This document shows positions 1-64,000 of a stretch of DNA of 64,000 bases, piece after piece. The stretch's first letter is position 1, and each line of letters opens with the position of its first letter. Origin of the DNA: an uncultured Hyphomicrobiaceae bacterium (GTDB lineage: Bacteria; Pseudomonadota; Alphaproteobacteria; Rhizobiales; CAMYJA01); contig CAMYJA010000007.1 of assembly GCA_947258705.1 (NCBI GenBank), positions 12,074 through 76,073 on the forward strand, given 5' to 3'. Under the pieces are notes generated by a model. The model had not been told where the DNA came from. It saw only the letters and a list, made by a program, of their open reading frames with translations, and did not search any database. Made by a program: the position numbers and the translations under genes.

Positions 1-48
1 GTGTTGGATGAAATGACAGAAATTGACCGCATCGGACGGGACGTCGCA

Positions 49-669
49 CTAGATGTCCAGATGGGTGCCGCGCACGCGTCTGATGTAGTACCGGACCGTT
101 TCGATGGCGCGCTTGATGAAATATCTGCCGGTCTGAAGGCCCGAGCGCGGCCAGGTCTTGAAGCCCGCCCGAGTGCTGCGCGCCGTTGCAATGGGCTCGA
201 TATAGTCGAAATGCTTCGACAATCGCTCGTGCCACCAATCGCGGGGCTTCAAGGTGACATGGGCATTGCGTCCGTCCGAGAGAGTGGCTTCGGCCTCTTT
301 CATGTCAATGATGATGATCGCGTTTCTGCATGAGGCCCGCATGTCGCCCAGCACCTCGTCGAGATCTTCTTCTTCGATATGTTCGAGGACATCGACATTG
401 ATGAGAAGATCGACAACCCCATCGGGCTTGGCCGCGAATTCGGGGATGGCAGGATCGTAGCGGTAGCGTTCAACCTCATATCCCAGCTTCAACGCATCGA
501 GGAGATTTGACTGGCCGCAGCCATAGTCCAGGATGGAGCGCGGATGCAGCAGCTCGATTTCGGGTCTGATAAAACGCAGATTTCTTATAGCCGTCGTACC
601 GTAGGAACGTTCGGCATGAATCTGGCGGTATTGATCGATAAGTTCCTGATTGCCGGCCAATTCATTCAA
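49..669 (-). CDS. class I SAM-dependent methyltransferase
   Basis: The 206-residue protein has a Rossmann-type methyltransferase core. A glycine-rich motif I (ILDYGCGQS, residues 46-54) would bind S-adenosylmethionine, and an acidic stretch with DVLEHI (about 93-98) matches motif IV of the Methyltransf_11/23 type. The substrate cannot be read from sequence. The C-terminal part is basic and aromatic. The track start at 669 is a TTG with no clear ribosome site, so the start is uncertain. It points away from the DUF302 gene upstream by only 45 bp, so the two could share a transcript. No sugar or lipid cluster surrounds it. The family call is firm and the function unknown. Confidence 0.8.
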   Translation of the reverse strand: MNELAGNQELIDQYRQIHAERSYGTTAIRNLRFIRPEIELLHPRSILDYGCGQSNLLDALKLGYEVERYRYDPAIPEFAAKPDGVVDLLINVDVLEHIEEEDLDEVLGDMRASCRNAIIIIDMKEAEATLSDGRNAHVTLKPRDWWHERLSKHFDYIEPIATARSTRAGFKTWPRSGLQTGRYFIKRAIETVRYYIRRVRGTHLDI

Positions 670-714
670 CTCGCATTGGTACTTTTGTCGGGTGCATAGG
701 CTGGGTGTCCGCCA

Positions 715-1101
715 CTAAAGACCTTCTACCACGTCGCGCAACAGTTTTTGCACTTCCGTGGCGATGTCGGCCAGGGCCGGATTTTCTATGGCCTGCATCG
801 ACGCCATGGGATCCACCGCTGAAACCTCGACACCTCCACCCTCGACGGCCTGGACGATAACATTGCAGGGAAGCATGGTCCCGATCTTGTTTTCATGGGT
901 CAGCGCCTGATAAGCAAATTGTGGATTGCAGGCGCCCAGGATGATGTATGGGTGATAGTCGACGTCAATTTTCTTCTTCAGTGTTTCACTGACGTCGATC
1001 GTGGTGAGGACACCGAATCCCTTGTTTTTCAGGGCCTCGGTAACCGTGGAAACGGCCTGTTCCATGGTCAGATCGAGTTTTTTCGAGATATGATAGCTCA
1101 T
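715..1101 (-). CDS. DUF302 family protein
   Basis: The 128-residue protein matches the DUF302 fold: an N-terminal segment with a MSYHISKK start, a KGFGVLTTIDV strand, then GACNPQFAYQAL and a LPCNVIVQ strand. The family is found in bacteria and archaea and its biochemistry is unknown. I moved the start from 1197 to the ATG at 1101, because the sequence CGGAGAA lies about ten bases upstream and the extra 32 residues look non-coding. It has no signal peptide or membrane segment, so a cytoplasmic location is likely. A conserved cysteine (in GACNP) and a second (LPCN) are typical of the family. Confidence 0.85.
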   Translation of the reverse strand: MSYHISKKLDLTMEQAVSTVTEALKNKGFGVLTTIDVSETLKKKIDVDYHPYIILGACNPQFAYQALTHENKIGTMLPCNVIVQAVEGGGVEVSAVDPMASMQAIENPALADIATEVQKLLRDVVEGL

Positions 1102-1374
1102 GGTCTTGAATTCTCCGATATTGCAGATTACTTCACTGATTAGCGCAATTTCTTGAAACCGCCACGCGCGAATCTGAGACAGGTTGATTGATTTCACCGC
1201 TCTCGCGCCCAGTGTGGCAATTTTTCCTATAGTATTTGCCCCCCAATAGCGGTAGCTTTCCGCCGTAGGGCAATATGGTTAATTGATTCGGTGCCTGTCA
1301 CCCGCCAAGAGGTGGTCCGCCCCGAATTAATTTCCGAAATGATGAGAACTGAGAGACATCGGGGGACCTTGTGA

Positions 1375-2352
1375 ATGGGATCTAAACCTTTTGCGGCCTA
1401 TGCCGAGAAAAACGATCGGCGGGCAATTCTTGAACTCGTCCTCAATTTTGCATCCTTCCTGGCTCTATGGGCCCTTGCCTATGTGCTCGTCAATAGCGGG
1501 CAGTATCTCTGGGCGCTCCCCGTCATCGTTTTAAACGGATTTCTGCTGGTGCGCCTGTTCGTATTGCAGCATGATTGCGGCCATAATGTCTTTTTCTCGA
1601 ACCATAAGTGGAACAACCGGGTCGGGAAATTCCTCAGCATCTTCACACTTGCTCCTTACGACTGGTGGCGCATCGACCATTCCAAACATCATGCGCAATC
1701 GGGTCATCTGGAAAAACGCGGGACCGGCGACATCTGGCTGCTGACAGTAGATGAATATAAAAATATCGGCGCATTGGAGAAGTTTTATTATCGGCTTTAT
1801 CGCTCGGCTTTCGTCCTTGTCGGCATTGGACCGCTCCTTCTCTTTCTCGTCCGCATGCGCATACCCGACGCGTTCACCCGTTCGCACCCGAAACTTTTGA
1901 AATCGGTGCTCTATACGAATGTCGCGATCGTCATTTTTTATGGCGCGCTTCTGACGATATTCGGACCGGTCAGTTTCCTGCTCACGCATCTTCCGATCGT
2001 GATGGTTGCCTCGTCGCTTGGCGTCTGGATGTTCACCGTCCAGCATACCTATGAAGATGCCTATTGGGCGCATGACGAAACCTGGGATTTCAACAAGGCC
2101 GCATGGGAAGGCTCCTCGGTGCTGCGTCTTGGCAACACCTTCGACTTTCTTACGGCCAATATCTGTTATCACAACATTCACCACGTCAACAGCCAGATCC
2201 CGTCCTACAATCTCAAGCGGTGCTATCATGAGAATCTCGACAGCATTTCCAGCCGGGAAATCTATCTCGCAGAGGCGCTTAGCGTGACAAAGTGGAAACT
2301 CTGGTGCGAGGAACGCGAATGCATGGTTCGCTTCTCCGATGTGCCAGCCTGA
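1375..2352 (+). CDS. membrane fatty acid desaturase
   Basis: The 325-residue membrane protein has the three histidine boxes of the di-iron desaturase superfamily: HDCGH (66-70), HSKHH (102-106) and HNIHH (266-270), plus QHTYED near 223. Hydrophobic pairs at about 22-60 and 145-220 fit the usual four-helix arrangement with the histidines facing the cytoplasm. Boxes of this type occur in DesA-like delta-12/omega-6 acyl-lipid desaturases, so membrane lipid unsaturation is the likely role. The exact regioselectivity cannot be told. The ATG at 1375 follows a GGGGGACC ribosome site. A GTG four bases earlier is out of frame. It stands alone in its transcription unit. Confidence 0.88.
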   Translation: MGSKPFAAYAEKNDRRAILELVLNFASFLALWALAYVLVNSGQYLWALPVIVLNGFLLVRLFVLQHDCGHNVFFSNHKWNNRVGKFLSIFTLAPYDWWRIDHSKHHAQSGHLEKRGTGDIWLLTVDEYKNIGALEKFYYRLYRSAFVLVGIGPLLLFLVRMRIPDAFTRSHPKLLKSVLYTNVAIVIFYGALLTIFGPVSFLLTHLPIVMVASSLGVWMFTVQHTYEDAYWAHDETWDFNKAAWEGSSVLRLGNTFDFLTANICYHNIHHVNSQIPSYNLKRCYHENLDSISSREIYLAEALSVTKWKLWCEERECMVRFSDVPA

Positions 2353-2603
2353 GACTTTCAGGCCCTACCCGGACGCAATCGCAGCCAGGGTGATCCTGAT
2401 AGCACGAAGGCCGATTGACGGATTGACCTTGTTCCGTTTTCAGGGCAAATGTCGGGAGAACCCCTGATGAATCCCGTCCGAAATGGCCGGTAGTAGGGCT
2501 GCATTGCACCGGAAAATCCAGTTCTGCCATATTGAAATGAGACAAGACCTGTCCATATAGGATTTGTAAGGCGAGAGACGCGTTAGCAAAGGAGTGGCTG
2601 CCC

Positions 2604-2960
2604 ATGCAGCTCAATATGCTCAAATGCAAGATTCACCGGGCAACGGTGACGGAATGTGATCTCAACTATGAAGGATCGATTTCGATCGACATGGATCTCA
2701 TCGAGGCGGCGGGGCTGCACATCTTCGAGCGCGTCGAACTCTACAACGTCAACAATGGCGAACGTTTCGCGACCTATGTCATCGAAGGCGAAAAAGGCTC
2801 CGGCGAAATCGGCCTCAACGGGGCCGCGGCCCGCAAGGCGGTCAAGGGCGACGAGCTTATCATCTGCGCCTATTGCCAGATCCCAGCCGAGGAGGCGGGC
2901 AATTACAACGCCACGCTCGTCTTTGTCGACAAGGCCAACAAAATCTCTTCGATCAATTAA
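2604..2960 (+). CDS. panD: aspartate 1-decarboxylase (pyruvoyl enzyme)
   Basis: PanD converts L-aspartate to beta-alanine for pantothenate and coenzyme A. The 118-residue protein keeps the family length and start (MLKCKIHRATVTECDL). It also keeps the self-cleavage site YEGS: cleavage between Gly24 and Ser25 makes the pyruvoyl group. The ELIICAYCQ strand and NNGERF loop also fit. An AAAGGAG site lies 10 bases before the ATG. The 250-bp upstream region has a plausible TTGCAC/CATATT promoter with 18-bp spacing near 2502-2532. The end overlaps the convergent SIMPL gene by 8 bp. No panB or panC is in the window. Confidence 0.97.
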   Translation: MQLNMLKCKIHRATVTECDLNYEGSISIDMDLIEAAGLHIFERVELYNVNNGERFATYVIEGEKGSGEIGLNGAAARKAVKGDELIICAYCQIPAEEAGNYNATLVFVDKANKISSIN

Positions 2961-3669
2961 GCTCCCAGGTCATATCGACGCGTACCGTCAGGGTTTGAGA
3001 CCCGGCCTCGATCGGGGCGGCTTCCATCTTCATTGCCGAGCGCGACATGACCGGACGCGGTGAATAATCGCGCCTTTGCTCGGTGATCTTCAACACATCG
3101 CCAATCCTTGCACCCGCCGCAGCGGCCATAAGTTTCGCCTTGCGGCGCGCGTTTGCGATCGCCTGTTTGCGCGCCGCGTCCTTCAAACTGTCGGCGTTCG
3201 ACACATCAAAGCGAATGCCGCCGATCTGGTTCGAACCCAGGCTGACGACCTTGTCCAGGATGGTTCCGAGCGCTTCAAGGTTACGGACGACGATGTGAAC
3301 GGAATTTGTCACCGTATAGCCGATGATAACCGGCGACCGGCCGTCCTTGAAACGGCGGTAGCGTGGCGAGACCGAAAAATTGGTGGTCTGAATATCGCGG
3401 GCTTCGATACCGCTCGATTTGAGCCCGTCGATCACCGCCTTCATGTCCCGGCTGTTGGCGGTGAGCGCGGCACGCGCGGTTTCTCCTTCCGAGGTCACGC
3501 CGGTGGAAATCATAGCCATATCGGGCTCTACCCTGACCTGTCCGGTGGCGGAAAGCGAGATCGTACGTCTCTCGGATATCTTATCAGCGAGCGCACCTGC
3601 CGTCATGACGCTCAGGGACATCAGCGTGAGCAATAGAGTGCTGGCGCGTGTAATGTGGGCCTTTTTCAT
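2953..3669 (-). CDS. SIMPL-domain (DUF541) periplasmic protein
   Basis: The 238-residue protein starts with a signal peptide (about residues 1-28, ending GALA-D) and then carries the whole SIMPL/DUF541 domain. Recognisable pieces are ISLSATGQVRVEPDMA, GVTSEGETARAAL, and the NARRKAKLMAAAAG segment near the end. Family members are secreted or envelope proteins (BP26/OMP28 of Brucella is one) that form ring oligomers, and their function is unsettled. I chose the ATG at 3669 over the track start at 3798 because AAGGAC precedes it and the signal peptide begins there. Its stop overlaps the panD stop tail-to-tail. Confidence 0.9.
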   Translation of the reverse strand: MKKAHITRASTLLLTLMSLSVMTAGALADKISERRTISLSATGQVRVEPDMAMISTGVTSEGETARAALTANSRDMKAVIDGLKSSGIEARDIQTTNFSVSPRYRRFKDGRSPVIIGYTVTNSVHIVVRNLEALGTILDKVVSLGSNQIGGIRFDVSNADSLKDAARKQAIANARRKAKLMAAAAGARIGDVLKITEQRRDYSPRPVMSRSAMKMEAAPIEAGSQTLTVRVDMTWELN

Positions 3670-3859
3670 ATCATAATGTCCTTTTCGGGAACTGTTCGAT
3701 GGCTGGTTCTTCGCTCGCCCTTGAAAATCGATGCCTGTTTCATAAGCGCTCGTTATGTTTTCTGCAATATGAACCTGGCAGCTACAAGGCCTTTTCATTC
3801 GGGCGCAACATCTGCTATATGAGCCGCCTGTCTAACCAACATCCACTGAAATGTCTTGG

Positions 3860-3936
3860 GGGCCTGTAGCTCAATTGGTTAGAGCCGACGGCTCATAACC
3901 GTCTGGTTGCAGGTTCGAGTCCTGCCAGGCCCACCA
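3860..3936 (+). tRNA. tRNA with CAT anticodon (tRNA-Ile2 or elongator tRNA-Met)
   Basis: A full 77-nt cloverleaf can be folded by eye. The acceptor is GGGCCTG/CAGGCCC, the D arm GCTC/GAGC, the anticodon stem GACGG/CCGTC with loop CTCATAA, and the T arm GCAGG/CCTGC with TTCGAGT; CCA is encoded. The anticodon at 3894-3896 is CAT. The loop and stem resemble the tRNA-Ile2 type, whose C34 is changed to lysidine by TilS to read AUA, more than the usual elongator tRNA-Met. A covariance model for Ile2 identity would settle it. The ORF at 3871-4275 on the other strand is an artefact of this gene. Confidence 0.95.
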
Positions 3937-3992
3937 CCGACCAGTCGGGCGCCCAGTGCCTCCGACCCACATGTGCGAAATTAAATTGCGCA

Positions 3993-5411
3993 TCACTCCG
4001 CGGCGCTGCGTCCATATTCGTCGGACAGGCGGATGATGTCGTCCTCTCCAAGATAGGATCCTGACTGGACCTCGATCAGCAATGCCGGATCCGCTGCCGG
4101 ATTCTCCAGCCTGTGCGGGGCGCCGATCGGTATGTAGGTCGACTGGTTTTCTCGTAAATGCTCTTCCCGTCCATCGACCGAAACCCTGACCGATCCCGAT
4201 ACCACAATCCAGTGTTCCGCGCGCTGGCGGTGGATTTGCAACGAGAGTTTTGCACCCGGTTTGACCATCAGACATTTGACCTGGTATTTTTCGCCGCGGC
4301 TGAGCCCTTCATACCAGCCCCAGGGGCGATAGACCCGGGCGTGGGAGACGGCTTCGCGGCGCTCACTCGCAGACAATTGCTCGACCATGGATTTGACGTC
4401 GTCCGCCCGGTCCCTGGCGGCGACCAGCACCACATCCCTGGTGGCGACGGCCAGGACGTCTTCGAGACCGAGAATCGCGAGCATGGCGCCGCCATCACTC
4501 AAGCCAAGACAGTTTTTCGCGTCCCGGAGAACAATATCGCCGCGCGTCGCATTGCCGCTCCCATCCTCGTCCATCGTCGCCCCGAGCGCCTGCCAGGAGC
4601 CGATGTCCCGCCAGCCCGCGTCGAGAGTCACGCACGTCATGTCGTGCGCCTTTTCCATGATGGCGTGGTCGATGGAAATATGCGCGCAGTTCTCATAGGC
4701 CTGGCTCTCCAATCTCAGGAAATCGAGATCGTGGACCGCGTTTTCCAGAGCTTTTCGGCAATCCGCGAGCATGCCGGGATGGTGTTCCTGGAAAAGTTCG
4801 ATCATGCGAAAGGGATCAAAGAGAAAAATACCCGCATTCCAGAAAAATCCGTCATCCGCCAGAAAAGACCGTGCCGTCTCCCGGTCGGGCTTTTCGACGA
4901 AGCGCCTGACCTGCATCAGTTCTGCGGCAGTATCCACGGTTTCGATATATCCATAGCCCGTATGCGGCTCCTTTGGCTTAATGCCGAATGTGACGATTTT
5001 ACCCGCCATCGCAGAGGCGCGCCCGCGCTCGATGGCGCTTGTAAACGCGGCCTGGTCAAATATCAGGTGATCCGAGGGCACTAACAGGACGAGTTGCCTG
5101 GGCTCCTCCCGCGCTGCCAGTAATGATCCTATGAGTGCCGCGGGGGCAGTGTTCCGCGCCACCGGTTCGAGAACGATCGCGTCCGGCTCGATACCCGTAT
5201 CCCGCATCTGTTCGGCCGTGATGAAGCGGTGATCCTCATTGCATATGACGATTGGCTTTCGATAAACCGCATCCGTCAGGCGCCGGCATGTTTGCTGGAA
5301 CGTTGACATTTCACCTGCCATGGGCAGGAACTGTTTTGGATATGCCGCCCGCGATAACGGCCATAGCCGGGTACCGGCCCCTCCGTTGAGCACGACCGGA
5401 ACTATTGCCAT
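3993..5411 (-). CDS. manC: mannose-1-phosphate guanylyltransferase / mannose-6-phosphate isomerase
   Basis: This 472-residue bifunctional enzyme isomerises fructose-6-phosphate to mannose-6-phosphate and makes GDP-mannose from mannose-1-phosphate, supplying mannose or fucose to exopolysaccharide or LPS. The N-terminal nucleotidyltransferase half has the signature GGAGTRLWPLSR (10-21) and a FVEKPD motif. The C-terminal cupin half has the type II isomerase signature QIHRQRAEHWIVV. Length and layout match AlgA/XanB/ManC. AGGAGGCC lies directly before the ATG and a good promoter lies just upstream. No manB or glycosyltransferase is nearby, so it is a stand-alone gene here. Confidence 0.95.
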   Translation of the reverse strand: MAIVPVVLNGGAGTRLWPLSRAAYPKQFLPMAGEMSTFQQTCRRLTDAVYRKPIVICNEDHRFITAEQMRDTGIEPDAIVLEPVARNTAPAALIGSLLAAREEPRQLVLLVPSDHLIFDQAAFTSAIERGRASAMAGKIVTFGIKPKEPHTGYGYIETVDTAAELMQVRRFVEKPDRETARSFLADDGFFWNAGIFLFDPFRMIELFQEHHPGMLADCRKALENAVHDLDFLRLESQAYENCAHISIDHAIMEKAHDMTCVTLDAGWRDIGSWQALGATMDEDGSGNATRGDIVLRDAKNCLGLSDGGAMLAILGLEDVLAVATRDVVLVAARDRADDVKSMVEQLSASERREAVSHARVYRPWGWYEGLSRGEKYQVKCLMVKPGAKLSLQIHRQRAEHWIVVSGSVRVSVDGREEHLRENQSTYIPIGAPHRLENPAADPALLIEVQSGSYLGEDDIIRLSDEYGRSAAE

Positions 5412-5434
5412 GGCCTCCTCTTATTTTTTAATTC

Positions 5435-5463
5435 TTATAAAGTTTTTATAACTTTTTTTGCAA
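5435..5463 (-). promoter_or_regulatory. sigma70-type promoter of manC
   Basis: Read on the minus strand, TTGCAA is followed by 17 bases and then TTATAA, in a strikingly A+T-rich stretch. The -10 box lies 24 bases before the manC ATG, giving a very short leader. This is inference from spacing and box sequence. Confidence 0.55.
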
Positions 5464-5554
5464 CAGAATACTATGGCCTGTTCTTCAAAATATGCGTCAC
5501 GACGCATTTATTACTTGCAAAGGACGGACTTGGCAAATAATGAGTGTCGTCATG

Positions 5555-8500
5555 TCAGGGAGCGGCTACATCCGCTTCCCGTTGTTCCATCGGAGGCAGT
5601 GGGCGCCCGTCATCGCGGAGTACGATGTAAATGGCCGGAATGACGAGCACGGTCAGAAATGTCGATGACATCAGTCCGAAGAGCAGCGAAATTGCCAGCC
5701 CCTGAAAAATGGGATCGAACAGGATGACAGCCGCACCGATCATGGCGGCAAGTGCTGTCAACAAAATCGGCTTGAACCGGATCGCTCCAGCATCCAGAAG
5801 CACCTGGCGCAAGGCGATATCGGGAGACCGCCGATCTTCGATAAAATCAACGAGCAATATGGAATTTCGGACGATAATTCCGGCCAGTGCAATAAAGCCG
5901 ATCATCGATGTTGCGGAGAACGGAGCGCCAAAAAGCCAGTGCCCGATGAGAATGCCGATCAGGGTCAGTGGCACGGGCGTCAGAATAACGAGCGGTATTT
6001 TAAATGAACCGAACTGACCGACCACGAGAATATAGATGCCGAGAAGCGCCACGGCGAATGCCGCTCCCATATCCCGGAAGGTGACATAGGTCACTTCCCA
6101 TTCGCCGTCCCACAGCAATACCGGTTTTGTTTCATCGTCGGGCTGGCCATAATAGCTGATCACGGGCCGGGGGAGCTTGCCCCAGTCAATCCGTTCCATG
6201 CGTTTTTCCACTTCGAACATGCCGTAAATAGGCGCCTCGAAAGCGCCCGCCAGCTCGCCCAGAACCATTTCGGCGGGACGCCCGTTATGGCGGAAGATGG
6301 GAAATGACGCTTTTTCCTCGCGCAGCTTCACAACATCGCCAAGCTCGACAATGCTGCGCTCGCCGGGCAGTGCGTTTGCCGGTACGGGAGTCGACAAAAA
6401 CCGTGACGAGATCATCCGGCCGGATTTCGGAATTTGCACCGCTATTTCCACCGGATGCCGTCCGCCACCGCGATGAGAATATCCAACGGACACGCCGTCG
6501 AGATAAACTCTTATGGTATTGTAGACGTCGCTTTGAGCAACGTTGAAGAATTCGAGTTTATCCTGGTCGATTATCACGCGCAGGCGTGGCGCCCGCACGC
6601 CGAAACTATCATCGTCATCGACGATAAACGGAACTTCCTTGAAGACCTGGCGCACCCTGGTGGCGATCTGGCGGCGCGTTTCCGGATCAGGGCCATAAAT
6701 CTCTGCAAGGAGCGTCGAGATCACCGGAGGCCCGGGCGGCACCTCTATGACTTTGATCGAAGAATGGTCGGGGAGTTCGATATCCTTGAGCCGCTTGCGG
6801 ATTTCCAGAGCGATTTGGTGGCTGGTGCGGCTGCGCTCCCCTTTGGCCGTCAGGTTGATCTGCAGATCGCCATGCTCGGGGCGGTCCCTGAGATAATAGT
6901 GCCTTACAAGGCCGTTAAAATTAAACGGAGCCGCCGTTCCCGCATGCGCCTGAATGGATAAGAGTTCAGGCAAATCGCCGAGCTTTTTGGCGGCAATATC
7001 GAGGATCTGCTCGGTTCGTTCGAGCGAGCTTCCCTTTTTCAGGTCAAGGACCACCTGCAATTCGGACTTGTTGTCGAAGGGCAGCAGTTTCACCGTCACC
7101 CATTTTAACGGTATGAGCAAACAGAGAAGCAGTGTCGCTGCCGCAACGACGGCAAGGAATATAATTGATTTCCGGCGTGTGTGCAGAACCGGACGTGCCG
7201 AGGATATAAAAAGGCGTCCCAGGATTCCACCGTCCGGGCTGTCATGGGCATGCCCCTCACCATCCGCCAGTTTGCGGCCGAAGCGCAGCAAAAGCCAGGG
7301 CGTGATTATCACGGCGACAAAAAACGACATGATCATCGCTGCCGAGGCATTGGCCGGGATCGGACTCATATAGGGCCCCATCAGCCCAGACACAAACAGC
7401 ATCGGCAGCAATGCGGTCACAACCGTGAGGGTTGCGATAATGGTCGGGTTGCCAACTTCCGCAACGGCTTCGATGGCGGCCTGCGCTTTTTCGCGGCCAT
7501 CCCTCATGGCCCAGTGACGGGCGATATTCTCTATCACGACAATGGCATCGTCGACGAGAATGCCGATAGAGAATATGAGTGCGAAGAGGCTGACGCGGTT
7601 GATGGTGTAGCCCATAATATATGACGCAAAGAGCGTTAGAAGAATCGTCGTCGGGATCACAATCAGGATCACCATGCTTTCACGCCAGCCGATGGCGAAA
7701 CCCGCCAGCAGCACGATAGAAATCGTCGCCAGTCCCAGATGAAAGAGCAGTTCGTTGGCTTTTTCATTGGCGGTCTCGCCATAATCCCTCGTGACAATAA
7801 TCTCGACATCATCAGGTATCAGCCTGCCTTTGAGCTCGTCGACGCGATGGAGAATATGTTCTGCAATATCGACGGCATTGGCTCCGGCCCGTTTGGCCAG
7901 TGCGATCGTCACAGCGGGAATACGATCGAGTCCATCGTCCGGATTTTTCCGGTAATGCCAGGTCCGCCGTTCGAGGGGTTTGGCGCCCACGACAATGTTT
8001 GCGACATCGCGCACATAGACCGGCCGGCCATCGCGTGCGGTCAGCAGCAGGAGCCCGATATCGGGAACGCCCTGCAAAGTCTGCCCGGAAGCCACGGAAA
8101 TATTTTGGTCCCGGTCCCTTATCTGCCCTGCCAGAAAGGACCGGTTCGCCTCGCGGATTTTTTCAGTGAGTTGATGCAGGGTGATCCCCATAAGCGCCAG
8201 GCGTTCGGGGTCCGGCTCGACCCGGATCTGATCGGGGCGCCCGCCGGTGATATAGGAAAGACCGACATCTTCGAGTTTGGCGAGCTCTACAAGCAGGTCC
8301 TGCGCCATGTGATAAAGCGCATTGTCGCGATAGCGCGGTGCCGCCTCCTTGAGCGGGGCCAGCGTCAAAGTGACAATTGCAACGTCATCGATACCCCGGC
8401 CGACAATGACCGGATCGGGTATGCCGATCGGCAAGCGCGTAATATTGGCCCGCACTTTTTCATGCACACGCAATATGGCGTCATCCTGGTCGGTCCCCAC

Positions 8501-8815
8501 CAGAAAGCGTGCCGTGACGAGCGCCCGGTCGTCTTCAGTGCTCGAGTATACATGCTCGATGCCGTTTATCGCCTTGATGATCGTCTCGAGCGGCTCGGTA
8601 ACAAGCTTGACTGCATCATCGGCCTTCAAGCCATCCGCCCGGACGAATATATCCACCAGGGGAACCGAGATTTGCGGCTCCTCTTCACGCGGCAATGCGA
8701 ACAGGGCAACGAGACCGACCGCAAACGACGTCAGTATCATGAGCGGCGTGAGCGGTGAATTTATCGATGCGCGTGTTAAAAGACCCGATATTCCCAAATC
8801 TGATTTCGTCATCAC
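5555..8815 (-). CDS. RND-family efflux transporter, inner-membrane pump (AcrB/HAE1-like)
   Basis: The 1086-residue protein has RND architecture: one N-terminal helix (TPLMILTSFAVGLVALFAL), a large periplasmic loop, a helix bundle, a second periplasmic loop and a final bundle. The proton-relay helix carries GILVDDAIVVIENIA with paired aspartates. The sequence FALPREEEPQIS after the first helix is typical of a hydrophobe/solvent-type subgroup common in alphaproteobacteria. It would export small hydrophobic compounds using proton-motive force; the substrate is unknown. Its ATG overlaps the stop of the upstream adaptor gene (ATGA, 8812-8815), so translation is coupled. No TolC-like gene is in the window. 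Confidence 0.92.
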   Translation of the reverse strand: MMTKSDLGISGLLTRASINSPLTPLMILTSFAVGLVALFALPREEEPQISVPLVDIFVRADGLKADDAVKLVTEPLETIIKAINGIEHVYSSTEDDRALVTARFLVGTDQDDAILRVHEKVRANITRLPIGIPDPVIVGRGIDDVAIVTLTLAPLKEAAPRYRDNALYHMAQDLLVELAKLEDVGLSYITGGRPDQIRVEPDPERLALMGITLHQLTEKIREANRSFLAGQIRDRDQNISVASGQTLQGVPDIGLLLLTARDGRPVYVRDVANIVVGAKPLERRTWHYRKNPDDGLDRIPAVTIALAKRAGANAVDIAEHILHRVDELKGRLIPDDVEIIVTRDYGETANEKANELLFHLGLATISIVLLAGFAIGWRESMVILIVIPTTILLTLFASYIMGYTINRVSLFALIFSIGILVDDAIVVIENIARHWAMRDGREKAQAAIEAVAEVGNPTIIATLTVVTALLPMLFVSGLMGPYMSPIPANASAAMIMSFFVAVIITPWLLLRFGRKLADGEGHAHDSPDGGILGRLFISSARPVLHTRRKSIIFLAVVAAATLLLCLLIPLKWVTVKLLPFDNKSELQVVLDLKKGSSLERTEQILDIAAKKLGDLPELLSIQAHAGTAAPFNFNGLVRHYYLRDRPEHGDLQINLTAKGERSRTSHQIALEIRKRLKDIELPDHSSIKVIEVPPGPPVISTLLAEIYGPDPETRRQIATRVRQVFKEVPFIVDDDDSFGVRAPRLRVIIDQDKLEFFNVAQSDVYNTIRVYLDGVSVGYSHRGGGRHPVEIAVQIPKSGRMISSRFLSTPVPANALPGERSIVELGDVVKLREEKASFPIFRHNGRPAEMVLGELAGAFEAPIYGMFEVEKRMERIDWGKLPRPVISYYGQPDDETKPVLLWDGEWEVTYVTFRDMGAAFAVALLGIYILVVGQFGSFKIPLVILTPVPLTLIGILIGHWLFGAPFSATSMIGFIALAGIIVRNSILLVDFIEDRRSPDIALRQVLLDAGAIRFKPILLTALAAMIGAAVILFDPIFQGLAISLLFGLMSSTFLTVLVIPAIYIVLRDDGRPLPPMEQREADVAAP

Positions 8816-9858
8816 GGCGCCACCAGATTATCGCCCGGACGAAGACCCGATAGAACTTCGACCATGACCGCATTCCCTTGACGCCGCTGCTCCTGCCCGA
8901 GCTGAACGACAACATCGATATGCGGCCCCTTGTCCGGGACCAGGCGGACATAATCGAGACTGTAGCGCTGGAAGACATAGGCGCGCGGCACCAGCATTGT
9001 CTTCCTTCGACCGGCGGAAATCCATACAAGGGCCCGCTCACCTATAAAATAACCGCCCAGGCCTTCGACTTCTGCATCGGCAATGACACGGCCGTCCTGG
9101 AGTTGCGGATAGACCTGTACGATCCTGCCCTTGGCGGCGGCATGGGCATTCTCTCCCGCATGGGCGTTCGCAGCCGCACCGCGCCTGCTGACACGGATTT
9201 CATCGGCCTCGTGCATGAACAAGGCATGTCTTTCAGGCAATTCAAGGCGGAGCAGATACGTATTGGCGGCAATAGACGCAATAGTTTCGCCCGGCAAAAC
9301 GACACTGCCAAGCGTTACGGGTACATTGAGGACGCGTCCTGCAGCCGGTGCCAAAACCTGGCCCTCTTTCTGCTCGGCAAGGGCAACCGACCGTTCCGCG
9401 CGCAGAGCCTTCAATGCACCCTCCGCGGCCTCATATACCGTCTTGGCCTGTTCAAGCCGTGTTTTTGGCGAAATTCCACGGCGTGTCAGCTCTTCGGTCC
9501 TTTTCAGTTCGCTGAGGGCGGTCTTAACGCGTGTCTCAAGCGCTATGATGCGGGCATCGATCCCTTTCAGGCGTATAGCAATCTTGTCATCGACAACCGT
9601 TGCAATCTTCTGGCCCGCCTCAACCTGGTCGCCCTCATCGACATCAAGCTGCACGATCGTTCCGGGTGTCCGCACACGCGCCGTAATCAGATCGCGGCTG
9701 CGCACCGTCGCCAGCACGCTCTTGAAATCAGAGATTTCCGTTTCCTCGACGGTAAACATCGCCTGCGACAATGCCTTGTCCGCTAAGACACCCCCGCCGG
9801 CGAATAAAAGAGTGGCGACCAGAAACACCGTCCGCCCTCTGTTCAGCACGAACCTCAT
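8812..9858 (-). CDS. RND efflux periplasmic adaptor (membrane fusion protein)
   Basis: The 348-residue protein is the partner of the downstream RND pump. It has an N-terminal signal or anchor sequence (RTVFLVATLLFAGGGVL), a lipoyl half-motif (TPGTIVQLDVDEGDQVEAGQ), an alpha-hairpin (about 80-155), the second lipoyl half (GQVLAPAAGRVLNVPVTLG) and beta-barrel and C-terminal domains. I set the start to the ATG at 9858, where AAGGGAAG sits at good spacing, rather than 9927. A short run rich in Ala/His/Gly (AANAHAGENAHAAAKG) interrupts the barrel region and looks like an unstructured insertion. It is first in the two-gene operon. Confidence 0.9.
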   Translation of the reverse strand: MRFVLNRGRTVFLVATLLFAGGGVLADKALSQAMFTVEETEISDFKSVLATVRSRDLITARVRTPGTIVQLDVDEGDQVEAGQKIATVVDDKIAIRLKGIDARIIALETRVKTALSELKRTEELTRRGISPKTRLEQAKTVYEAAEGALKALRAERSVALAEQKEGQVLAPAAGRVLNVPVTLGSVVLPGETIASIAANTYLLRLELPERHALFMHEADEIRVSRRGAAANAHAGENAHAAAKGRIVQVYPQLQDGRVIADAEVEGLGGYFIGERALVWISAGRRKTMLVPRAYVFQRYSLDYVRLVPDKGPHIDVVVQLGQEQRRQGNAVMVEVLSGLRPGDNLVAP

Positions 9859-10293
9859 ATGTCTTCCCTTACAAAGCTGGTTATTATTAAGAATGTCGTT
9901 CTCCAACATAGTCATGGGCATCGGCACTCATTCACTCATGCTTTTGTGTCGGGAGCAATGACTGTTCCCCTTTCACTCCCTGCATGCCACTCCCGGAATG
10001 TATTTCTTTCAAACCCGGTACGTATTTTCATGCCATCTTATCCGGCTGTCATTCAGGGAACTTTGATGAAAATCAATTCGTGCGGCCGGCACTTGCTCAA
10101 GACATTCGCCTTTTCGTATCTCCGAGCTGGATTTCGATCTGCTCTTTACCGATCGGTCGGCCGTAAAAAAAGGGTGCCTAGAAGGACACCCTTTTTCCTG
10201 ACCAGACGATTTCGACCGGCCCGTTTTTTTGCAATGATCATCGCGAGGCCGTTTCATCGGACCCTAATGGGATCGGCGGCGGCTTCATGGCCG
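9859..10293. other. non-coding interval between the efflux operon and the CBS gene
   Basis: The track lists several ORFs here, but none has a ribosome site, a family match or a sensible composition. The stretch should hold the efflux operon promoter (reading left) and a terminator for the CBS gene at 10165-10196. I see no operator or regulator gene. Confidence 0.5.
10165..10196 (-). terminator. Rho-independent terminator of the CBS-domain gene
   Basis: AAAAAGGGTG pairs with CACCCTTTTT around a loop of ten bases. On the minus strand the stem is followed by a run of seven or eight T residues, so it fits the CBS gene ending at 10294. A shorter T run on the plus side could make it work both ways. 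Confidence 0.75.
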
Positions 10294-10731
10294 CTATCCC
10301 GCCCGGGCGATGGCAATGTCGCGAAGCACATCGGCTTCCATCTTCTTTGCCTCGAGCATGGTCGCCAATGTATCGCCGATCGAGATGACACCGACAAATT
10401 CCTCATTGTGAAAAACAGGAAGATGGCGGATGCGACTTGAACTCATGGTTTCCATGGCTTCCCTGATCGTTGTTTTGCTCGTGCATGTGATGACCTTCTT
10501 GGTCATCAGGTCGGCAACCAGAAGATCGACCAGCCTGGCGCTGTGGGTCGAGAAAGCCCTGACGATATCGCGCTCAGATATCATTCCCACAACCTGTCCT
10601 TCGGTGTCGCGAACCGGCATGGCGCCGATGCGGTTTGAACTCATCAGCGTTGCCGCCGCCTGGACCGTGTCTTCGGGCCGACAGGTGATTACGTTCTGAT
10701 TGCGTTTTTCCAGATAATCTCCAACAGTCAT
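10294..10731 (-). CDS. tandem CBS-domain protein
   Basis: The 145-residue protein is two CBS motifs and little else, forming one Bateman module. The first half has MSSNRIGAMPVRD and GQVVGMISERDIVRA. The second has MSSSRIRHLPVFHNEEFVGVISIGD. Stand-alone CBS pairs bind adenosine nucleotides and usually sense energy state or regulate a partner, which is not obvious here. GGGAGG lies six bases from the ATG. A perfect 12-bp palindrome lies 30 bp upstream and a terminator follows the gene, so it is a single-gene unit. Confidence 0.92.
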   Translation of the reverse strand: MTVGDYLEKRNQNVITCRPEDTVQAAATLMSSNRIGAMPVRDTEGQVVGMISERDIVRAFSTHSARLVDLLVADLMTKKVITCTSKTTIREAMETMSSSRIRHLPVFHNEEFVGVISIGDTLATMLEAKKMEADVLRDIAIARAG

Positions 10732-10760
10732 ATAACCTCCCGGGTCGTTCGTTCTCTTTT

Positions 10761-10772
10761 TAAACCGGTTTA
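10761..10772. promoter_or_regulatory. palindrome TAAACCGGTTTA upstream of the CBS gene
   Basis: This is a perfect 12-bp palindrome 30 bp before the CBS gene start. The core AACCGGTT agrees with the AANCGNTT core of LacI/GalR-family operators, but the outer positions do not match that consensus. It is a candidate operator; the regulator is not in the window. Confidence 0.35.
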
Positions 10773-11029
10773 CGGCGCTTTTTCTTTGATTTTATTATGC
10801 AAGAAACCGAAACCATAGTCCAATATGCGACTATTCTGATATAAATCCGCAGAAATATCAATCCGTTGCACTCCCCAATCACGCCCATTTTATAGCTTGT
10901 TATTAACGGATCGGGTGTCGTGGACAGGATGATCTGATTCTGGTTTCACGATCAAACGGAAGGGAAAAGATGGGTTCTCCCAGCCGTCCGGATTAGAGAT
11001 TATGGCTTGGGATTTGCATTGATGTCTTG

Positions 11030-12019
11030 ATGATGAATTTGCGTATTGTTGTAAAATATCTGATCGGCCTGGCAGTGATTGCCGGGAGCGCGGGCTTTAT
11101 CCTCGGGCATCTCGGTGCATGGATTCCGCAATTTGACGTGCTCGCTCATTTCCGGCCGCATTTCCTCAGCATGATGATCACCGGGCTGATCACTCTTCTG
11201 GCACCGCGGCATGGTCTCGCATTTTTAATGCTGGGCGCGGCCGTGACACTCGGATTGCACCCGCTCAAAGCATGGATTGATCATCTGCCTCAAGGCGACA
11301 GAAACTCACATGCAGTCCATGCAGGCAGTGTCGGCTCCAGCCAGATAAAAATCATTTCCCTGAATAGCTGGCACCGTCACTCCGATCACGACAAACTGAT
11401 TTCGTATCTGGTTGATCAGAATGCGGACATTGTCATTCTTTCCGAATTCGGCCCGAACAAGCGTTATCTCCTCGATACGCTTCGCAGCCGATATCCACAT
11501 CAAACCGATTGCACGCGTATCTGGTCCTGCTCGATGGCACTTTTGTCGAAATTTGAATTTTCGGAACAGGGTGCGGACAAGCCATTGCGGGGACGGCCGT
11601 CGCAGGTCCGGGCGACGTTTCGCGTCAGGGGCCAGAAACTGACGGTCATCGGCACCCATATTTACAGGCCGATCGATGATTTGCAGCGGCATCGGCGGGA
11701 AATGCGCGAACTTGGGGAACAGGTGCGGAACCTGACTGGCGCCGTCGTTGTGGCGGGCGATTTCAACACAACGCCCTGGTCGGACAGTTTCCGATTATTT
11801 CGGGATGAAAGCCAACTCGCGCATATGGACAGCTATCTGCCGAGCTGGCCGGCACTGGCGCCGCAATTGGCAATCGACCATTTGTTTCATTCGGAAAATG
11901 TGCACGTCCGCTCCATCAGCACCCACAGCGCCATGGGATCGGATCATTTGCCGCTTGTGGCCCATATAGAGCTGGCAACGCCGATTGCCGGAAGCATCAA
12001 GAAACTGGCTTTGCCGTAA
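11030..12019 (+). CDS. membrane-anchored endonuclease/exonuclease/phosphatase-family protein
   Basis: The 329-residue protein has about three N-terminal transmembrane helices (residues 5-80) and then an EEP-fold catalytic domain. The catalytic landmarks are all there: SLNSW, ILSEFG (metal-binding Glu), GTHIYRP, VVAGDFNTTPW, the IDHLF motif and the final GSDHLP. Family members cleave phosphodiesters or phosphomonoesters; membrane-tethered versions such as the YafD type are poorly defined. The start is ambiguous among TTG, ATG and ATG in a row (11027, 11030, 11033), with a weak ribosome site. It is divergent from the CBS gene across about 300 bp. Confidence 0.88.
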   Translation: MMNLRIVVKYLIGLAVIAGSAGFILGHLGAWIPQFDVLAHFRPHFLSMMITGLITLLAPRHGLAFLMLGAAVTLGLHPLKAWIDHLPQGDRNSHAVHAGSVGSSQIKIISLNSWHRHSDHDKLISYLVDQNADIVILSEFGPNKRYLLDTLRSRYPHQTDCTRIWSCSMALLSKFEFSEQGADKPLRGRPSQVRATFRVRGQKLTVIGTHIYRPIDDLQRHRREMRELGEQVRNLTGAVVVAGDFNTTPWSDSFRLFRDESQLAHMDSYLPSWPALAPQLAIDHLFHSENVHVRSISTHSAMGSDHLPLVAHIELATPIAGSIKKLALP

Positions 12020-12031
12020 AGCGCAATCCGC

Positions 12032-12514
12032 CTATCCGGTACCGCGCGCGGCATGACCCGGCTTTGCCCGTTTCGGGCTCAAGCAGGCGTTCGAATATTC
12101 CTTCGACAATTCCCGGTTTACGGTGGCGCTTAACATCTTTGCGCGCGAAAGCTGTGCCGGATCGCCGCCTGACGGGTCATCGCGGGCAAGGACGCGCGGT
12201 GCGGCGGCCATTTCCTCCATGCCGTGATGCAATTGGGCGCAGCTCAGGCGATTTTTCGCGGAGCGATATGCGAATGCGCGCACGCCGGAGAGATAGGCGC
12301 TGCCCCGGGCCTGCCGATAGACCCATGCATGGCTGGCATCCCCGGTCATTTCATTGAGAGCGGCCTGCCGGCGGGACACGCATTCACTTGAATCGCCGAT
12401 GCATCCGGTGCCCGCATCAATGAGCGCTGAGCTGCCCATGCCGGAACATGCGGCAAGCGCGAAGCCTGCGATGATGACGATCAGGAGGGATATTCGGTTG
12501 CGCAAGAATGTCAT
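12032..12514 (-). CDS. putative lipoprotein of unknown function
   Basis: The 160-residue protein starts with a lipoprotein signal peptide ending in the lipobox LAAC (FALAACSG). The mature part has two further cysteines close together (GTGCIGDSSEC) and a helical region with one more (LSCAQLHHGMEEMA). Nothing matches a family that I recognise. I placed the start at 12514 because the longer ORF adds 24 residues ahead of a normal signal sequence. It is convergent with the EEP gene, leaving only 12 bp between stops, and divergent from the quinone reductase gene. Confidence 0.65.
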   Translation of the reverse strand: MTFLRNRISLLIVIIAGFALAACSGMGSSALIDAGTGCIGDSSECVSRRQAALNEMTGDASHAWVYRQARGSAYLSGVRAFAYRSAKNRLSCAQLHHGMEEMAAAPRVLARDDPSGGDPAQLSRAKMLSATVNRELSKEYSNACLSPKRAKPGHAARGTG

Positions 12515-12698
12515 AGCCTGGTTCGCCTGCTCATAATGTTCCGGCTCCCGGTGCTGTGCGATGGTCTTCGATGCATCGGCACGCACGGCGCGGTATTGGC
12601 GCGGCCCTTCCGGCTAGCGCGCAATTTCCGGCTGGCGCTGTCTCGGCCTGCGCTGCTAAAGTCCTGTCCATAACACGCCCCTCGAAACGGATAAACAA

Positions 12699-13673
12699 AT
12701 GATCAAAGCACAAAGAATATATGAATATGGCGGTCCTGAGATGTTCCAATGGGAGGATTTCGATCCGGGACCTCCCGGACCGGGCGAAGTCCGCCTTAAA
12801 CACGAGGCCATCGGCGTCAATTACATCGACATATATATGCGGAGCGGATTATATCCCGTCGATGAGCTGCCGTTTGTTCCGGGCAGAGAAGGTGCGGGAA
12901 TTGTTGTCGAGACCGGCGAGGGCGTTACGGAATTACAGCCGGACGACAGGGTCGCTTATGCCGGCCCGCCCGGCTCTTACGCGGAAGAGCGCAACATAGC
13001 AGCGGAGCGTCTCGTTAAGCTTCCCGGCGGTATCGATTTCGACATCGCCGCCAGCGTCATGCTCCAGGGCATGACCGCGCGCTACCTTCTGAAAGAAACA
13101 TACCCGGTCGGTCCGGACACGGTTTTGCTCATTCACGGGGCGGCAGGCGGCCTTGGGCTTTTACTGACGCAATGGGCGGTTCATCTGGGCGCCGAAGTGA
13201 TCGGCACGGCGGGATCCGACGAAAAGACGGCGCTTGCCCTCGCCAATGGCTGTGCGCATGCAATCAATTACCGGACGCAGGATTTTGTCGAGGCCGTGGC
13301 CGGGATTACGAACGGGAATGGCGTTGACGTCGTTTACGACCCTATCGGCAAGGACACTTTTCCGGGATCGCTCATCTGTCTCAGGCGGCGTGGGATGTGG
13401 GTCAGCTTCGGGCAGGCATCCGGGGCCATTCCGCCGTTCGACATGGGCGTATTGTCCCAGAAAAAGTCGCTCTTTGTGACGCGACCATCGCTTTTCGATT
13501 ATACGGATACGCGGGAAGAGCTGGTCGAGACGGCAAACGATCTATTCGCCATGCTCACGGCCGGACACCTCAAGGCATCGCCCAATCACCGATATGATCT
13601 TTCCCAGGCGGCGCAGGCCCATCGCGATCTGGAGGCACGTAAAACAACCGGTTCGATTATTCTCCTGCCCTGA
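12699..13673 (+). CDS. qor: NADPH:quinone oxidoreductase (zinc-less MDR family)
   Basis: The 324-residue protein belongs to the medium-chain dehydrogenase/reductase superfamily and lacks the zinc ligands of alcohol dehydrogenases, as in Qor. It has the N-terminal GroES-like domain with GVNYIDIYMRSGLY and FVPGREGAGIV. The Rossmann fold has VLLIHGAAGGLG for NADPH. It would reduce quinones by one electron or reduce reactive enones. The next gene, a YfcG-like GST, follows after 47 bp on the same strand, so the two may form a detoxification operon. Confidence 0.92.
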   Translation: MIKAQRIYEYGGPEMFQWEDFDPGPPGPGEVRLKHEAIGVNYIDIYMRSGLYPVDELPFVPGREGAGIVVETGEGVTELQPDDRVAYAGPPGSYAEERNIAAERLVKLPGGIDFDIAASVMLQGMTARYLLKETYPVGPDTVLLIHGAAGGLGLLLTQWAVHLGAEVIGTAGSDEKTALALANGCAHAINYRTQDFVEAVAGITNGNGVDVVYDPIGKDTFPGSLICLRRRGMWVSFGQASGAIPPFDMGVLSQKKSLFVTRPSLFDYTDTREELVETANDLFAMLTAGHLKASPNHRYDLSQAAQAHRDLEARKTTGSIILLP

Positions 13674-13720
13674 GCCGGTATCCATAAATCGTTTCATCAT
13701 TCACAGCAAGGCGCGCTCAA

Positions 13721-14422
13721 ATGTCGGACAAACCAATCGAGCTTTATTACTGGCCCACTCCCAATGGACATAAAATCACGATCATGCTCGAGGAATGCGG
13801 GCTCCCCTATGAAATCAAATACGTCAATATCGGGCGTGGCGATCAATTCAAACCAGACTTTTTGAAGATTTCACCGAACAACCGAATGCCGGCCATCATC
13901 GATCCAGACGGGCCGGACGGCCGCCCCATATCGATTTTCGAATCGGGCGCGATATTGCAATATCTCGGCCGCAAGACAGGCGTCTTCTACCCCAGCGACG
14001 AACGCGATCGGACCAATGTGGACCAGTGGCTGTTCTGGCAGATGGGCGGGCTCGGTCCGATGGCGGGGCAGGCCCATCATTTCCGGAATTATGCGCCGGA
14101 AAAAATCGAATACGGTATCGAGCGCTATACCAATGAAGTCAACCGACTCTATGGCGTCATGGACCGACAACTCGAGGGCGGGGATTATCTGGCGGGCGAT
14201 TATTCGATCGCCGATATAGCGAGCTATCCCTGGGTGCGGCCTTACAAAAACCAGGGCCAGCTGCTGTCGGATTTTCCCAATCTCGAAGCCTGGTATGGGC
14301 GCATTCATGACCGTCCCGCCGTCGCCCGCGCCATTGAAATCGGAAAAAGGGAACGAGACGAATTCGACCTGGCGGAAGATAAAGACGCTCAAGCCGTGTT
14401 GTTCGGCCAGCGTGCGCGCTGA
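13721..14422 (+). CDS. glutathione S-transferase, YfcG/YghU-like (nu class)
   Basis: The 233-residue protein has the N-terminal thioredoxin-fold domain with YYWPTPNGHKITIMLEE and the cis-proline and glutathione-binding part NNRMPAIIDPDGPDGRP followed by ESGAILQYL. The C-terminal helical domain carries LFWQMGGLGPMAGQ. These features are typical of the nu class, which act as disulfide-bond reductases rather than conjugating enzymes in Escherichia coli. An AAGG site lies about ten bases before the ATG. It is probably co-transcribed with qor. Confidence 0.92.
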   Translation: MSDKPIELYYWPTPNGHKITIMLEECGLPYEIKYVNIGRGDQFKPDFLKISPNNRMPAIIDPDGPDGRPISIFESGAILQYLGRKTGVFYPSDERDRTNVDQWLFWQMGGLGPMAGQAHHFRNYAPEKIEYGIERYTNEVNRLYGVMDRQLEGGDYLAGDYSIADIASYPWVRPYKNQGQLLSDFPNLEAWYGRIHDRPAVARAIEIGKRERDEFDLAEDKDAQAVLFGQRAR

Positions 14423-14449
14423 AATATCGACCTTTGACGGTCCGGGATT

Positions 14450-14689
14450 TTAGAGCGCGCCGGTTGTCGTGGCACGCGCGACTCTCGAGCGTGATGCACC
14501 AGTGACGCGCTTGACGGCTATGTCAGCGAGTATGCGGGTTGCCATTTTATTGTGGGGTAGTTCCTGCACGCTGTTCATTGCGGAGCCTAATCCTGAATGT
14601 CCGCTGCAACCGGCTGTGCCGAGGATCACGAAGACCATGAAGACCATGAAAATTCTGGAAAACAGTTTGAAATGCTTTTCCAACATCAT
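14450..14689 (-). CDS. possible small lipoprotein
   Basis: Starting at the paired ATG codons near 14689, the ORF gives about 79 residues. These comprise a basic start, a hydrophobic stretch (IFMVFMVFVILG) and a lipobox GTAGC at the signal peptidase II site, then a short polar mature part. GGAG lies about twelve bases upstream, rather far. No homologue is known to me. The lipobox is the only real support, and chance occurrence is possible. Confidence 0.4.
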   Translation of the reverse strand: MMLEKHFKLFSRIFMVFMVFVILGTAGCSGHSGLGSAMNSVQELPHNKMATRILADIAVKRVTGASRSRVARATTTGAL

Positions 14690-15144
14690 TACCGGCACGC
14701 ACTCCATACAATTTGCCGTTCAGGTCCGATCTTCGAATGAACGCACAATATTTGCAAATCCGTGAAAATTCAACCGAACAAAACGTTTCGCTTCATTATA
14801 TCGGCGCGCAGGATAAAAATGCACCACCATGACGATCGGGAAAGTGCTCGTCGGTTTTTTTTCGGATTTTTATTTTTAGCGTTAGCCGCGTCTGAACGAA
14901 CAGCATGAAGAAATGATTTCCGGCCGTTTCAAATCCCGCGTTTTGCATCAGATCTGCATACGGCCTCGGTAAAATTTAATCTCTCTTGCTGTTTTGTTTA
15001 CGCGGCCGCGCTTCGGCATTTACCCAATATTACTTTCTTCTATGACATTCTTCACCCGTGATTGAAACCGAACTGGCGGTACACCGAGCCGGTGCCGGCG
15101 GTTCGTTTTCGGTCAATTTTGTAGCCTAGGGAGGTTTGCTGATA
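14690..15144. other. non-coding interval without recognised features
   Basis: About 450 bp between a putative small lipoprotein and the Sel1 gene. It is more A+T-rich than the neighbours, with short T runs. I found no ORF with a ribosome site, no clear hairpin terminator and no operator. It must contain the promoter of the Sel1 gene. Confidence 0.4.
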
Positions 15145-15414
15145 ATGGCCCGTTTTGAAATGTCTCACATTGAGGATGCCGCTCAGATTGACGGCGGCGA
15201 TTCTGCTGACAGCTTTCACGAACTTGGACTGGTTTATGCGACAGGCCGTGACGGCGATGTCGATCTAATCAGTGCTCATAAATGGTTTAACCTGGCAGCG
15301 ATGCGCGGCAATGAAGATGCCAAGCGATACCGGATCGAAATTGCCAAGGAAATGTCACGGCAAGAGATCGCCAGTGCGCAAAAGCTTGCGCGGGAATGGC
15401 TCGCCAAGCATTAG
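15145..15414 (+). CDS. small Sel1-like repeat protein
   Basis: The 89-residue protein is a single Sel1-type alpha-alpha repeat unit. The signature is FHELGLVYATGRDGDVDLISAHKWFNLAAMRGNEDA, quoted here in part: HELGLVYATG, then AHKWFNLAAMRGNEDA. Such short proteins are common in Hyphomicrobiales and probably act as protein-interaction modules. A GGGAGG site lies ten bases before the ATG at 15145, which is why I moved the start from the TTG at 15136. It has no signal peptide. It is convergent with the next gene, leaving 5 bp. Confidence 0.82.
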   Translation: MARFEMSHIEDAAQIDGGDSADSFHELGLVYATGRDGDVDLISAHKWFNLAAMRGNEDAKRYRIEIAKEMSRQEIASAQKLAREWLAKH

Positions 15415-15419
15415 AGCGC

Positions 15420-16103
15420 TTAAAAGCAGTCGGTAAAGAGCGATGTGACGCAGTGATAGGTTGACTTAGCCGCGCCGCCGATCATTTCACCCGTTTTCTT
15501 GACAGCGCCGCCAACCGTACTGCCGGTTTTCTTCGCGGCATCCGAGATCTTCCTGCCTGTCGCCTTGGTCGCACCCGAAATGGTCTCGCCGGTCTTCTTG
15601 ATCTGTTCCTGAGAATTTTTCACCGTCTGGTCGGTGAGTTCCAACAGCGTTTTCGGTTCCTCATCATTGCCGTCGTTTCCTGCGGTATCGCCGCCTGCGG
15701 CGTCAGCCGGTACGCCGGTGTTATCGCCGGGGGAGATTGCCGGATCTCGGGGCACGGCGCCCGGAATCGTATCTGCCGGCGAATTTTCCCGGTAACTGAC
15801 GACTTTCTCTATGCCGTCGCAATCCTTGATGTTCTGCCGCCTGACGGCGCAGCTCCGGTGTCCCATTTCGCGGGCGATTTCGCTGATACAAAGAAATTGA
15901 TATCCTGAATTGCCCGGCGTGCCGTCCTCGCGCAGGGCGCTGCACCGGTAGGTCTGGTCGGGGTCCGTGCAGACCACGCATATCGTGGTATCCGCCGCAT
16001 TTGCCCGTGCATCGACCAATCCGGGCTGAGCACAGAGGAGCATCGTTGCCGCGCCAAGCAATATGGCAATTCCTGTTTGAGATATACCGGTCACGTGATC
16101 CAT
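15420..16103 (-). CDS. secreted cysteine-containing protein with LEA-like 11-residue repeats
   Basis: The 227-residue protein has a signal peptide (about 1-33) and then a cysteine-bearing segment (ICVVCTDPDQTYRC ... CAVRRQNIKDC, residues 41-95). An acidic, Gly/Pro/Asp-rich linker (105-150) follows, and then four consecutive 11-residue units (168-211) of the form xKKTGxxIGGA, ending in two cysteines. The 11-mer, amphipathic, Gly/Lys/Thr-rich pattern recalls group 3 LEA proteins, which protect against desiccation, but the similarity is of pattern only. I recognise no named family. An ACAGGCA site precedes the ATG. Confidence 0.75.
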   Translation of the reverse strand: MDHVTGISQTGIAILLGAATMLLCAQPGLVDARANAADTTICVVCTDPDQTYRCSALREDGTPGNSGYQFLCISEIAREMGHRSCAVRRQNIKDCDGIEKVVSYRENSPADTIPGAVPRDPAISPGDNTGVPADAAGGDTAGNDGNDEEPKTLLELTDQTVKNSQEQIKKTGETISGATKATGRKISDAAKKTGSTVGGAVKKTGEMIGGAAKSTYHCVTSLFTDCF

Positions 16104-16330
16104 TGCCTGTCTTTATAGAATATTGATAAAAAAGTGTTTGAATTGATCCTCAGCTCTGGGCCGCGCAGTCTAGCTATCTGGAGCCATGGCGCAAGTGATT
16201 GAGGGGAGTGTCATCGCCATCTGACATCTTGAGCCATGACGGCAGATACCCATAGGCGCGTATTTTCAAAACCGTCATTGTGCCTTAAAATGTCACACGA
16301 TCTTACTTTAAGATGTTACCCGGATCATCA

Positions 16331-16909
16331 ATGTCAAACTATGCGATGCCCATCAAGAAAACAATCAACTTTATAAGCCGGCCCGTTCGCTACAAGCTGA
16401 TTATTCCGCTCAAGCGAAGCAGACACTCGCCCGAGCACACGGCTCGCGGCGTCATGGTTGGCATATTCTGGGCGATGACACCGTTTTTCGGGATCCAGAT
16501 GGCGCTTGTCCTGGGAACCTGGCTCTTCACGAACAAGTTTTTCAGATGGGATTTTTCGCTCATCAACGGACTGGCCTGGACCTGGGTGACCAATGTTTTC
16601 ACTCTCCTGCCGGCTTTCTATCTGTTCTTTATCACCGGCAATCTGATGTTGGGCGCGGAGGAAAGTATATCCAGCTATCAGCAATTCGCCGAGGTCTGGA
16701 AGAATTCATTCAACAGTCCCGACGGCGGCTGGGAGGCCGTGACGCACTGGTTCGAAACAATGATAAACGGCTGGGGCCTGCCGATGCTGCTGGGATCTAT
16801 ACCCTTGTCGATATTTTCCGCCTGGATGGCCTATGTTTTGAGCCTGAAATTCGTAAGTAAATATCAGGAACGGCGTGCCCGGGCGATGTTTCGCAAGCCA
16901 GGGCATTGA
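16331..16909 (+). CDS. DUF2062 membrane protein
   Basis: The protein of about 192 residues has the DUF2062 pattern: a basic start, HSPEHTARGVMVGIFWAMTPFFGIQM, then WVTNVFTLLPAFYLFFITG and a final hydrophobic helix (MLLGSIPLSIFSAWMAYVL). Three or more membrane segments place it in the inner membrane. The function of the family is unknown; it is sometimes fused to glycosyltransferases. The start is uncertain among ATG codons at 16313, 16331 and 16346. Confidence 0.87.
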   Translation: MSNYAMPIKKTINFISRPVRYKLIIPLKRSRHSPEHTARGVMVGIFWAMTPFFGIQMALVLGTWLFTNKFFRWDFSLINGLAWTWVTNVFTLLPAFYLFFITGNLMLGAEESISSYQQFAEVWKNSFNSPDGGWEAVTHWFETMINGWGLPMLLGSIPLSIFSAWMAYVLSLKFVSKYQERRARAMFRKPGH

Positions 16910-17070
16910 TAGGAGACGGAAGCGGAAATAGAAGACCGATGCGGACTTGCAATCAAAACGCAGGTCTGTTAGAGCCCTTTCAGTCTGGTGAGCAGGACTG
17001 TTTTACCGGGCTGTCTTACAAATCAGCGGATATTGTGTCTCTCGTTTTGCAGATGTTTATCCCGGAATAT

Positions 17071-17156
17071 GCGGTCGTGGCGGAACTGGTAGACGCGCAG
17101 CGTTGAGGGCGCTGTGAGCTTTGCTCGTGGAGGTTCGATTCCTCTCGACCGCACCA
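17071..17156 (+). tRNA. tRNA-Leu (GAG)
   Basis: An 86-nt class II tRNA with a long variable arm. The acceptor GCGGTCG pairs with CGACCGC, the anticodon stem is CAGCG/CGCTG with loop TTGAGGG, and the T arm has GGTTCGATTCC. The anticodon at 17105-17107 is GAG, reading CUC/CUU leucine codons. CCA is encoded. Confidence 0.97.
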
Positions 17157-17311
17157 TTCTCCTTTCAATTTCCCAGTCGCTCTCATGGGCTCGAGCCGTC
17201 ATTGGCGACGGTGTCCATCACCGTTTGCGATACCGATCCTGACAAATGACTGTAGCTTTTCGGTCAGTCACTTTGCGGCCATCGGCACCATTCCCTCCGG
17301 TGCGTAGCCGG

Positions 17312-17956
17312 TCACTCTTCGGCGTCGTCACGCCAGCCAATATCGACATGGGCTCCGTCGCAAAAGGGTTTGTTTTTTGACGCCCCGCAGCGGCACAGGA
17401 CATATTTCTTCTGACATGCCTGGGTGGCCCATTCGGCCCCCTCCAGATCGACATTGCGGACATGATAGGGCCCATGCCGTTCTACGAATATGACGCATTC
17501 ATCGTCGTGAATATGGCATGGGTCGCCGCCCTTTTCGCTATATGAAAGCGCGCCGGAGGGACAGGCCTCGATGACAGATTTGATTTCTTCGGCGGGTGCC
17601 CGGTCGGCCTCGATCCAGGGATCACGGGCGGGATCGAAAACCCCCTCCAGGTTTGATACGCAGCGCGCGGCGTGCGAACAAAGCACGCGGTTATAGTGAA
17701 CCGTGATGCTCTCCCCCTCATAGGTCAGCACGCGATCGCGATGGGAGATGTCTTCATGATCCGATGAGAAACCGGTGCCCATGTGGGTGCCGTCGCAGAA
17801 GGGTTTGTTTTTCGAGGCGCCGCAGCGGCAGAGCGCCATGGCGGGGCGGGCGCCCAGATCCTCGCCGTCCGGCCCGATCATCTTGCCAACGTTCTTTACG
17901 ACGAGCGGTCCGTTTTCCCGCTCCACGATATGCGGTTTTTCGTTTTCATCCGCCAT
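17312..17956 (-). CDS. iron-sulfur protein with two CDGSH domains flanking a divergent 4Fe-4S domain
   Basis: The 214-residue protein has three parts. Residues 43-58 form a CDGSH (mitoNEET-type) motif, with C43, C45, C54 and H58 as 2Fe-2S ligands. Residues about 80-150 match the Fer4_19 divergent mono-cluster domain, with VLCSHAARCV and EACPSGAL. Residues 188-203 repeat the CDGSH motif (C188, C190, C199, H203). The two CDGSH cores share LCRCGASKNKPFCDG exactly. The protein is soluble, with no signal peptide. Redox or cluster-transfer roles are known for the family; the specific role is unknown. GAGGAG precedes the ATG. Confidence 0.93.
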   Translation of the reverse strand: MADENEKPHIVERENGPLVVKNVGKMIGPDGEDLGARPAMALCRCGASKNKPFCDGTHMGTGFSSDHEDISHRDRVLTYEGESITVHYNRVLCSHAARCVSNLEGVFDPARDPWIEADRAPAEEIKSVIEACPSGALSYSEKGGDPCHIHDDECVIFVERHGPYHVRNVDLEGAEWATQACQKKYVLCRCGASKNKPFCDGAHVDIGWRDDAEE

Positions 17957-18055
17957 TCCCGTTCTCCTCGCAGTTTCATTCCGCGGCGTGTCAGCCGCTG
18001 CGTACTATACAGGTCCGTTTTGGGAATGGAAGATTTCAGAGGATCGTCTGAAGCA

Positions 18056-19309
18056 TTATTGAGAAAAGATGCCGAAGGGATTGAATTGGGCCTTAACGGG
18101 GTTTTTCTTAACCGGCAGCGGCATCTTTTTGAGCTCGCGGCGATAGGATTTGACTTTCGGTTTGGCCGTCGCAGCGTCCGTGGCGCCATCGACCGTGGCG
18201 CCCTTGCCGTCTTCGCCCTTGCCGGGACCGTCTATTTTGAGCTCCGCCGTGTCCCGGGTTTCAACATTTTCGCCTTCGCCGCTTACATCTGGCTTCGCAT
18301 CTTCGGGCGCCATCGCACCCTCTTCCGTCGTGTCGGCGCGTCCTTTGTCTTCCGTCTTGTCACCGGCGCGGTCCGCGGTGTCACCGGCGGAACCGTCATT
18401 GGACGCAGCATCCTCCTCCGCCAATTCCTGCCTGACGCGTCTTATGGGCAGGGGGACCGGGTTCTGGGTCAACATTTTGTAGCTGATCCATTTTTTCTGC
18501 TGAACCCTGGCGATGGCGCCGGGCAGCTTTCTGTGGTCGTTGGCAAGGGGCTTGAATTCCTGCCGGGCTTTCATGTGAACGATCTTGTAGCCCTTTTTCT
18601 GGAGCTCGGCCAGAATTGCCGGCAAGGCCCGCGCGGTCGAGGCTTTTATGTCGTGGAACAGCAGGATGCCACGACCCAGCTTGTCGAGTTTTCTCATGGT
18701 CTGGCGCGCCAGGCGCTTCGGATTGCGGGTATAGGAATCATTCGAGACGACATCCACCGAAAACATGCCGACACCGCGCTCGCGAAGATAGGCCATCAGC
18801 GGTTTTGAATCCGAGAGGCCCGGAAAGCGGAAGAACGGCGCTATTTTCTGTCCGAGCGTTTGTTCCAGCGTTAAAAATCCGCGCTCGATCTCATATTTGG
18901 CGCTGGCCAGAGGTCTCCGAGCAAGATTGAGGGGATGAGAATATGTATGGCCGGCTATGGTGTGCCCATCCGCGTAAACCTTTTTCAGCATGTCCGGATA
19001 GGCTTTTGCCATGCGCCCGACATAAAAGAAGGTGGCCAGGGTGCAATGCGCCCTCAAGGCCGCCAATATGGGTTTGGTGTAGCGCGGCAGCGGGCCATCA
19101 TCAAAGGTCAGGACAACTTCACGATCGGCGAGAAAATCATCCTCGCGATATTGCATTCTGCCAAATCGCTGGCCCAACGCGGTATCGAGCGCGATTACCC
19201 GGCTAACGCCGAGCACGTCCGGCTTACCCGCGCATGAGCGTGCCTCGGCACTGCTGACGACGGCCAAAAGACTTACACAAATGAATATGCATAGAAATAC
19301 GGCCCGCAT
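18056..19309 (-). CDS. secreted polysaccharide deacetylase with long acidic C-terminal extension
   Basis: The 417-residue protein has a signal peptide and a NodB-homology domain (about 60-260). The metal and catalytic motifs are visible: VVLTFDDGPLP, AGHTYSHPLNL, FFRFPGLSDS, SVDVVSND and ILLFHD. It would remove acetyl groups from peptidoglycan or another N-acetylated polysaccharide in the periplasm. The last 150 residues are low-complexity, rich in Asp/Glu/Lys/Thr, and end in a basic KKMPLPVKKNPVKAQF segment, perhaps a wall- or protein-binding tail. The ATG at 19309 with AAGGGC before it gives a proper signal peptide; the track start adds 24 residues. Confidence 0.9.
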   Translation of the reverse strand: MRAVFLCIFICVSLLAVVSSAEARSCAGKPDVLGVSRVIALDTALGQRFGRMQYREDDFLADREVVLTFDDGPLPRYTKPILAALRAHCTLATFFYVGRMAKAYPDMLKKVYADGHTIAGHTYSHPLNLARRPLASAKYEIERGFLTLEQTLGQKIAPFFRFPGLSDSKPLMAYLRERGVGMFSVDVVSNDSYTRNPKRLARQTMRKLDKLGRGILLFHDIKASTARALPAILAELQKKGYKIVHMKARQEFKPLANDHRKLPGAIARVQQKKWISYKMLTQNPVPLPIRRVRQELAEEDAASNDGSAGDTADRAGDKTEDKGRADTTEEGAMAPEDAKPDVSGEGENVETRDTAELKIDGPGKGEDGKGATVDGATDAATAKPKVKSYRRELKKMPLPVKKNPVKAQFNPFGIFSQ

Positions 19310-19543
19310 TGAGTGCCCTTGAAATGATTTACGCAATTTACTAAACCCAACATTATTCGGCGCGAAATGTAACACAAGCATTTAACGCCCAAAACTCTAA
19401 GATTTTCTCAAACCGTGTTTTTCGGGCCGCAATGCGGCACCTGTTTCGTTGATGCAATGGCGTTTATTCAGCCGCCATGATAAGGACGTAGCGATGACGC
19501 GTGCCTGTGGCCGGATGCTGGCGGAATTCGGGGATTCAAGCCG

Positions 19544-20911
19544 ATGGAAAAGGAATTTATTCGCGATGAAGAAGGCGCCCTGAAAAGGGATCTCCTTCAC
19601 GATGTCCGCGAACGCCTTGTCGCCGACAAGGCGACCGAACTCTCCGGGATTATCGAGGATCTGCACGAAGCGGACCTGGCCGACCTGATTGAAAACCTGA
19701 GCGTCGATGAACGCGCGCGCTTTATCGAAATCATAGGATCCGACCTCAAGCCCGCCCTTCTGAGCGAACTTGACGAGGCGGTGCGGGACGAAGTGGTGGA
19801 GGTCATCCCCAATGAACAATTGGCGGATGCGGTCCAGGAGCTTGAGTCGGATGATGCGGTCTACGTTCTCGAAAATCTCAAGGAACACGATAAGAGCGAT
19901 ATTCTTGGGCAGTTGCCTGAGGGCGATCGCGCAACGCTTGAGCGAAGCCTTGATTATCCGGAGGATTCCGCCGGCCGTCTGATGCAGGCGGACGTGATCG
20001 CGGTGCCGCCTTTCTGGTCGGTCGGACAGACCATCGACTATATGCGCGAAACCGAGGATCTTCCCGAGACTTTTTCCGAGCTTTACGTGGTGGCGCCGAA
20101 TTTCCACCTTCTCGGCATGGTGCCGCTATCAAAACTCTTGCGCAGCCCGAGGACGGTCCTGATCGAGGATATTCTGACGCGCGATCCGAAACTGTTTTCA
20201 GCACTTGAGGATCAGGAAGAGGTCGCCCGCCAATTCGAGCGATACCATCTGATTTCGGCGCCCGTGGTCGACGAGAATGAACGCCTGGTCGGCATCGTGA
20301 CCGTCGATGATATCGTCGATGTGATCCAGGAGGAAGTCGAGGAGGACATCCATGCACTGGGCGGCGTTCGCGACGAAGCGCTGAGCGACACCGTTATGCG
20401 CATAACCGGAAGCCGCTTCTCGTGGCTTCTCATAAATCTCGTAACCGCAGTGCTGGCTTCCATGGTCATCGCGCTCTTCGATGCGACGATCCAGGAAATG
20501 GTGGCCCTCGCCGTCTTGATGCCGATTGTGGCGTCGATGGGGGGCAATGCGGCTACCCAGACCATGACCGTTGCGGTGCGGGCGCTCGCGACGCGCGAAC
20601 TGGGTAAAATCAACGCAGCCCGGGTGATCACGCGTGAAACCCTTGTCGGGCTGCTGAACGGAATCCTGTTCGCGTTCGTTATGGGCGTCGTCGCCTATGT
20701 CTGGTTTGCCAATGCGCAACTCGGCCTCGTGATTGGGGCGGCGATGCTGTTCAACATGCTGGTGGCCGGCCTCACCGGCATTCTCATACCGATTTCTCTG
20801 GACCGCTATCATATCGACCCTGCGGTGGCATCGGGGGTCTTCGTAACGGCGGTTACCGATGTCGTCGGGTTTTTCGTATTTTTGGGACTGGCAGCGATTT
20901 GGCTCGTGTAA
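19544..20911 (+). CDS. mgtE: magnesium transporter MgtE
   Basis: The 455-residue protein has all three MgtE parts. There is an N-terminal acidic helical domain with LHEADLADLIENL, a CBS pair (about 140-265) with AGRLMQADVIAVP and VDENERLVGIVTVDDIVDV, and a five-helix membrane domain with the channel signature MPIVASMGGNAATQT. MgtE is a magnesium-gated, Mg2+-selective channel of the inner membrane. I looked for an M-box or ykoK-type leader upstream and saw none in the 160 bp available. GGGGA lies ten bases before the ATG. Confidence 0.96.
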   Translation: MEKEFIRDEEGALKRDLLHDVRERLVADKATELSGIIEDLHEADLADLIENLSVDERARFIEIIGSDLKPALLSELDEAVRDEVVEVIPNEQLADAVQELESDDAVYVLENLKEHDKSDILGQLPEGDRATLERSLDYPEDSAGRLMQADVIAVPPFWSVGQTIDYMRETEDLPETFSELYVVAPNFHLLGMVPLSKLLRSPRTVLIEDILTRDPKLFSALEDQEEVARQFERYHLISAPVVDENERLVGIVTVDDIVDVIQEEVEEDIHALGGVRDEALSDTVMRITGSRFSWLLINLVTAVLASMVIALFDATIQEMVALAVLMPIVASMGGNAATQTMTVAVRALATRELGKINAARVITRETLVGLLNGILFAFVMGVVAYVWFANAQLGLVIGAAMLFNMLVAGLTGILIPISLDRYHIDPAVASGVFVTAVTDVVGFFVFLGLAAIWLV

Positions 20912-21177
20912 CCGGTTGAGCCGAAATAATTTTCCCGATTCGGGATGATTTGTTTTTGGCATTCTTCGTACTCAAATCCATAAAAAAATTGAAAATTATG
21001 CTTGCACATTGCGAGCAATCAGGTCAGATATCAGACTCGACGTTGCAATTTATTCCTGAGTATCTCCTCGTCGCCTGCGCGCTTGGTCGATCTACCCCGA
21101 AAATTTGCGACACGACCCGTTCCCGTGACATGGCGCAAAGCCAGGTACGACTGAAGAAGAACTGAAAGGACAAGACG
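20912..21177. other. long leader region of the cold-shock gene
   Basis: About 265 bp between mgtE and cspA without a convincing gene. Cold-shock genes often have long, structured 5' leaders that control translation, and this space allows one. I could not identify a defined cold box. Confidence 0.35.
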
Positions 21178-21387
21178 ATGAGCACTGGTTCAGTGAAATG
21201 GTTCAACCCAACAAAAGGCTATGGATTTATTGAGCCCGAAGACGGCACGAAAGATGTGTTCGTCCATATTTCGGCCGTTCAGAATGCCGGCCTCACAGGC
21301 CTTCGTGAAGGTCAGAAAGTTGAGTATGAACTCGTTCAAGGCCAAAACGGCAAGTCATCCGCCGAAAATCTGGTAGCGCTCGACTAG
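21178..21387 (+). CDS. cspA: cold-shock protein (CspA family)
   Basis: The 69-residue protein is a single cold-shock domain with RNP1 (KGYGFIEP) and RNP2 (VFVHISAV), starting GSVKWFNPT. It binds single-stranded RNA and DNA and acts as an RNA chaperone at low temperature or on entry to slow growth. AAAGGAC is well placed before the ATG. A strong terminator follows about 60 bp after the stop, so it is a single-gene transcript. Confidence 0.96.
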
Positions 21388-21445
21388 TCGAGCGGGAAAG
21401 CCGGTTCGGGAGCCATAGGTTCCTGACGGCCTCCAGCAAAATTTG

Positions 21446-21502
21446 ATCCTCTTCCCTCTCAATATACCGGTTTCGGTTGTTTTGAGGGGAGAGGATTTTT
21501 TT
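21446..21502 (+). terminator. Rho-independent terminator of cspA
   Basis: ATCCTCTTCCCTCTCAA pairs, with small mismatches, with TTGAGGGGAGAGGAT. The loop is about 20 bases and a run of seven T residues follows. Confidence 0.85.
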
Positions 21503-21528
21503 ATGGGCCTGTCTAAAACCGAGAACCG

Positions 21529-21598
21529 TTACTTGTGACCCGTCACTTGTGACCCGTCACTAGTGACCCGTCACTTCTGACTTAGTCACTTGCGCCCC
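21529..21598. repeat. five-copy 14-bp tandem repeat
   Basis: Imperfect units of the form CGTCACTTGTGACC follow each other between the cspA terminator and the gatB stop. The third copy contains TCACTAGTGA, a perfect palindrome, and the last copies decay. A related sequence occurs at 25013-25037. Confidence 0.7.
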
Positions 21599-21615
21599 GG
21601 TCGCTGGACCTGGTG

Positions 21616-23094
21616 TCACTCGCCCAGGTCGAGCTTTTCGCGCAGCAGCGCATTCACCATGCCGGGATTGGCCTTGCCCTTGGTTTTCTGCATGACCTGG
21701 CCGACAAACCAGCCGATGGCCTTCGGCTTGTCCCGGACTTCTTCGACCTGTTTCGGATTGGCCTTGATGATCTCGTCGATAATGGCCTCGATCTCGCCCG
21801 AGTCCGAGACCTGCATCAAGCCGCGGGCCTTGACGATTTCCGCCGGGTCGCCCCCCTCCTCCATGATGATTTCAAGCACGTCCTTGGCGATTTTTCCCGA
21901 AATCGTACCGTTGGAAATGAGGTCGATTATGCCGCCGAGCTGATCTGCCGTCACCCCGGCCTCCGCTATGGCGACGCCTTTCGCATTGGCATGGGCGGAA
22001 AGGTCGCCCATCACCCAGTTGACCGCCAGCTTGGCATCGCGTCCATTGGCGACTTTTTCGAAAAAATCGGCATTGGCGCGGCTGGCCACAAGAATATTGG
22101 CGTCATAGGCCGACAGGCCGTATTCGCTCATGAGGCGGTCTTTCTTCTGGTCGGGAAGCTCTGGCAGGTGTTTGGCGAGCTCCTCGATATATTCATCGTC
22201 GATTTCGAGCGGCAGAAGATCGGGGCATGGAAAATAGCGGTAGTCATGGGCTTCTTCCTTTGAGCGCATGGCGCGCGTCTTGCCGGTTTTGGGATCGAAC
22301 AGCCGCGTTTCCTGATGAATTTCGCCGCCATCCTCGAGAATGTCGACCTGGCGCACGGCCTCATGTTCGATCGTCTGGCCGATAAAGCGGATGGAGTTGA
22401 CGTTCTTCGTCTCTGTGCGGATGCCCAGCGCCTCGCCCGGCCGTCTTACCGATACGTTGACGTCGGCCCGCATGGATCCCTCTTCCATATTGCCGTCGCA
22501 GGTACCCAGATAGCGCAGGATGGTGCGCAGCTTGGTGACATAGGCGCGGGCCTGCTCGGCGGAGCGCATGTCGGGTTTGGAGACGATTTCCATGAGCGCC
22601 ACGCCGGAGCGGTTCAGGTCGACGAAGGAAAAATCGGGGTGCTGATCGTGCAGGCTTTTTCCCGCATCCTGCTCGAGATGCAGCCGTTCGATGCCGATGG
22701 TTATGGTCGATCCGTCCTTCATGTCGAGCAGAACCTCGCCCTCGCCGACGATGGGCTTGTCGAACTGGGAGATCTGGTAGCCCTGGGGCAGATCGGGATA
22801 GAAGTAGTTTTTGCGGGCGAAGACGGAAACATGGTTGATTTCGGCCTTGAGGCCGAGCCCGGTGCGGACGGCCTGTGCGACGCATTCCTCGTTGATCACC
22901 GGCAGCATACCCGGCATGGCCGCATCCACCAGAGAGACGTGAGCGTTCGGCTCGCCGCCGAATTCGGTCGACGCGCCCGAGAAAAGTTTCGACTTCGATG
23001 TGACCTGGGCATGAACCTCGAGGCCGATGACCACTTCCCAGTCGCCGGTGGCGCCCTCAATGAGATTCTTGTTGTCAACCACTGCCGTTCCCAT
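21616..23094 (-). CDS. gatB: Asp-tRNA(Asn)/Glu-tRNA(Gln) amidotransferase subunit B
   Basis: The 492-residue protein starts its core with [13 protein letters not shown] and has the GatB kinase-like signatures [17 protein letters not shown] and [15 protein letters not shown], with a C-terminal YqeY-like helical domain. GatB binds the mischarged tRNA and activates it with ATP, so that GatA-derived ammonia makes Asn-tRNA or Gln-tRNA. The other subunits, gatC and gatA, lie 6 kb away on the same strand instead of in one operon. GGAGC precedes the ATG. Confidence 0.97.
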
Positions 23095-23258
23095 GGTTCA
23101 AGCTCCGGTGTGAATTTTGTTGGAAATTTGATACTGGTTAACCCACCAGGGCCGCGCCCGCAAGTTTCAAAATAGTGAATCAATTATCGAATAAAATCAC
23201 AGCCGAAGTGTTAGCAAAATGTCTGTCGCTCCGTTCACTAATCGATTTGGGAACTTTT

Positions 23259-24416
23259 ATGCACGCAAGCCTTTTTCCACTCCTTCTCATTGCCATTTTC
23301 ATGTCGAATGCCGCGCCCGGGACAGCCCTGGCCGACGATCAGAGCGACTGCGCAAGCGCCGAACCGAAGATGAGCATCAAGAGCTGCACCCGCATCATCG
23401 AGCGTGATCAAGTGTCGGGACATTTGTCAGGCCCGGAGCTATCGAAGGCTCACAATAAACGAGGTCGAGCCTATGAAAAACTGGGCGCCAGGAGAAAGGC
23501 CTTGGCCGATTATAAGAGGGCGGTTTCCCTCGATCAAAAGAATGTCCAGGCCTTGAGCGATCTGGGTAATCACTGGCGCAGCCGCGGAAAGCTCGAAAAG
23601 GCGCTGATGAATATCAACAGGGCGCTTGCACTCGAACCGAATTTCGCGGAGGCCTATTTGAACCGCGGCAAGCTACACTCGAGAAAAGGCGCGTATGACA
23701 AAGCCTTCGCAGATTTTGATAAGGCCCTCACGCTCGATCCGAAAATGTCTGAGGCGTTTTCTCATCGCGGGATGGCCTTTTACAATAAACGTCAATTTGA
23801 CAATGCTCTGGCCGACTTTAGCGCTGCGCTTGCGATAAATCCGAACGCAGCCGCCGTCTATAAGCACCGAGCTCTCATCTATCTGAAATTGGGAAAAAAC
23901 CGCAAAGCCATCAGGGATTTTGATAAATCCATCGCATTGGATCCGTTGAAATATTTAGTTCATCTCTTTCGCGGCGAGACATATTTGAAAATTGGCGAGT
24001 TTGACAAGGCCATCATCGATTTCACCTCCACGTTGGCGCTCAGTATCAATTCCGCTGCGGATGGTGCGGCCTATGGCCTTCGCGGCAGAGCCTACCGCAA
24101 AAAGGGCTTGTTGCTGCAGGCTGCCATCGATCTGGAAAGGGCGCTTGGTAAGGCAAGGACATATACCGACGAAGACTACATCCTTGCCGCCCAGGCGTGG
24201 AAGGACGCAGGAAAACCCCAACGCGGATTGCGTCACGCTAAAACCGCCACCAGTCTTTATCCCAAATCCGCCAAGGCCTGGGAAACTCTGGGGTCCCTTC
24301 AGGAAGCCCTGGGGAAGACGGACGAAGCCATCAAAGCCTACCGAAAGGCCTTGGCGCTCGACCCCAAACATGAGGCAGGCCGGGATCACCTGAAACGCCT
24401 CGATGCGCTGCCGTGA
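23259..24416 (+). CDS. secreted tetratricopeptide-repeat protein
   Basis: The 385-residue protein has a signal peptide (MHASLFPLLLIAIF to about residue 24) and at least eight TPR units from about residue 65 onward, typified by AEAYLNRGKLHSRKGAYDKA and AIRDFDKSIALDP. It would be a periplasmic or membrane-surface scaffold. The partner is unknown. I chose the ATG at 23259, because the track start at 23175 adds residues before the signal peptide. It starts divergently from gatB. Confidence 0.86.
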   Translation: MHASLFPLLLIAIFMSNAAPGTALADDQSDCASAEPKMSIKSCTRIIERDQVSGHLSGPELSKAHNKRGRAYEKLGARRKALADYKRAVSLDQKNVQALSDLGNHWRSRGKLEKALMNINRALALEPNFAEAYLNRGKLHSRKGAYDKAFADFDKALTLDPKMSEAFSHRGMAFYNKRQFDNALADFSAALAINPNAAAVYKHRALIYLKLGKNRKAIRDFDKSIALDPLKYLVHLFRGETYLKIGEFDKAIIDFTSTLALSINSAADGAAYGLRGRAYRKKGLLLQAAIDLERALGKARTYTDEDYILAAQAWKDAGKPQRGLRHAKTATSLYPKSAKAWETLGSLQEALGKTDEAIKAYRKALALDPKHEAGRDHLKRLDALP

Positions 24417-24510
24417 GCGGCTGAACGTCAGATGAATGTCCGGTTCAGCTTGCGCTCAAATCCGATCTTTATGATGCAGTTACCATTCATTGGATTTGAG
24501 GAGAAATGTC

Positions 24511-24855
24511 ATGAACAAATTATTGCTCGGCGCCACGGCGGCTTTGTTCCTTTTTCTCAATGCAGGTGCGGCCCAGGCCCATAGAGGTCCGGGCTTCGAT
24601 TGCTCGACCGCCCGGAACGCCACCGAAATTTCCATTTGCGAAAGCAGACGGCTCAGCCGTCTCGACCGCCGGCTCACCTATTGGTATGGCCGCGCCAAGG
24701 AGCGGGCACGTTATTTCGATCAGACGAGATGGCTGCGCCAGGAGCAACGCGCCTGGCTGCGCGCACGCAACGCCTGCGGCTGGCGACGTTTCTGCATCGC
24801 GCGAAAGTACCGTCAGCGCATTCGCGTTCTGCGTAATTATTATGAGCATGTCTAG
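24511..24855 (+). CDS. LprI-like (DUF1311) secreted protein
   Basis: The 114-residue protein has a signal peptide ending AAQA-H and then the cysteine pattern of the lysozyme-inhibitor LprI family: FDCSTARNATEISICES, LDRRLTYWYG, and WLRARNACGWRRFC with a following Tyr/Arg-rich helix. Some members inhibit lysozyme; others are of unknown role. The ATG at 24511 is preceded by GAGGAGA at seven bases, clearly better than the track start at 24490. The mature protein is very basic (many Arg). Confidence 0.82.
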   Translation: MNKLLLGATAALFLFLNAGAAQAHRGPGFDCSTARNATEISICESRRLSRLDRRLTYWYGRAKERARYFDQTRWLRQEQRAWLRARNACGWRRFCIARKYRQRIRVLRNYYEHV

Positions 24856-24908
24856 CGTCCAATAGCACCCAGGTTACCCGCAACCTGTCTCCATCAGTCG
24901 CGGGCTGC

Positions 24909-24957
24909 AGCCGGCCGGTTGGGATATAATATTTAAATATATATTTCAGCCGGCCGG
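24909..24957. repeat. A+T-rich palindrome between two AGCCGGCCGG copies
   Basis: Two copies of AGCCGGCCGG (24909-24918 and 24948-24957) flank a 29-bp stretch that is almost all A and T and includes the palindrome ATATTTAAATAT. A hairpin (CGCAACGA/TCGTTGCG, 24968-24988) follows. The origin is unknown. Confidence 0.55.
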
Positions 24958-25012
24958 ATCTTTGTCGCGCAACGACTGTTTCGTTGCGAGACCGAAGCCG
25001 GGCGATCAATCG

Positions 25013-25037
25013 CTTGTGACAAGTGACTTGTCACAAG
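25013..25037. repeat. inverted repeat CTTGTGACAAG - TGA - CTTGTCACAAG
   Basis: Perfect 11-bp arms separated by three bases, just past the stop codon of the minus-strand gene ending at 25048. It is not followed by a T run, so an intrinsic terminator is unlikely. It shares the CACTTGTGAC theme with the tandem repeat at 21529. Confidence 0.65.
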
Positions 25038-25047
25038 TCACTCGAGA

Positions 25048-26019
25048 CTAGTCGTCGCTCTTGAGACTGAGAAGCTTGACCGCACCCGAGGAGACGGCTC
25101 CGGTGATGACGCAGGGCACGGCGATTTCGGGGTGACCGAGGACGCCCGCGGCCACACACCCCACCGAAAGAAGCGTGGAACCAACGGTATTTGCGAAGGC
25201 CCATTTCGACCGTTGAAACGGTGTTTTCGCCTTTGCGGTCGAGATGACCTTGACGGCCTCCTTGCGCAGTTTATCGGCTTCGAAATTTTCGGCCGCAGCC
25301 ACGACCTCCTTTAAGGGCTTGCGCAGTTTTTTCGGGTGATGATCGACTTCAGCACGGTAGATGCGGAGCAGTCCGCGGTCGCGTTCGGCATTTGCCGCCA
25401 GCGTCCATTTGGCCATGTGCCCCGCGGTTATTTTTTCGAGGTCGGTTTCATCGCGCGTCCATGGCAGCGCCTGCATGATGCGCAGGACCGGCTCGGAATA
25501 GCCGGTGGCGACATAATATCCCCACAGGGTGTCGATGATGGTTGGGTCGCTGTCGAGGGCGACTTCGAGCAGCGTCTTTTTCTCGTCTTTCAGATATTGG
25601 CCGATCAGCGCCTTGCGGGCGGGCATGCGCTCGCTCATCTCTGTCAGGAGCGCATGCCATTCGGGCAGTCCGGAATAGGCGATGGCCTTGATGATAACCG
25701 CCTGTTCCTTGGGCGGCATGGGGAACATTTCTTTGATCAGCTTTTTCGATTGCACCTGATTGAAACCGATGACACCGGCGATGAAACCGACATAGGTGCC
25801 GGCTTTCTCCTGATTTTCAAGGAGGCCGAAATCTCGCATGGCATGAACCGCACCGGGCATCAGCTCCGGTTCGGGATTATCGCGGTAATCGTTAATCCAT
25901 CTCTGCAAATGGCGCTGGCTTTTAAAGCCGTGATCCCGCGCGTCCCCTGTGGACGCGATTGCCGATAGCGAGTAACCGGCAAAAATGAGTGCAAGCGTTG
26001 CGCAAATTGTCTTGATCAT
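25048..26019 (-). CDS. secreted protein of unknown function
   Basis: The 323-residue protein has a signal peptide (MIKTICATLALIFAGYSLSAIAS) and a long helical body with HEAT-like alternation, for example RHLQRWINDYRDNPEPELMPGAV and HALLTEMSERMPARKALIG. Near the C terminus is a hydrophobic, glycine-rich stretch (about 275-315) that may be a membrane hairpin. I do not recognise a named family. I chose the ATG at 26019 with GAGGAC before it. It is likely exported to the periplasm. Confidence 0.72.
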   Translation of the reverse strand: MIKTICATLALIFAGYSLSAIASTGDARDHGFKSQRHLQRWINDYRDNPEPELMPGAVHAMRDFGLLENQEKAGTYVGFIAGVIGFNQVQSKKLIKEMFPMPPKEQAVIIKAIAYSGLPEWHALLTEMSERMPARKALIGQYLKDEKKTLLEVALDSDPTIIDTLWGYYVATGYSEPVLRIMQALPWTRDETDLEKITAGHMAKWTLAANAERDRGLLRIYRAEVDHHPKKLRKPLKEVVAAAENFEADKLRKEAVKVISTAKAKTPFQRSKWAFANTVGSTLLSVGCVAAGVLGHPEIAVPCVITGAVSSGAVKLLSLKSDD

Positions 26020-26186
26020 TTTGTCCTCGGCGTTTCCCCAGCTGGCATATCCCAATAGACAAAAACCGCCGCTCCCGATGATCCGATCGAAAGCGCGCCT
26101 TTTTGTCTTCGCCCATTTCGACATGGGCTTGCGTCAATTTCATGGCGAAGTGCAGGGTCGGTGGGGCTGGGTGTTCTAAAGCGGCG

Positions 26187-26938
26187 CTAAAGCCTCTGCT
26201 CGATCCAGGTTAGAATTTTGCCGATCACTTGGCGTTCGATACCTAAAAAGCCGTGGGGCGAACTGCCGCCACAATGCCTGCCCGATTTTTTCCTGCTGGA
26301 GAAAACAACAAGTCCGGCTTTCAGCCGCTTGGCGATGGGTTTGACGCGGCCGAGCGGTGTGGTCACGCATTTATCACCGTCATTGTGAACGAAAAGCATC
26401 GGCTTGCCGATCTTGCTCAATGGGAGGTCTGTGATGATTTTGCCCTTTTTATTGGGCTTCGTAATCGAGGCTGTTAGCACCACAGCCTTTATCGAGCCGC
26501 TATTACGATCACGGGCTTGCCGTTAAGGGCGTTGAGTTTGCGCGCGACTTTGGCTAGATCTTTGGCATGCTCGGTGGATGCCCTGAAGCCTCCCAGAAGG
26601 CCGTTGCCACCTCGCCGGTCCAGCGGGGCGTCGACGAGGGCCGTGAGAAATCCGGCACTGACAAACAGATCGCGCGTGCGAACCAGAAAATTGTCTGTCT
26701 TCTTTTTTAACTGTCCCTTTCCGGAGATTTTGAGAATGCCCTTGCCGCCAACCAGGAGCATGATGTTCGCTCTTGCACTCCCCGGATCGCCGGTGAGCAA
26801 TGTCCTCAGTTTTGCACCGCTCTGGGACCTTACCTGCAATACGTTGTCGGCCAGGGCATAGGCGGGCAAATGCGCTGTGATGGCCAACAGCAGAAAAGTG
26901 ACTGGAAAAAGAGGTGAGTTTCGTGACGGAGCCGGCAT
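26187..26938 (-). pseudogene. broken secreted alpha/beta hydrolase
   Basis: Two track ORFs, 26489-26938 and 26187-26483, read as the two halves of one secreted alpha/beta-hydrolase. The first half has a signal peptide, MLLVGGKGILKI and LVDAPLDRR and ends at NGKPVIVIAAR. The second half, in another frame, resumes with GSIKAVVLTAS and carries PMLFVHNDGDKC (the acid region) and SPHGFLGIE (the catalytic His). The expected nucleophile elbow (G-x-S-x-G) between the two is absent. A deletion of roughly a dozen or more residues plus a frameshift explains it. AAGGTG precedes the ATG at 26938. The protein should be inactive. Confidence 0.75.
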
Positions 26939-27117
26939 GACAAACACCTTGCTGTCAGAGCTTTAAGAAGAAGGTGTTTTGACCCTATCTCCGACCGCAG
27001 GTCCGATCAAGACGGAGAAATTCTCGATCACCTGAATGGACCGCGTATACCGGGATGCATTTCGGGCGCGCCAGAACCCTGACGCGCCCGATATTTCCAT
27101 TATGCTGCGGGATTACC

Positions 27118-27558
27118 TTATGATGCAGGACTGCCTTCGTCCGGGCGCGGCTCCCTGCCGTTTTCCTCGCGCTTTTTGCGCATGCGTTCGGACATGAACG
27201 TGTCGAACTCCTGCTGGTCCTTGGCCCGGCGCAGCTGATCGAGAAATTTGCTGAATTCAAGCTGGTCTTCTTCGAGCTGTTTCAAGGTTGCGTCGCGATA
27301 TTCGTCAAACGCCCGGTTGCCCGACGATCGCCTGCGTCCGCTGCCATGCCCTGCCCAGCTTCTGTAGTGCGAACGGCCACGTTTCATACTGCAATTCATT
27401 TGTCCACTCCATAAAAGATAAGCCAGAATCGCCAGCCCGATCGGCCAGAAAATGATAAAACCGCCCAACATCAGTGCAATGCGGACGCCTTTCGGCAATT
27501 CGTCAAAACGATCAATCAGATCGGAGAACCAATCCATCGATGACGTTCGGGATGTCAT
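27118..27558 (-). CDS. DUF2852 membrane protein
   Basis: The 146-residue protein matches DUF2852: one membrane helix (ALMLGGFIIFWPIGLAILAYLLW), a short basic and glycine-rich linker, then the cytoplasmic helical part GNRAFDEYRDATLKQLEEDQ and AKDQQEFDTFMSERM. The family is limited largely to alphaproteobacteria and its function is unknown. AAAGGAAA lies before the ATG. A perfect 19-bp palindrome 62 bp upstream matches one at the start of the neighbouring tetR gene, so the pair is probably co-regulated. Confidence 0.9.
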   Translation of the reverse strand: MTSRTSSMDWFSDLIDRFDELPKGVRIALMLGGFIIFWPIGLAILAYLLWSGQMNCSMKRGRSHYRSWAGHGSGRRRSSGNRAFDEYRDATLKQLEEDQLEFSKFLDQLRRAKDQQEFDTFMSERMRKKREENGREPRPDEGSPAS

Positions 27559-27619
27559 GTTGTTTTTCCTTTCCTCTCATAAGGGAACATCTTTTCCGAT
27601 CAGGCGTCCCCAAGCGTTA

Positions 27620-27638
27620 ATGTAAATGACATTTACAT
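27620..27638. promoter_or_regulatory. candidate TetR operator upstream of the DUF2852 gene
   Basis: ATGTAAATG, one base, then CATTTACAT: a perfect palindrome with 9-bp arms. It lies 62 bp before the DUF2852 start. A close copy overlaps the start of the adjacent tetR gene. TetR-family proteins bind such sites as dimers. Confidence 0.65.
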
Positions 27639-27693
27639 AGTTGGGTATTCGGATATTTCATTTCAAGAGGCTTCGCGCCCGATATCACGCACA

Positions 27694-27720
27694 GGCTAGG
27701 CTAGCCTAGGCTAGCCTAGG
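27694..27720. repeat. CTAG-rich nested palindrome at the tetR 3' end
   Basis: The decamer CTAGCCTAGG occurs twice in tandem after GGCTAGG. Several palindromes nest here, such as GCTAGCCTAGGCTAGC. Its end covers the stop codon of tetR. CTAG is normally rare in bacterial DNA. Confidence 0.75.
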
Positions 27721-28366
27721 GCTTGTCCGCCGGGGGAACCTCGATACCGAGACCTTTCAGATAGATCTCTATGCCCGTATCAAAAAGGCTTTTCATGTCT
27801 CCCTTTATCCGTTTATCGGGTCCATGTTCCGAAGTGGCGAACAATGTCGCCATGCCATGGGAGAGCGCCCAGACATGGGCTCCGAGCACTTGAGGAGAAA
27901 TCGGCCTGCCGTCGGGAAGCGTTCCACCCAGCGCGGTGGCGGCGGTGATGAGAATGGAAAAGGCTTTGTCGGCAGCCGTTTTCAAATCCTTTGCTTCATC
28001 GCCCGCGAGACCAGCCTCGAACATGGCGATATAGCTGGCACGCTCATAGCGTGCAAAATCGAGATATATATCCCCCATGCGTCTGAATGCGGTAACGGGA
28101 TCCGGGGTGCCCTCGTTCCACGCCTGCTCCAGCCTTGAGCCGAAACGCTCATAGCCGGTGCGCGCCACTTCCGCCAAAAGCGCCTCTCTGTTGGCAAAAT
28201 GCCTGTAGGGCGCGGCCGGACTGACACCGGCCAGGCTGGCAGCCTCGACAAGCGTGAAGCCATGCGGGCCTCTCTCGATAATCAGCCGGTGGGCAACATC
28301 GATCAATGCCGCCTTGAGATTGCCGTGATGGTAGGACCGTCTCGGCTTGTGTTTTTCCTCTGCCAT
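27716..28366 (-). CDS. TetR-family transcriptional regulator (WHG-type C-terminal domain)
   Basis: The 216-residue protein has an N-terminal HTH (about 15-60) with GFTLVEAASLAGVSPAAPYRHF and a C-terminal ligand domain of the TetR_C_33/WHG type (PQVLGAHVWALSHGMATLFA). It follows a short basic leader with HHGNLKAAL. No ribosome site is visible: the palindrome ATGTAAATG-C-TATTAACAT overlaps the ATG, so the mRNA may be leaderless and the gene autoregulated. The perfect version of the same palindrome precedes the DUF2852 gene downstream. The ligand is unknown. Confidence 0.9.
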   Translation of the reverse strand: MAEEKHKPRRSYHHGNLKAALIDVAHRLIIERGPHGFTLVEAASLAGVSPAAPYRHFANREALLAEVARTGYERFGSRLEQAWNEGTPDPVTAFRRMGDIYLDFARYERASYIAMFEAGLAGDEAKDLKTAADKAFSILITAATALGGTLPDGRPISPQVLGAHVWALSHGMATLFATSEHGPDKRIKGDMKSLFDTGIEIYLKGLGIEVPPADKP

Positions 28367-28383
28367 GTAAATGCTATTAACAT
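28365..28383. promoter_or_regulatory. candidate autoregulatory operator of tetR
   Basis: ATGTAAATG, C, TATTAACAT: the left arm is identical to the operator at 27620, and the right arm matches at seven of nine positions. It overlaps the start codon and the likely -10 region. Confidence 0.6.
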
Positions 28384-28406
28384 AAGGGCGGCGCCATTTA
28401 AAACAT

Positions 28407-28436
28407 CATCTCGTGAAAACTCCATCTCGTGAAAAC
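28407..28436. repeat. two-copy direct repeat CATCTCGTGAAAAC
   Basis: Two identical 14-bp copies, 16 bp apart, lie in the 219-bp gap between tetR and the chorismate mutase gene. Their role is unknown. Confidence 0.55.
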
Positions 28437-28585
28437 ATCATCGCGACAGGAGTGAAGGCAGGTGTTTCGTCGGGAGTATAATCCGGGCGAGAAATGATGT
28501 GCCATTTGCCATGGTCTTGCACGCCTTCCGTCCCTGGGCCGGATTCGCCAAGGCCATGTGTCCGACCCGTGGCCCGTCCCTGGAA

Positions 28586-28903
28586 TTAATCGTCCTTGGA
28601 ACGGCCGTTCTCTCCGAGCTTGGTTTCCTCATATTGGATGAACCATCCGATCATTTGGCGCCAAAGCGCTTCGACAAGTTCGGGCGGCAGCCCGGTGTTT
28701 TCGGCACGGGCGCGAACCTTGTCGACAACCTGCTGTATGCGCCAGGGGACGGTTGCGTCGGCAGGGGTTTTCTTGAACTGCCAGGCGCGGTCGACATAGG
28801 TCAGCCGCTCCGCAATCAGGGCTACGAGTTCTTCGTCGATCCGGTCGATCTCTATGCGGACCTGATCCATGTTTTTACATTCTTCGGGGCGGACCTTGCT
28901 CAT
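28586..28903 (-). CDS. chorismate mutase (AroQ class)
   Basis: The 105-residue all-helical protein matches the AroQ fold. Helix 1 is [24 protein letters not shown], followed by [17 protein letters not shown] and a C-terminal helix [18 protein letters not shown]. It would turn chorismate into prephenate for Phe and Tyr. It has no signal peptide. The start ATG at 28903 overlaps the gatA stop as ATGA, so translation is coupled to the tRNA amidotransferase genes. The track start at 28984 lies inside gatA. PchB-type isochorismate-pyruvate lyases are relatives, but no siderophore genes are nearby. Confidence 0.88.
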
Positions 28904-30477
28904 GACTTTTTGCCCTTCTTCTTTTTGCTCGCAGACTTGGCGGCGGGCCTGGCAACCTTCCCAGCAGCGGGTGCATCGCTCCACCAGTTTTCTGGCGTCG
29001 GCGATCCCCCGCCGGCCTCTTCGATGACGCGCCCGGCGCGTAATATGGTTGCCTCGTCAAACGGCCTGCCAATGAGCTGGAGCCCGAGAGGCGTGCCTTC
29101 GCCGGACAGCCCCGCCGGCACGGACAGCCCCGGCAGGCCGGCCATATTGACCGTCACCGTGAATATGTCATTGAGATACATCTCGACCGGATCGGCCCCC
29201 TTTTCACCGATACCGAATGCCGGGCTCGGCGTGGTCGGCGCCAGCAGCACGTCAACCTTGTCGAAGGCCTGGTCGAAATCGCGCTTGATCAAGGTGCGGA
29301 TTTTCTGGGCTTTGAGGTAATAGGCGTCGTAATAGCCGGCAGACAGCACATATGTACCGATGAGAACGCGGCGCTTGACCTCGGCGCCAAATCCGGCGGC
29401 GCGGGTGTTTTCATACATGGAGACGATGTCGTCGCCTTCGACACGCAGGCCGTAGCGCACCCCGTCATAGCGGGCGAGATTGGAAGAGGCTTCGGCCGGA
29501 GCGATGATGTAATAGGCGGGCAGCGCATATTTGGTGTGCTTCAGGCTGACTTCCTGGATTTCAGCGCCCGCCGCCTTGAGCCAGTCGATGCCTTGCTGCC
29601 ACAAATCTTCGATTTCCCCGGACATGCCGTCGACGCGGTATTCCTTCGGGATGCCGACCTTGAGCCCCTTGACGCCCTTGGTGAGCGCCTTTTCGTAATC
29701 GGGCACTTTCAGATCGACACTGGTCGAGTCCTTGGGATCGTGTCCGGCCATGGCGCCAAGCATGATGGCGGCGTCCTCGACTGTTCGCGTGATCGGGCCT
29801 GCCTGATCGAGGGAAGACGCGAAGGCGACAATGCCCCAGCGCGAGCATCTGCCATAGGTCGGCTTGAGGCCGACCGTGCCGGTAAAGGCTGCGGGCTGAC
29901 GGATCGAACCGCCGGTGTCGGTCGCGGTTGCGCCGAGGCACAGATTGGCGGCAACCGCCGATGCGGAGCCCCCGGACGAGCCGCCCGGGACCAGCGGCGT
30001 CTCGTCGCCCTGGCGCCGCCACGGATTGATGCAGGGGCCAAAATCGCTGTTCTCATTAGACGAGCCCATGGCGAATTCGTCATTGTTCAGCTTGCCGAGC
30101 ATGACCGCGCCCGCGTCCCAGAGATTTTGCGTCACGGTCGATTCATAGGGCGGTACAAATCCGTCCAAAATATGCGAACACGCGGTGGTGCGAACATTAT
30201 TGGTGGCGAACAGATCCTTGATGCCGAGGGGAATGCCTTCGAGCTCGCCCGCGTCATTCTTGCTCTTGCCCTTGCCGCCCAGGCGCTTGTCGCTTTCCTT
30301 CGCCATTTCAAGTGCGCGGTCGGCAGTGGTCAGCACATAGGCATTGAGCGCCCCGTTGGCCGCTTCGATATTGGCGAGATGGGCCTCGGTCAGCTCATGG
30401 GCCGTGAAATCGCCCGCGCGCAGTCCGTTGCGCGCGTCCGCTATGGTCAGATTGGTGAGTTCCGATTGCTTGCTCAT
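28900..30477 (-). CDS. gatA: Asp-tRNA(Asn)/Glu-tRNA(Gln) amidotransferase subunit A
   Basis: GatA is the glutaminase subunit that releases ammonia from glutamine. The 525-residue protein has the amidase signature with the Ser-cisSer-Lys triad: GIKDLF contains the Lys, and [30 protein letters not shown], quoted here only as [12 protein letters not shown] and [11 protein letters not shown], the serines. The C-terminal tail ([12 protein letters not shown]) is lysine-rich and extends past the usual end. The ATG at 30477 has GAGGCG before it and is preferred to 30585, which lies within gatC. The order is gatC-gatA-chorismate mutase. Confidence 0.97.
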
Positions 30478-30502
30478 ATTCGCCTCTGCTTGACCTCGTG
30501 CC

Positions 30503-30790
30503 CTATTCGACCACTGTGGGGACCATGAAGAAATTGTCTTCCGACATGGGCGCGTTCTTGACGATTTTTTCCGGGTAGCCGCCATCCGTCACTTCATCGG
30601 CGCGTTTTTTCAGAGGTACCTCCTCGGCCGAGGACATGGGGTCGACGCCGTCGGTGTCGACCTCCTCCAACTGCTCGACCCATTTCAGAATGCCGGTGAG
30701 CTCGTCCTTGAGCGCCGTGGCCTCCTTGTCGGTTATCTTGATTCTCGCGAGATGTGCGATCTTGCGCACGAGTGCCTCATCGACCTGCAT
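30503..30790 (-). CDS. gatC: Asp-tRNA(Asn)/Glu-tRNA(Gln) amidotransferase subunit C
   Basis: The 95-residue subunit stabilises GatA and joins it to GatB. It shows the GatC core [38 protein letters not shown] and the C-terminal [24 protein letters not shown] lies eight bases before the ATG. It is the first gene of the gatC-gatA-chorismate mutase unit. Confidence 0.96.
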
Positions 30791-31094
30791 GGAAATAGCC
30801 TCATTGGGATTTGCAAATGTTTGCGATTGAGATGAACGGTCGTCCTGATTTGCTCATCTCATAGCGCCGGAGGGACGCAGGCGCAAGCGTGGGGGCAGGC
30901 TTGCTGTCACTTTAAATTGGGGCCGTCCCTACATCCACACTCAACGTCTTTCCCGCGAAGGGCATCCAGATGCAAGGAATCCAGTCGACCATCGCCTTGG
31001 TGAGCGGTATCAATTCAAACGATATGTCGCCCTTTTGTTAAAGTGACATGGGTCCCGGCCTCCGCCGGGATGACGGAGTGTGGTTGGTATTTAG
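30791..31094. repeat. intergenic repeat with 11-bp inverted ends and a GC hairpin
   Basis: TGTCACTTTAA (30905-30915) and its inverse TTAAAGTGACA (31038-31048) bound a 144-bp block. Just after it comes CCCGGC-CTCC-GCCGGG within a sequence of the ATCCCGGC...GCCGGGA type that is dispersed in many alphaproteobacterial genomes. No gene is seen here. Confidence 0.55.
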
Positions 31095-32582
31095 CTACTG
31101 ATTTGCTGCTGACTTCGCGCTCGCATCAGGTTTTTTCCGCTGAGCTTCGCGGAAGACCTCTTCGAACTCGATGGCGCCGCAGTTCTTGCGCCGCTTGACG
31201 ATGATCCTGCCGATCTTTTTCAAGAGCCCCTCGGCGGTGAGGTTTTTCGAGACGGGATTGCGGTTATATCCCCTGCGGCTGAAAAAATTCGAAGTGGGCA
31301 CGCCGCGCGCCACGCGCGTCATCATCTCGAGCCCCCGGCCATAGCCGACGAGGTTCATCAATTCGAGTTCGGCGGCCGAGACGCGGGCGAAGCCCTTCCT
31401 GTTCGCAACCTTGACGATTTTCTTGAGCTTCTGGACCTGCATCATGGGGCCGATATCCGGGTCGAGATTGAGGGCGTGGGCGGCAAAACCCTTGGATGTC
31501 TTGCCGAAGGCGATGAATTCGCGCCAGTTGTTACGATTGCTGTAGCGCGTGATCCCGCTTGCGATATCGCTGCGCACCCGGCGCAGAAGTTTGGCTTTCG
31601 TTCGCAGCTCCCGGGCGCGCGGGCCATCGGCCATCAAGGCCTTGAACTCAAGGCGCTTGGCAAAGGCCACGCCATGGGACTTGAGCACGGCGTTTGAATT
31701 AGCCGCCAGCAATTGCGCGTAGCCAAGGGCGGTCGAGGCGGCGCGTCCGCGCGGCTTGATCTTGCGGCATTTGTAATCGACGGGGAAAATGCCGGACAGA
31801 CGGGAATAAGGGCCGATGCCGCCCGTCTCGAGGGCGTAGACGCCGATCACCTGATCCGCTGTCAGCCCCAGGGTCAGGGATTCGCGCGCGTAAATTTCCT
31901 TGAACCTGCGCTCGCTGACGATGGGGGGCGTGAAGCCATATTCGCGTTTCAGCGCGCTCAGATAATCGGCAACGACGGGCAGATCCCTGCGCTTCTTCCT
32001 GGGCTTCTTTTTTTCAAGCGCGATCAGGCATTGCGGTTTTTGCGGTCCCTTATATTCCGGCGGGTGCGTCAGGACATAGTCCTTGCGCGTGATCGCAAGC
32101 CCTTTTTTCTTTTTCGCCCGGCGGCCGGATCGCTTTTTCGACACGCCGCTCCAATAGGTATTGGCGCGGCTTCTGAATTTGGCATAAGCGGCTTTATAGG
32201 GCGCCGCGATGCGGTCGCATCTCGACTTGGGGATGGTTGGCGTTTCCTTTGCCACTTCTTTCGGCGGCAGGGCGTCCCATGGTTTTTTCGCCGGTGCGGC
32301 TGGCGGCTCCTTTTTTGCGATAGGCGCGGGCCGGGCCGTCGAGGCCGGGGCGGGTTTGTTGTCTGCGCGCGTTGCACGATCTCCATTCGGCTTAAATGCC
32401 GGGCGCGGTACGGGAACGGCAACGGAGGGAACGACTTCGATGCGCGGTTCTGCATGCAGTTCGGGCGCGAACATAAACGACGCCGTCACGAGCGTCAGCA
32501 GCGCTGCCATGCGGGCGCTTGTTCGTGATGCCCGGCGCGATGTCAGGCGCCATGTCAGGCGCTTGTGTTTTGATGGCGTCAT
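31095..32582 (-). CDS. secreted basic protein with a possible lysozyme-fold domain
   Basis: The protein of about 495 residues has a signal peptide (AALLTLVTASFMFAPELHA) after a basic start, then a Pro/Ala/Lys-rich linker (55-125), a Lys/Arg-rich stretch, and a folded region from about 230. That region has VIGVYALETGGIGPYS followed by ALGYAQLLAANS, which recalls the E-S/T-G and GxMQ motifs of soluble lytic transglycosylases. This is similarity of motif and order only. A peptidoglycan-cutting role is therefore a guess. The ATG at 32582 is preferred to the TTG at 32600. It is divergent from ruvX. Confidence 0.65.
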   Translation of the reverse strand: MTPSKHKRLTWRLTSRRASRTSARMAALLTLVTASFMFAPELHAEPRIEVVPSVAVPVPRPAFKPNGDRATRADNKPAPASTARPAPIAKKEPPAAPAKKPWDALPPKEVAKETPTIPKSRCDRIAAPYKAAYAKFRSRANTYWSGVSKKRSGRRAKKKKGLAITRKDYVLTHPPEYKGPQKPQCLIALEKKKPRKKRRDLPVVADYLSALKREYGFTPPIVSERRFKEIYARESLTLGLTADQVIGVYALETGGIGPYSRLSGIFPVDYKCRKIKPRGRAASTALGYAQLLAANSNAVLKSHGVAFAKRLEFKALMADGPRARELRTKAKLLRRVRSDIASGITRYSNRNNWREFIAFGKTSKGFAAHALNLDPDIGPMMQVQKLKKIVKVANRKGFARVSAAELELMNLVGYGRGLEMMTRVARGVPTSNFFSRRGYNRNPVSKNLTAEGLLKKIGRIIVKRRKNCGAIEFEEVFREAQRKKPDASAKSAANQ

Positions 32583-32726
32583 AGGATTGAATTCTTTCAA
32601 AAGTCAGAAAGCTGATTGACGGCTCGTCTAAGCAATATAAGCGCAATAACAGCCAGTCCAGGCATATTCATGGCAGTTTGGTGTCAATATCGGCATTATT
32701 ACCAGTTGTTTTGGTTGTATCTACGC

Positions 32727-32740
32727 ACCTGCCGGCAGGT
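32727..32740. promoter_or_regulatory. palindrome ACCTGCCGGCAGGT in a divergent promoter region
   Basis: A perfect 14-bp palindrome between ruvX and the divergent gene starting at 32582. It is a candidate operator; it does not match the alphaproteobacterial LexA site. Confidence 0.35.
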
Positions 32741-32838
32741 CTGCACATGCGAAAAAGGGTGCCGGCAATTAATTTCCGCATCTACCGGGACCGCGTATAT
32801 ATTGCCCGGAATTCACAATAACGGATCGTACAGCCCCA

Positions 32839-33339
32839 ATGGCAGAACAAAAACCATCGTCCGCTTCAACACCGGACCTGACGCTTGAAGAACTCGCCGC
32901 GCACCTCGCGCCCGGCGACCGGCTGCTTGGCCTCGACCTCGGGACCCGGACGATCGGCGTGGCGCTCTCCGACAGCCAGCGGATTGTGGCAACGCCGCTT
33001 GAGGGGCTGTCGAAGGGCAAGTTCAAAACCGATATGGCGCGTCTTGCCGAGCTGATCGCCGAGCATCAGGTGGGCGGCGTCATTGTCGGGCTGCCTCTCA
33101 ACCTCGATGGCTCGGAAGGACCACGGGCCCAGTCCGCGCGGGCCTTTGTGCGGAATTTCTCAGGCGCTTCCGATTGCCCGGTCGTTTTTTGGGACGAGCG
33201 CCTGTCGACCGTGGCGGTCGAGCGAACCCTGCTCGAGGCGGATACCTCACGAAAGCGGCGCGGGGAAGTGGTCGACAAGATGGCTGCGGCCTATATTCTC
33301 CAGGGCGCGCTTGATCGCTTGAAGAATATCGGCACGTAG
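32839..33339 (+). CDS. ruvX: RuvX/YqgF putative pre-16S rRNA nuclease (Holliday-junction-resolvase fold)
   Basis: The 166-residue protein has the RNase H-like YqgF fold: LLGLDLGTRTIGVALSD with the catalytic Asp, GVIVGLPLNLDGS, VVFWDERLSTVAVE, and the final VDKMAAAYILQ with another acidic ligand. Family members process the 5' end of 16S rRNA and were first proposed as Holliday-junction resolvases. An N-terminal extension of about 25 residues precedes the fold. The stop is directly against the stop of the convergent acyl-CoA dehydrogenase gene. Confidence 0.95.
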   Translation: MAEQKPSSASTPDLTLEELAAHLAPGDRLLGLDLGTRTIGVALSDSQRIVATPLEGLSKGKFKTDMARLAELIAEHQVGGVIVGLPLNLDGSEGPRAQSARAFVRNFSGASDCPVVFWDERLSTVAVERTLLEADTSRKRRGEVVDKMAAAYILQGALDRLKNIGT

Positions 33340-35124
33340 TCAGGAAAAGGCACGGTCGATGATGGAGCCGGCATTGCCCGGGCATCCTGCTGCGCCATAA
33401 GTCTGGACGGCGGATCCATCAAATCTCAAGGCCATGAACGCATCGGCCACCTCGGCGGGGGCGTGAGCGTTGAGAAGACCGCCTGCCGCAAGGCGCGCCA
33501 GTCCCTCGACAAGCATGCGCGCGTTTTGATCGAGCTCCTTGGGCCGGTGGAGAAGATCGGCGAGACGGTCATAATGCCTTTGCAAGACCGGACTGGTCGA
33601 GGTCATCTCAGCCAGGTCGTCCATGATCAGGCCGACGGCGTCCGGTTCCTTTTGCAGGGCGCGCAATAGATCGAGACACATGACATTGCCCGATCCCTCC
33701 CAGATGGCATTGACGGGGGCCTCGCGATAGGCGCGCGCAAGGGGGCCGTCTTCGACATAGCCATTGCCGCCCAGGCATTCCATCGATTCGTAAATATGAC
33801 CGGGCGCGATCTTGCAGATCCAGTATTTTACAATCGGCGTCATGACGCGCTGCCAGGCCGCGCCCAGCGGATCGCCGGTCTCGTCGAATGCCCGGCCGAG
33901 GCGGAACGACAGCGCCACCGCGGCTTCAACGTCAAGCGCGAGATCGGCGAGCACGGAGGTCATGATAGGTTGGTCGACCAAATGCCTGCCGAACACTTTT
34001 CTGTGGCGGCTGTGATGGATGGCGTTGGCCAGCCCCTGACGCATCAGGGCGGCTGAGGATACGGCACAATCAAGTCTCGTATATTGCACCATTTCGATTA
34101 TTGAGGCGACGCCGCGGCCCTCTTCACCGATCAGCCAGCCATGGCAACCGCGCAACTCGACCTCCGAGGAGGCATTCGACCGGTTGCCGAGCTTGTCCTT
34201 GAGGCGCTGAAAGCGAAGCTTGTTGATGCCGCCATCGGGCAGAATGCGCGGCACGAAAAAACACGACAGCCCCCGGGCGGCCTGGGCCAGGACGAGAAAT
34301 GCATCGCACATGGGCGCCGACATGAACCATTTGTGGCCCGTGAGAATATATTCCTGACCGGGGCCGGACGTGCGGACAGGCTCGGCACGGGTGGTGTTGG
34401 CGCGGACATCCGTACCGCCCTGATTTTCGGTCATGCCCATGCCGATCGTGATCGATTTCTTGTCGGGGATAGCCTTGAAGGACGGGTCGTATGTCCGGTT
34501 GAATATTTTCGGCAAGAGGGTATCGGCAATGCCGGGCTGGATTTTCAGCGTGGCAATGGCGGCGTTTGTCATGGTGATGGGACAGCAATGGCCGGCCTCC
34601 ATCTGGGCCGTCATGTAAAGTCCGGCGATGCGGGACAGGTTTGCTGCGGGTCTGATCCGGCCGTCCTCGATCCCCTCCCAGGCACTGCAATGCAGCCCCT
34701 CGCCCATGCTCATGCGCATCAGTTCATGATAGGCGGGATGAAACTCGACCCGGTCGTAAGGACGCCCCTTATTGTCATAGCGTTTCAGTCTGGGCGGATT
34801 TTCATTTGCCAGCCGGCCAAGCTCCAGGGCATCGGCGCTACCGGTTTGCGCGCCCAACTGGGTAAGCCAGCCCAACTCGTCAGCGCCGTTTTCGCGTTTG
34901 ACGGCCTCCATGAAGGGAATGTCGCTGGTGGCGAAATTGAGATCTTCAAAGGCCGGGCTTTGATTGAATATTTCATGGGTATCAAAAAGCGCGCCCGGCG
35001 AGGCGGCGGGGGATTGCGCAGGCTCCGCGGCTCCGGTCAGGGCAGTTTCGGACGGCGCCGGCCCGTTCTCAACCGATCCAGTCGTCGGAGTTTCGTTTGC
35101 TTCGTGTTCTGATTGCTCAGACAT
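33340..35124 (-). CDS. acyl-CoA dehydrogenase family protein, AidB-like
   Basis: The 594-residue flavoprotein has the AidB layout: a long N-terminal part, a middle domain with [14 protein letters not shown] and [12 protein letters not shown], and a C-terminal helical domain with [22 protein letters not shown] and the closing [10 protein letters not shown]. AidB of Escherichia coli is induced by alkylating agents and binds DNA; others act as true dehydrogenases. An acidic, proline-rich leader of about 45 residues precedes the fold. The start is the ATG at 35124, with GGGAG before it, rather than the GTG at 35127. Confidence 0.9.
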
Positions 35125-35290
35125 CACGCTCTCCCTGATATTGATGGGCCCGATGCCCGATTATGGTCTCGTAACAGCGCTACTCGCGCCTGTTTACACC
35201 GGTTATTTTCAGGATAGCATCATTTTATGGCGCCATCATCGAAATCAGGGCTTGTCGGCAGTCCAATTCCCCACTATAGCTCGGCTTTTA

Positions 35291-36247
35291 ATGATACCTG
35301 CTCAAGCCAGCACTGACTTCGTCTACCCGCACCGCCATCTTCTTTCTATCGAAGATCTGACCCCTGCGGATATCAATGGTCTGTTGGATCTTGCGGACAA
35401 GTCGGCGGAAATCAATCGCGACGTCCGTAAAAAGCGCGATACATTGCGCGGGCGCACGGTTATCAATCTCTTTTTCGAAGCCTCAACGCGAACGCAAAGC
35501 TCGTTTGAGCTGGCGGGCAAACGCCTGAGCGCGGATGTCATGAACATGGCGGTCAAATCCTCGTCGATCAACAAGGGCGAGACGCTGATCGACACCGCCA
35601 TGACGCTGAACGCCATGCGGCCCGACATACTCATAGTGCGTCATCATGCAGCGGGCGCGGTGGAGCTTTTATCGCAGAAAGTGGACTGTTCGGTTGTCAA
35701 TGCCGGGGACGGCAGCCACCAGCATCCGACACAGGCGCTTCTCGATGCCTTGACGATACGGCGCAACAAGGGCCGCATCGAGGGGCTTACTGTCGCCATT
35801 TGCGGCGACATCCTGCATTCGCGTGTCGCCCGGTCGAATATCATGCTGCTCAATGCGCTCGGCGCCCGGGTGCGAATCGTCGCGCCGACGACGCTGCTGC
35901 CACCAAGCCCGGAACGGCTTGGCGCCGAGGTGTTCACATTCATGGAGCAGGGCATCGAGGGGGCCGACGTGGTCATGATGCTGCGGTTGCAGCGGGAGCG
36001 CATGACCGGTTCATACGTGCCATCGACGCGGGAATATTTTCACTTTTTCGGCCTCGATCAGGAAAAGCTGGCTTACGCCAAGCCGGATGCGCTGGTGATG
36101 CATCCGGGGCCGATGAACCGGGGGGTCGAAATCGCCTCTTCCATGGCGGAGCTGCCAAGAAGCGTTATTCAGGAACAGGTTGAAATGGGTGTCGCCGTTC
36201 GCATGGCAGTGCTCGAAGCCCTCTCCTATCAATTACCCAAAGAGTGA
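35291..36247 (+). CDS. pyrB: aspartate carbamoyltransferase, catalytic subunit
   Basis: PyrB joins carbamoyl phosphate and aspartate in the second step of pyrimidine synthesis. The 318-residue protein has the carbamoyl-phosphate motif [13 protein letters not shown], the [10 protein letters not shown] motif and [12 protein letters not shown] trimmed the track start from 34964 to the ATG at 35291, since the extra 109 residues overlap the divergent dehydrogenase gene. No pyrI regulatory gene is present. The last four bases overlap the pyrC start as GTGA, and the pair is of the PyrB-PyrX type. Confidence 0.96.
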
Positions 36248-37590
36248 GCGACCGATTTATGAACAGCGGCGGGACATCTCGAACAGGCGGCGAGCAAGCG
36301 ACGATCGCTCTTATCAATGCCAGGCTTGTCGATGCGGAAAGCGGCCGCGACGAAGAAGGCGGACTGCTTGTCGAAAACGGGCTAATTAAAGATCTCGGTA
36401 CTGAATTCAGACGCAATGCGCCCGATGGCGCCGAGGTGATCGATTGCGGCGGTCATGTTCTATGCCCGGGCCTGATCGATATGAATGTCACCACCGGCGA
36501 GCCGGGACACGAACATCGCGAAACGCTGACGACGGCCAGCCGTGCCGCGGCCGCGGGCGGTGTCACGACGATGATCGTGACACCGAATACGGACCCGGTC
36601 ATCGACGATGTGGCGCTGGTCGATTTCATTCAAAGACGCGCACGCGATACCGCACTTGTTCATGTGCACACCATGGCGGCGATGACGAAGGGCCTCGAGG
36701 GCCTGGAAATGGCAGAAATCGGACTCCTCAAGGAAGCAGGTGCGATCGCTTTTTCAAACGGCAGGACAAGTATTGCCAGCGCCCAGGTCATGCGCCAGTC
36801 GCTCGACTATGCGGGGGATTTTAAAGCGCTCATCGTCCATCATCTCGAAGATGCCGATCTCGCCGACGGCGGGGTCATGAACGAGGGCGAGGTTTCGAGC
36901 AGGCTGGGGCTGCCGGGCATTCCAGCGGTTGCCGAAACCATTATGCTCGAGCGCGATATTCAGCTTCTGGAGCTCGCCCATGGCCGCTATCATGCCGCGC
37001 AGATTTCCTGCGCGGGGTCGCTCGAGATGATCGGTACGGCAAAAACACGCGGACGTCCGGTGACATGCGGCGTTTCGATAAATCATCTGACCCTCAATGA
37101 AAACGACATCGGTTCCTACCGCACATTTTTGAAAATGCGTCCGCCACTGCGGCCCGAGGATGACAGGCTTGCCATGATCGAGGGCATCAGGAACGGCACA
37201 ATCGACGTGATTGTTTCGGCGCATGATCCGAAGGACGTGGACGTTAAAAGACGGCCGTTTTCAGAAGCTGCTTACGGCGCGATCGGATTGGAAACGCTGC
37301 TTCCGGCGGCGCTGAGACTGTATCACGGCGGCGAACTTGAGCTCATGGACCTCTTGCGCGCCATGACGATCAACCCGGCAAAACTGCTCGGGCTGCCATC
37401 GGGACGGCTCACGAAGGGCGCGCCCGCCGACCTCATCGTGGTCGATCTGGATACACCTTGGGTGGTTGACCGGGACGAGTTGCAATCGCGTTCGAAGAAC
37501 ACGCCGTTCGACGAGGCGCGGGTGCAGGGGCGGGTTCTCAAGACAATCGTTTCCGGCCGCCTGATTTTTTCAGACGGGCGCTTTACATGA
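36244..37590 (+). CDS. pyrC: dihydroorotase-like protein without metal ligands (PyrX type)
   Basis: The 448-residue protein has the dihydroorotase fold, but the ligands needed for zinc are gone. The usual H-x-H is N81-V82-T83 ([10 protein letters not shown]). The SDDG Asp is Asn171 (FSNGRTS). The ATDHAPH motif reads SAHDPKD. The rest of the fold remains ([34 protein letters not shown]). Inactive homologues of this kind (PyrC') in Pseudomonas assemble with PyrB as structural subunits; rhizobial pyrC next to pyrB appears similar to me. It starts with GTG overlapping the pyrB stop. A functional dihydroorotase must be elsewhere. Confidence 0.88.
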
Positions 37591-37663
37591 CAATTGGCGG
37601 TTAATCCGCCTATATTGTCCGCATAAAAATGATGTTTGGGGATTTTATACCGGAAACCACCTC

Positions 37664-38305
37664 ATGATTGTTGGTGACGATACGATTTTGACAGCGACAA
37701 CACTCTATCTCGCCGCCTTGGCCGGCGGCTACCTCCTGGGGTCCATTCCCTTCGGGCTGCTGCTTACGAAATTCGCAGGGCTCGGCGACATTCGCCAAAG
37801 CGGATCAGGCAATATCGGCGCAACGAACGTTCTGCGCACCGGCAAAAAATCGCTCGCTGCCGCTACATTGTTGCTCGATATGCTGAAGGGATTCATTCCC
37901 GTATTCCTTGTTCAGCAAGTCTCGTTCTTACCCACCGCCCCGTTTCTGGCAGGAGCGGCTGCCCTTATCGGTCACGTTTTTCCGGTCTGGCTCTTGTTCA
38001 GGGGCGGCAAGGGGGTTGCGACCTATATCGGCGTTCTTTGGGCACTGGCCTGGCCGTTGGGTCTGGCGTTCTGTCTGATCTGGCTCGCGACGGCGCTCAT
38101 TACGCGCATATCGTCTCTTTCGGCCCTGGTGGCCTCCGCGCTCATACCCATCGTGCCGCTGCTTCCAGGCTCATTCATACCGTCATTATTAATAGAATTC
38201 GACCTGGTCCGCTTTCTCGCCTTCATGTCACTCGTCATCTTCTTTACGCACCGGAAAAATATCGCCCGGCTGCTGCGCGGAGAAGAATCGAGGATCGGTG
38301 AATAG
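37664..38305 (+). CDS. plsY: acyl-phosphate glycerol-3-phosphate acyltransferase
   Basis: The 213-residue integral membrane enzyme acylates glycerol-3-phosphate, the first step of phospholipid synthesis in most bacteria. The three PlsY motifs are seen: GSIPFGLLLTK, SGNIGATNVLR and GHVFPVWLLFRGGKGVAT. At least five membrane helices are visible. The C terminus is basic. Its stop overlaps the dprA start by 8 bp, so the two are co-translated. A short GGCGG/CCGCC hairpin lies in the 73-bp gap after pyrC. Confidence 0.96.
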   Translation: MIVGDDTILTATTLYLAALAGGYLLGSIPFGLLLTKFAGLGDIRQSGSGNIGATNVLRTGKKSLAAATLLLDMLKGFIPVFLVQQVSFLPTAPFLAGAAALIGHVFPVWLLFRGGKGVATYIGVLWALAWPLGLAFCLIWLATALITRISSLSALVASALIPIVPLLPGSFIPSLLIEFDLVRFLAFMSLVIFFTHRKNIARLLRGEESRIGE

Positions 38306-39497
38306 CGGGAACCGCCATAAGTCGGGGCCGGTTGCGCGCCCGGCGCCACGCACGCTCGATGACGACACGCGTCTCGCATGGCTCAGGCTGATCCGCAGCG
38401 AGAATGTCGGACCTGTTACATTCCGCGATCTAATCAATCGTTTTGGCGGTGCGGTTCAGGCCCTTGAGGCACTTCCCGATCTTGCGAAGCGTGGCGGTCT
38501 CAAGCGCAAAATCGTCATTTGCGCCCATGACAGGGCTGAGCAAGAACTCGAGCGTGCGCGCAAGCTCGGCCTGGGACTATACGCTATCGGCGAAGCCGGC
38601 TATCCGCCATGGCTCGCTCATGTGGACGCGCCGCCGCCCCTCCTTTACACCAAAGGCGACATCGGCCATCTCGATCAGCCTATCGTGTCGATCGTCGGCG
38701 CGCGCAACGGTTCCGCGGTCGGCCAGAAATTTACCCGGCTTGTCGCAAGGGAGCTCGGGGAAGCTGGATTTGTTATCGGTTCCGGACTTGCGCGCGGGAT
38801 CGATACGGCGGCGCATAAGGCCGCTCTTGAACATGGTACGGTCGCAGTTCTCGCCGGCGGCATCGACATGATTTACCCCAGTGAAAATGAAGCGCTCTAC
38901 CACGCCATTGCGGAGCGCGGTCTCCTTGTCAGCGAGCGTGAACCGGGCCTGCAGCCACGAGGGCAGGATTTTCCGCGCCGCAACCGGATCATATCGGGCA
39001 TGGCTGCGGGTGTCGTGGTTGTCGAGGCGGCGACGCGTTCGGGCTCATTGATCACGGCGCGCTTTGCTGCTGAACAGGGGCGCGAGGTATTCGCGGTCCC
39101 GGGCAATCCGCTCGATCCGCGCGCTACCGGCACCAACGGCCTGATACGCGACGGGGCGACACTGGTCACGAACAGCAAAGACATCATCGAAGCACTGGCG
39201 CCATTATTGCGGGCCGAGGACGGCTCGCAGCCCGAAGGGCAATCGCAATTGGATTTCGAAGAATCGCGTGAAGATGAGGAGCCGCTGACCGATCAGCATC
39301 TTGACGGAGAAAACGGCCTTACGGCGCGTCAGCGCGTGCTCGATGCTCTAGGGGCCAGTCCGGTGGATATTGACGAACTCGGCCGTGTTACGGAACTTGG
39401 CGCCGGCGAGCTTCAGGTCATTCTTTTGGAGTTCGACCTCGCCGGCCGGCTGACCCGCTATCCAGGACAATTGGTGGCGCTGAATGCCGATCAATGA
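38298..39497 (+). CDS. dprA: DNA processing protein DprA
   Basis: DprA loads RecA on single-stranded DNA taken up during transformation. The 399-residue protein has an N-terminal helical region, a Rossmann-like core (SIVGARNGSAVGQKF, GLARGIDTAAHKAAL, TVAVLAGGIDMIYPSEN, FPRRNRIISGMA) and a C-terminal winged helix (about 340-395). It starts with GTG and overlaps plsY. No competence genes are nearby, so it does not show that the strain is naturally competent. Confidence 0.95.
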   Translation: MNSGNRHKSGPVARPAPRTLDDDTRLAWLRLIRSENVGPVTFRDLINRFGGAVQALEALPDLAKRGGLKRKIVICAHDRAEQELERARKLGLGLYAIGEAGYPPWLAHVDAPPPLLYTKGDIGHLDQPIVSIVGARNGSAVGQKFTRLVARELGEAGFVIGSGLARGIDTAAHKAALEHGTVAVLAGGIDMIYPSENEALYHAIAERGLLVSEREPGLQPRGQDFPRRNRIISGMAAGVVVVEAATRSGSLITARFAAEQGREVFAVPGNPLDPRATGTNGLIRDGATLVTNSKDIIEALAPLLRAEDGSQPEGQSQLDFEESREDEEPLTDQHLDGENGLTARQRVLDALGASPVDIDELGRVTELGAGELQVILLEFDLAGRLTRYPGQLVALNADQ

Positions 39498-39549
39498 TGC
39501 CGGAGCGCGCTCGCAGCGGCTGCCGGCCAAAGCCGGGCTCCTCCTGTTT

Positions 39550-39849
39550 TCAGGCGGTATTGTCACCGTCGCCGTTTACATTATTGCCCAACCGGCTGCG
39601 CCAGACGGCTTCGCGATGGGCATATTCAAGCAACTCGCCCAGAGAGATGTGCCCCGACCTTGTTGCCATTATCTGCAATTCCTGCAGCATTTCGGCCATA
39701 TAGGCGGCAGTCTGCCGCGGACTTGAACTTTTGATGGTATCGGCGATTTTATAGTGCTCCGGATCTGTTGTTTCTTCCTTGCTGGAAAGTTCTGCACGAT
39801 TTAAATCTTGTAGATCACCTGGTTTGGTTTTGTTGTCGCGATCTGGCAT
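39550..39849 (-). CDS. small conserved-looking protein of unknown function
   Basis: The 99-residue protein has a charged N-terminal half and a helical C-terminal half, with AAYMAEMLQELQIMATRSG and LGELLEYAHREAVWRSR. I recall similar short proteins in Hyphomicrobiales but no name. GGAGATCCC stands directly before the ATG, which supports expression. It lies between convergent dprA and divergent topA. It has no signal peptide. Confidence 0.65.
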   Translation of the reverse strand: MPDRDNKTKPGDLQDLNRAELSSKEETTDPEHYKIADTIKSSSPRQTAAYMAEMLQELQIMATRSGHISLGELLEYAHREAVWRSRLGNNVNGDGDNTA

Positions 39850-40102
39850 GGGATCTCCATCTAGTTGATCAGGTAAAAGCTACTATAGGTTGTATTAGAT
39901 TAACCATTGGTTGTAATTTAGGCAAGATTAATTCTTCTTTTCACCCTGATTTCATGATTGAAACCGATCAAACAGGGCGCGGTTCGAGCTCTTTTTCCCT
40001 GCCGACAGTAAAAAATGGCTTGTTACATCGGGCGCTCTGTGTCATTTGCCTCGGCCTTAGGGGTCGTTGCGACCCTGCCAATAAATGAGGCGCGCATACG
40101 CG

Positions 40103-42670
40103 ATGAATGTTGTCATTGTCGAATCGGCCGCCAAGGCCAAAGCGATCAATAAATATCTCGGTCCGGACTACCGCGTGCTGGCATCCTACGGGCATGTCCG
40201 CGACCTGCCGTCGAAGGACGGCTCGGTTGAACCGGATCAGGATTTCGAAATGCATTGGGCGGTCGACGCCAAATCGAAAAAAATCCTGAAGGAAATCAGA
40301 GACGCTCTGAAAGGCGCCGATAAACTCATACTGGCGACCGACCCGGATCGCGAGGGAGAGGCCATATCGTGGCATATCCTGAAAATCCTCGACGAGAAAA
40401 AGGCCCTGAAAGGCATCGATATCGAGAGGGTCGCTTTTAACGCGGTGACAAAAAAGGCCGTGCTCGAAGCAATCAGTCACCCGCGCGCCATCGACCAGCC
40501 GCTGGTGTCGGCCTATCTTGCGCGGCGGGCTCTCGATTATCTCGTTGGCTTTACTCTGTCGCCGGTTCTCTGGAGAAAACTTCCCAGCTCGAGATCGGCG
40601 GGGCGGGTTCAATCGGTCGCACTCAGACTTATCTGCGACCGTGAAGACGAAATCGAACTTTTCAAACCGCAGGAATACTGGACCATCGAAGCGGCGCTTA
40701 AGACCTCCGAGAGCAAGGACGTCACCGCGAAGCTGCATTCCATCGCGGGCGAGACCGTCAAGAAATTCGATATCGCGGATGAGGCAAACGCCCATGGCAT
40801 TCGCGATGCGGTGAAGGACGGCGCTTTTGCGGTGAGCGGCCTGAAGGCCAAATCGGTCAAGCGCAATCCAATGGCGCCTTTTACGACATCGACGCTGCAA
40901 CAGGATGCGGCCCGGAAACTCGGTTTTACCGCGCGCCAGACCATGCAGGTCGCGCAAAAACTCTATGAAGGCATTTCGCTGGATGGCGAAATGGTCGGGC
41001 TCATCACATATATGCGGACGGACGCGGTGCAAATCATCAAGACCAAGGCGAAAAACGCACAGGAAGCCCATGAGGCGGTTCGTCCGACGGAGCTCTCACG
41101 CCAGCCCGAGCATGTTTCGCAGCATCTCGGCAAGGATGAGGCCAGGCTCTACAAGCTGATCTGGCGGCGAACGATAGCAAGCCAGATGGCGGTCGCGGTT
41201 TTCGACCGGACGACCGCCGATATCACCACCCAGGGGAGCGACGGCCGGGATTACGGATTCCGAGCCACCGGTTCGGTGTTGACCTTTGACGGTTTTCTCA
41301 AGCTCTATGAAGAGGGGCGCGACGACCGCGGTGACGACGAGGACAGCCGCAGGCTTCCGAAGCTCAGCGAAGGCGAGGCACTGGGGCGCGAGAAAGTGAC
41401 GGCCGATCAGCATTTCACACAACCGCCGCCGCGCTTTTCAGAAGCGACGCTCGTCAAGAAAATGGAAGAACTCGGTATCGGCCGGCCATCGACTTACGCA
41501 TCGACGCTGAGCGTGCTTCGCGACCGGGAATATGTCCGCATGGAGGACAAGCGTTTCATTCCTGAAGACAAGGGACGGCTGGTGACGGCCTTCCTGAAAA
41601 GCTTTTTTACGCGCTATGTGGAATATGATTTTACGGCCAATCTGGAAGAGCAGCTCGATTTGATATCCGACGCCAAGCTCGAATGGAAAGACGTGCTCAA
41701 GGATTTCTGGAAGGACTTCACCGGGGCGGTGGACGAGATCAAGGACCTGCGCGTATCCGAGGTGCTTGACGCGCTGAATGAAATTCTGGGCCCGCATATT
41801 TTTCATGCCCGCGAAGACGGCAAGGATCCGCGCCAGTGTCCGAGTTGCGAAGATGGCCGGATGAGCATCAAGGTCGGACGCTATGGCGCATTTATCGGCT
41901 GCTCGAACTATCCGGAATGCAATTTTACCAGGCAGTTTTCCGAGGATGGCGAAGGTGCCGCCAATGCGATCCCGCGCGACGGGCTCATATTGGGCAATGA
42001 TCCAGACAGCGGCCTCGAGGTGAGTGTACGGACCGGACGGTTCGGCCCGTATCTTCAGCTTGGCACCGGCGAGGACGAGGAAAAGCCGAAACGCGCGTCG
42101 ATCCCGAAGACCTATGATCCGATGACCATGGACCTTAAACAGGCGATGGCCTTTCTCAATCTTCCGCGCGAAGTGGGTCCGCATCCTGAGACGGGAAAGC
42201 CCATCAAGGCCGGCATTGGCAGGTTCGGGCCGTTTGTCGAGCATGAACGGCTTTATGCCAATCTCGAAAGCGTCGAGGACGTCTTCACGGTCGGTCTCAA
42301 CCGGGCGGTCAGCCTGCTTGCGGAAAAAGCCAAGAAACGAGGCAAGACATCGACGGCACTCAGGGAACTGGGCGAGCATCCGGAGCTTGGCGGCAAGGTC
42401 GATGTGATGGATGGGCGGTACGGGCCTTACGTGAAGCACGGCCGGATCAATGCGACGCTGCCCAAGGGCATCGATCCCGAAAAGGTCACGCTTGAGGAAG
42501 CGCTCGAGCTGATCGCGGCCAAGGAGGCCAAAGGCGGGGGCAGGAAAAAGGCGGCAGCCAAAAAGAAGCCTGCTGCGAAAAAAACCGCAGCGAAAAAAAC
42601 CACCGCGAAAAAATCCGCAGCAAAAAAGCCAGCAACAAAGAAGGCCGCGGCAAAGAAGAGCACCAGTTGA
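40103..42670 (+). CDS. topA: DNA topoisomerase I
   Basis: The 855-residue type IA enzyme relaxes negative supercoils. It starts with the TOPRIM domain (MNVVIVESAAKAKAIN), has the acidic ATDPDREGEAISWHI motif and the active-site Tyr in GLITYMRTDA. It also has a C-terminal zinc-ribbon-like segment (CPSCEDGRMSIKVGRYGAF, CSNYPEC). The last 40 residues are almost pure Lys/Ala/Pro/Thr, an extension typical of alphaproteobacteria. The ATG at 40103 is chosen over 40085 because it starts directly with the conserved strand and GAGG lies upstream. The stop directly abuts the rnr GTG. Confidence 0.97.
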   Translation: MNVVIVESAAKAKAINKYLGPDYRVLASYGHVRDLPSKDGSVEPDQDFEMHWAVDAKSKKILKEIRDALKGADKLILATDPDREGEAISWHILKILDEKKALKGIDIERVAFNAVTKKAVLEAISHPRAIDQPLVSAYLARRALDYLVGFTLSPVLWRKLPSSRSAGRVQSVALRLICDREDEIELFKPQEYWTIEAALKTSESKDVTAKLHSIAGETVKKFDIADEANAHGIRDAVKDGAFAVSGLKAKSVKRNPMAPFTTSTLQQDAARKLGFTARQTMQVAQKLYEGISLDGEMVGLITYMRTDAVQIIKTKAKNAQEAHEAVRPTELSRQPEHVSQHLGKDEARLYKLIWRRTIASQMAVAVFDRTTADITTQGSDGRDYGFRATGSVLTFDGFLKLYEEGRDDRGDDEDSRRLPKLSEGEALGREKVTADQHFTQPPPRFSEATLVKKMEELGIGRPSTYASTLSVLRDREYVRMEDKRFIPEDKGRLVTAFLKSFFTRYVEYDFTANLEEQLDLISDAKLEWKDVLKDFWKDFTGAVDEIKDLRVSEVLDALNEILGPHIFHAREDGKDPRQCPSCEDGRMSIKVGRYGAFIGCSNYPECNFTRQFSEDGEGAANAIPRDGLILGNDPDSGLEVSVRTGRFGPYLQLGTGEDEEKPKRASIPKTYDPMTMDLKQAMAFLNLPREVGPHPETGKPIKAGIGRFGPFVEHERLYANLESVEDVFTVGLNRAVSLLAEKAKKRGKTSTALRELGEHPELGGKVDVMDGRYGPYVKHGRINATLPKGIDPEKVTLEEALELIAAKEAKGGGRKKAAAKKKPAAKKTAAKKTTAKKSAAKKPATKKAAAKKSTS

Positions 42671-44965
42671 GTGACCAAAAAACCAAAATCGAAAAAGAAG
42701 CGGCGCAGTTTTCCCAGCAAGACGGACATTTTGGAATTCATCAAGAGCTCTGAGCGAAAAGTCGGGAAACGCGAAATCGCCCGAGCATTCAACATCAAGG
42801 GCAAGGATCGCACGGATCTTAAAAAACTTCTCCGGGAGATGCGGGACGAGGACCTTATATCGGGCAGCCGCAAGAAGCTGAGGCGGCCCGGCGAATTGCC
42901 GCCCGTCGCGGTGATCGAGATCACCCGCATGGATGACGAAGGCGAATTTATCGCCCATCCCGCTGTCTGGGACGAGGATGAAGACGGGCCAAAACCTTCA
43001 ATTCTCGTCATGCAGTCGAACAAAACACCTCTTCAGGGCGGCACTGCGGGCATTGGCGACCGCCTGCTTGCCCGGCTTGAGAAATTCGATCCGGCCAGTG
43101 CGCATGATTATCCATATCTGGCGCGCCCGATGCGGCGCCTGGAACGGCCGCAGGTGAGTCTCCTCGGCATATTCCGGTCCATCGCAGGCGAAGGCGGCGT
43201 CATCGATCCCATCGACCGGAAGCAACTGCGCGAATGGCACGTCTCGAAAGAAGATGCAGGCAAGGCCGGTGACGGCGATCTGGTACGGTATGAAATCATG
43301 TCGAAGCGACGCAGCGGCGTGTCGACGGCCCGCATTCTCGATGTGCTCGGCAATCCGGACGATCAAAAACAGATCAGCCTGATAGCCATTCATGCCCACG
43401 GCATACCGAATGTGTTTCCGGCTTCCGTCATGAGCGCTGTCGAGGAACTCGAGGAACCGGACTATGGCGAGCGCGAGGATCTGCGCGACACACCGCTGAT
43501 TACGATTGATCCGTCCGACGCGCGCGACCATGATGACGCGGTCTGGGCCGAGGCGGATTTGAGCGCGGAAAACAAGGGCGGCTGGAACGTGATCGTCGCC
43601 ATTGCAGATGTCGCGCATTACGTCCGGCCGGGCTCGGCCATCGACAATCATGCGCAACTGCGCGGCAACTCAACCTATTTCCCGGACCGGGTTGTTCCGA
43701 TGCTACCGGAGCGCATATCCAACGACCTTTGTTCGCTCAGGGAAAACGAGGTGCGTCCCTGTCTTGCCGTGCGCATGGTTTTCGACAGGAGTGGCCGTAA
43801 AAAAAGTGCGCGCTTCATTCGCGGGGTCATGCGCAGCCATGCGCGGCTTTCGTACCAGGGTGCCCAGGCGGCGATCGACGGCAAGACCGATGCGCGTACG
43901 AAACCGCTTCTTGAGACCGTGCTCAAGCCGCTCTGGTCGGCCTATCAAAGCCTGCACGAAGCCCGGGCCAAACGCGAGCCGCTCGATCTGGATCTGCCGG
44001 AACGGAAAATCATTATCGGCGAGGACGGCAAGGTGGCCGAGATCCAGGTGCCGGAACGGCTCGATGCACACAGGCTCGTCGAAGAATTCATGATCCAGGC
44101 GAATGTCGCCGCAGCGGAGGTGCTCGAAGGGAAGACGGCTCAGTTTATCTACCGCGTCCATGATGCGCCGTCACAGGAAAAGCTCATGTCGCTCAGGAAT
44201 TTCCTCAGAACCCTGGATGTGAAATTCCCGAGTTCGGGATTGCTGAAGCCTTCTCATTTTAATCGCATTATGGCGCAGACGGCCGGAACGGAGACCGCGG
44301 ATCTGGTCAGCGAAGTTGTTTTGCGTTCACAATCCCAGGCCGAATACAGCGCCGAAAAGGCCGGGCATTTCGGCCTCAATCTCGCCCGTTACGCCCATTT
44401 CACATCGCCTATCAGGCGGTATGCAGATCTCGTCGTGCACCGGGCGCTGATCGGCGCTCTCGGATTTGGTCGAGACGGCATCGAGCCCGACAGAGGCGAC
44501 GGTCTTGGAGAAATCGCGTCGGCAATATCGAAAACCGAACGTCGATCCATGGCGGCGGAGCGCGAAACCAACGACCGTCTGATCGCCGCGCATCTTTCGG
44601 AACATCTGGGCGCCAAATTCCCGGCCCGGATTTCGGGCGTCACGCGAAGTGGGCTGTTCGTCAGGCTGACCGATAGCGGCGCCGACGGTTTCGTACCGAT
44701 TTCGAAAATCGGCGACGAGTTCTATCACTTCCATGAAGACCGCATGATGATCATCGGCGAGCAAAGCCGTACAGGCTATCGGCTCGGCGACGATGTCGAG
44801 GTGAAGCTTGTCGAAGCCGTGGCAAGTGCCGGTGCGCTCAGGTTCGACATGCTCAGTCCCGGCCAAAAGGTAAGCGGCCCGGTAAAAAAACCCACAAGAG
44901 ACAAAAGAGACCGCGGCGGGATGCGCAAGAAACCGTCGCACCGGGGTCGACGCCGGCGGCGGTAA
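42671..44965 (+). CDS. rnr: ribonuclease R
   Basis: RNase R degrades structured RNA from the 3' end. The 764-residue protein has an N-terminal winged-helix region, cold-shock-like domains, the RNB catalytic core (TIDPSDARDHDDAVW, with its Asp cluster; NLARYAHFTSPIRRYADL), an S1 domain near the end (FPARISGVTRSGLFVRL) and a basic tail. It starts with GTG immediately after the topA stop, so both are co-translated. Confidence 0.97.
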   Translation: MTKKPKSKKKRRSFPSKTDILEFIKSSERKVGKREIARAFNIKGKDRTDLKKLLREMRDEDLISGSRKKLRRPGELPPVAVIEITRMDDEGEFIAHPAVWDEDEDGPKPSILVMQSNKTPLQGGTAGIGDRLLARLEKFDPASAHDYPYLARPMRRLERPQVSLLGIFRSIAGEGGVIDPIDRKQLREWHVSKEDAGKAGDGDLVRYEIMSKRRSGVSTARILDVLGNPDDQKQISLIAIHAHGIPNVFPASVMSAVEELEEPDYGEREDLRDTPLITIDPSDARDHDDAVWAEADLSAENKGGWNVIVAIADVAHYVRPGSAIDNHAQLRGNSTYFPDRVVPMLPERISNDLCSLRENEVRPCLAVRMVFDRSGRKKSARFIRGVMRSHARLSYQGAQAAIDGKTDARTKPLLETVLKPLWSAYQSLHEARAKREPLDLDLPERKIIIGEDGKVAEIQVPERLDAHRLVEEFMIQANVAAAEVLEGKTAQFIYRVHDAPSQEKLMSLRNFLRTLDVKFPSSGLLKPSHFNRIMAQTAGTETADLVSEVVLRSQSQAEYSAEKAGHFGLNLARYAHFTSPIRRYADLVVHRALIGALGFGRDGIEPDRGDGLGEIASAISKTERRSMAAERETNDRLIAAHLSEHLGAKFPARISGVTRSGLFVRLTDSGADGFVPISKIGDEFYHFHEDRMMIIGEQSRTGYRLGDDVEVKLVEAVASAGALRFDMLSPGQKVSGPVKKPTRDKRDRGGMRKKPSHRGRRRRR

Positions 44966-45091
44966 CAATGCCATTCATGCACTGCCACAAAAGGCATTCC
45001 GCCACTATGACGCATTGACCGCATGACCGGATTTTGCTTTTTACCCTCGAGCAGTTTCGACATTTCATTGTGAAACGAAAGACAGGCGATC

Positions 45092-45586
45092 ATGGCCGAG
45101 CGAACAAGCCGGGCTACGTATGAATCTCAACGAAATGTATGGCAGGCCATGTGGGCGGGCCTGCGCGGGCGCTGCCCGGGATGTCATGAAAAGACACTTT
45201 ATGCGCGCTATCTGAAACCGTCAGCGGTGTGCAACTCATGTGGAGAGGAACTCCACCATCACAGGGCCGATGATGCGCCCGCCTATTTCGCGATCTTTAT
45301 CATCGGTCACTTGATCATACCGGCCGTTCTTTTCATCGAAGTGAATTTTGGCTGGCCACTCTGGGTTCATGCCACGCTTTGGCTGCCCATGGCGCTGATC
45401 CTCACGCTGGTTCTCCTGCCTGTCATCAAGGGTGCGCTAATCGGATTGCAATGGGCTTATAGAATGCATGGATTTGGCACGGCCGATGGCCTAGACTTGG
45501 CCGGTCATCCAGATCAACCCGATCAACCGGATCATGAATTGCTCGCCATCCATAATGCCAAACGATCATCTCAGCCGGCTCAATAG
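45092..45586 (+). CDS. DUF983 membrane protein
   Basis: The 164-residue protein has the DUF983 signature: a cysteine pair (RCPGCHE), a second pair (CNSCGEEL), DDAPAYFAIFIIGHL and two membrane helices. The cysteines may bind a metal. The role is unknown. In Hyphomicrobiales it usually lies between rnr and the Nudix gene, as here. The C-terminal tail has an unusual DQPDQPDHE repeat. Its end overlaps the Nudix start by about 30 bp. Confidence 0.92.
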   Translation: MAERTSRATYESQRNVWQAMWAGLRGRCPGCHEKTLYARYLKPSAVCNSCGEELHHHRADDAPAYFAIFIIGHLIIPAVLFIEVNFGWPLWVHATLWLPMALILTLVLLPVIKGALIGLQWAYRMHGFGTADGLDLAGHPDQPDQPDHELLAIHNAKRSSQPAQ

Positions 45587-46298
45587 TCTGAAACGCAATC
45601 AATCGCATCCAAATCAGAGGCCCAGGGATGCCGCCAGCCTGGTGATCGTCGATCTCGAGACGCCGGCACACCCACGCGTGCTCATGGGCATGCGGCATCC
45701 GAAGCAGGAATTCATGCCGGGCAAGCTTGTTTTCCCAGGAGGCGGGGTTTTGGCATCGGACAGCCGGCTTCATGTCGCTGACGACCTCAGCCCGGAAGAT
45801 CGCAGGCGGCTGCTTTTCGACATGAAGGGGCGGGCGAGTGCTGCGCGGGCACGCGGTCTGGCACTTGCTGCTATTCGCGAGACTTTTGAGGAAACCGGCG
45901 TTCTGATCGGCCGGACTTGTACCGCTCCTCAAAAAACCCGGTCGCCCGACTGGTGTGGCTATCTCGAGGCCGGCGTTCGGCCCGACCTGAGTTGTATCAA
46001 CTTCGTCGCCCGCGCGATAACGCCGCCGCGCCGGAACAAACGGTTTGACACGCGGTTCTTTCTCGCATCAAGGCGCACGATCGCGCGGACGATCGGAAAA
46101 GGCGACGGTGAATTTGTCGAAACCCGATGGGTAACGCAGGATGAGGCGGCGGCGTATGATCTGCATCCCATGACGCAGACGATCCTGGACGAGGTCATGG
46201 GTCGTATCGACACCGGCAACGGCGCCATTCGCCGCGGCCCCATACCCTATTATTATATGAGAAACGGGCGTTTCAGGCGTGAGGTCATCGCGGCCTGA
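45555..46298 (+). CDS. Nudix hydrolase (NUDT19-like)
   Basis: The protein of about 247 residues has a Nudix box, GLALAAIRETFEETGVLIG, with the REtFEETGvL core. A long loop after LVFPGGGV is typical of the acyl-CoA-diphosphatase-like branch. It would hydrolyse a nucleoside diphosphate linked to another moiety; coenzyme A derivatives are a reasonable guess. I prefer the ATG at 45555, which overlaps DUF983. A longer start at 45534 is possible. The end is followed by a promoter region for the phasin gene. Confidence 0.87.
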   Translation: MPNDHLSRLNSLKRNQSHPNQRPRDAASLVIVDLETPAHPRVLMGMRHPKQEFMPGKLVFPGGGVLASDSRLHVADDLSPEDRRRLLFDMKGRASAARARGLALAAIRETFEETGVLIGRTCTAPQKTRSPDWCGYLEAGVRPDLSCINFVARAITPPRRNKRFDTRFFLASRRTIARTIGKGDGEFVETRWVTQDEAAAYDLHPMTQTILDEVMGRIDTGNGAIRRGPIPYYYMRNGRFRREVIAA

Positions 46299-46333
46299 AG
46301 GGACCGCGCACGCCTATTCCTGTGGATGGGGGC

Positions 46334-46375
46334 TTGACACTCTGCTGCATTGCAAGAGATTATGTTGCAACGCAA
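46334..46375 (+). promoter_or_regulatory. phasin promoter with a PhaR-like operator
   Basis: TTGACA at 46334-46339, an 18-bp spacer and GATTAT (46358-46363) form a sigma70-type promoter. Inside it lies CTGCATTGCA, with a second GTTGCAACGCAA next to it. TGC/GCA dyads of this kind are bound by PhaR, the phasin repressor, in several alphaproteobacteria. The assignment is inferred. Confidence 0.5.
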
Positions 46376-46420
46376 TAGAAAAGTCGATTTCCAGTTCTGG
46401 AGATCGTGAAAGGATATACA

Positions 46421-46750
46421 ATGTTTGGTTCATTCAACGATTTCAACGAATATGGCCAGGAAAGTGTGGACGCCGCACTTCAGAGCCTCAATAGTTTTGA
46501 GCGCGGCTTCATGGCCTTTGCATCGGAGTGGAACAAGTATGCGGAGAATTCGCTGGCGCAGGGCCAGGAAACGGTTGAACGTCTTATGCGGGCGGACTCA
46601 GTCGAATCAGCACTTTCCGCCCAATCCGATTTCGCGCAATCGTCTTATGACGCCTATCTCGGGCACATGAGCCGATTTTCCGGTCTTTATGCGCGGATGG
46701 CCGAGGACACATACAAGCCCGTCAACGAGATCGCGCAGCGTCTGCAGTAA
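46421..46750 (+). CDS. phasin-family protein
   Basis: The 109-residue protein matches the Phasin_2 family: a fully helical, amphipathic chain with ERGFMAFASEWNKYAENSLAQG and FAQSSYDAYLGHMSRFSGLY. Phasins coat polyhydroxyalkanoate granules, but small ones also act as stress chaperones, and no phaC is in the window. The ATG at 46421 has AAAGGA before it. A strong terminator follows, so it is a single-gene transcript. Confidence 0.88.
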   Translation: MFGSFNDFNEYGQESVDAALQSLNSFERGFMAFASEWNKYAENSLAQGQETVERLMRADSVESALSAQSDFAQSSYDAYLGHMSRFSGLYARMAEDTYKPVNEIAQRLQ

Positions 46751-46784
46751 TCGTTCAACGTCTCTTCTTAACAAAATCCTGAAA

Positions 46785-46812
46785 AGGCCCGGCTGCCAAG
46801 CCGGGCTTTTTT
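46785..46812 (+). terminator. Rho-independent terminator of the phasin gene
   Basis: GCCCGGCT pairs with AGCCGGGC around a 4-base loop (GCCA), followed by six T residues. Confidence 0.9.
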
Positions 46813-47183
46813 ATGCCCGTTTATTCGCGGTTCCCCTTAAAAACCCGCGCTGATTTCTATTGAGGCGTTGAATTAAGCGTGTTGATCGCTCATATGTGAC
46901 GAGTATCAATGCTTTGAGTATTGTCCCACTTGTTCCGGTCCCGCTGAGGGACCATACGGTGTCGGGTGAATTTGATTGTAACTTGTTGCGGCTATTGTCG
47001 CCGTGAAGCCAAATTCATCTCAACCGTGTCTGGGACAAAACACATTTATTTGCGCCCCGTGCGCGATCCATTTACAATGATGGATGAAAATAAAATTATT
47101 CGGGGAAGAGCGCTTTCTCAGTTTCTCCCCATTTTAAGGTTAGACGATGGGGGCATGCGCCCCGAGCTAAGGTGCTCGATGTC
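46813..47183. other. clpS upstream region with hairpins
   Basis: About 370 bp without a credible gene. It holds GGTCCC-GCTGA-GGGACC near 46938-46955 and GGGGC-ATGC-GCCCC near 47151-47164, the latter some 20 bases before the clpS start. I cannot say whether they regulate. A 73-residue track ORF here has no ribosome site. Confidence 0.4.
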
Positions 47184-47528
47184 ATGACAGATTGGCGATT
47201 GATGGCGGGCGGTGATCGCAAAGGCGATGAGAAATCAGATACCGGTCTGATCACCAAGACCAGACCGAAAACGAAAAAGCCGAGCCTGTATAAGGTGCTG
47301 CTTCTGAACGACGATTACACGCCCATGGAGTTCGTGATTTTCGTTCTGGAGCAGTTTTTTGGAAAAGGTCACGAAGAAGCAACACGAATTATGCTACATG
47401 TACATCAAAAGGGTGTCGGCATTTGCGGTGTGTTTACATATGAGGTTGCGGAAACCAAAGTCACTCAGGTGATGGACTTTGCCAGGCAACATCAGCACCC
47501 GTTACAATGCACAATGGAAAAGGAGTAA
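47184..47528 (+). CDS. clpS: ClpS adaptor protein
   Basis: The 114-residue protein has the ClpS core: [20 protein letters not shown], then [21 protein letters not shown], and a free N-terminal tail that engages ClpA. ClpS carries N-degron substrates to ClpA. I chose the ATG at 47184. The GTG at 47172 and an internal ATG (MAGGD) are alternatives. It lies 9 bp before clpA on the same strand, the usual operon. Confidence 0.96.
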
Positions 47529-47537
47529 TCTGGGTCC

Positions 47538-50012
47538 GTGCCGTCATTTTCATCCGGTCTTGAAGAATCAATCCGTCGTGCGCTCGATTACGCCAATGAG
47601 CGCAAACATGATTACGCCACGCTTGAGCATTTGCTTTTGTCGCTTATCGACGAGCGGGATGCCGCGGCGGTTCTGCGCGCGTGCGACGTGGACATGGACG
47701 AACTCCGGGCGCGGCTGATCACGCATGTGGATCATGAACTCGAACAGCTGATCGGTGCGGACGATCAGGAGGCGCAACCGACCGCCGCGTTCCAGAGGGT
47801 CGTTCATCGCGCGGTTATTCATGTGCAGTCTTCCGGCCGTGAAGAAGTAACCGGAGCAAATGTACTCGTGGCGATTTTCGCCGAGCGCGAAAGCCACGCG
47901 CTTTATTTTCTGCAAGAACAGGATATGACCCGTTTCGATGCGGTCCAGTATATTTCTCATGGCATATCCAAGCAGTCGAGCCTTTCGGAAACCCGGCCGG
48001 TGCGCGGTATCGAAGACGATGCGGCCACGGTGGAGGGCAATGAGGACGGGCGCGCCGAAGTCGAGGCGCTCAATGCCTATTGCATCAACCTAAATCAAAA
48101 GGCGCGCGACGGCAGGATCGACCCGCTGATCGGCCGCGAAGACGAAATTTCCCGGACCATTCAGATTTTGTGCAGGCGGCAGAAAAACAATCCGCTGTTC
48201 GTCGGCGATCCCGGTGTCGGTAAAACGGCGATTGCGGAAGGGCTCGCGCGCAAGATAACACAGCATGAAGTTCCGGAAGTGCTCGAGGATTGCACGATTT
48301 TCTCTCTCGATATGGGAACGCTGCTTGCCGGCACGCGCTATCGCGGTGATTTCGAGGAGCGGCTGAAGGCCGTTATCAAGGGGATCGAAAAATACGAAGG
48401 CGGCATCCTGTTTATCGATGAAATCCATACGGTGATTGGCGCTGGCGCCACGTCAGGCGGCGCCATGGATGCATCCAACCTGCTCAAGCCCGCTCTGCAG
48501 TCGGGCACATTAAAATGCATCGGCTCGACGACCTATAAGGAATATCGACAGCATTTCGAGAAAGACCGCGCGCTCGTGCGCCGTTTTCAGAAAATCGATG
48601 TCAAGGAGCCGAGCATTGAGGACACCATCAAGATTCTCAATGGCCTCAAGCCCTATTTCGAAAAGTTTCACAAGGTCAAATTCACGGCCAAGGCCTTGAC
48701 GACCGCCGTCGAGCTTTCGGCAAAATACCTGCATGACCGGAAATTACCGGACAAGGCGATTGACGTAATCGATGAAACCGGCGCGTCGCAAATGCTTGTG
48801 CCCGCTTCAAAGCGCAAGAAAACGATCGGTGTGCGCGAGATCGAGGCAACGATCGCGACCATGGCGCGTATTCCGCCCAAGACCATCACCAAGACGGACG
48901 CAGAATTTCTCTCAAGCATCGAGCGCGATCTGGAGCGTGTTGTGTTCGGCCAGGATCAGGCCATCGAGGCCCTGTCATCTGCCATCAAGCTGGCGCGGGC
49001 CGGCCTGCGCGAACCGGAAAAACCCATTGGCTGCTATCTCTTTTCAGGGCCAACCGGCGTCGGCAAAACCGAGGTTGCCAAGCAGCTTGCCTCACTGATG
49101 GGCGTAGAGCTCCTGCGATTCGACATGTCGGAATATATGGAGAAACATACGGTCTCGCGCCTTATCGGCGCGCCCCCGGGATATGTTGGCTTCGACCAGG
49201 GCGGATTGCTGACCGATGGCGTCGATCAGCACCCCCATTGCGTCCTGCTTCTCGACGAAATCGAGAAGGCTCATCCGGATCTGTTCAATATCCTTTTGCA
49301 GGTCATGGATCACGGCAAGCTCACCGACCATAACGGAAAGAGCATCGATTTCCGCAATGTCGTGCTGATCATGACCACGAATGCGGGCGCGGCGGATCTT
49401 GCGCGCGAACCCATCGGATTTAATCGCGGCAAGCGCGAGGGCGACGACACGGAGGCTATTGAAAAACTCTTTACGCCTGAGTTCCGCAACCGGCTCGACT
49501 CGGTCATTCCGTTTGCCAGCCTGTCGCCCGACGTGATTGCCAAGGTGGTCGAGAAGTTCGCCTTCCAGCTCGAAGCGCAGCTTTCCGATCGCGGCGTCGC
49601 GATCGAACTCAGCGAGGAGGCCAATGACTGGCTCGCGAAAAAAGGCTTCGATGAGAAGTTCGGCGCCAGGCCGCTGGCGCGTGTCATTCAGGAATATATC
49701 AAGAAACCTCTGGCGGACGAACTTCTCTTCGGCAAGCTTGACAATGGCGGCACGGTGCGCGTGACCGTCAAGAAAAGCGGTGGTGCGAAGAAGGGCGAAG
49801 GCGAGGAAGTGCTTGATTTCGAATTCATCCCGCCCGCGAAGAAGAAACCTCAGCGAAAGAGGATCGCCAAAACCACCCGCAAGGCCATTGGATCGACCAA
49901 GCGCAAGGCCCTGCCAAAACCCAAGGCCGGGAAAAAGAAACCGGGTCCGAAAGGTCCGAAACGGAGCGGTCCGAACCAGGTTCCCACCGTTCCCCTGTCC
50001 GAGGACGACTAG
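47538..50012 (+). CDS. clpA: ATP-dependent Clp protease ATP-binding subunit ClpA
   Basis: The 824-residue AAA+ unfoldase has the N domain, a first AAA module (Walker A GDPGVGKTAI, Walker B GILFIDEIH) and a second (GPTGVGKTEV, VLLLDEIEKAH). A C-terminal tail of about 70 residues is rich in Lys, Arg and Pro, longer than in enterobacteria but also found in rhizobia. It starts with GTG; GGAG is 12 bases away. ClpP is not in the window. Confidence 0.97.
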   Translation: MPSFSSGLEESIRRALDYANERKHDYATLEHLLLSLIDERDAAAVLRACDVDMDELRARLITHVDHELEQLIGADDQEAQPTAAFQRVVHRAVIHVQSSGREEVTGANVLVAIFAERESHALYFLQEQDMTRFDAVQYISHGISKQSSLSETRPVRGIEDDAATVEGNEDGRAEVEALNAYCINLNQKARDGRIDPLIGREDEISRTIQILCRRQKNNPLFVGDPGVGKTAIAEGLARKITQHEVPEVLEDCTIFSLDMGTLLAGTRYRGDFEERLKAVIKGIEKYEGGILFIDEIHTVIGAGATSGGAMDASNLLKPALQSGTLKCIGSTTYKEYRQHFEKDRALVRRFQKIDVKEPSIEDTIKILNGLKPYFEKFHKVKFTAKALTTAVELSAKYLHDRKLPDKAIDVIDETGASQMLVPASKRKKTIGVREIEATIATMARIPPKTITKTDAEFLSSIERDLERVVFGQDQAIEALSSAIKLARAGLREPEKPIGCYLFSGPTGVGKTEVAKQLASLMGVELLRFDMSEYMEKHTVSRLIGAPPGYVGFDQGGLLTDGVDQHPHCVLLLDEIEKAHPDLFNILLQVMDHGKLTDHNGKSIDFRNVVLIMTTNAGAADLAREPIGFNRGKREGDDTEAIEKLFTPEFRNRLDSVIPFASLSPDVIAKVVEKFAFQLEAQLSDRGVAIELSEEANDWLAKKGFDEKFGARPLARVIQEYIKKPLADELLFGKLDNGGTVRVTVKKSGGAKKGEGEEVLDFEFIPPAKKKPQRKRIAKTTRKAIGSTKRKALPKPKAGKKKPGPKGPKRSGPNQVPTVPLSEDD

Positions 50013-50166
50013 AACCTTGTCGCTCGAGGTTTAAGCTTTGGCGCTTCTGTCAAAAAGATGAATTTGTCTCTCCAGCGAATTCCCGGACCGCGCCGATAAC
50101 CCCCGTAAATCGCCCGGTTTGTTCGGCGTGTTCCACATGGTTCGATCATGCCACCGGTTGTCGCCG

Positions 50167-50595
50167 TCACGCGTCGATTTCCGCTCTGATCCGGGCCGCG
50201 ACGGCTTCAAGGTCCTTTTCATCCGCCATGTTGTCTTCCGAGCCGTGATGTTTCAGCCGCCCGCCTTCTTTACGAGGCAGGATATGGACATGGAGGTGAA
50301 AAACGGTCTGACCTGCGGCGGCTCCGTTGAACTGTTGCAGGATGAAGCCGTCGGCATCCATTGCCTTGACGATTTTCGGCGCCAGTTTGCGCACCGTCGC
50401 CATGAGATGGGCAAGGCTTTCGGCATCGATGTCGAGGATATTTTCAGCCGCCGTCCTGGGCAGGACGAGAGTGTGCCCCGCCGTTCGCGGCATGATGTCG
50501 AGAAAAGCGAAGCTATGATCGTCCTCATAGACCTTGTGGCAGGGCAATTCGCCGGCAATGATTTTCGCAAAAATATTCTGATCGTCATAAGCCAT
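50167..50595 (-). CDS. HIT-family nucleotide-binding hydrolase
   Basis: The 142-residue protein has the HIT signature HLHVHILP with its histidine triad and the N-terminal IFAKIIAGELPCHKVYEDD. It resembles HinT/Hit, which hydrolyse adenosine phosphoramidates. The C-terminal tail is specific to this branch (KDLEAVAARIRAEID). The ATG at 50595 with GGAAAA upstream replaces the track start at 50727, which lies inside the next gene. Confidence 0.94.
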   Translation of the reverse strand: MAYDDQNIFAKIIAGELPCHKVYEDDHSFAFLDIMPRTAGHTLVLPRTAAENILDIDAESLAHLMATVRKLAPKIVKAMDADGFILQQFNGAAAGQTVFHLHVHILPRKEGGRLKHHGSEDNMADEKDLEAVAARIRAEIDA

Positions 50596-50659
50596 TGTGA
50601 TTTTCCATATCGTTTTTAAATACAGTGCAGTTGATGCGAATGGGACGGGCGTTTTTAAA

Positions 50660-51826
50660 TCAAGCCTTTTTGAAAGGCGAGTGAAGATTGAGCTCGGATT
50701 GCTCCATTTCCACATGGCTGCGTTCATGCTCCAGGTAATGGGCGACGGCCCGGCGGAAATCAGGATCTTTAATATAATGCGCGCTCATGGTGGTTTTCGG
50801 CAGATAGCCACGCGCAAGCTTGTGTCCGCCCTGGGCGCCCGCTTCAACATATTTCAGGCCGTGACGGATGGCGTAGTCAATTGCCTGGTAATAGCAGACC
50901 TCGAAATGCAGGCATTTATGGTCTTCCCTGCAGCCCCAATAGCGACCAAAAAGCGTATCCCCGCCGATAAAATTCAAGGCGCCGGCAATATGTTTCCCCT
51001 CTCTTCGGGCCAGGATCAGGAGTACATGTGCGGGCATTGTTTGCGAGATGCTGGAAAAGAAGCTGCGATTGAGATAGGGATCGCCCCATTTGCGCGCGCC
51101 CGTGTCCATGTAAAACGCGAAAAATGCGTCCCAATGCGCTTCGCTTATCTCACCTCCGCTGACGCATTCGATCTCGATATCGTTCGACAGCGCTGTTTTT
51201 CGTTCCTTTTTGACCGCCTTACGTTTCCTCGATGAAAGCTGGTCCAGATAATCGTCGAAAGTGGCATAGCCCTCGTTCCGCCAATGGAATTGCTGATCGG
51301 TACGCAGCAGAAACCCCTGTGCGCCCAACTCGCGCCATTCACCCTCGCTGAGGAAATTTATATGAAAGGACGACGCGCCCGCGCGCTCCGTCAGCTCGAT
51401 TGCGGCACTGACCAGGAGGCGCTGCGCCTTTTCGGCGCCGACTCCAGCGCCGACAAGAAACCGCCGGCCGGTGACCGGCGTGAAGGGTACGGCGCTCAGA
51501 AGTTTCGGATAATAACGGCCGCCGGCGCGGAGATAGGCATCGGCCCAGCCATGATCGAACACGAACTCCCCCTGGCTGTGGGATTTCATATAAACCGGCA
51601 TGCATCCGCGTATGACACCTGTCTCATCCTCGAGGACCAGATGTTGCGGGGCCCAACCGGTCCCCTCACCGACGCAGCCTGTATCTTCGAGCGCTTTCAG
51701 GAATTCGTGCGCGATAAACGGATTGGCCGGCTCGCCCTCGGGATTTGCCAGCGCATTCCAGGCCTCAGGCTTGATTGCGGAAATCTCCTGCTCCAGCCGA
51801 ACAATATATTTGTCGCTATCACCCAT
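50660..51826 (-). CDS. FemAB/GNAT-like protein (DUF482 family)
   Basis: The 388-residue protein matches the FemAB_like (DUF482) family, which has paired GNAT-like domains. Recognisable pieces are NPFIAHEFLKALEDTGCV, VPFTPVTGRRFLVG, FHINFLSEGEW and the late FEVCYYQAIDYAIRHGL and AGAQGGHKLARGY. The family is proposed to add amino acids to peptidoglycan or lipids, but this is not proven. It is probably co-transcribed with the HIT gene 64 bp downstream. The ribosome site is weak. Confidence 0.88.
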   Translation of the reverse strand: MGDSDKYIVRLEQEISAIKPEAWNALANPEGEPANPFIAHEFLKALEDTGCVGEGTGWAPQHLVLEDETGVIRGCMPVYMKSHSQGEFVFDHGWADAYLRAGGRYYPKLLSAVPFTPVTGRRFLVGAGVGAEKAQRLLVSAAIELTERAGASSFHINFLSEGEWRELGAQGFLLRTDQQFHWRNEGYATFDDYLDQLSSRKRKAVKKERKTALSNDIEIECVSGGEISEAHWDAFFAFYMDTGARKWGDPYLNRSFFSSISQTMPAHVLLILARREGKHIAGALNFIGGDTLFGRYWGCREDHKCLHFEVCYYQAIDYAIRHGLKYVEAGAQGGHKLARGYLPKTTMSAHYIKDPDFRRAVAHYLEHERSHVEMEQSELNLHSPFKKA

Positions 51827-51876
51827 TTATCACGCAAACAGCCTGCTTTTTCGAAACGCGTTACCGTTGGAGTTTT

Positions 51877-52662
51877 TCATGCGTGATCATAAACCATGGG
51901 GTCCGCTTGTGGACGCAATTTTTCAAATATCATCGCATCGGCCCACTTTGTCGCCAACGCCTCCTGCGCCTTCGTTCTAACCGTCCATGTGAAGAGCGGG
52001 CGGTCGAAGAATTTACGCGCTATGATTGGCGCCAATCTCGGCAGAGCGCGGATATCATAGGCGATGAAATCGGGCCGCGCGATGACACTGCTCAGGAGGT
52101 GGCGCAAGGCCAGACGCTTGAGCCGGCCCGGTATGGGAACGCCGCGGCGTCCGCCAAGACCGCCCGCGACCAGACCTTTTGGTATCCCGGGCGCCATGTG
52201 GCCGATGGCGCGGACGCTGTTGGGATTAAAGGACATGATCCCGATCGGCCCCTTATAATGCCGCACGGCACGGGCAATGGCGTCCTCGAACGGACCGGCT
52301 CCGCGCCAATCGCTTTTCACCTCGACGAGAAGGGGTGTTTTTCCGTCGACGATTTCAAGCAGTTCGCCAAGCCCCAGAATGCGATCTCCAGTCTCCTGCA
52401 TGGGGATGTTCTTGAGCTCGCTCAACGAATAATCGGCCACATGTCCCTCGCCTTGCGTGAGGCGGTGTAGGCGACGGTCATGAAAGACGACAGGGGCGCC
52501 ATTCCTTGCCGACTGGATATCGACCTCGATGCCGTAGCCGCTCTCGATCGCGGCGCACACGGCCGTTTCGGTGTTTTCGACTATTCCTTTCGACCTGTCA
52601 TGCAGGCCGCGATGGGCGATGGGCCTGATCAAATCGGCTGTGCACGACATGACCGGAGTCAT
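51877..52662 (-). CDS. glycerophosphodiester phosphodiesterase
   Basis: The 261-residue TIM-barrel enzyme has the GDPD motifs IAHRGLHD, ENTETAVCAAIESG, IEVDIQ and VVFHDRRLHRLT. It would release glycerol-3-phosphate from lipid head-group diesters. It has no signal peptide, suggesting a cytoplasmic role like UgpQ. Its ATG overlaps the stop of the upstream RidA gene (ATGA), so they are one operon. Confidence 0.94.
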   Translation of the reverse strand: MTPVMSCTADLIRPIAHRGLHDRSKGIVENTETAVCAAIESGYGIEVDIQSARNGAPVVFHDRRLHRLTQGEGHVADYSLSELKNIPMQETGDRILGLGELLEIVDGKTPLLVEVKSDWRGAGPFEDAIARAVRHYKGPIGIMSFNPNSVRAIGHMAPGIPKGLVAGGLGGRRGVPIPGRLKRLALRHLLSSVIARPDFIAYDIRALPRLAPIIARKFFDRPLFTWTVRTKAQEALATKWADAMIFEKLRPQADPMVYDHA

Positions 52663-53162
52663 TCATCATCGATATAGAACTGGAACAGCGCCTCAATCTC
52701 AACAGCCGCGCCAAACGGCAGGCTTGAAGCGCCCACCGCAATGCGCGTATGCCGTCCGTGTTTGCCCAGCACCTCCGCAATAAGATCAGAGGCACCGTTG
52801 ATGATTTTCGGGTGGTCGGTAAAACTGTTTGTCGAATTGACAAATCCACCAAGGCGAACGCACCGGGTAACCCTGTCGAAATCGCCCAGGGCGCTTTTCA
52901 CCTGGGCGAGAATATTGATGGCGCAGAGGCGTGCCGCGGCAATACCGTCCTCCACATCAATCCCCTGCCCCGGAGCACCCGTTCCCGCAGGCTCCGCCCC
53001 GAGCGTTCCGACATAGACGATTTTGCCGTCTTTCATCGGCAGTTGTCCGGAAATATAGAGATATTCTCCGCACAATTGAAATGGAACATAATTAGCAGCG
53101 GCTGCGGGAGCATCGGGCAAGGTGATGCCCATAGCTTGCAGTTGTGTCTCAATGGCGTCCAT
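52659..53162 (-). CDS. RidA/YjgF-family protein
   Basis: The 167-residue protein fits the RidA fold in a longer branch, with YLYISGQLPMKDGKI, NILAQVKSALGDFDRV and a C-terminal TRIAVGASSLPFGAAVEIEA. The Arg of that last motif binds the carboxylate of imine substrates in RidA enzymes. It probably deaminates reactive enamines or imines. GGGGGAGG lies directly before the ATG. It is the first gene of the pair with GDPD. Confidence 0.92.
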   Translation of the reverse strand: MDAIETQLQAMGITLPDAPAAAANYVPFQLCGEYLYISGQLPMKDGKIVYVGTLGAEPAGTGAPGQGIDVEDGIAAARLCAINILAQVKSALGDFDRVTRCVRLGGFVNSTNSFTDHPKIINGASDLIAEVLGKHGRHTRIAVGASSLPFGAAVEIEALFQFYIDDE

Positions 53163-53366
53163 GACCCCACCTCCCCCTCGTTGAAGTTGTTTGATGCCAT
53201 TATTCTACGGTAAAGCAATGCCTTGCTCAAACCCAAATCATCCCTTAGGGTCTTTGCCACAGAACCCGTCCCAGTGGTCTCTTCAGACCACCAGCCATTG
53301 GTGGTTTTACTCCCCCCGAGATGGGCAAAACCTACATCTGGCTTTCAGGACCTGTTGGAGAACACG

Positions 53367-54245
53367 ATGAGATCAGCCCTGAAACTCACGACACGGACCG
53401 CGTCCGCATTTACCGTATCGGTCCTGTTCTGTACCAATTACACATTGCCGGCAGATGCGCTTACGCCAAGTAAGTCTCCCGAACTTGCTCCACACCGGGC
53501 CGTCTATGAAATGAGTCTGGGTAATGCCGACCGCACCTCGGGCGTTGCCGGTGTCAAGGGGCGGCTGGTGTTCGAATTCAACGGCAATGCATGTGACGGA
53601 TACACGCAGAACATGCGGTTCGTCACCGTGGTGATCGACCAGAAGGGCACATCGACGCTGACAGACCTTAGAAGTTCGAGCTGGGAAGACGGTGCGGGCA
53701 AGCGGTTTCGCTTTAATTCCCATCATTACCGGGACCGCAAGCTCAAGGAGTCGGTCAAGGGCGATGCCGTCCGCTCCGAGCGGGGAACCGAGGTTGAGGT
53801 GGCGCTTTCAAAACCCAAGGCACAAAAATTCAAGTTTTCCGACAATGTGCTCTTTCCCAATCAGCATTCCATTTCTGTCCTGAAACATGCCCTTTCAGGC
53901 GACCGGGTTTTGCAGGCCCGCATTTATGACGGTTCGGACAAGGGTGAGAAAGTTTTCGACACAACGACGATCATCGGAAAATTACAGCTGTCCGGATCGA
54001 AGCAATTACCGAACAGCATCGCAAATCTGGCGCGCCTCAAATCCATGCCGTCATGGCCTATTGCCATCAGCTATTTTGAGATTGGCCAGAGTGCCAGCCG
54101 GGGCGAGGAATTGCCGGTGTATGAACTGGCGTTCCGCATTTATGCCAATGGGGTGAGCAGGAATCTTCTGATTAATTATGGGGATTTCTCAATCCGCGGC
54201 GTATTGAAGGAAATCGAATTCTTCAAAGCGGATGTGTGCGAATAA
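53367..54245 (+). CDS. eipB: cell-envelope integrity protein EipB-like (DUF1849)
   Basis: The 292-residue periplasmic protein has a signal peptide and the DUF1849 beta-spiral fold: APHRAVYEMSL, GVKGRLVFEFNGNACDGYTQ, and a C-terminal FFKADVCE. The two cysteines (in NACDGY and at the very end) match the disulfide pair of Brucella EipB, which keeps the outer membrane intact. The ATG at 53367 has TTGGAG before it; the track start is 48 residues too early. A two-way terminator follows. Confidence 0.92.
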   Translation: MRSALKLTTRTASAFTVSVLFCTNYTLPADALTPSKSPELAPHRAVYEMSLGNADRTSGVAGVKGRLVFEFNGNACDGYTQNMRFVTVVIDQKGTSTLTDLRSSSWEDGAGKRFRFNSHHYRDRKLKESVKGDAVRSERGTEVEVALSKPKAQKFKFSDNVLFPNQHSISVLKHALSGDRVLQARIYDGSDKGEKVFDTTTIIGKLQLSGSKQLPNSIANLARLKSMPSWPIAISYFEIGQSASRGEELPVYELAFRIYANGVSRNLLINYGDFSIRGVLKEIEFFKADVCE

Positions 54246-54256
54246 TTCAAAAAATT

Positions 54257-54284
54257 GAGGAGCAGGCCGTCGAGCCTGCTCCTC
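54257..54284. terminator. bidirectional terminator
   Basis: GAGGAGCAGGC pairs perfectly with GCCTGCTCCTC around six bases. A run of six T residues follows on the minus strand. It serves both the eipB gene and the convergent gene ending at 54310. Confidence 0.85.
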
Positions 54285-54309
54285 TGTCTCATCTTGTTTG
54301 CTATTCAGC

Positions 54310-54846
54310 TTAACGGCGCGCGTATCCGCGGCGAACGATCACACATGAAGCGTGCGGATTACGACCATGGGCCTGGCGGTCATAAAGCCTGTTCTCGCAC
54401 CGGTTCATGGCTTTACGGCAGGCGCGACGTCCATATGCCTTTGCACGGGTCACGGGGATCCGGCGGCCATATCCATGGCGGCGTTTGGCGACGGCGACAC
54501 ATAGTTTGCCAACACCGCGATGGCGGAAGTGGTCACGTCTGCCCGACCAGCGGTTCCTGCGAGAATCGCGCGGCGCAACATAATGGTCGCGATAGCGATA
54601 ATGATTGCGCTGGCTTGCCGCAGCGGCGACCGCAACCGCGCCCAGAGCCCTGACAATTTTCTTGATATTCTTTTTCTTCTTCTTGCGCAGCTTGGGGGCG
54701 CGATGGTTTGCAACCGGTCCGTGATGCTCGACAGCGTTGCGTGCATGCCGCTTGCCTTTATCGAGGCGTTTCGCCGAGGCAATGTCGGCGGTCGCAAACG
54801 AGCCGACCGCTAAAATGGCTGCTGCAAGTCCTAATTTCGAAAACAT
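54310..54846 (-). CDS. secreted, very basic protein of unknown function
   Basis: The 178-residue protein has a signal peptide (MFSKLGLAAAILAVGSFATADIASA), a Lys-rich linker (LRKKKKKNIKKI), a possible second hydrophobic piece (LGAVAVAAAA), and a C-terminal Arg/Tyr/His-rich part with cysteines (KLCVAVAKRR, RRACRKAMNRCENRL, HASCVIVRRG). The last piece resembles a small domain seen in rhizobial hypothetical proteins, but I cannot name it. AAGGAGC precedes the ATG. Confidence 0.75.
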   Translation of the reverse strand: MFSKLGLAAAILAVGSFATADIASAKRLDKGKRHARNAVEHHGPVANHRAPKLRKKKKKNIKKIVRALGAVAVAAAASQRNHYRYRDHYVAPRDSRRNRWSGRRDHFRHRGVGKLCVAVAKRRHGYGRRIPVTRAKAYGRRACRKAMNRCENRLYDRQAHGRNPHASCVIVRRGYARR

Positions 54847-55079
54847 GGCAGTGCTCCTTGTTGTGGTTATCCAAATTCACTTCACGAAACGGATAATCGA
54901 GCATTGCCATTGAATGGTCCTTGAACGTGGCCTTCACACTGCGTTCATGTTTAAATAGTTGTTTAATTACAATAAGATATGGGGTTATTTTTCTTTGTTC
55001 TTTATGACCGGACATATGCATAAAACGTCCGGTGGAGCGGCTTTTGTTGCTCAAAAGGCCACTCAACTCCATGCATTCG

Positions 55080-56504
55080 TCAGGCTGAGACATTGAACCA
55101 GGTAAACATGCCGGACGCCGCATGCGACAGGATGTGGCAGTGCAATGCCCATTTGCCGGGATTGTCGGCGACAAAGGCGATGGATACTTTTTCGTTCCGT
55201 CTGACAAGTTCCGTATCACGCCAGGGCGCGTCGTTCACCGGTTTGTCGTTTCTGCGCACGACCTTGAAATGATGGCCATGCATATGCATGGGGTGGGGCC
55301 AGGCGGTGCGGTTGATCAGGTCGACGATAACCGTCTGTCCCTTTTTCACGTCAAAGAGCGGTTTCTCGGTCATTCCCACCTGGCCGTTGAAGGCCCAGAC
55401 CTGACCGGCGCCTACAAGCTGCCGGATATCCATATTCTCGCCCTTATAGGTCGCGTTCCGCATGCCGCCCATGGCGCCACCTTCCATCACCATTTCATAC
55501 CTTTCCACATTGTCGAGCGGCAACGCGTCAGGCAGCGGGTTGGGCGGCAGGTTGATGGGCTCGCGCCTGTGCGGCAGCTTCGCCTCACCCTCCGCAATAT
55601 TGAGAGAAGTCAGGGGCACCGGAAAATCCTGTGACACTTCGTCAAGAAACACCGTTTCCCCCGGGGAGCCTTCAACATTGATATCGAGATCGACCCGCTG
55701 CGCCGACGCCAGGGTTATCAATTTTCTGGTAGCGCCAATATGCGTTGCCGGTTGTCCGTCGATTGCGATCACCGAGGCTTTCCAATTGCCCAATATCAAG
55801 TTGAGAGTGCGGGCATTGCAGCAATTGACGAGCCGTAAACGCAGGCGCTCATTTTTTCCGACTGTATAGGCCGGCCTGTATTGGCCGTTAACCGTGGGCC
55901 AGTTGCCCAGGCGCCCTCCGTGGGACATCTCACCCATGTGTCCCAGGCTTTCTTCATGGATCTGGCCATCATTATCAAGTCTCCAGTCATCGATGACCAT
56001 GAGCAAATCGCGGTCGAATCCGGGGGATGTTTTTTCCTCGACAATGAGCGCACCATAGAGACCGCGCGCCACCTGTTCCCATGTCCGCTCGTGAGAGTGG
56101 TACCAGAATGTTCCGGCATCGGGCGCACGGAATACATAATCGAAGCTTGCACCGGGCGGTACCGGTTTTTGGGTCAGGCCGGGAACGCCATCCATGGCGT
56201 TGTCGCTGCGCAAGCCGTGCCAGTGGATGGTTGTCGGTTGCGGCAGTTTATTGACCAGACGGACCTTGACCAGCTCGTCTTGTTTGACGCGAATTTCGGG
56301 CCCCGGCGACATGCCCTGATAGGACCAGATTTTGGTGGGCAGCTTGTCCACTCCCCTCAGCTTGGCCTCGCCGGGTCTGGCTTCGAGTACAAGAAAGCCA
56401 TCCTCCCTCCCCTTGGCGCCGGCGGGCGTCATGGAACCTGGAGCCGTCAAAAATGCGCTGCCTGCAATGGCGGCAGTACCTTGCAAAAATTTACGTCGTT
56501 CCAT
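55080..56504 (-). CDS. Tat-exported multicopper oxidase (CueO-like)
   Basis: The 474-residue protein has a twin-arginine signal (MERRKFLQG) and three cupredoxin domains. All copper ligands are seen: TIHWHGL, FWYHSHE, HPMHMHGHH and the type 1 site HCHILSHAASGM. It would oxidise Cu(I) or phenols in the periplasm and protect against copper. Two Met-rich stretches (HMGEMSHGG and GGAMGGM) may bind Cu(I). It is divergent from a DUF411 copper-protein gene with a CueR-type operator between them. Confidence 0.95.
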   Translation of the reverse strand: MERRKFLQGTAAIAGSAFLTAPGSMTPAGAKGREDGFLVLEARPGEAKLRGVDKLPTKIWSYQGMSPGPEIRVKQDELVKVRLVNKLPQPTTIHWHGLRSDNAMDGVPGLTQKPVPPGASFDYVFRAPDAGTFWYHSHERTWEQVARGLYGALIVEEKTSPGFDRDLLMVIDDWRLDNDGQIHEESLGHMGEMSHGGRLGNWPTVNGQYRPAYTVGKNERLRLRLVNCCNARTLNLILGNWKASVIAIDGQPATHIGATRKLITLASAQRVDLDINVEGSPGETVFLDEVSQDFPVPLTSLNIAEGEAKLPHRREPINLPPNPLPDALPLDNVERYEMVMEGGAMGGMRNATYKGENMDIRQLVGAGQVWAFNGQVGMTEKPLFDVKKGQTVIVDLINRTAWPHPMHMHGHHFKVVRRNDKPVNDAPWRDTELVRRNEKVSIAFVADNPGKWALHCHILSHAASGMFTWFNVSA

Positions 56505-56613
56505 TACTCTTCAAATTGCCTTTCCATAGAAATGCTGCAATCGCGTATGGTATAATGGCGTTAAGTTGCATGACAAAAAAACACGTCCCTGCCTGCACAT
56601 GAACACAAGCGTT

Positions 56614-56650
56614 CAGTATTGACCTTCCTCCAACAGGAAGGTCAATACTG
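56614..56650. promoter_or_regulatory. symmetric CueR/MerR-type promoter-operator
   Basis: GACCTTCC, seven bases, GGAAGGTC is the core of a perfect inverted repeat with arms of 15 bp. On the plus strand it reads as TTGACC (-35, 56619-56624), a 19-bp spacer, then AATACT (-10, 56644-56649). The minus strand reads exactly the same. A 19-bp spacer and this dyad are hallmarks of CueR-family activation. It should drive the oxidase and DUF411 genes together. Confidence 0.85.
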
Positions 56651-56697
56651 CCGTCCGATCGACCAGACAGACTTTATCAGCCGCGAAGGAAAAAAGC

Positions 56698-57189
56698 ATG
56701 ATCGTCAACCGGTATTATCATTGGAAACGCGCCGCCGTGAATGGGCTCGGATTGCTAGCAGTCCTGGTTATCTCTTTTGGCACGGCCTGGACCATCCTTC
56801 CCTCAAGCAGTAAGGCCGAGGACATCAAGGTTTTCAAGAACAGCGGTTGCCAGTGTTGCGCGCGGTGGGCCGCGCAATTGCGCGCCAAAGGACATCATGT
56901 CACTGAAAAAGGCGTCCTTAACATGGATGCGATCAAGAAAATGTACAATGTGCCGGAGAAATTCGAGGGATGCCACACCGCACTCGTCGGCGGTTATGTC
57001 ATCGAAGGGCATGTCCCGTTAAGGGAGATCGAGCGGCTATTGAGAGAGCGCCCCGATGCCAAAGGCCTGGCCGTGGCCGGCATGCCCATGGGCTCGCCCG
57101 GAATGGAAGTCCCGGGCGAAAAACCAGATTCCTATGACGTCCTTCTATTAAAAAAGGACGGCACTTCGGAAGTGTATGCCAAATATTGA
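56698..57189 (+). CDS. DUF411 copper-associated protein
   Basis: The 163-residue protein has an N-terminal membrane anchor or signal sequence (GLLAVLVISFGTAW) and the DUF411 domain with NSGCQCCARWAAQL, EGCHTALVGGYVIEGHVP and AGMPMGSPGME. The Cys and Met clusters suggest Cu(I) binding in the periplasm. The family usually sits beside copper-resistance genes. It is divergent from the multicopper oxidase. GAAGGA precedes the ATG. Confidence 0.93.
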   Translation: MIVNRYYHWKRAAVNGLGLLAVLVISFGTAWTILPSSSKAEDIKVFKNSGCQCCARWAAQLRAKGHHVTEKGVLNMDAIKKMYNVPEKFEGCHTALVGGYVIEGHVPLREIERLLRERPDAKGLAVAGMPMGSPGMEVPGEKPDSYDVLLLKKDGTSEVYAKY

Positions 57190-57215
57190 AGCATGAGCGG
57201 CTGCCGGTATGGGGA

Positions 57216-57845
57216 TCAGGCCGCTGCCGAACGTTCCTCCGGCCAGGGCTCACGCCAGGCGTCGATTGCGCTGATCGTCCCGTACCAGCGCTGTAATTCA
57301 GAGCAGCCGTCGAGGGGAATATTTGCTTCCTCGGCATGGGGGAGGAATGACGCAATAGCAAAATCGGCAATGGTCAGGCTATCGCCCAGTATATAGCTTT
57401 TCCCATGCAAATGGTCGTCGAGCACGGTCGCGAATTGCTTGAAATATCCGGTCGCGTCGTCAATTTCGGATTGCACCGGATCGCCAAGACCGAATTTGGG
57501 TTTGATGACATTCTCGAAAAAAATCCGGCTGGCGTGACGTGAAAAATGTGCGGTATCCCAATTGAGCCACTTCATCACCTGTATCTGCTTGACCGGATCA
57601 GACGGCCACATGTCGGAACCGGCCTTGTAGGCCAGATAGGCCATGATTGCGTGGCTCTCCCATAATTTGACATCGCCGTCCTCAAGCGCCGGCACCCTGC
57701 CATTGGGATTGACGGCCAAAAAGTCCGGATTCTTTTGCTGACCCTCGGCAATATTGACATGGACATATTCAACGGGCGAATTCAGGTGTTTCGCGACGGC
57801 GCAGGGCTTATGGGAGTTCGGCGTTTCGAAGAAAAAAAGTTTCAT
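57216..57845 (-). CDS. glutathione S-transferase
   Basis: The 209-residue protein has a thioredoxin-fold N-terminal domain (FFFETPNSHKPCAVAKHL, NPNGRVPALEDGD with the cis-proline, ESHAIMAYLA) and an all-helical C-terminal domain (SYILGDSLTIADFAIASFL). The class is not clear; it is of the phi/beta type. The ATG at 57845 with GAGGAGACC before it is right; the track start is 22 residues too early. It is divergent from a tetR gene with a palindrome between, which suggests repression by that TetR. Confidence 0.92.
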   Translation of the reverse strand: MKLFFFETPNSHKPCAVAKHLNSPVEYVHVNIAEGQQKNPDFLAVNPNGRVPALEDGDVKLWESHAIMAYLAYKAGSDMWPSDPVKQIQVMKWLNWDTAHFSRHASRIFFENVIKPKFGLGDPVQSEIDDATGYFKQFATVLDDHLHGKSYILGDSLTIADFAIASFLPHAEEANIPLDGCSELQRWYGTISAIDAWREPWPEERSAAA

Positions 57846-57892
57846 GACGGTCTCCTCAAAATTGGAATGAGAGAGAAGACTAGGTCCAATAT

Positions 57893-57916
57893 AAAATATG
57901 TTAAAGAACATATTTT
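57893..57916. promoter_or_regulatory. candidate operator between GST and tetR
   Basis: AAAATATGTT, four bases (AAAG), AACATATTTT: a perfect 10-bp inverted repeat, 41 bp before the tetR ATG and 47 bp before the GST ATG. Confidence 0.65.
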
Positions 57917-57957
57917 TCAGCTGGTATAGGATGACGAAAACCGCTGGAGGATAACAA

Positions 57958-58548
57958 ATGCCCTATGTTCCCGAACACAAGAAACGCACCCGCGCACGCA
58001 TACTGGAATGCGCCCGTCATCTTTTTAACCGACGCGGATTCACCGACGTGTCTATCGATGAAATAATGGCTTCGGCAGGTCTCACGCGCGGCGGCTTTTA
58101 CAATCACTTCAATACAAAGGAGGACCTTTACGCCGAATCCCTCCTGGCCTATGCGGAAAGCAATATGGTCAAAAGCATGAACGACGTGGCAGACGAAAAC
58201 GATCTGGCGTGGCATATCATCGATCAGTATATCTCGCGCCAGCATCTCGAAAATCTAGACGATCACTGCCCGCTCATGGCCCTACCATCAGACGTCGCCC
58301 GTGCCGGCCCTCAGGCCAGAGCAGCCTATCAGAAACTTCTCGAAGCCCTCGTCGGTGTTTTTGAAATAAACCTCGCGCAGACAAATGGCGCCTCTCCACG
58401 CCAGCAAGCGTTGGCAATCGCGACGACCTGCGTCGGCGCAATGGTGCTGACACGAACAATCGACGATCAGGAACTGGAAGAAGAAATCTGCAAAGCCGCA
58501 CGCGTCTCTGCGGGCGCGGCGATGGGCAAGGTTCCGCAGGATGCCTAG
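57958..58548 (+). CDS. TetR-family transcriptional regulator
   Basis: The 196-residue protein has a TetR HTH (TRARILECARHLFNRRGF, SIDEIMASAGLTRGGFYNHF) and a C-terminal domain of the TetR_C_6/YcdC-like class, with HCPLMALPSDVAR. GGAGGATAACAA lies in front of the ATG. It is divergent from the GST gene, which is the likely target. The HTH resembles regulators responding to electrophiles (NemR/AcrR type), but the ligand is unknown. Confidence 0.92.
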   Translation: MPYVPEHKKRTRARILECARHLFNRRGFTDVSIDEIMASAGLTRGGFYNHFNTKEDLYAESLLAYAESNMVKSMNDVADENDLAWHIIDQYISRQHLENLDDHCPLMALPSDVARAGPQARAAYQKLLEALVGVFEINLAQTNGASPRQQALAIATTCVGAMVLTRTIDDQELEEEICKAARVSAGAAMGKVPQDA

Positions 58549-58585
58549 CCTGCCGCGCTTTTCGTTCGAGGCTGTTTAAGCCGCC

Positions 58586-59497
58586 TCAAACAACCTCATC
58601 CAACCGCCACAACCTTGCCGCGCCACGAGTTCCGCTCATGTCTCCATGACGGGGTGGCCGGATGTCGATGGCGGGCGCGTCCGCGAAAATATGAGGCGCC
58701 ATCAGATCCGGCAAACGGTCGTAAAGATGAGTGAGGTTTGAAAGTCCCCCACCCAGGACTATCCGCTCCGGATCGAAAACATTCACCACAGCGGCTATGC
58801 CGCGCGCCAGGCGGCCGGAGTGGCGGCCGATCGTCGCCTGCGCCTCCTTGTCGCCTAGTTGCGCCCGTTCGGCGATCGTTTCCACGCTCGCCTGTTCACC
58901 CGTATGGCGTTCATGATCGCCAGCTAGTCCAGGCCCAGAAACCCATGTTTCCATGCAGCCCCGCCGGCCACACCAACATTCCGGCCCCGGAAACTCAAAC
59001 GCCTCCGCCCATGGCAGCGGATTATGCCCCCATTCCCCGCCAATGCGGTGCCGGCCGTCAACAACGCGCCCGTCATAAATGAGACCGCCACCGCAGCCGG
59101 TTCCGATGATGATGCCGAAAATCGATCCTGTCCCCGCCCCGGCGCCGTCGACAGCTTCCGACAGCGCGAAACAATTGGCATCATTGGCAAGCCGAAGCGG
59201 GCGCTCCAAATCGCGGGCCAGGTCGTTTTCGAAGGCCCGGCCGTTGAGCCATGTGGAATTGGCGTTCTGAACCAGCCCCGTATCGGGCGAGATCGAACCC
59301 GGCATCCCGATGCCGATATGAGCCGCCCCGCCCAGTTCATCCTCGATCTCTCCAGCGATGTTTTTCATGGCTTCGATTGTCGCGTGATAGTCGCCGCGCG
59401 GGGTGGGGCTGCGTTTTATGGACGTGAAGCGATCCTCTCCTTCAAGACCGATGGCCGCGATTTTGGTTCCGCCCAGATCAATTCCAATGCGTCGCAT
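58586..59497 (-). CDS. ROK-family sugar kinase (fructokinase-like)
   Basis: The 303-residue protein has the ROK ATP motif GIDLGGTKIAAIGLEG, the GMPGSISPDTG motif, ANDANCFALSEA, GTGCGGGLI and the zinc motif WCGRRGCMETWVSGP. The zinc cysteines and GEWGHNPLPW are typical of Mak-like fructokinases and N-acetyl sugar kinases. It phosphorylates a hexose, probably fructose. It starts four bases after the DUF3572 stop on the same strand, so they are co-transcribed. Confidence 0.92.
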   Translation of the reverse strand: MRRIGIDLGGTKIAAIGLEGEDRFTSIKRSPTPRGDYHATIEAMKNIAGEIEDELGGAAHIGIGMPGSISPDTGLVQNANSTWLNGRAFENDLARDLERPLRLANDANCFALSEAVDGAGAGTGSIFGIIIGTGCGGGLIYDGRVVDGRHRIGGEWGHNPLPWAEAFEFPGPECWCGRRGCMETWVSGPGLAGDHERHTGEQASVETIAERAQLGDKEAQATIGRHSGRLARGIAAVVNVFDPERIVLGGGLSNLTHLYDRLPDLMAPHIFADAPAIDIRPPRHGDMSGTRGAARLWRLDEVV

Positions 59498-59501
59498 GGC
59501 C

Positions 59502-59792
59502 TTAATTCTTCCCGGCAGCCCGCAAAGCATACATCGCCGGCTTGATCAATTCGGGAGCTATTGCGCGTTCGGACGCAAACACGAGGAGCAATGATTCATC
59601 CTGCAGAAGATATTCGAGAATGGAGGCTAGAAAACCGGGTTCGCCCGCTGCTTCGCGCACGTCCGACGGTCCCAGGCCAGTCGCGGCGAGAAACTGTCCA
59701 ATCCGTTCAGGCTCCAGCACAAGAAAACTCAATCCCTCTATGGCCATCGCTTCGGCCTCTTCCACATTCAGCTTTTTCCTGCTTCGTCTCAT
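59502..59792 (-). CDS. DUF3572 protein
   Basis: The 96-residue protein matches DUF3572: EEAEAMAIEGLSFL, PERIGQFLAATGLGPSDVREA and FLASILEYLLQDESLLL. The family is alphaproteobacterial and of unknown role, and is often near divK and pleD. The track start at 59837 lies inside a 24-bp palindrome that is better seen as a promoter element, so I prefer the ATG at 59792. Neither start has a good ribosome site. Confidence 0.85.
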   Translation of the reverse strand: MRRSRKKLNVEEAEAMAIEGLSFLVLEPERIGQFLAATGLGPSDVREAAGEPGFLASILEYLLQDESLLLVFASERAIAPELIKPAMYALRAAGKN

Positions 59793-59834
59793 AATTTGCC
59801 AACCATTTGAAGTAACTACTTTTTCCTGAGATCG

Positions 59835-59858
59835 CATTTTAACGACATTCTTAAAATG
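59835..59858. promoter_or_regulatory. inverted repeat with paired TTAA half-sites upstream of divK
   Basis: CATTTTAA, eight bases, TTAAAATG is a perfect inverted repeat. The TTAA half-sites lie 8 bp apart, one more than the CtrA consensus (TTAA-N7-TTAA). It sits between the DUF3572 and divK genes. Confidence 0.45.
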
Positions 59859-60029
59859 TTGGTTACCTGTTTCGCGTATGGTGACGGCTGTAAAATCATC
59901 ACTCGAATCAGTGCATGTATGTACGTTCAGTTACATTGACGTTACATCATTCCGGCGACACCTTTCAAAGGGTTCATGAGAGTCGAAGTATTTGGTGATA
60001 ATAAAAATCAGGCTGGAGACCAAATTCAA

Positions 60030-60401
60030 ATGACGAAAACCGTCATGATCGTCGAGGATAACGAACTGAACATGAAACTCTTTCATGATCTGCTCGATGC
60101 CCAAGGCTATCAGACCATCCTGATTCGAGATGGTATGGAAGCGCTCGCTACAGCCCGAAATCATAATCCCGATCTCATTCTTATGGATATTCAGCTGCCT
60201 GAAGTATCGGGTCTCGAAGTCACGAAATGGCTTAAGGAAGATGACGAGCTGCGCAATATCCCCGTTGTGGCAGTAACCGCTTTTGCCATGAAGGGGGATG
60301 AAGAACGGATCAGAGATGGTGGGTGCGAAGCCTATATCGCCAAACCGATCTCGGTTGCCGGATTTCTCGATACAGTGCGCCATTATCTGGGCGAAGCGTA
60401 A
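60030..60401 (+). CDS. divK: response regulator DivK
   Basis: DivK is a single-domain receiver that helps place cell fate at division in alphaproteobacteria. The 123-residue protein has a receiver domain with VEDNELNM, the phospho-acceptor Asp in [24 protein letters not shown] and KPISVAGFL. The length, the lack of an output domain and the pleD gene 59 bp downstream support the name. The ATG at 60030 replaces the track start by 18 codons. Confidence 0.95.
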
Positions 60402-60460
60402 AATTAATGATCGGCTAGGCGTTTGATGTGTAAGCGGGTAGTAGTGCAGGGGGGCAGTCA

Positions 60461-61834
60461 ATGAGTGCGCGGATATTGGTCGTAGATGACGTAGCTGCCA
60501 ATGTGAAGCTTCTCGAGGCAAGATTGTCGGCTGAGTATTTCGAGGTGCTGACGGCCAATGGTGGGCCGGAAGCGCTTAATATTGTCAGCCGTGAAAAAAT
60601 AGATGTCATTCTACTCGACGTCATGATGCCGGGAATGGATGGATTTGAAGTCTGCCGCCGGCTGAAAGCCGACCCTAATACCCAGCATATCCCAGTGGTC
60701 ATGGTGACGGCGCTTGACCTACCATCCGACAAGGTCGAAGGCCTTGAGGCGGGTGCTGACGATTTTCTAACAAAACCTGTCGATGAAGTCGCCTTGATGA
60801 CCCGGGTGAAAAATCTGGCCCGGCTCAAGGTTCTGACCGACGAGATGATCGTTCGATATTCGTCGGGCGAACAGGTCGGCCTGCAGGAAAGCTTGAGTGA
60901 ATTGGCCGGAAAAGTCGGCAACAGTGGACGGATCCTACTGGTGGATGACAATGAACGCGCGGCCAAACGCATCAAGGACAGCCTGCAGCGGCATTTTTCC
61001 ACCTTTATAGAACCCAGTTCCGAACAGGCATTTCACAAACTGAACGATGCCGAATTCGACCTTGTCATCATCAGCCTGCACCTTCAGGAATCTGATGGCT
61101 TGCGGCTTTGTTCGCAAATCCGGTCTACCGACCAAACGCGCCATCTGCCCATAATCATGATGGTCGGTGAAGGCGACAATGCGCGTTTACTGAAGGGGCT
61201 GGACCTCGGCGTCAATGACTATTGCATCAAGCCGATAGACAGAAACGAACTGGTCGCACGTGTTCGGACTCAGATTTCGAGAAAGCGATTTACCGATCAG
61301 TTGCGCACGCGGCTCGAGCAAAGCGTGGAGATGGCCATTACGGATCCGCTGACAGGGCTCTATAACCGGCGCTATATGGAAAAACACATGAGTATGTTTG
61401 TCGATGAGTCGCTTGCGACAGGATCAAACCTGTCGTTGCTGATTATCGATATCGACAATTTCAAATCCGTAAACGACCAGCACGGACATGATACCGGTGA
61501 CATGGTTCTTGAGCAGTTTGCCACCCGGCTGCGTCGAAATGTACGTGGTATCGACCTGGTGTGCCGGCTTGGCGGCGAGGAATTCGTCGTCCTCATGCCT
61601 GAAACGGCCAAGAATGATGCCTGTATCGTTGCTGAGCGGCTGCGTAATGCGATCGCGGCAAACCCTTTCAGCATGGGTCGGACTCAAGGTTCTCTCGATG
61701 TGACTGCCAGCATCGGTGTGACTACGCTTGAGCGTGAAGACGATCGCCCGCAGACGCTTCTTAAACGGGCCGACCAGGCGCTCTACACCGCCAAACGAGA
61801 TGGACGGAACCGCGTCGTTACGGAAGCCGCCTGA
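60461..61834 (+). CDS. pleD: diguanylate cyclase response regulator PleD
   Basis: The 457-residue protein has two receiver domains (1-120 with LLDVMMPGMDGFEV, and about 150-270, which is degenerate), then a GGDEF domain with LGGEEFVVLMPE. An I-site, RGID, lies five residues ahead of GGEEF, so feedback inhibition by cyclic-di-GMP is likely. It makes cyclic-di-GMP, setting the stalk or holdfast and motility programme in Caulobacter relatives. GGGGGGCAG lies before the ATG. Confidence 0.97.
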   Translation: MSARILVVDDVAANVKLLEARLSAEYFEVLTANGGPEALNIVSREKIDVILLDVMMPGMDGFEVCRRLKADPNTQHIPVVMVTALDLPSDKVEGLEAGADDFLTKPVDEVALMTRVKNLARLKVLTDEMIVRYSSGEQVGLQESLSELAGKVGNSGRILLVDDNERAAKRIKDSLQRHFSTFIEPSSEQAFHKLNDAEFDLVIISLHLQESDGLRLCSQIRSTDQTRHLPIIMMVGEGDNARLLKGLDLGVNDYCIKPIDRNELVARVRTQISRKRFTDQLRTRLEQSVEMAITDPLTGLYNRRYMEKHMSMFVDESLATGSNLSLLIIDIDNFKSVNDQHGHDTGDMVLEQFATRLRRNVRGIDLVCRLGGEEFVVLMPETAKNDACIVAERLRNAIAANPFSMGRTQGSLDVTASIGVTTLEREDDRPQTLLKRADQALYTAKRDGRNRVVTEAA

Positions 61835-62525
61835 TTTTAGGGCCGCTCTGCAAAATCCATCCCCATTTCAAAAAAACTGAACATATCCGGACCGTTAAAC
61901 GGCATGGCGCCAGGGTGGCAAAGGGCCCTCATGACCAATTTTCGCTTGCCCGTGACATAATTGTTGCTGTAGGATTTTTAGCCAAGCCTGTATGAATGCA
62001 TGAGGGTGCCTTAATGACGTCATCAAAATGTCAACAATTTCATTAATGATGATGAAGTTTACAGGTGGCTGTAAGGAGAAAAATCGATATTCTGAAAGTC
62101 TCATTTGTTTGGGCAGACAAGAAAAAACAATGAGATGTATTTGTAGCGCGTAGCGGAATTTGGGTTGTAAAAGGGACGCGGCTAGCAGGAAACCTGAACT
62201 GGTACTGTTTCCATCCTTCACACAAATTAACTCAGAAAATTTGCTTCGTGCGATGCGAGATTTGCCTGAAGAAGTGCAAGGTCCGCCGCATTTCCTTCGC
62301 TTCGACGGGTAAGTGGTTGGTCGCAAAACGGCTTAGAGTGGCCTCCTCGTTGATGCCGTGAAATGACCAACCTGTTCGAGCCAGGTGACCAGTGCCCTCT
62401 TTGGTTCATCAGGCTCAATCGACCGGTCCAGCAATTTCTTCGGAACACAACCCCGCTGCCGAAGTGTTGCGGGGCCGGTCACATTCTCCCCCAACCTCCC
62501 GCAGCTTCGCTCCCCTCACCCGCAC
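61835..62525. other. non-coding or degenerate region
   Basis: About 690 bp between pleD and the rpmG terminator. The left half is A+T-rich and no ORF there has support. On the minus strand, 62340-62480 reads for about 50 residues without a stop before breaking, possibly a relic gene. A hairpin CCCCGC/GCGGGG lies at 62449-62473. I recognise no family. Confidence 0.4.
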
Positions 62526-62558
62526 AATAAAAACCCGGCCACCAATATTTGGGCCAGG
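62526..62558 (-). terminator. Rho-independent terminator of rpmG
   Basis: Read on the minus strand, CCTGGCC pairs with GGCCGGG around eleven bases and is followed by TTTTTATT. It lies about 70 bases after the rpmG stop. Confidence 0.7.
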
Positions 62559-62628
62559 CTGAATTCAATTTCCTGCTGTAGAAATTCCGTGAAAAAAAGC
62601 AAAACTTATGACCGGGCCATGCGCCTCG

Positions 62629-62796
62629 TCACTTGATCTTTGATTCCTTGAAGTCGACGTGAGCGCGCTTCACGGGATCATATTTTTTCAGGACCAGTTT
62701 TTCGGTCTGCGTCCGGGGGTTTTTCTTGGTCACATAATAATAACCCGTGTCGGCTGTGCTCACGAGCTTGATTTTCTGCGTATTTGACTTGGCCAT
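62629..62796 (-). CDS. rpmG: ribosomal protein L33
   Basis: This 55-residue gene is too short for the ORF track. The sequence starts [20 protein letters not shown], continues with [20 protein letters not shown] and ends with [14 protein letters not shown]. Those are the standard bL33 features, of the zinc-free (C-minus) form, since the four cysteines are absent. GGAGATATCA precedes the ATG. A short GGGGCT/AGCCCC hairpin lies just upstream, and a terminator follows. Confidence 0.97.
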
Positions 62797-63201
62797 TGAT
62801 ATCTCCAAAAGAGTCGGGTCGGGGGGGCTTGAGAGCCCCGAGCGAAACCCATCCTCAAAACAACATTCGTCAGGAGTTTGACTGATTGGGAGCGCACTCT
62901 ATAGGAGCGCCCCTTCATGTCAAGCATCTGGAACCCGCACCGTCAGAGATTTGTCGCAGGCATGACGCAGTAAACAATGAACATGCTTAACGGGATACTA
63001 ACCCGGATCTGCAAAACTTCAGATCCGTAACGTTGCAGATTGCCGCTCGCGTCAAATTGATGCCCCATTGGAATGATCATTTGGCCTTGTCGGTCTCTGC
63101 CGGTCGCGTTCCAGGTTTTGTCTTCCGTTCTGTCGGTTGTAATTATCGGGTTGTCTTTATTTGTCATGAAAATCAGTGGGTTCAGTTTCACAGGGCCGAA
63201 A
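62797..63201. other. intergenic region between rpmG and the D,D-carboxypeptidase gene
   Basis: About 405 bp with divergent promoters expected. The minus-strand track ORF (62943-63332) overlaps the start of the carboxypeptidase gene and has no support. I see no operator or RNA gene. Confidence 0.4.
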
Positions 63202-64000
63202 ATGAGATGCTTACGGCTCGTCGACAGCGCGTGTATTGCGCTGATTGCTCTGGCTATGGTGGCCGCCGGGCCGGTGACCGCTTCGGCCAAACCTAAATAT
63301 TCAGCAATCGTGATAGACCGGAATACAGGCAAGACCCTTTATTCAAGGAATGCGGACGCACAGCGATACCCAGCTTCTCTTACCAAAATGATGACGCTCT
63401 ATATCGTTTTCGATCTCATCGAGAGCGGGCGGTTGAGTTATAAGTCGCAATTGCGCGTGACGGCTAATGCCGCTCGACAGCAGCCGTCGAAACTCGGCCT
63501 GAAAACGAACTCGAAGATTTCTCTGCACAATGCCATCAGGGCGCTTGTGACGAAGTCCGCCAATGATGTGGCGGTGACGATTGCGGAAAACCTGGCGGGC
63601 ACGGAGGCAAAATTCGCGCGGATCATGACCTGGAAAGCGCGCCAGATCGGCATGAAAAAAACTGTCTTTAAAAATGCCTCGGGACTGCCCAATTCGCGGC
63701 AGGTAACGACGGCCCGGGACATGGCCATGCTCGGCGACCGGCTCATTGCTGATTTTCCCAAGCATTACAGCTTTTTCAAACAACGGTATTTTGCCTATAA
63801 GGGCCGGTCCTACCGCAATCACAATTCGCTTCTGCATAATTTCAAGGGTACGGACGGCATCAAAACCGGTTATACGCGGGCCTCCGGTTTTAACCTCGTG
63901 GCTTCGGTGAAACGTGGCGGCAAGCATCTCATCGGTGTGGTGATGGGCGGCAAAACCTCACGCCATCGCAACGCCAATATGCGAACCATGCTGGCCGGCG
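63202..64000 (+). CDS. D-alanyl-D-alanine carboxypeptidase (peptidase S11), 3' end outside window
   Basis: The gene runs off the window without a stop, so it is missing from the track. It has a signal peptide (LVDSACIALIALAMVAAG), then the S11 motifs: PASLTKMM (SxxK), SANDVA (SxN) and GIKTGYT (KTG). It also has ASGLPNSRQVTTARDMAML, typical of the family. It trims D-Ala from peptidoglycan stem peptides in the periplasm. I chose the ATG at 63202 because CAGGG lies six bases in front. The ATG at 63166 is an in-frame alternative. Confidence 0.93.
   Translation, partial: MRCLRLVDSACIALIALAMVAAGPVTASAKPKYSAIVIDRNTGKTLYSRNADAQRYPASLTKMMTLYIVFDLIESGRLSYKSQLRVTANAARQQPSKLGLKTNSKISLHNAIRALVTKSANDVAVTIAENLAGTEAKFARIMTWKARQIGMKKTVFKNASGLPNSRQVTTARDMAMLGDRLIADFPKHYSFFKQRYFAYKGRSYRNHNSLLHNFKGTDGIKTGYTRASGFNLVASVKRGGKHLIGVVMGGKTSRHRNANMRTMLAG

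Follow-up and report, generated by a model that had tools for sequence, protein, structure and literature searches.

A perfectly symmetric CueR-type site between divergent copper-type genes as a probable two-way promoter

The 64,000-nucleotide stretch of an uncultured Hyphomicrobiaceae genome analysed here (hereafter, the window) contains two divergent genes, which encode a multicopper oxidase and a DUF411 protein and are separated by a region that holds a perfect palindrome (Table 1). The palindrome lies 110 bp from the start codon of the oxidase gene and 48 bp from that of the DUF411 gene. Beyond the latter follow a GST gene and then a TetR gene, both of which are seemingly unrelated. The oxidase and the DUF411 protein represent the copper-handling targets that characterize CueR/HmrR-type promoters, with the published copper link of DUF411 being suggestive only (PMC6444534); the earlier proposal that this gene pair fits copper control is supported at the level of target gene type.

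Table 1. Genes, operator and promoter elements at the divergent copper locus (window coordinates).
Feature	Position	Strand	Remarks
Multicopper oxidase, 474 aa	55080..56504	-	Cu-oxidase_3/2/1 domains; Tat-type N-terminus MERRKFLQG
Palindrome holding both promoters	56614..56650		perfect 16-5-16
-10 AATACT, oxidase direction	56615..56620	-	start predicted near 56608 from the -10
-35 TTGACC, DUF411 direction	56619..56624	+	56619-56620 common to the opposing -10
CueR operator core ACCTTCC-N7-GGAAGGT	56622..56642		0 mismatches; consensus from PMC1526738
-35 TTGACC, oxidase direction	56640..56645	-	
-10 AATACT, DUF411 direction	56644..56649	+	19-bp spacer; start predicted near 56656 from the -10
DUF411 protein, 163 aa	56698..57189	+	CxCC motif

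The palindrome is a perfect inverted repeat of 37 bp, CAGTATTGACCTTCCT-CCAAC-AGGAAGGTCAATACTG, with its dyad centre at 56632. The first-pass annotation placed it correctly at 56614-56650, but counted 15-bp arms and a 7-bp centre by assigning the innermost pair to the centre; the arms comprise 16 bp each (56614-56629 and 56635-56650) and the centre 5 bp. These arms form the longest perfect inverted repeat of the window (loop of at most 8), with a runner-up of 12, and perfect inverted repeats in Markov-1 resamples of the window (n=10) likewise reach a maximum of 12. The exact operator core is present as a single copy in the 2.77-Mb genome, which excludes a repeat element, and a terminator is excluded by the lack of a T-tract. 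When the whole palindrome was sought with up to 3 mismatches in 398 genomes of the order, the window alone matched, and no close relative with this locus was found, which counts against the two-way reading proposed below. DUF411 relatives in 60 order-level genomes revealed no conserved site.

Sequence inspection bore out the initial reading of TTGACC, 19 bp and AATACT on both strands, in mirror image. The two promoters span 56619-56649 and 56615-56645 and share a stretch of 27 bp, within which the opposing promoter elements have just 2 bp in common. At these two positions, the A that lies opposite T1 of either -35 is position 2 of the opposing -10 and its main melting base, so that both consensuses are satisfied. 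T2 of either -35, in contrast, imposes an A on position 1 of the opposing -10 as the sole compromise of the arrangement (AATACT). The resulting -10 matches the consensus at only 4 of 6 positions, and this counts against use in both directions. The 19-bp spacer with the operator inside, which defines CueR/HmrR-type promoters, is present on both strands.

As stated in the first-pass annotation, the regulator is not encoded nearby: the window contains no MerR-family gene, and the four MerR-family genes of the genome all lie outside it. Two of these are CueR-type, and two are others. The first CueR scores 155.8 bits against a TIGR02044 cut-off of 147.4 and is encoded directly behind a copA-type ATPase, in a copA operon; its alignment with structures of E. 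coli CueR extends over 126 residues, and the two metal-binding cysteines are retained. The second, CueR-like protein is the product of a solitary gene and scores 145.6 bits, slightly under the same cut-off. The suggested genome search for a CueR was thus productive, and operator, spacing, regulator genes and copper targets together uphold the assignment as a CueR-type site.

Other CueR-like sites in the same genome precede genes for a VTT-domain membrane protein, a Rieske-copA-cueR operon, a second multicopper oxidase, an ArsP-type permease, a cytochrome c and a cation efflux protein. None of them has a usable promoter in more than one direction, and T is the first base of the stronger -10s among these one-way sites (TATCAT, TATATT). 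The VTT-domain gene and the Rieske-copA-cueR operon, which are themselves divergent, are served by two separate CueR-like sites that lie 52 bp apart (L015:2822-2894). Together with the single usable direction of the remaining sites, this pair makes the symmetric site exceptional within its own genome. The general statement that usual CueR sites provide one promoter holds for these sites as well as for E. coli copA and cueO.

Based on this geometry, we propose that the palindrome acts as a bidirectional CueR promoter, in which one operator is shared by two identical, overlapping promoters with 19-bp spacers and one dimer serves either polymerase orientation in a mutually exclusive manner; we assign this reading a probability of roughly three in four. 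In the absence of copper, the bound CueR dimer would keep both promoters closed. Activation by CueR involves a distortion of the spacer by the dimer (CueR/MerR structures, e.g. PDB 6LDI), and with Cu(I) such distortion would bring the -35 and -10 elements into line here. RNA polymerase could then load in either orientation, given the two-fold symmetry of dimer and DNA alike and the overlap of just 2 bp between the opposing elements; each loading would shut out the other, as is expected for promoters whose elements overlap over 27 bp. A single dimer would co-induce both genes, and the identical core elements would give them similar strengths; the expected starts are separated by about 48 bp, and neither falls within the operator. 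Since two polymerases cannot load together, expression of the induced genes would have matched means but be anti-correlated over time. That the dyad is used in both directions and that polymerases compete for it are predictions from the sequence.

As read from its letters, the core of the site, a symmetric operator for a symmetric dimer, favours neither orientation. Because dimer, operator and promoter cores are identical both ways, any bias must stem from the flanking DNA. Upstream of the palindrome in the DUF411 direction, an exact extended -10 (TGGTATAAT, 56548-56556, + strand) is a candidate CueR-independent promoter, and TTGTCA/TACCAT (56576-56547, - strand, 9/12) is a candidate in the oxidase direction. 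Both are possible basal promoters, which weighs against the two-way reading. In another explanation, the palindrome would act mainly in RNA or as a roadblock: transcripts from the extended -10 would cross it, and the hairpin or bound CueR would tune DUF411 expression. The exact match of this -10 and the strong hairpin formed by the strand (z = -6.3, DNA parameters) agree with such a role, but neither a T-tract nor a terminator was found, the exact CueR operator would be unnecessary for a hairpin, and related CueR sites keep the operator, not the hairpin. We consider this the least probable of the explanations weighed here.

The closest counterpart of the site was found in a Rhizobiaceae MAG (L124), where an 18-5-18 palindrome, with TTGACC-19-AATACT on both strands, separates an orthologous oxidase gene (46% identity, full length) from a cytochrome c' gene. 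A third oxidase (G412) is 63% identical to that of the Rhizobiaceae MAG and has no close divergent gene; its site is one-way, with TTGACC-19-GATACT toward the oxidase and a mirror half of TCGACC/AATGAA. Comparison of these sites indicates that the oxidase-side promoter is common to all three loci, and that the loci with a copper gene opposite have a second promoter as well. A BLAST search of plasmids returned weak matches only, one of which is of interest. Plasmid pACHL02 of the actinobacterium Pseudarthrobacter chlorophenolicus carries a near-symmetric double promoter at 38290-38327 (L157:1501-1538; CCAGTGTTGACCTTCC-N8-GGAAGGTCAATACTGG), with an 8-bp centre and a 20-bp spacer, which adjoins copper (CopC) genes and the gene of a MerR-type regulator for heavy metals. 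Furthermore, in a Hyphobacterium MAG, the CueR operator that precedes a copA-type gene is embedded in a 47-bp perfect palindrome (L125:3411-3457), without recognisable -10s and with a transposase-like gene alongside.

For a broader survey, we used an exact scan for the double-arm operator TTGACCTTCC-N7-GGAAGGTCAA, which yielded 61 stretches in about 85,000 genomes; symmetric double-promoter sites would be described by the pattern AGTATTGACCTTCC-N7-GGAAGGTCAATACT. The -10 hexamer on each side was scored against TATAAT, with at least 4/6 taken as good, and copper genes starting on each side (CopA, CueR, copper chaperone, oxidase, cytochrome c') were sought by tblastn. Sides with a copper gene had a good -10 in 48 cases and a poorer one in 16, compared with 1 and 47, respectively, for sides without a copper gene (Fisher p=1.9e-16, which is indicative only, as it is inflated by shared descent, with Paraburkholderia dominating). 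Good -10s on both sides were present at 9 of the 61 sites, all nine located between divergent copper genes. Eight of these are copper chaperone (copZ)/cueR pairs of the Burkholderia group, which form one lineage and are hence not independent, and the ninth belongs to the Rhizobiaceae MAG; at two of these nine sites, identification of the second gene relied on a longer stretch or directly on the sequence. These scores show that, in this set, a second good candidate -10 is confined to sites from which a second copper gene diverges. Counted by lineage, the window and the Rhizobiaceae MAG represent two and the Burkholderia group a third; the Pseudarthrobacter plasmid site, whose right-hand gene is ambiguous, may be a fourth.

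The eight Burkholderia-group copZ/cueR intergenic regions (L024, L034, L036, L053, L054, L056, L062 and L073) contain one conserved CueR site and, on the copZ side, a second conserved block, TTGAATTATGCC. In three copZ/cueR pairs of Achromobacter, the site is one-sided and is accompanied by another CueR-like site at a distance of 41 bp, which is a two-site answer to the same problem of serving divergent genes.

These comparisons also bear on the possibility that the palindrome is a one-way CueR promoter that drives one gene, its mirror half having arisen by palindrome-correcting (template-switch) mutation or because tight binding of CueR was selected for. A single template-switching event can turn an imperfect palindrome into a perfect one, and the Hyphobacterium palindrome demonstrates that perfect symmetry round a CueR operator can occur without recognisable -10s, both of which favour this explanation. 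The Hyphobacterium case, however, adjoins a transposase-like gene, and in the window the mirror symmetry takes in the -10s, which lie beyond the operator. In addition, two-sided good -10s occur only between divergent copper genes, and those of the Burkholderia group differ between the two sides (AATCAT/AAGAAT) and hence are not products of palindrome correction. We therefore judge a one-way promoter to be unlikely.

We lean towards the view that MerR-family promoters with such symmetry constitute a class of their own, which has evolved repeatedly. In this class, a single dimer would co-activate two divergent genes by allowing polymerase to load in either orientation, with matched levels and anti-correlated bursts as the outcome. 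The evolutionary step would be simple, as a mirror -35 and TACT are all that a one-way CueR site lacks for a second gene to be served, and the symmetric site suggests a compact building block for metal-responsive circuits that express two genes at matched levels.

Activators of the MerR family are known to switch transcription one way. From work on PsoxS/soxR, where SoxR activates soxS and blocks soxR, a study of 2026 generalises that regulators of this family invariably shut off one of the two directions of a bidirectional promoter (PMC12825309). The proposed class would be an exception to this rule, as would the two-way CueR promoter itself, if true, and the symmetric CueR site offers a clean natural test of it. 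Following the SoxR precedent and this generalisation, CueR could activate one direction here and repress the other. At PsoxS/soxR, however, SoxR sits over the start of the divergent transcript, whose promoter differs in spacing, whereas both starts expected here from the -10s fall outside 56622-56642, both promoters have the same 19-bp geometry, and the core sequence is identical for the two directions; opposite control is thus quite improbable. A search within a set of open-access papers found no description of a symmetric two-way MerR or CueR promoter.

Among known systems, the bidirectional promoters of E. coli described by Warman and Grainger share a -10 and have starts 10-23 bp apart (PMC12825309). 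They resemble the window site in their near-symmetric DNA and in the two exclusive polymerase orientations that this could allow, and PsoxS/soxR, which is one of them, is also controlled by a MerR-family regulator. In contrast, the -10s of the window site are separate, distinct and outermost, its expected starts lie about 48 bp apart, and its symmetry predicts that both directions are activated. At the mer divergent promoters, merR itself is repressed, not activated. In Gram-negative bacteria, the MerR dimer contacts these two adjacent divergent promoters, of which only the long-spacer promoter of the mer operon is activated (PMC1526738). One MerR-family dimer at two divergent promoters would be common to both systems, but the mer promoters are not mirror copies. 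CadR divergons have a proper promoter for the transporter gene only (PMC1526738). The E. coli yacC-cueO region, a CueR divergon (PMC1526738), similarly has its CueR site in the interval that separates a multicopper oxidase gene from a divergent one, but this site is one-sided by sequence, toward cueO only. PcopA and PcueO of E. coli, which are one-way, have the same operator, 19-bp spacer, -35 TTGACC and dyad offset as the window site; their mirror halves, however, contain no usable promoter (TAAACC/AAGAAA for copA and TAGTCC/AAGCCG for cueO), whereas the mirror half of the window site is identical.
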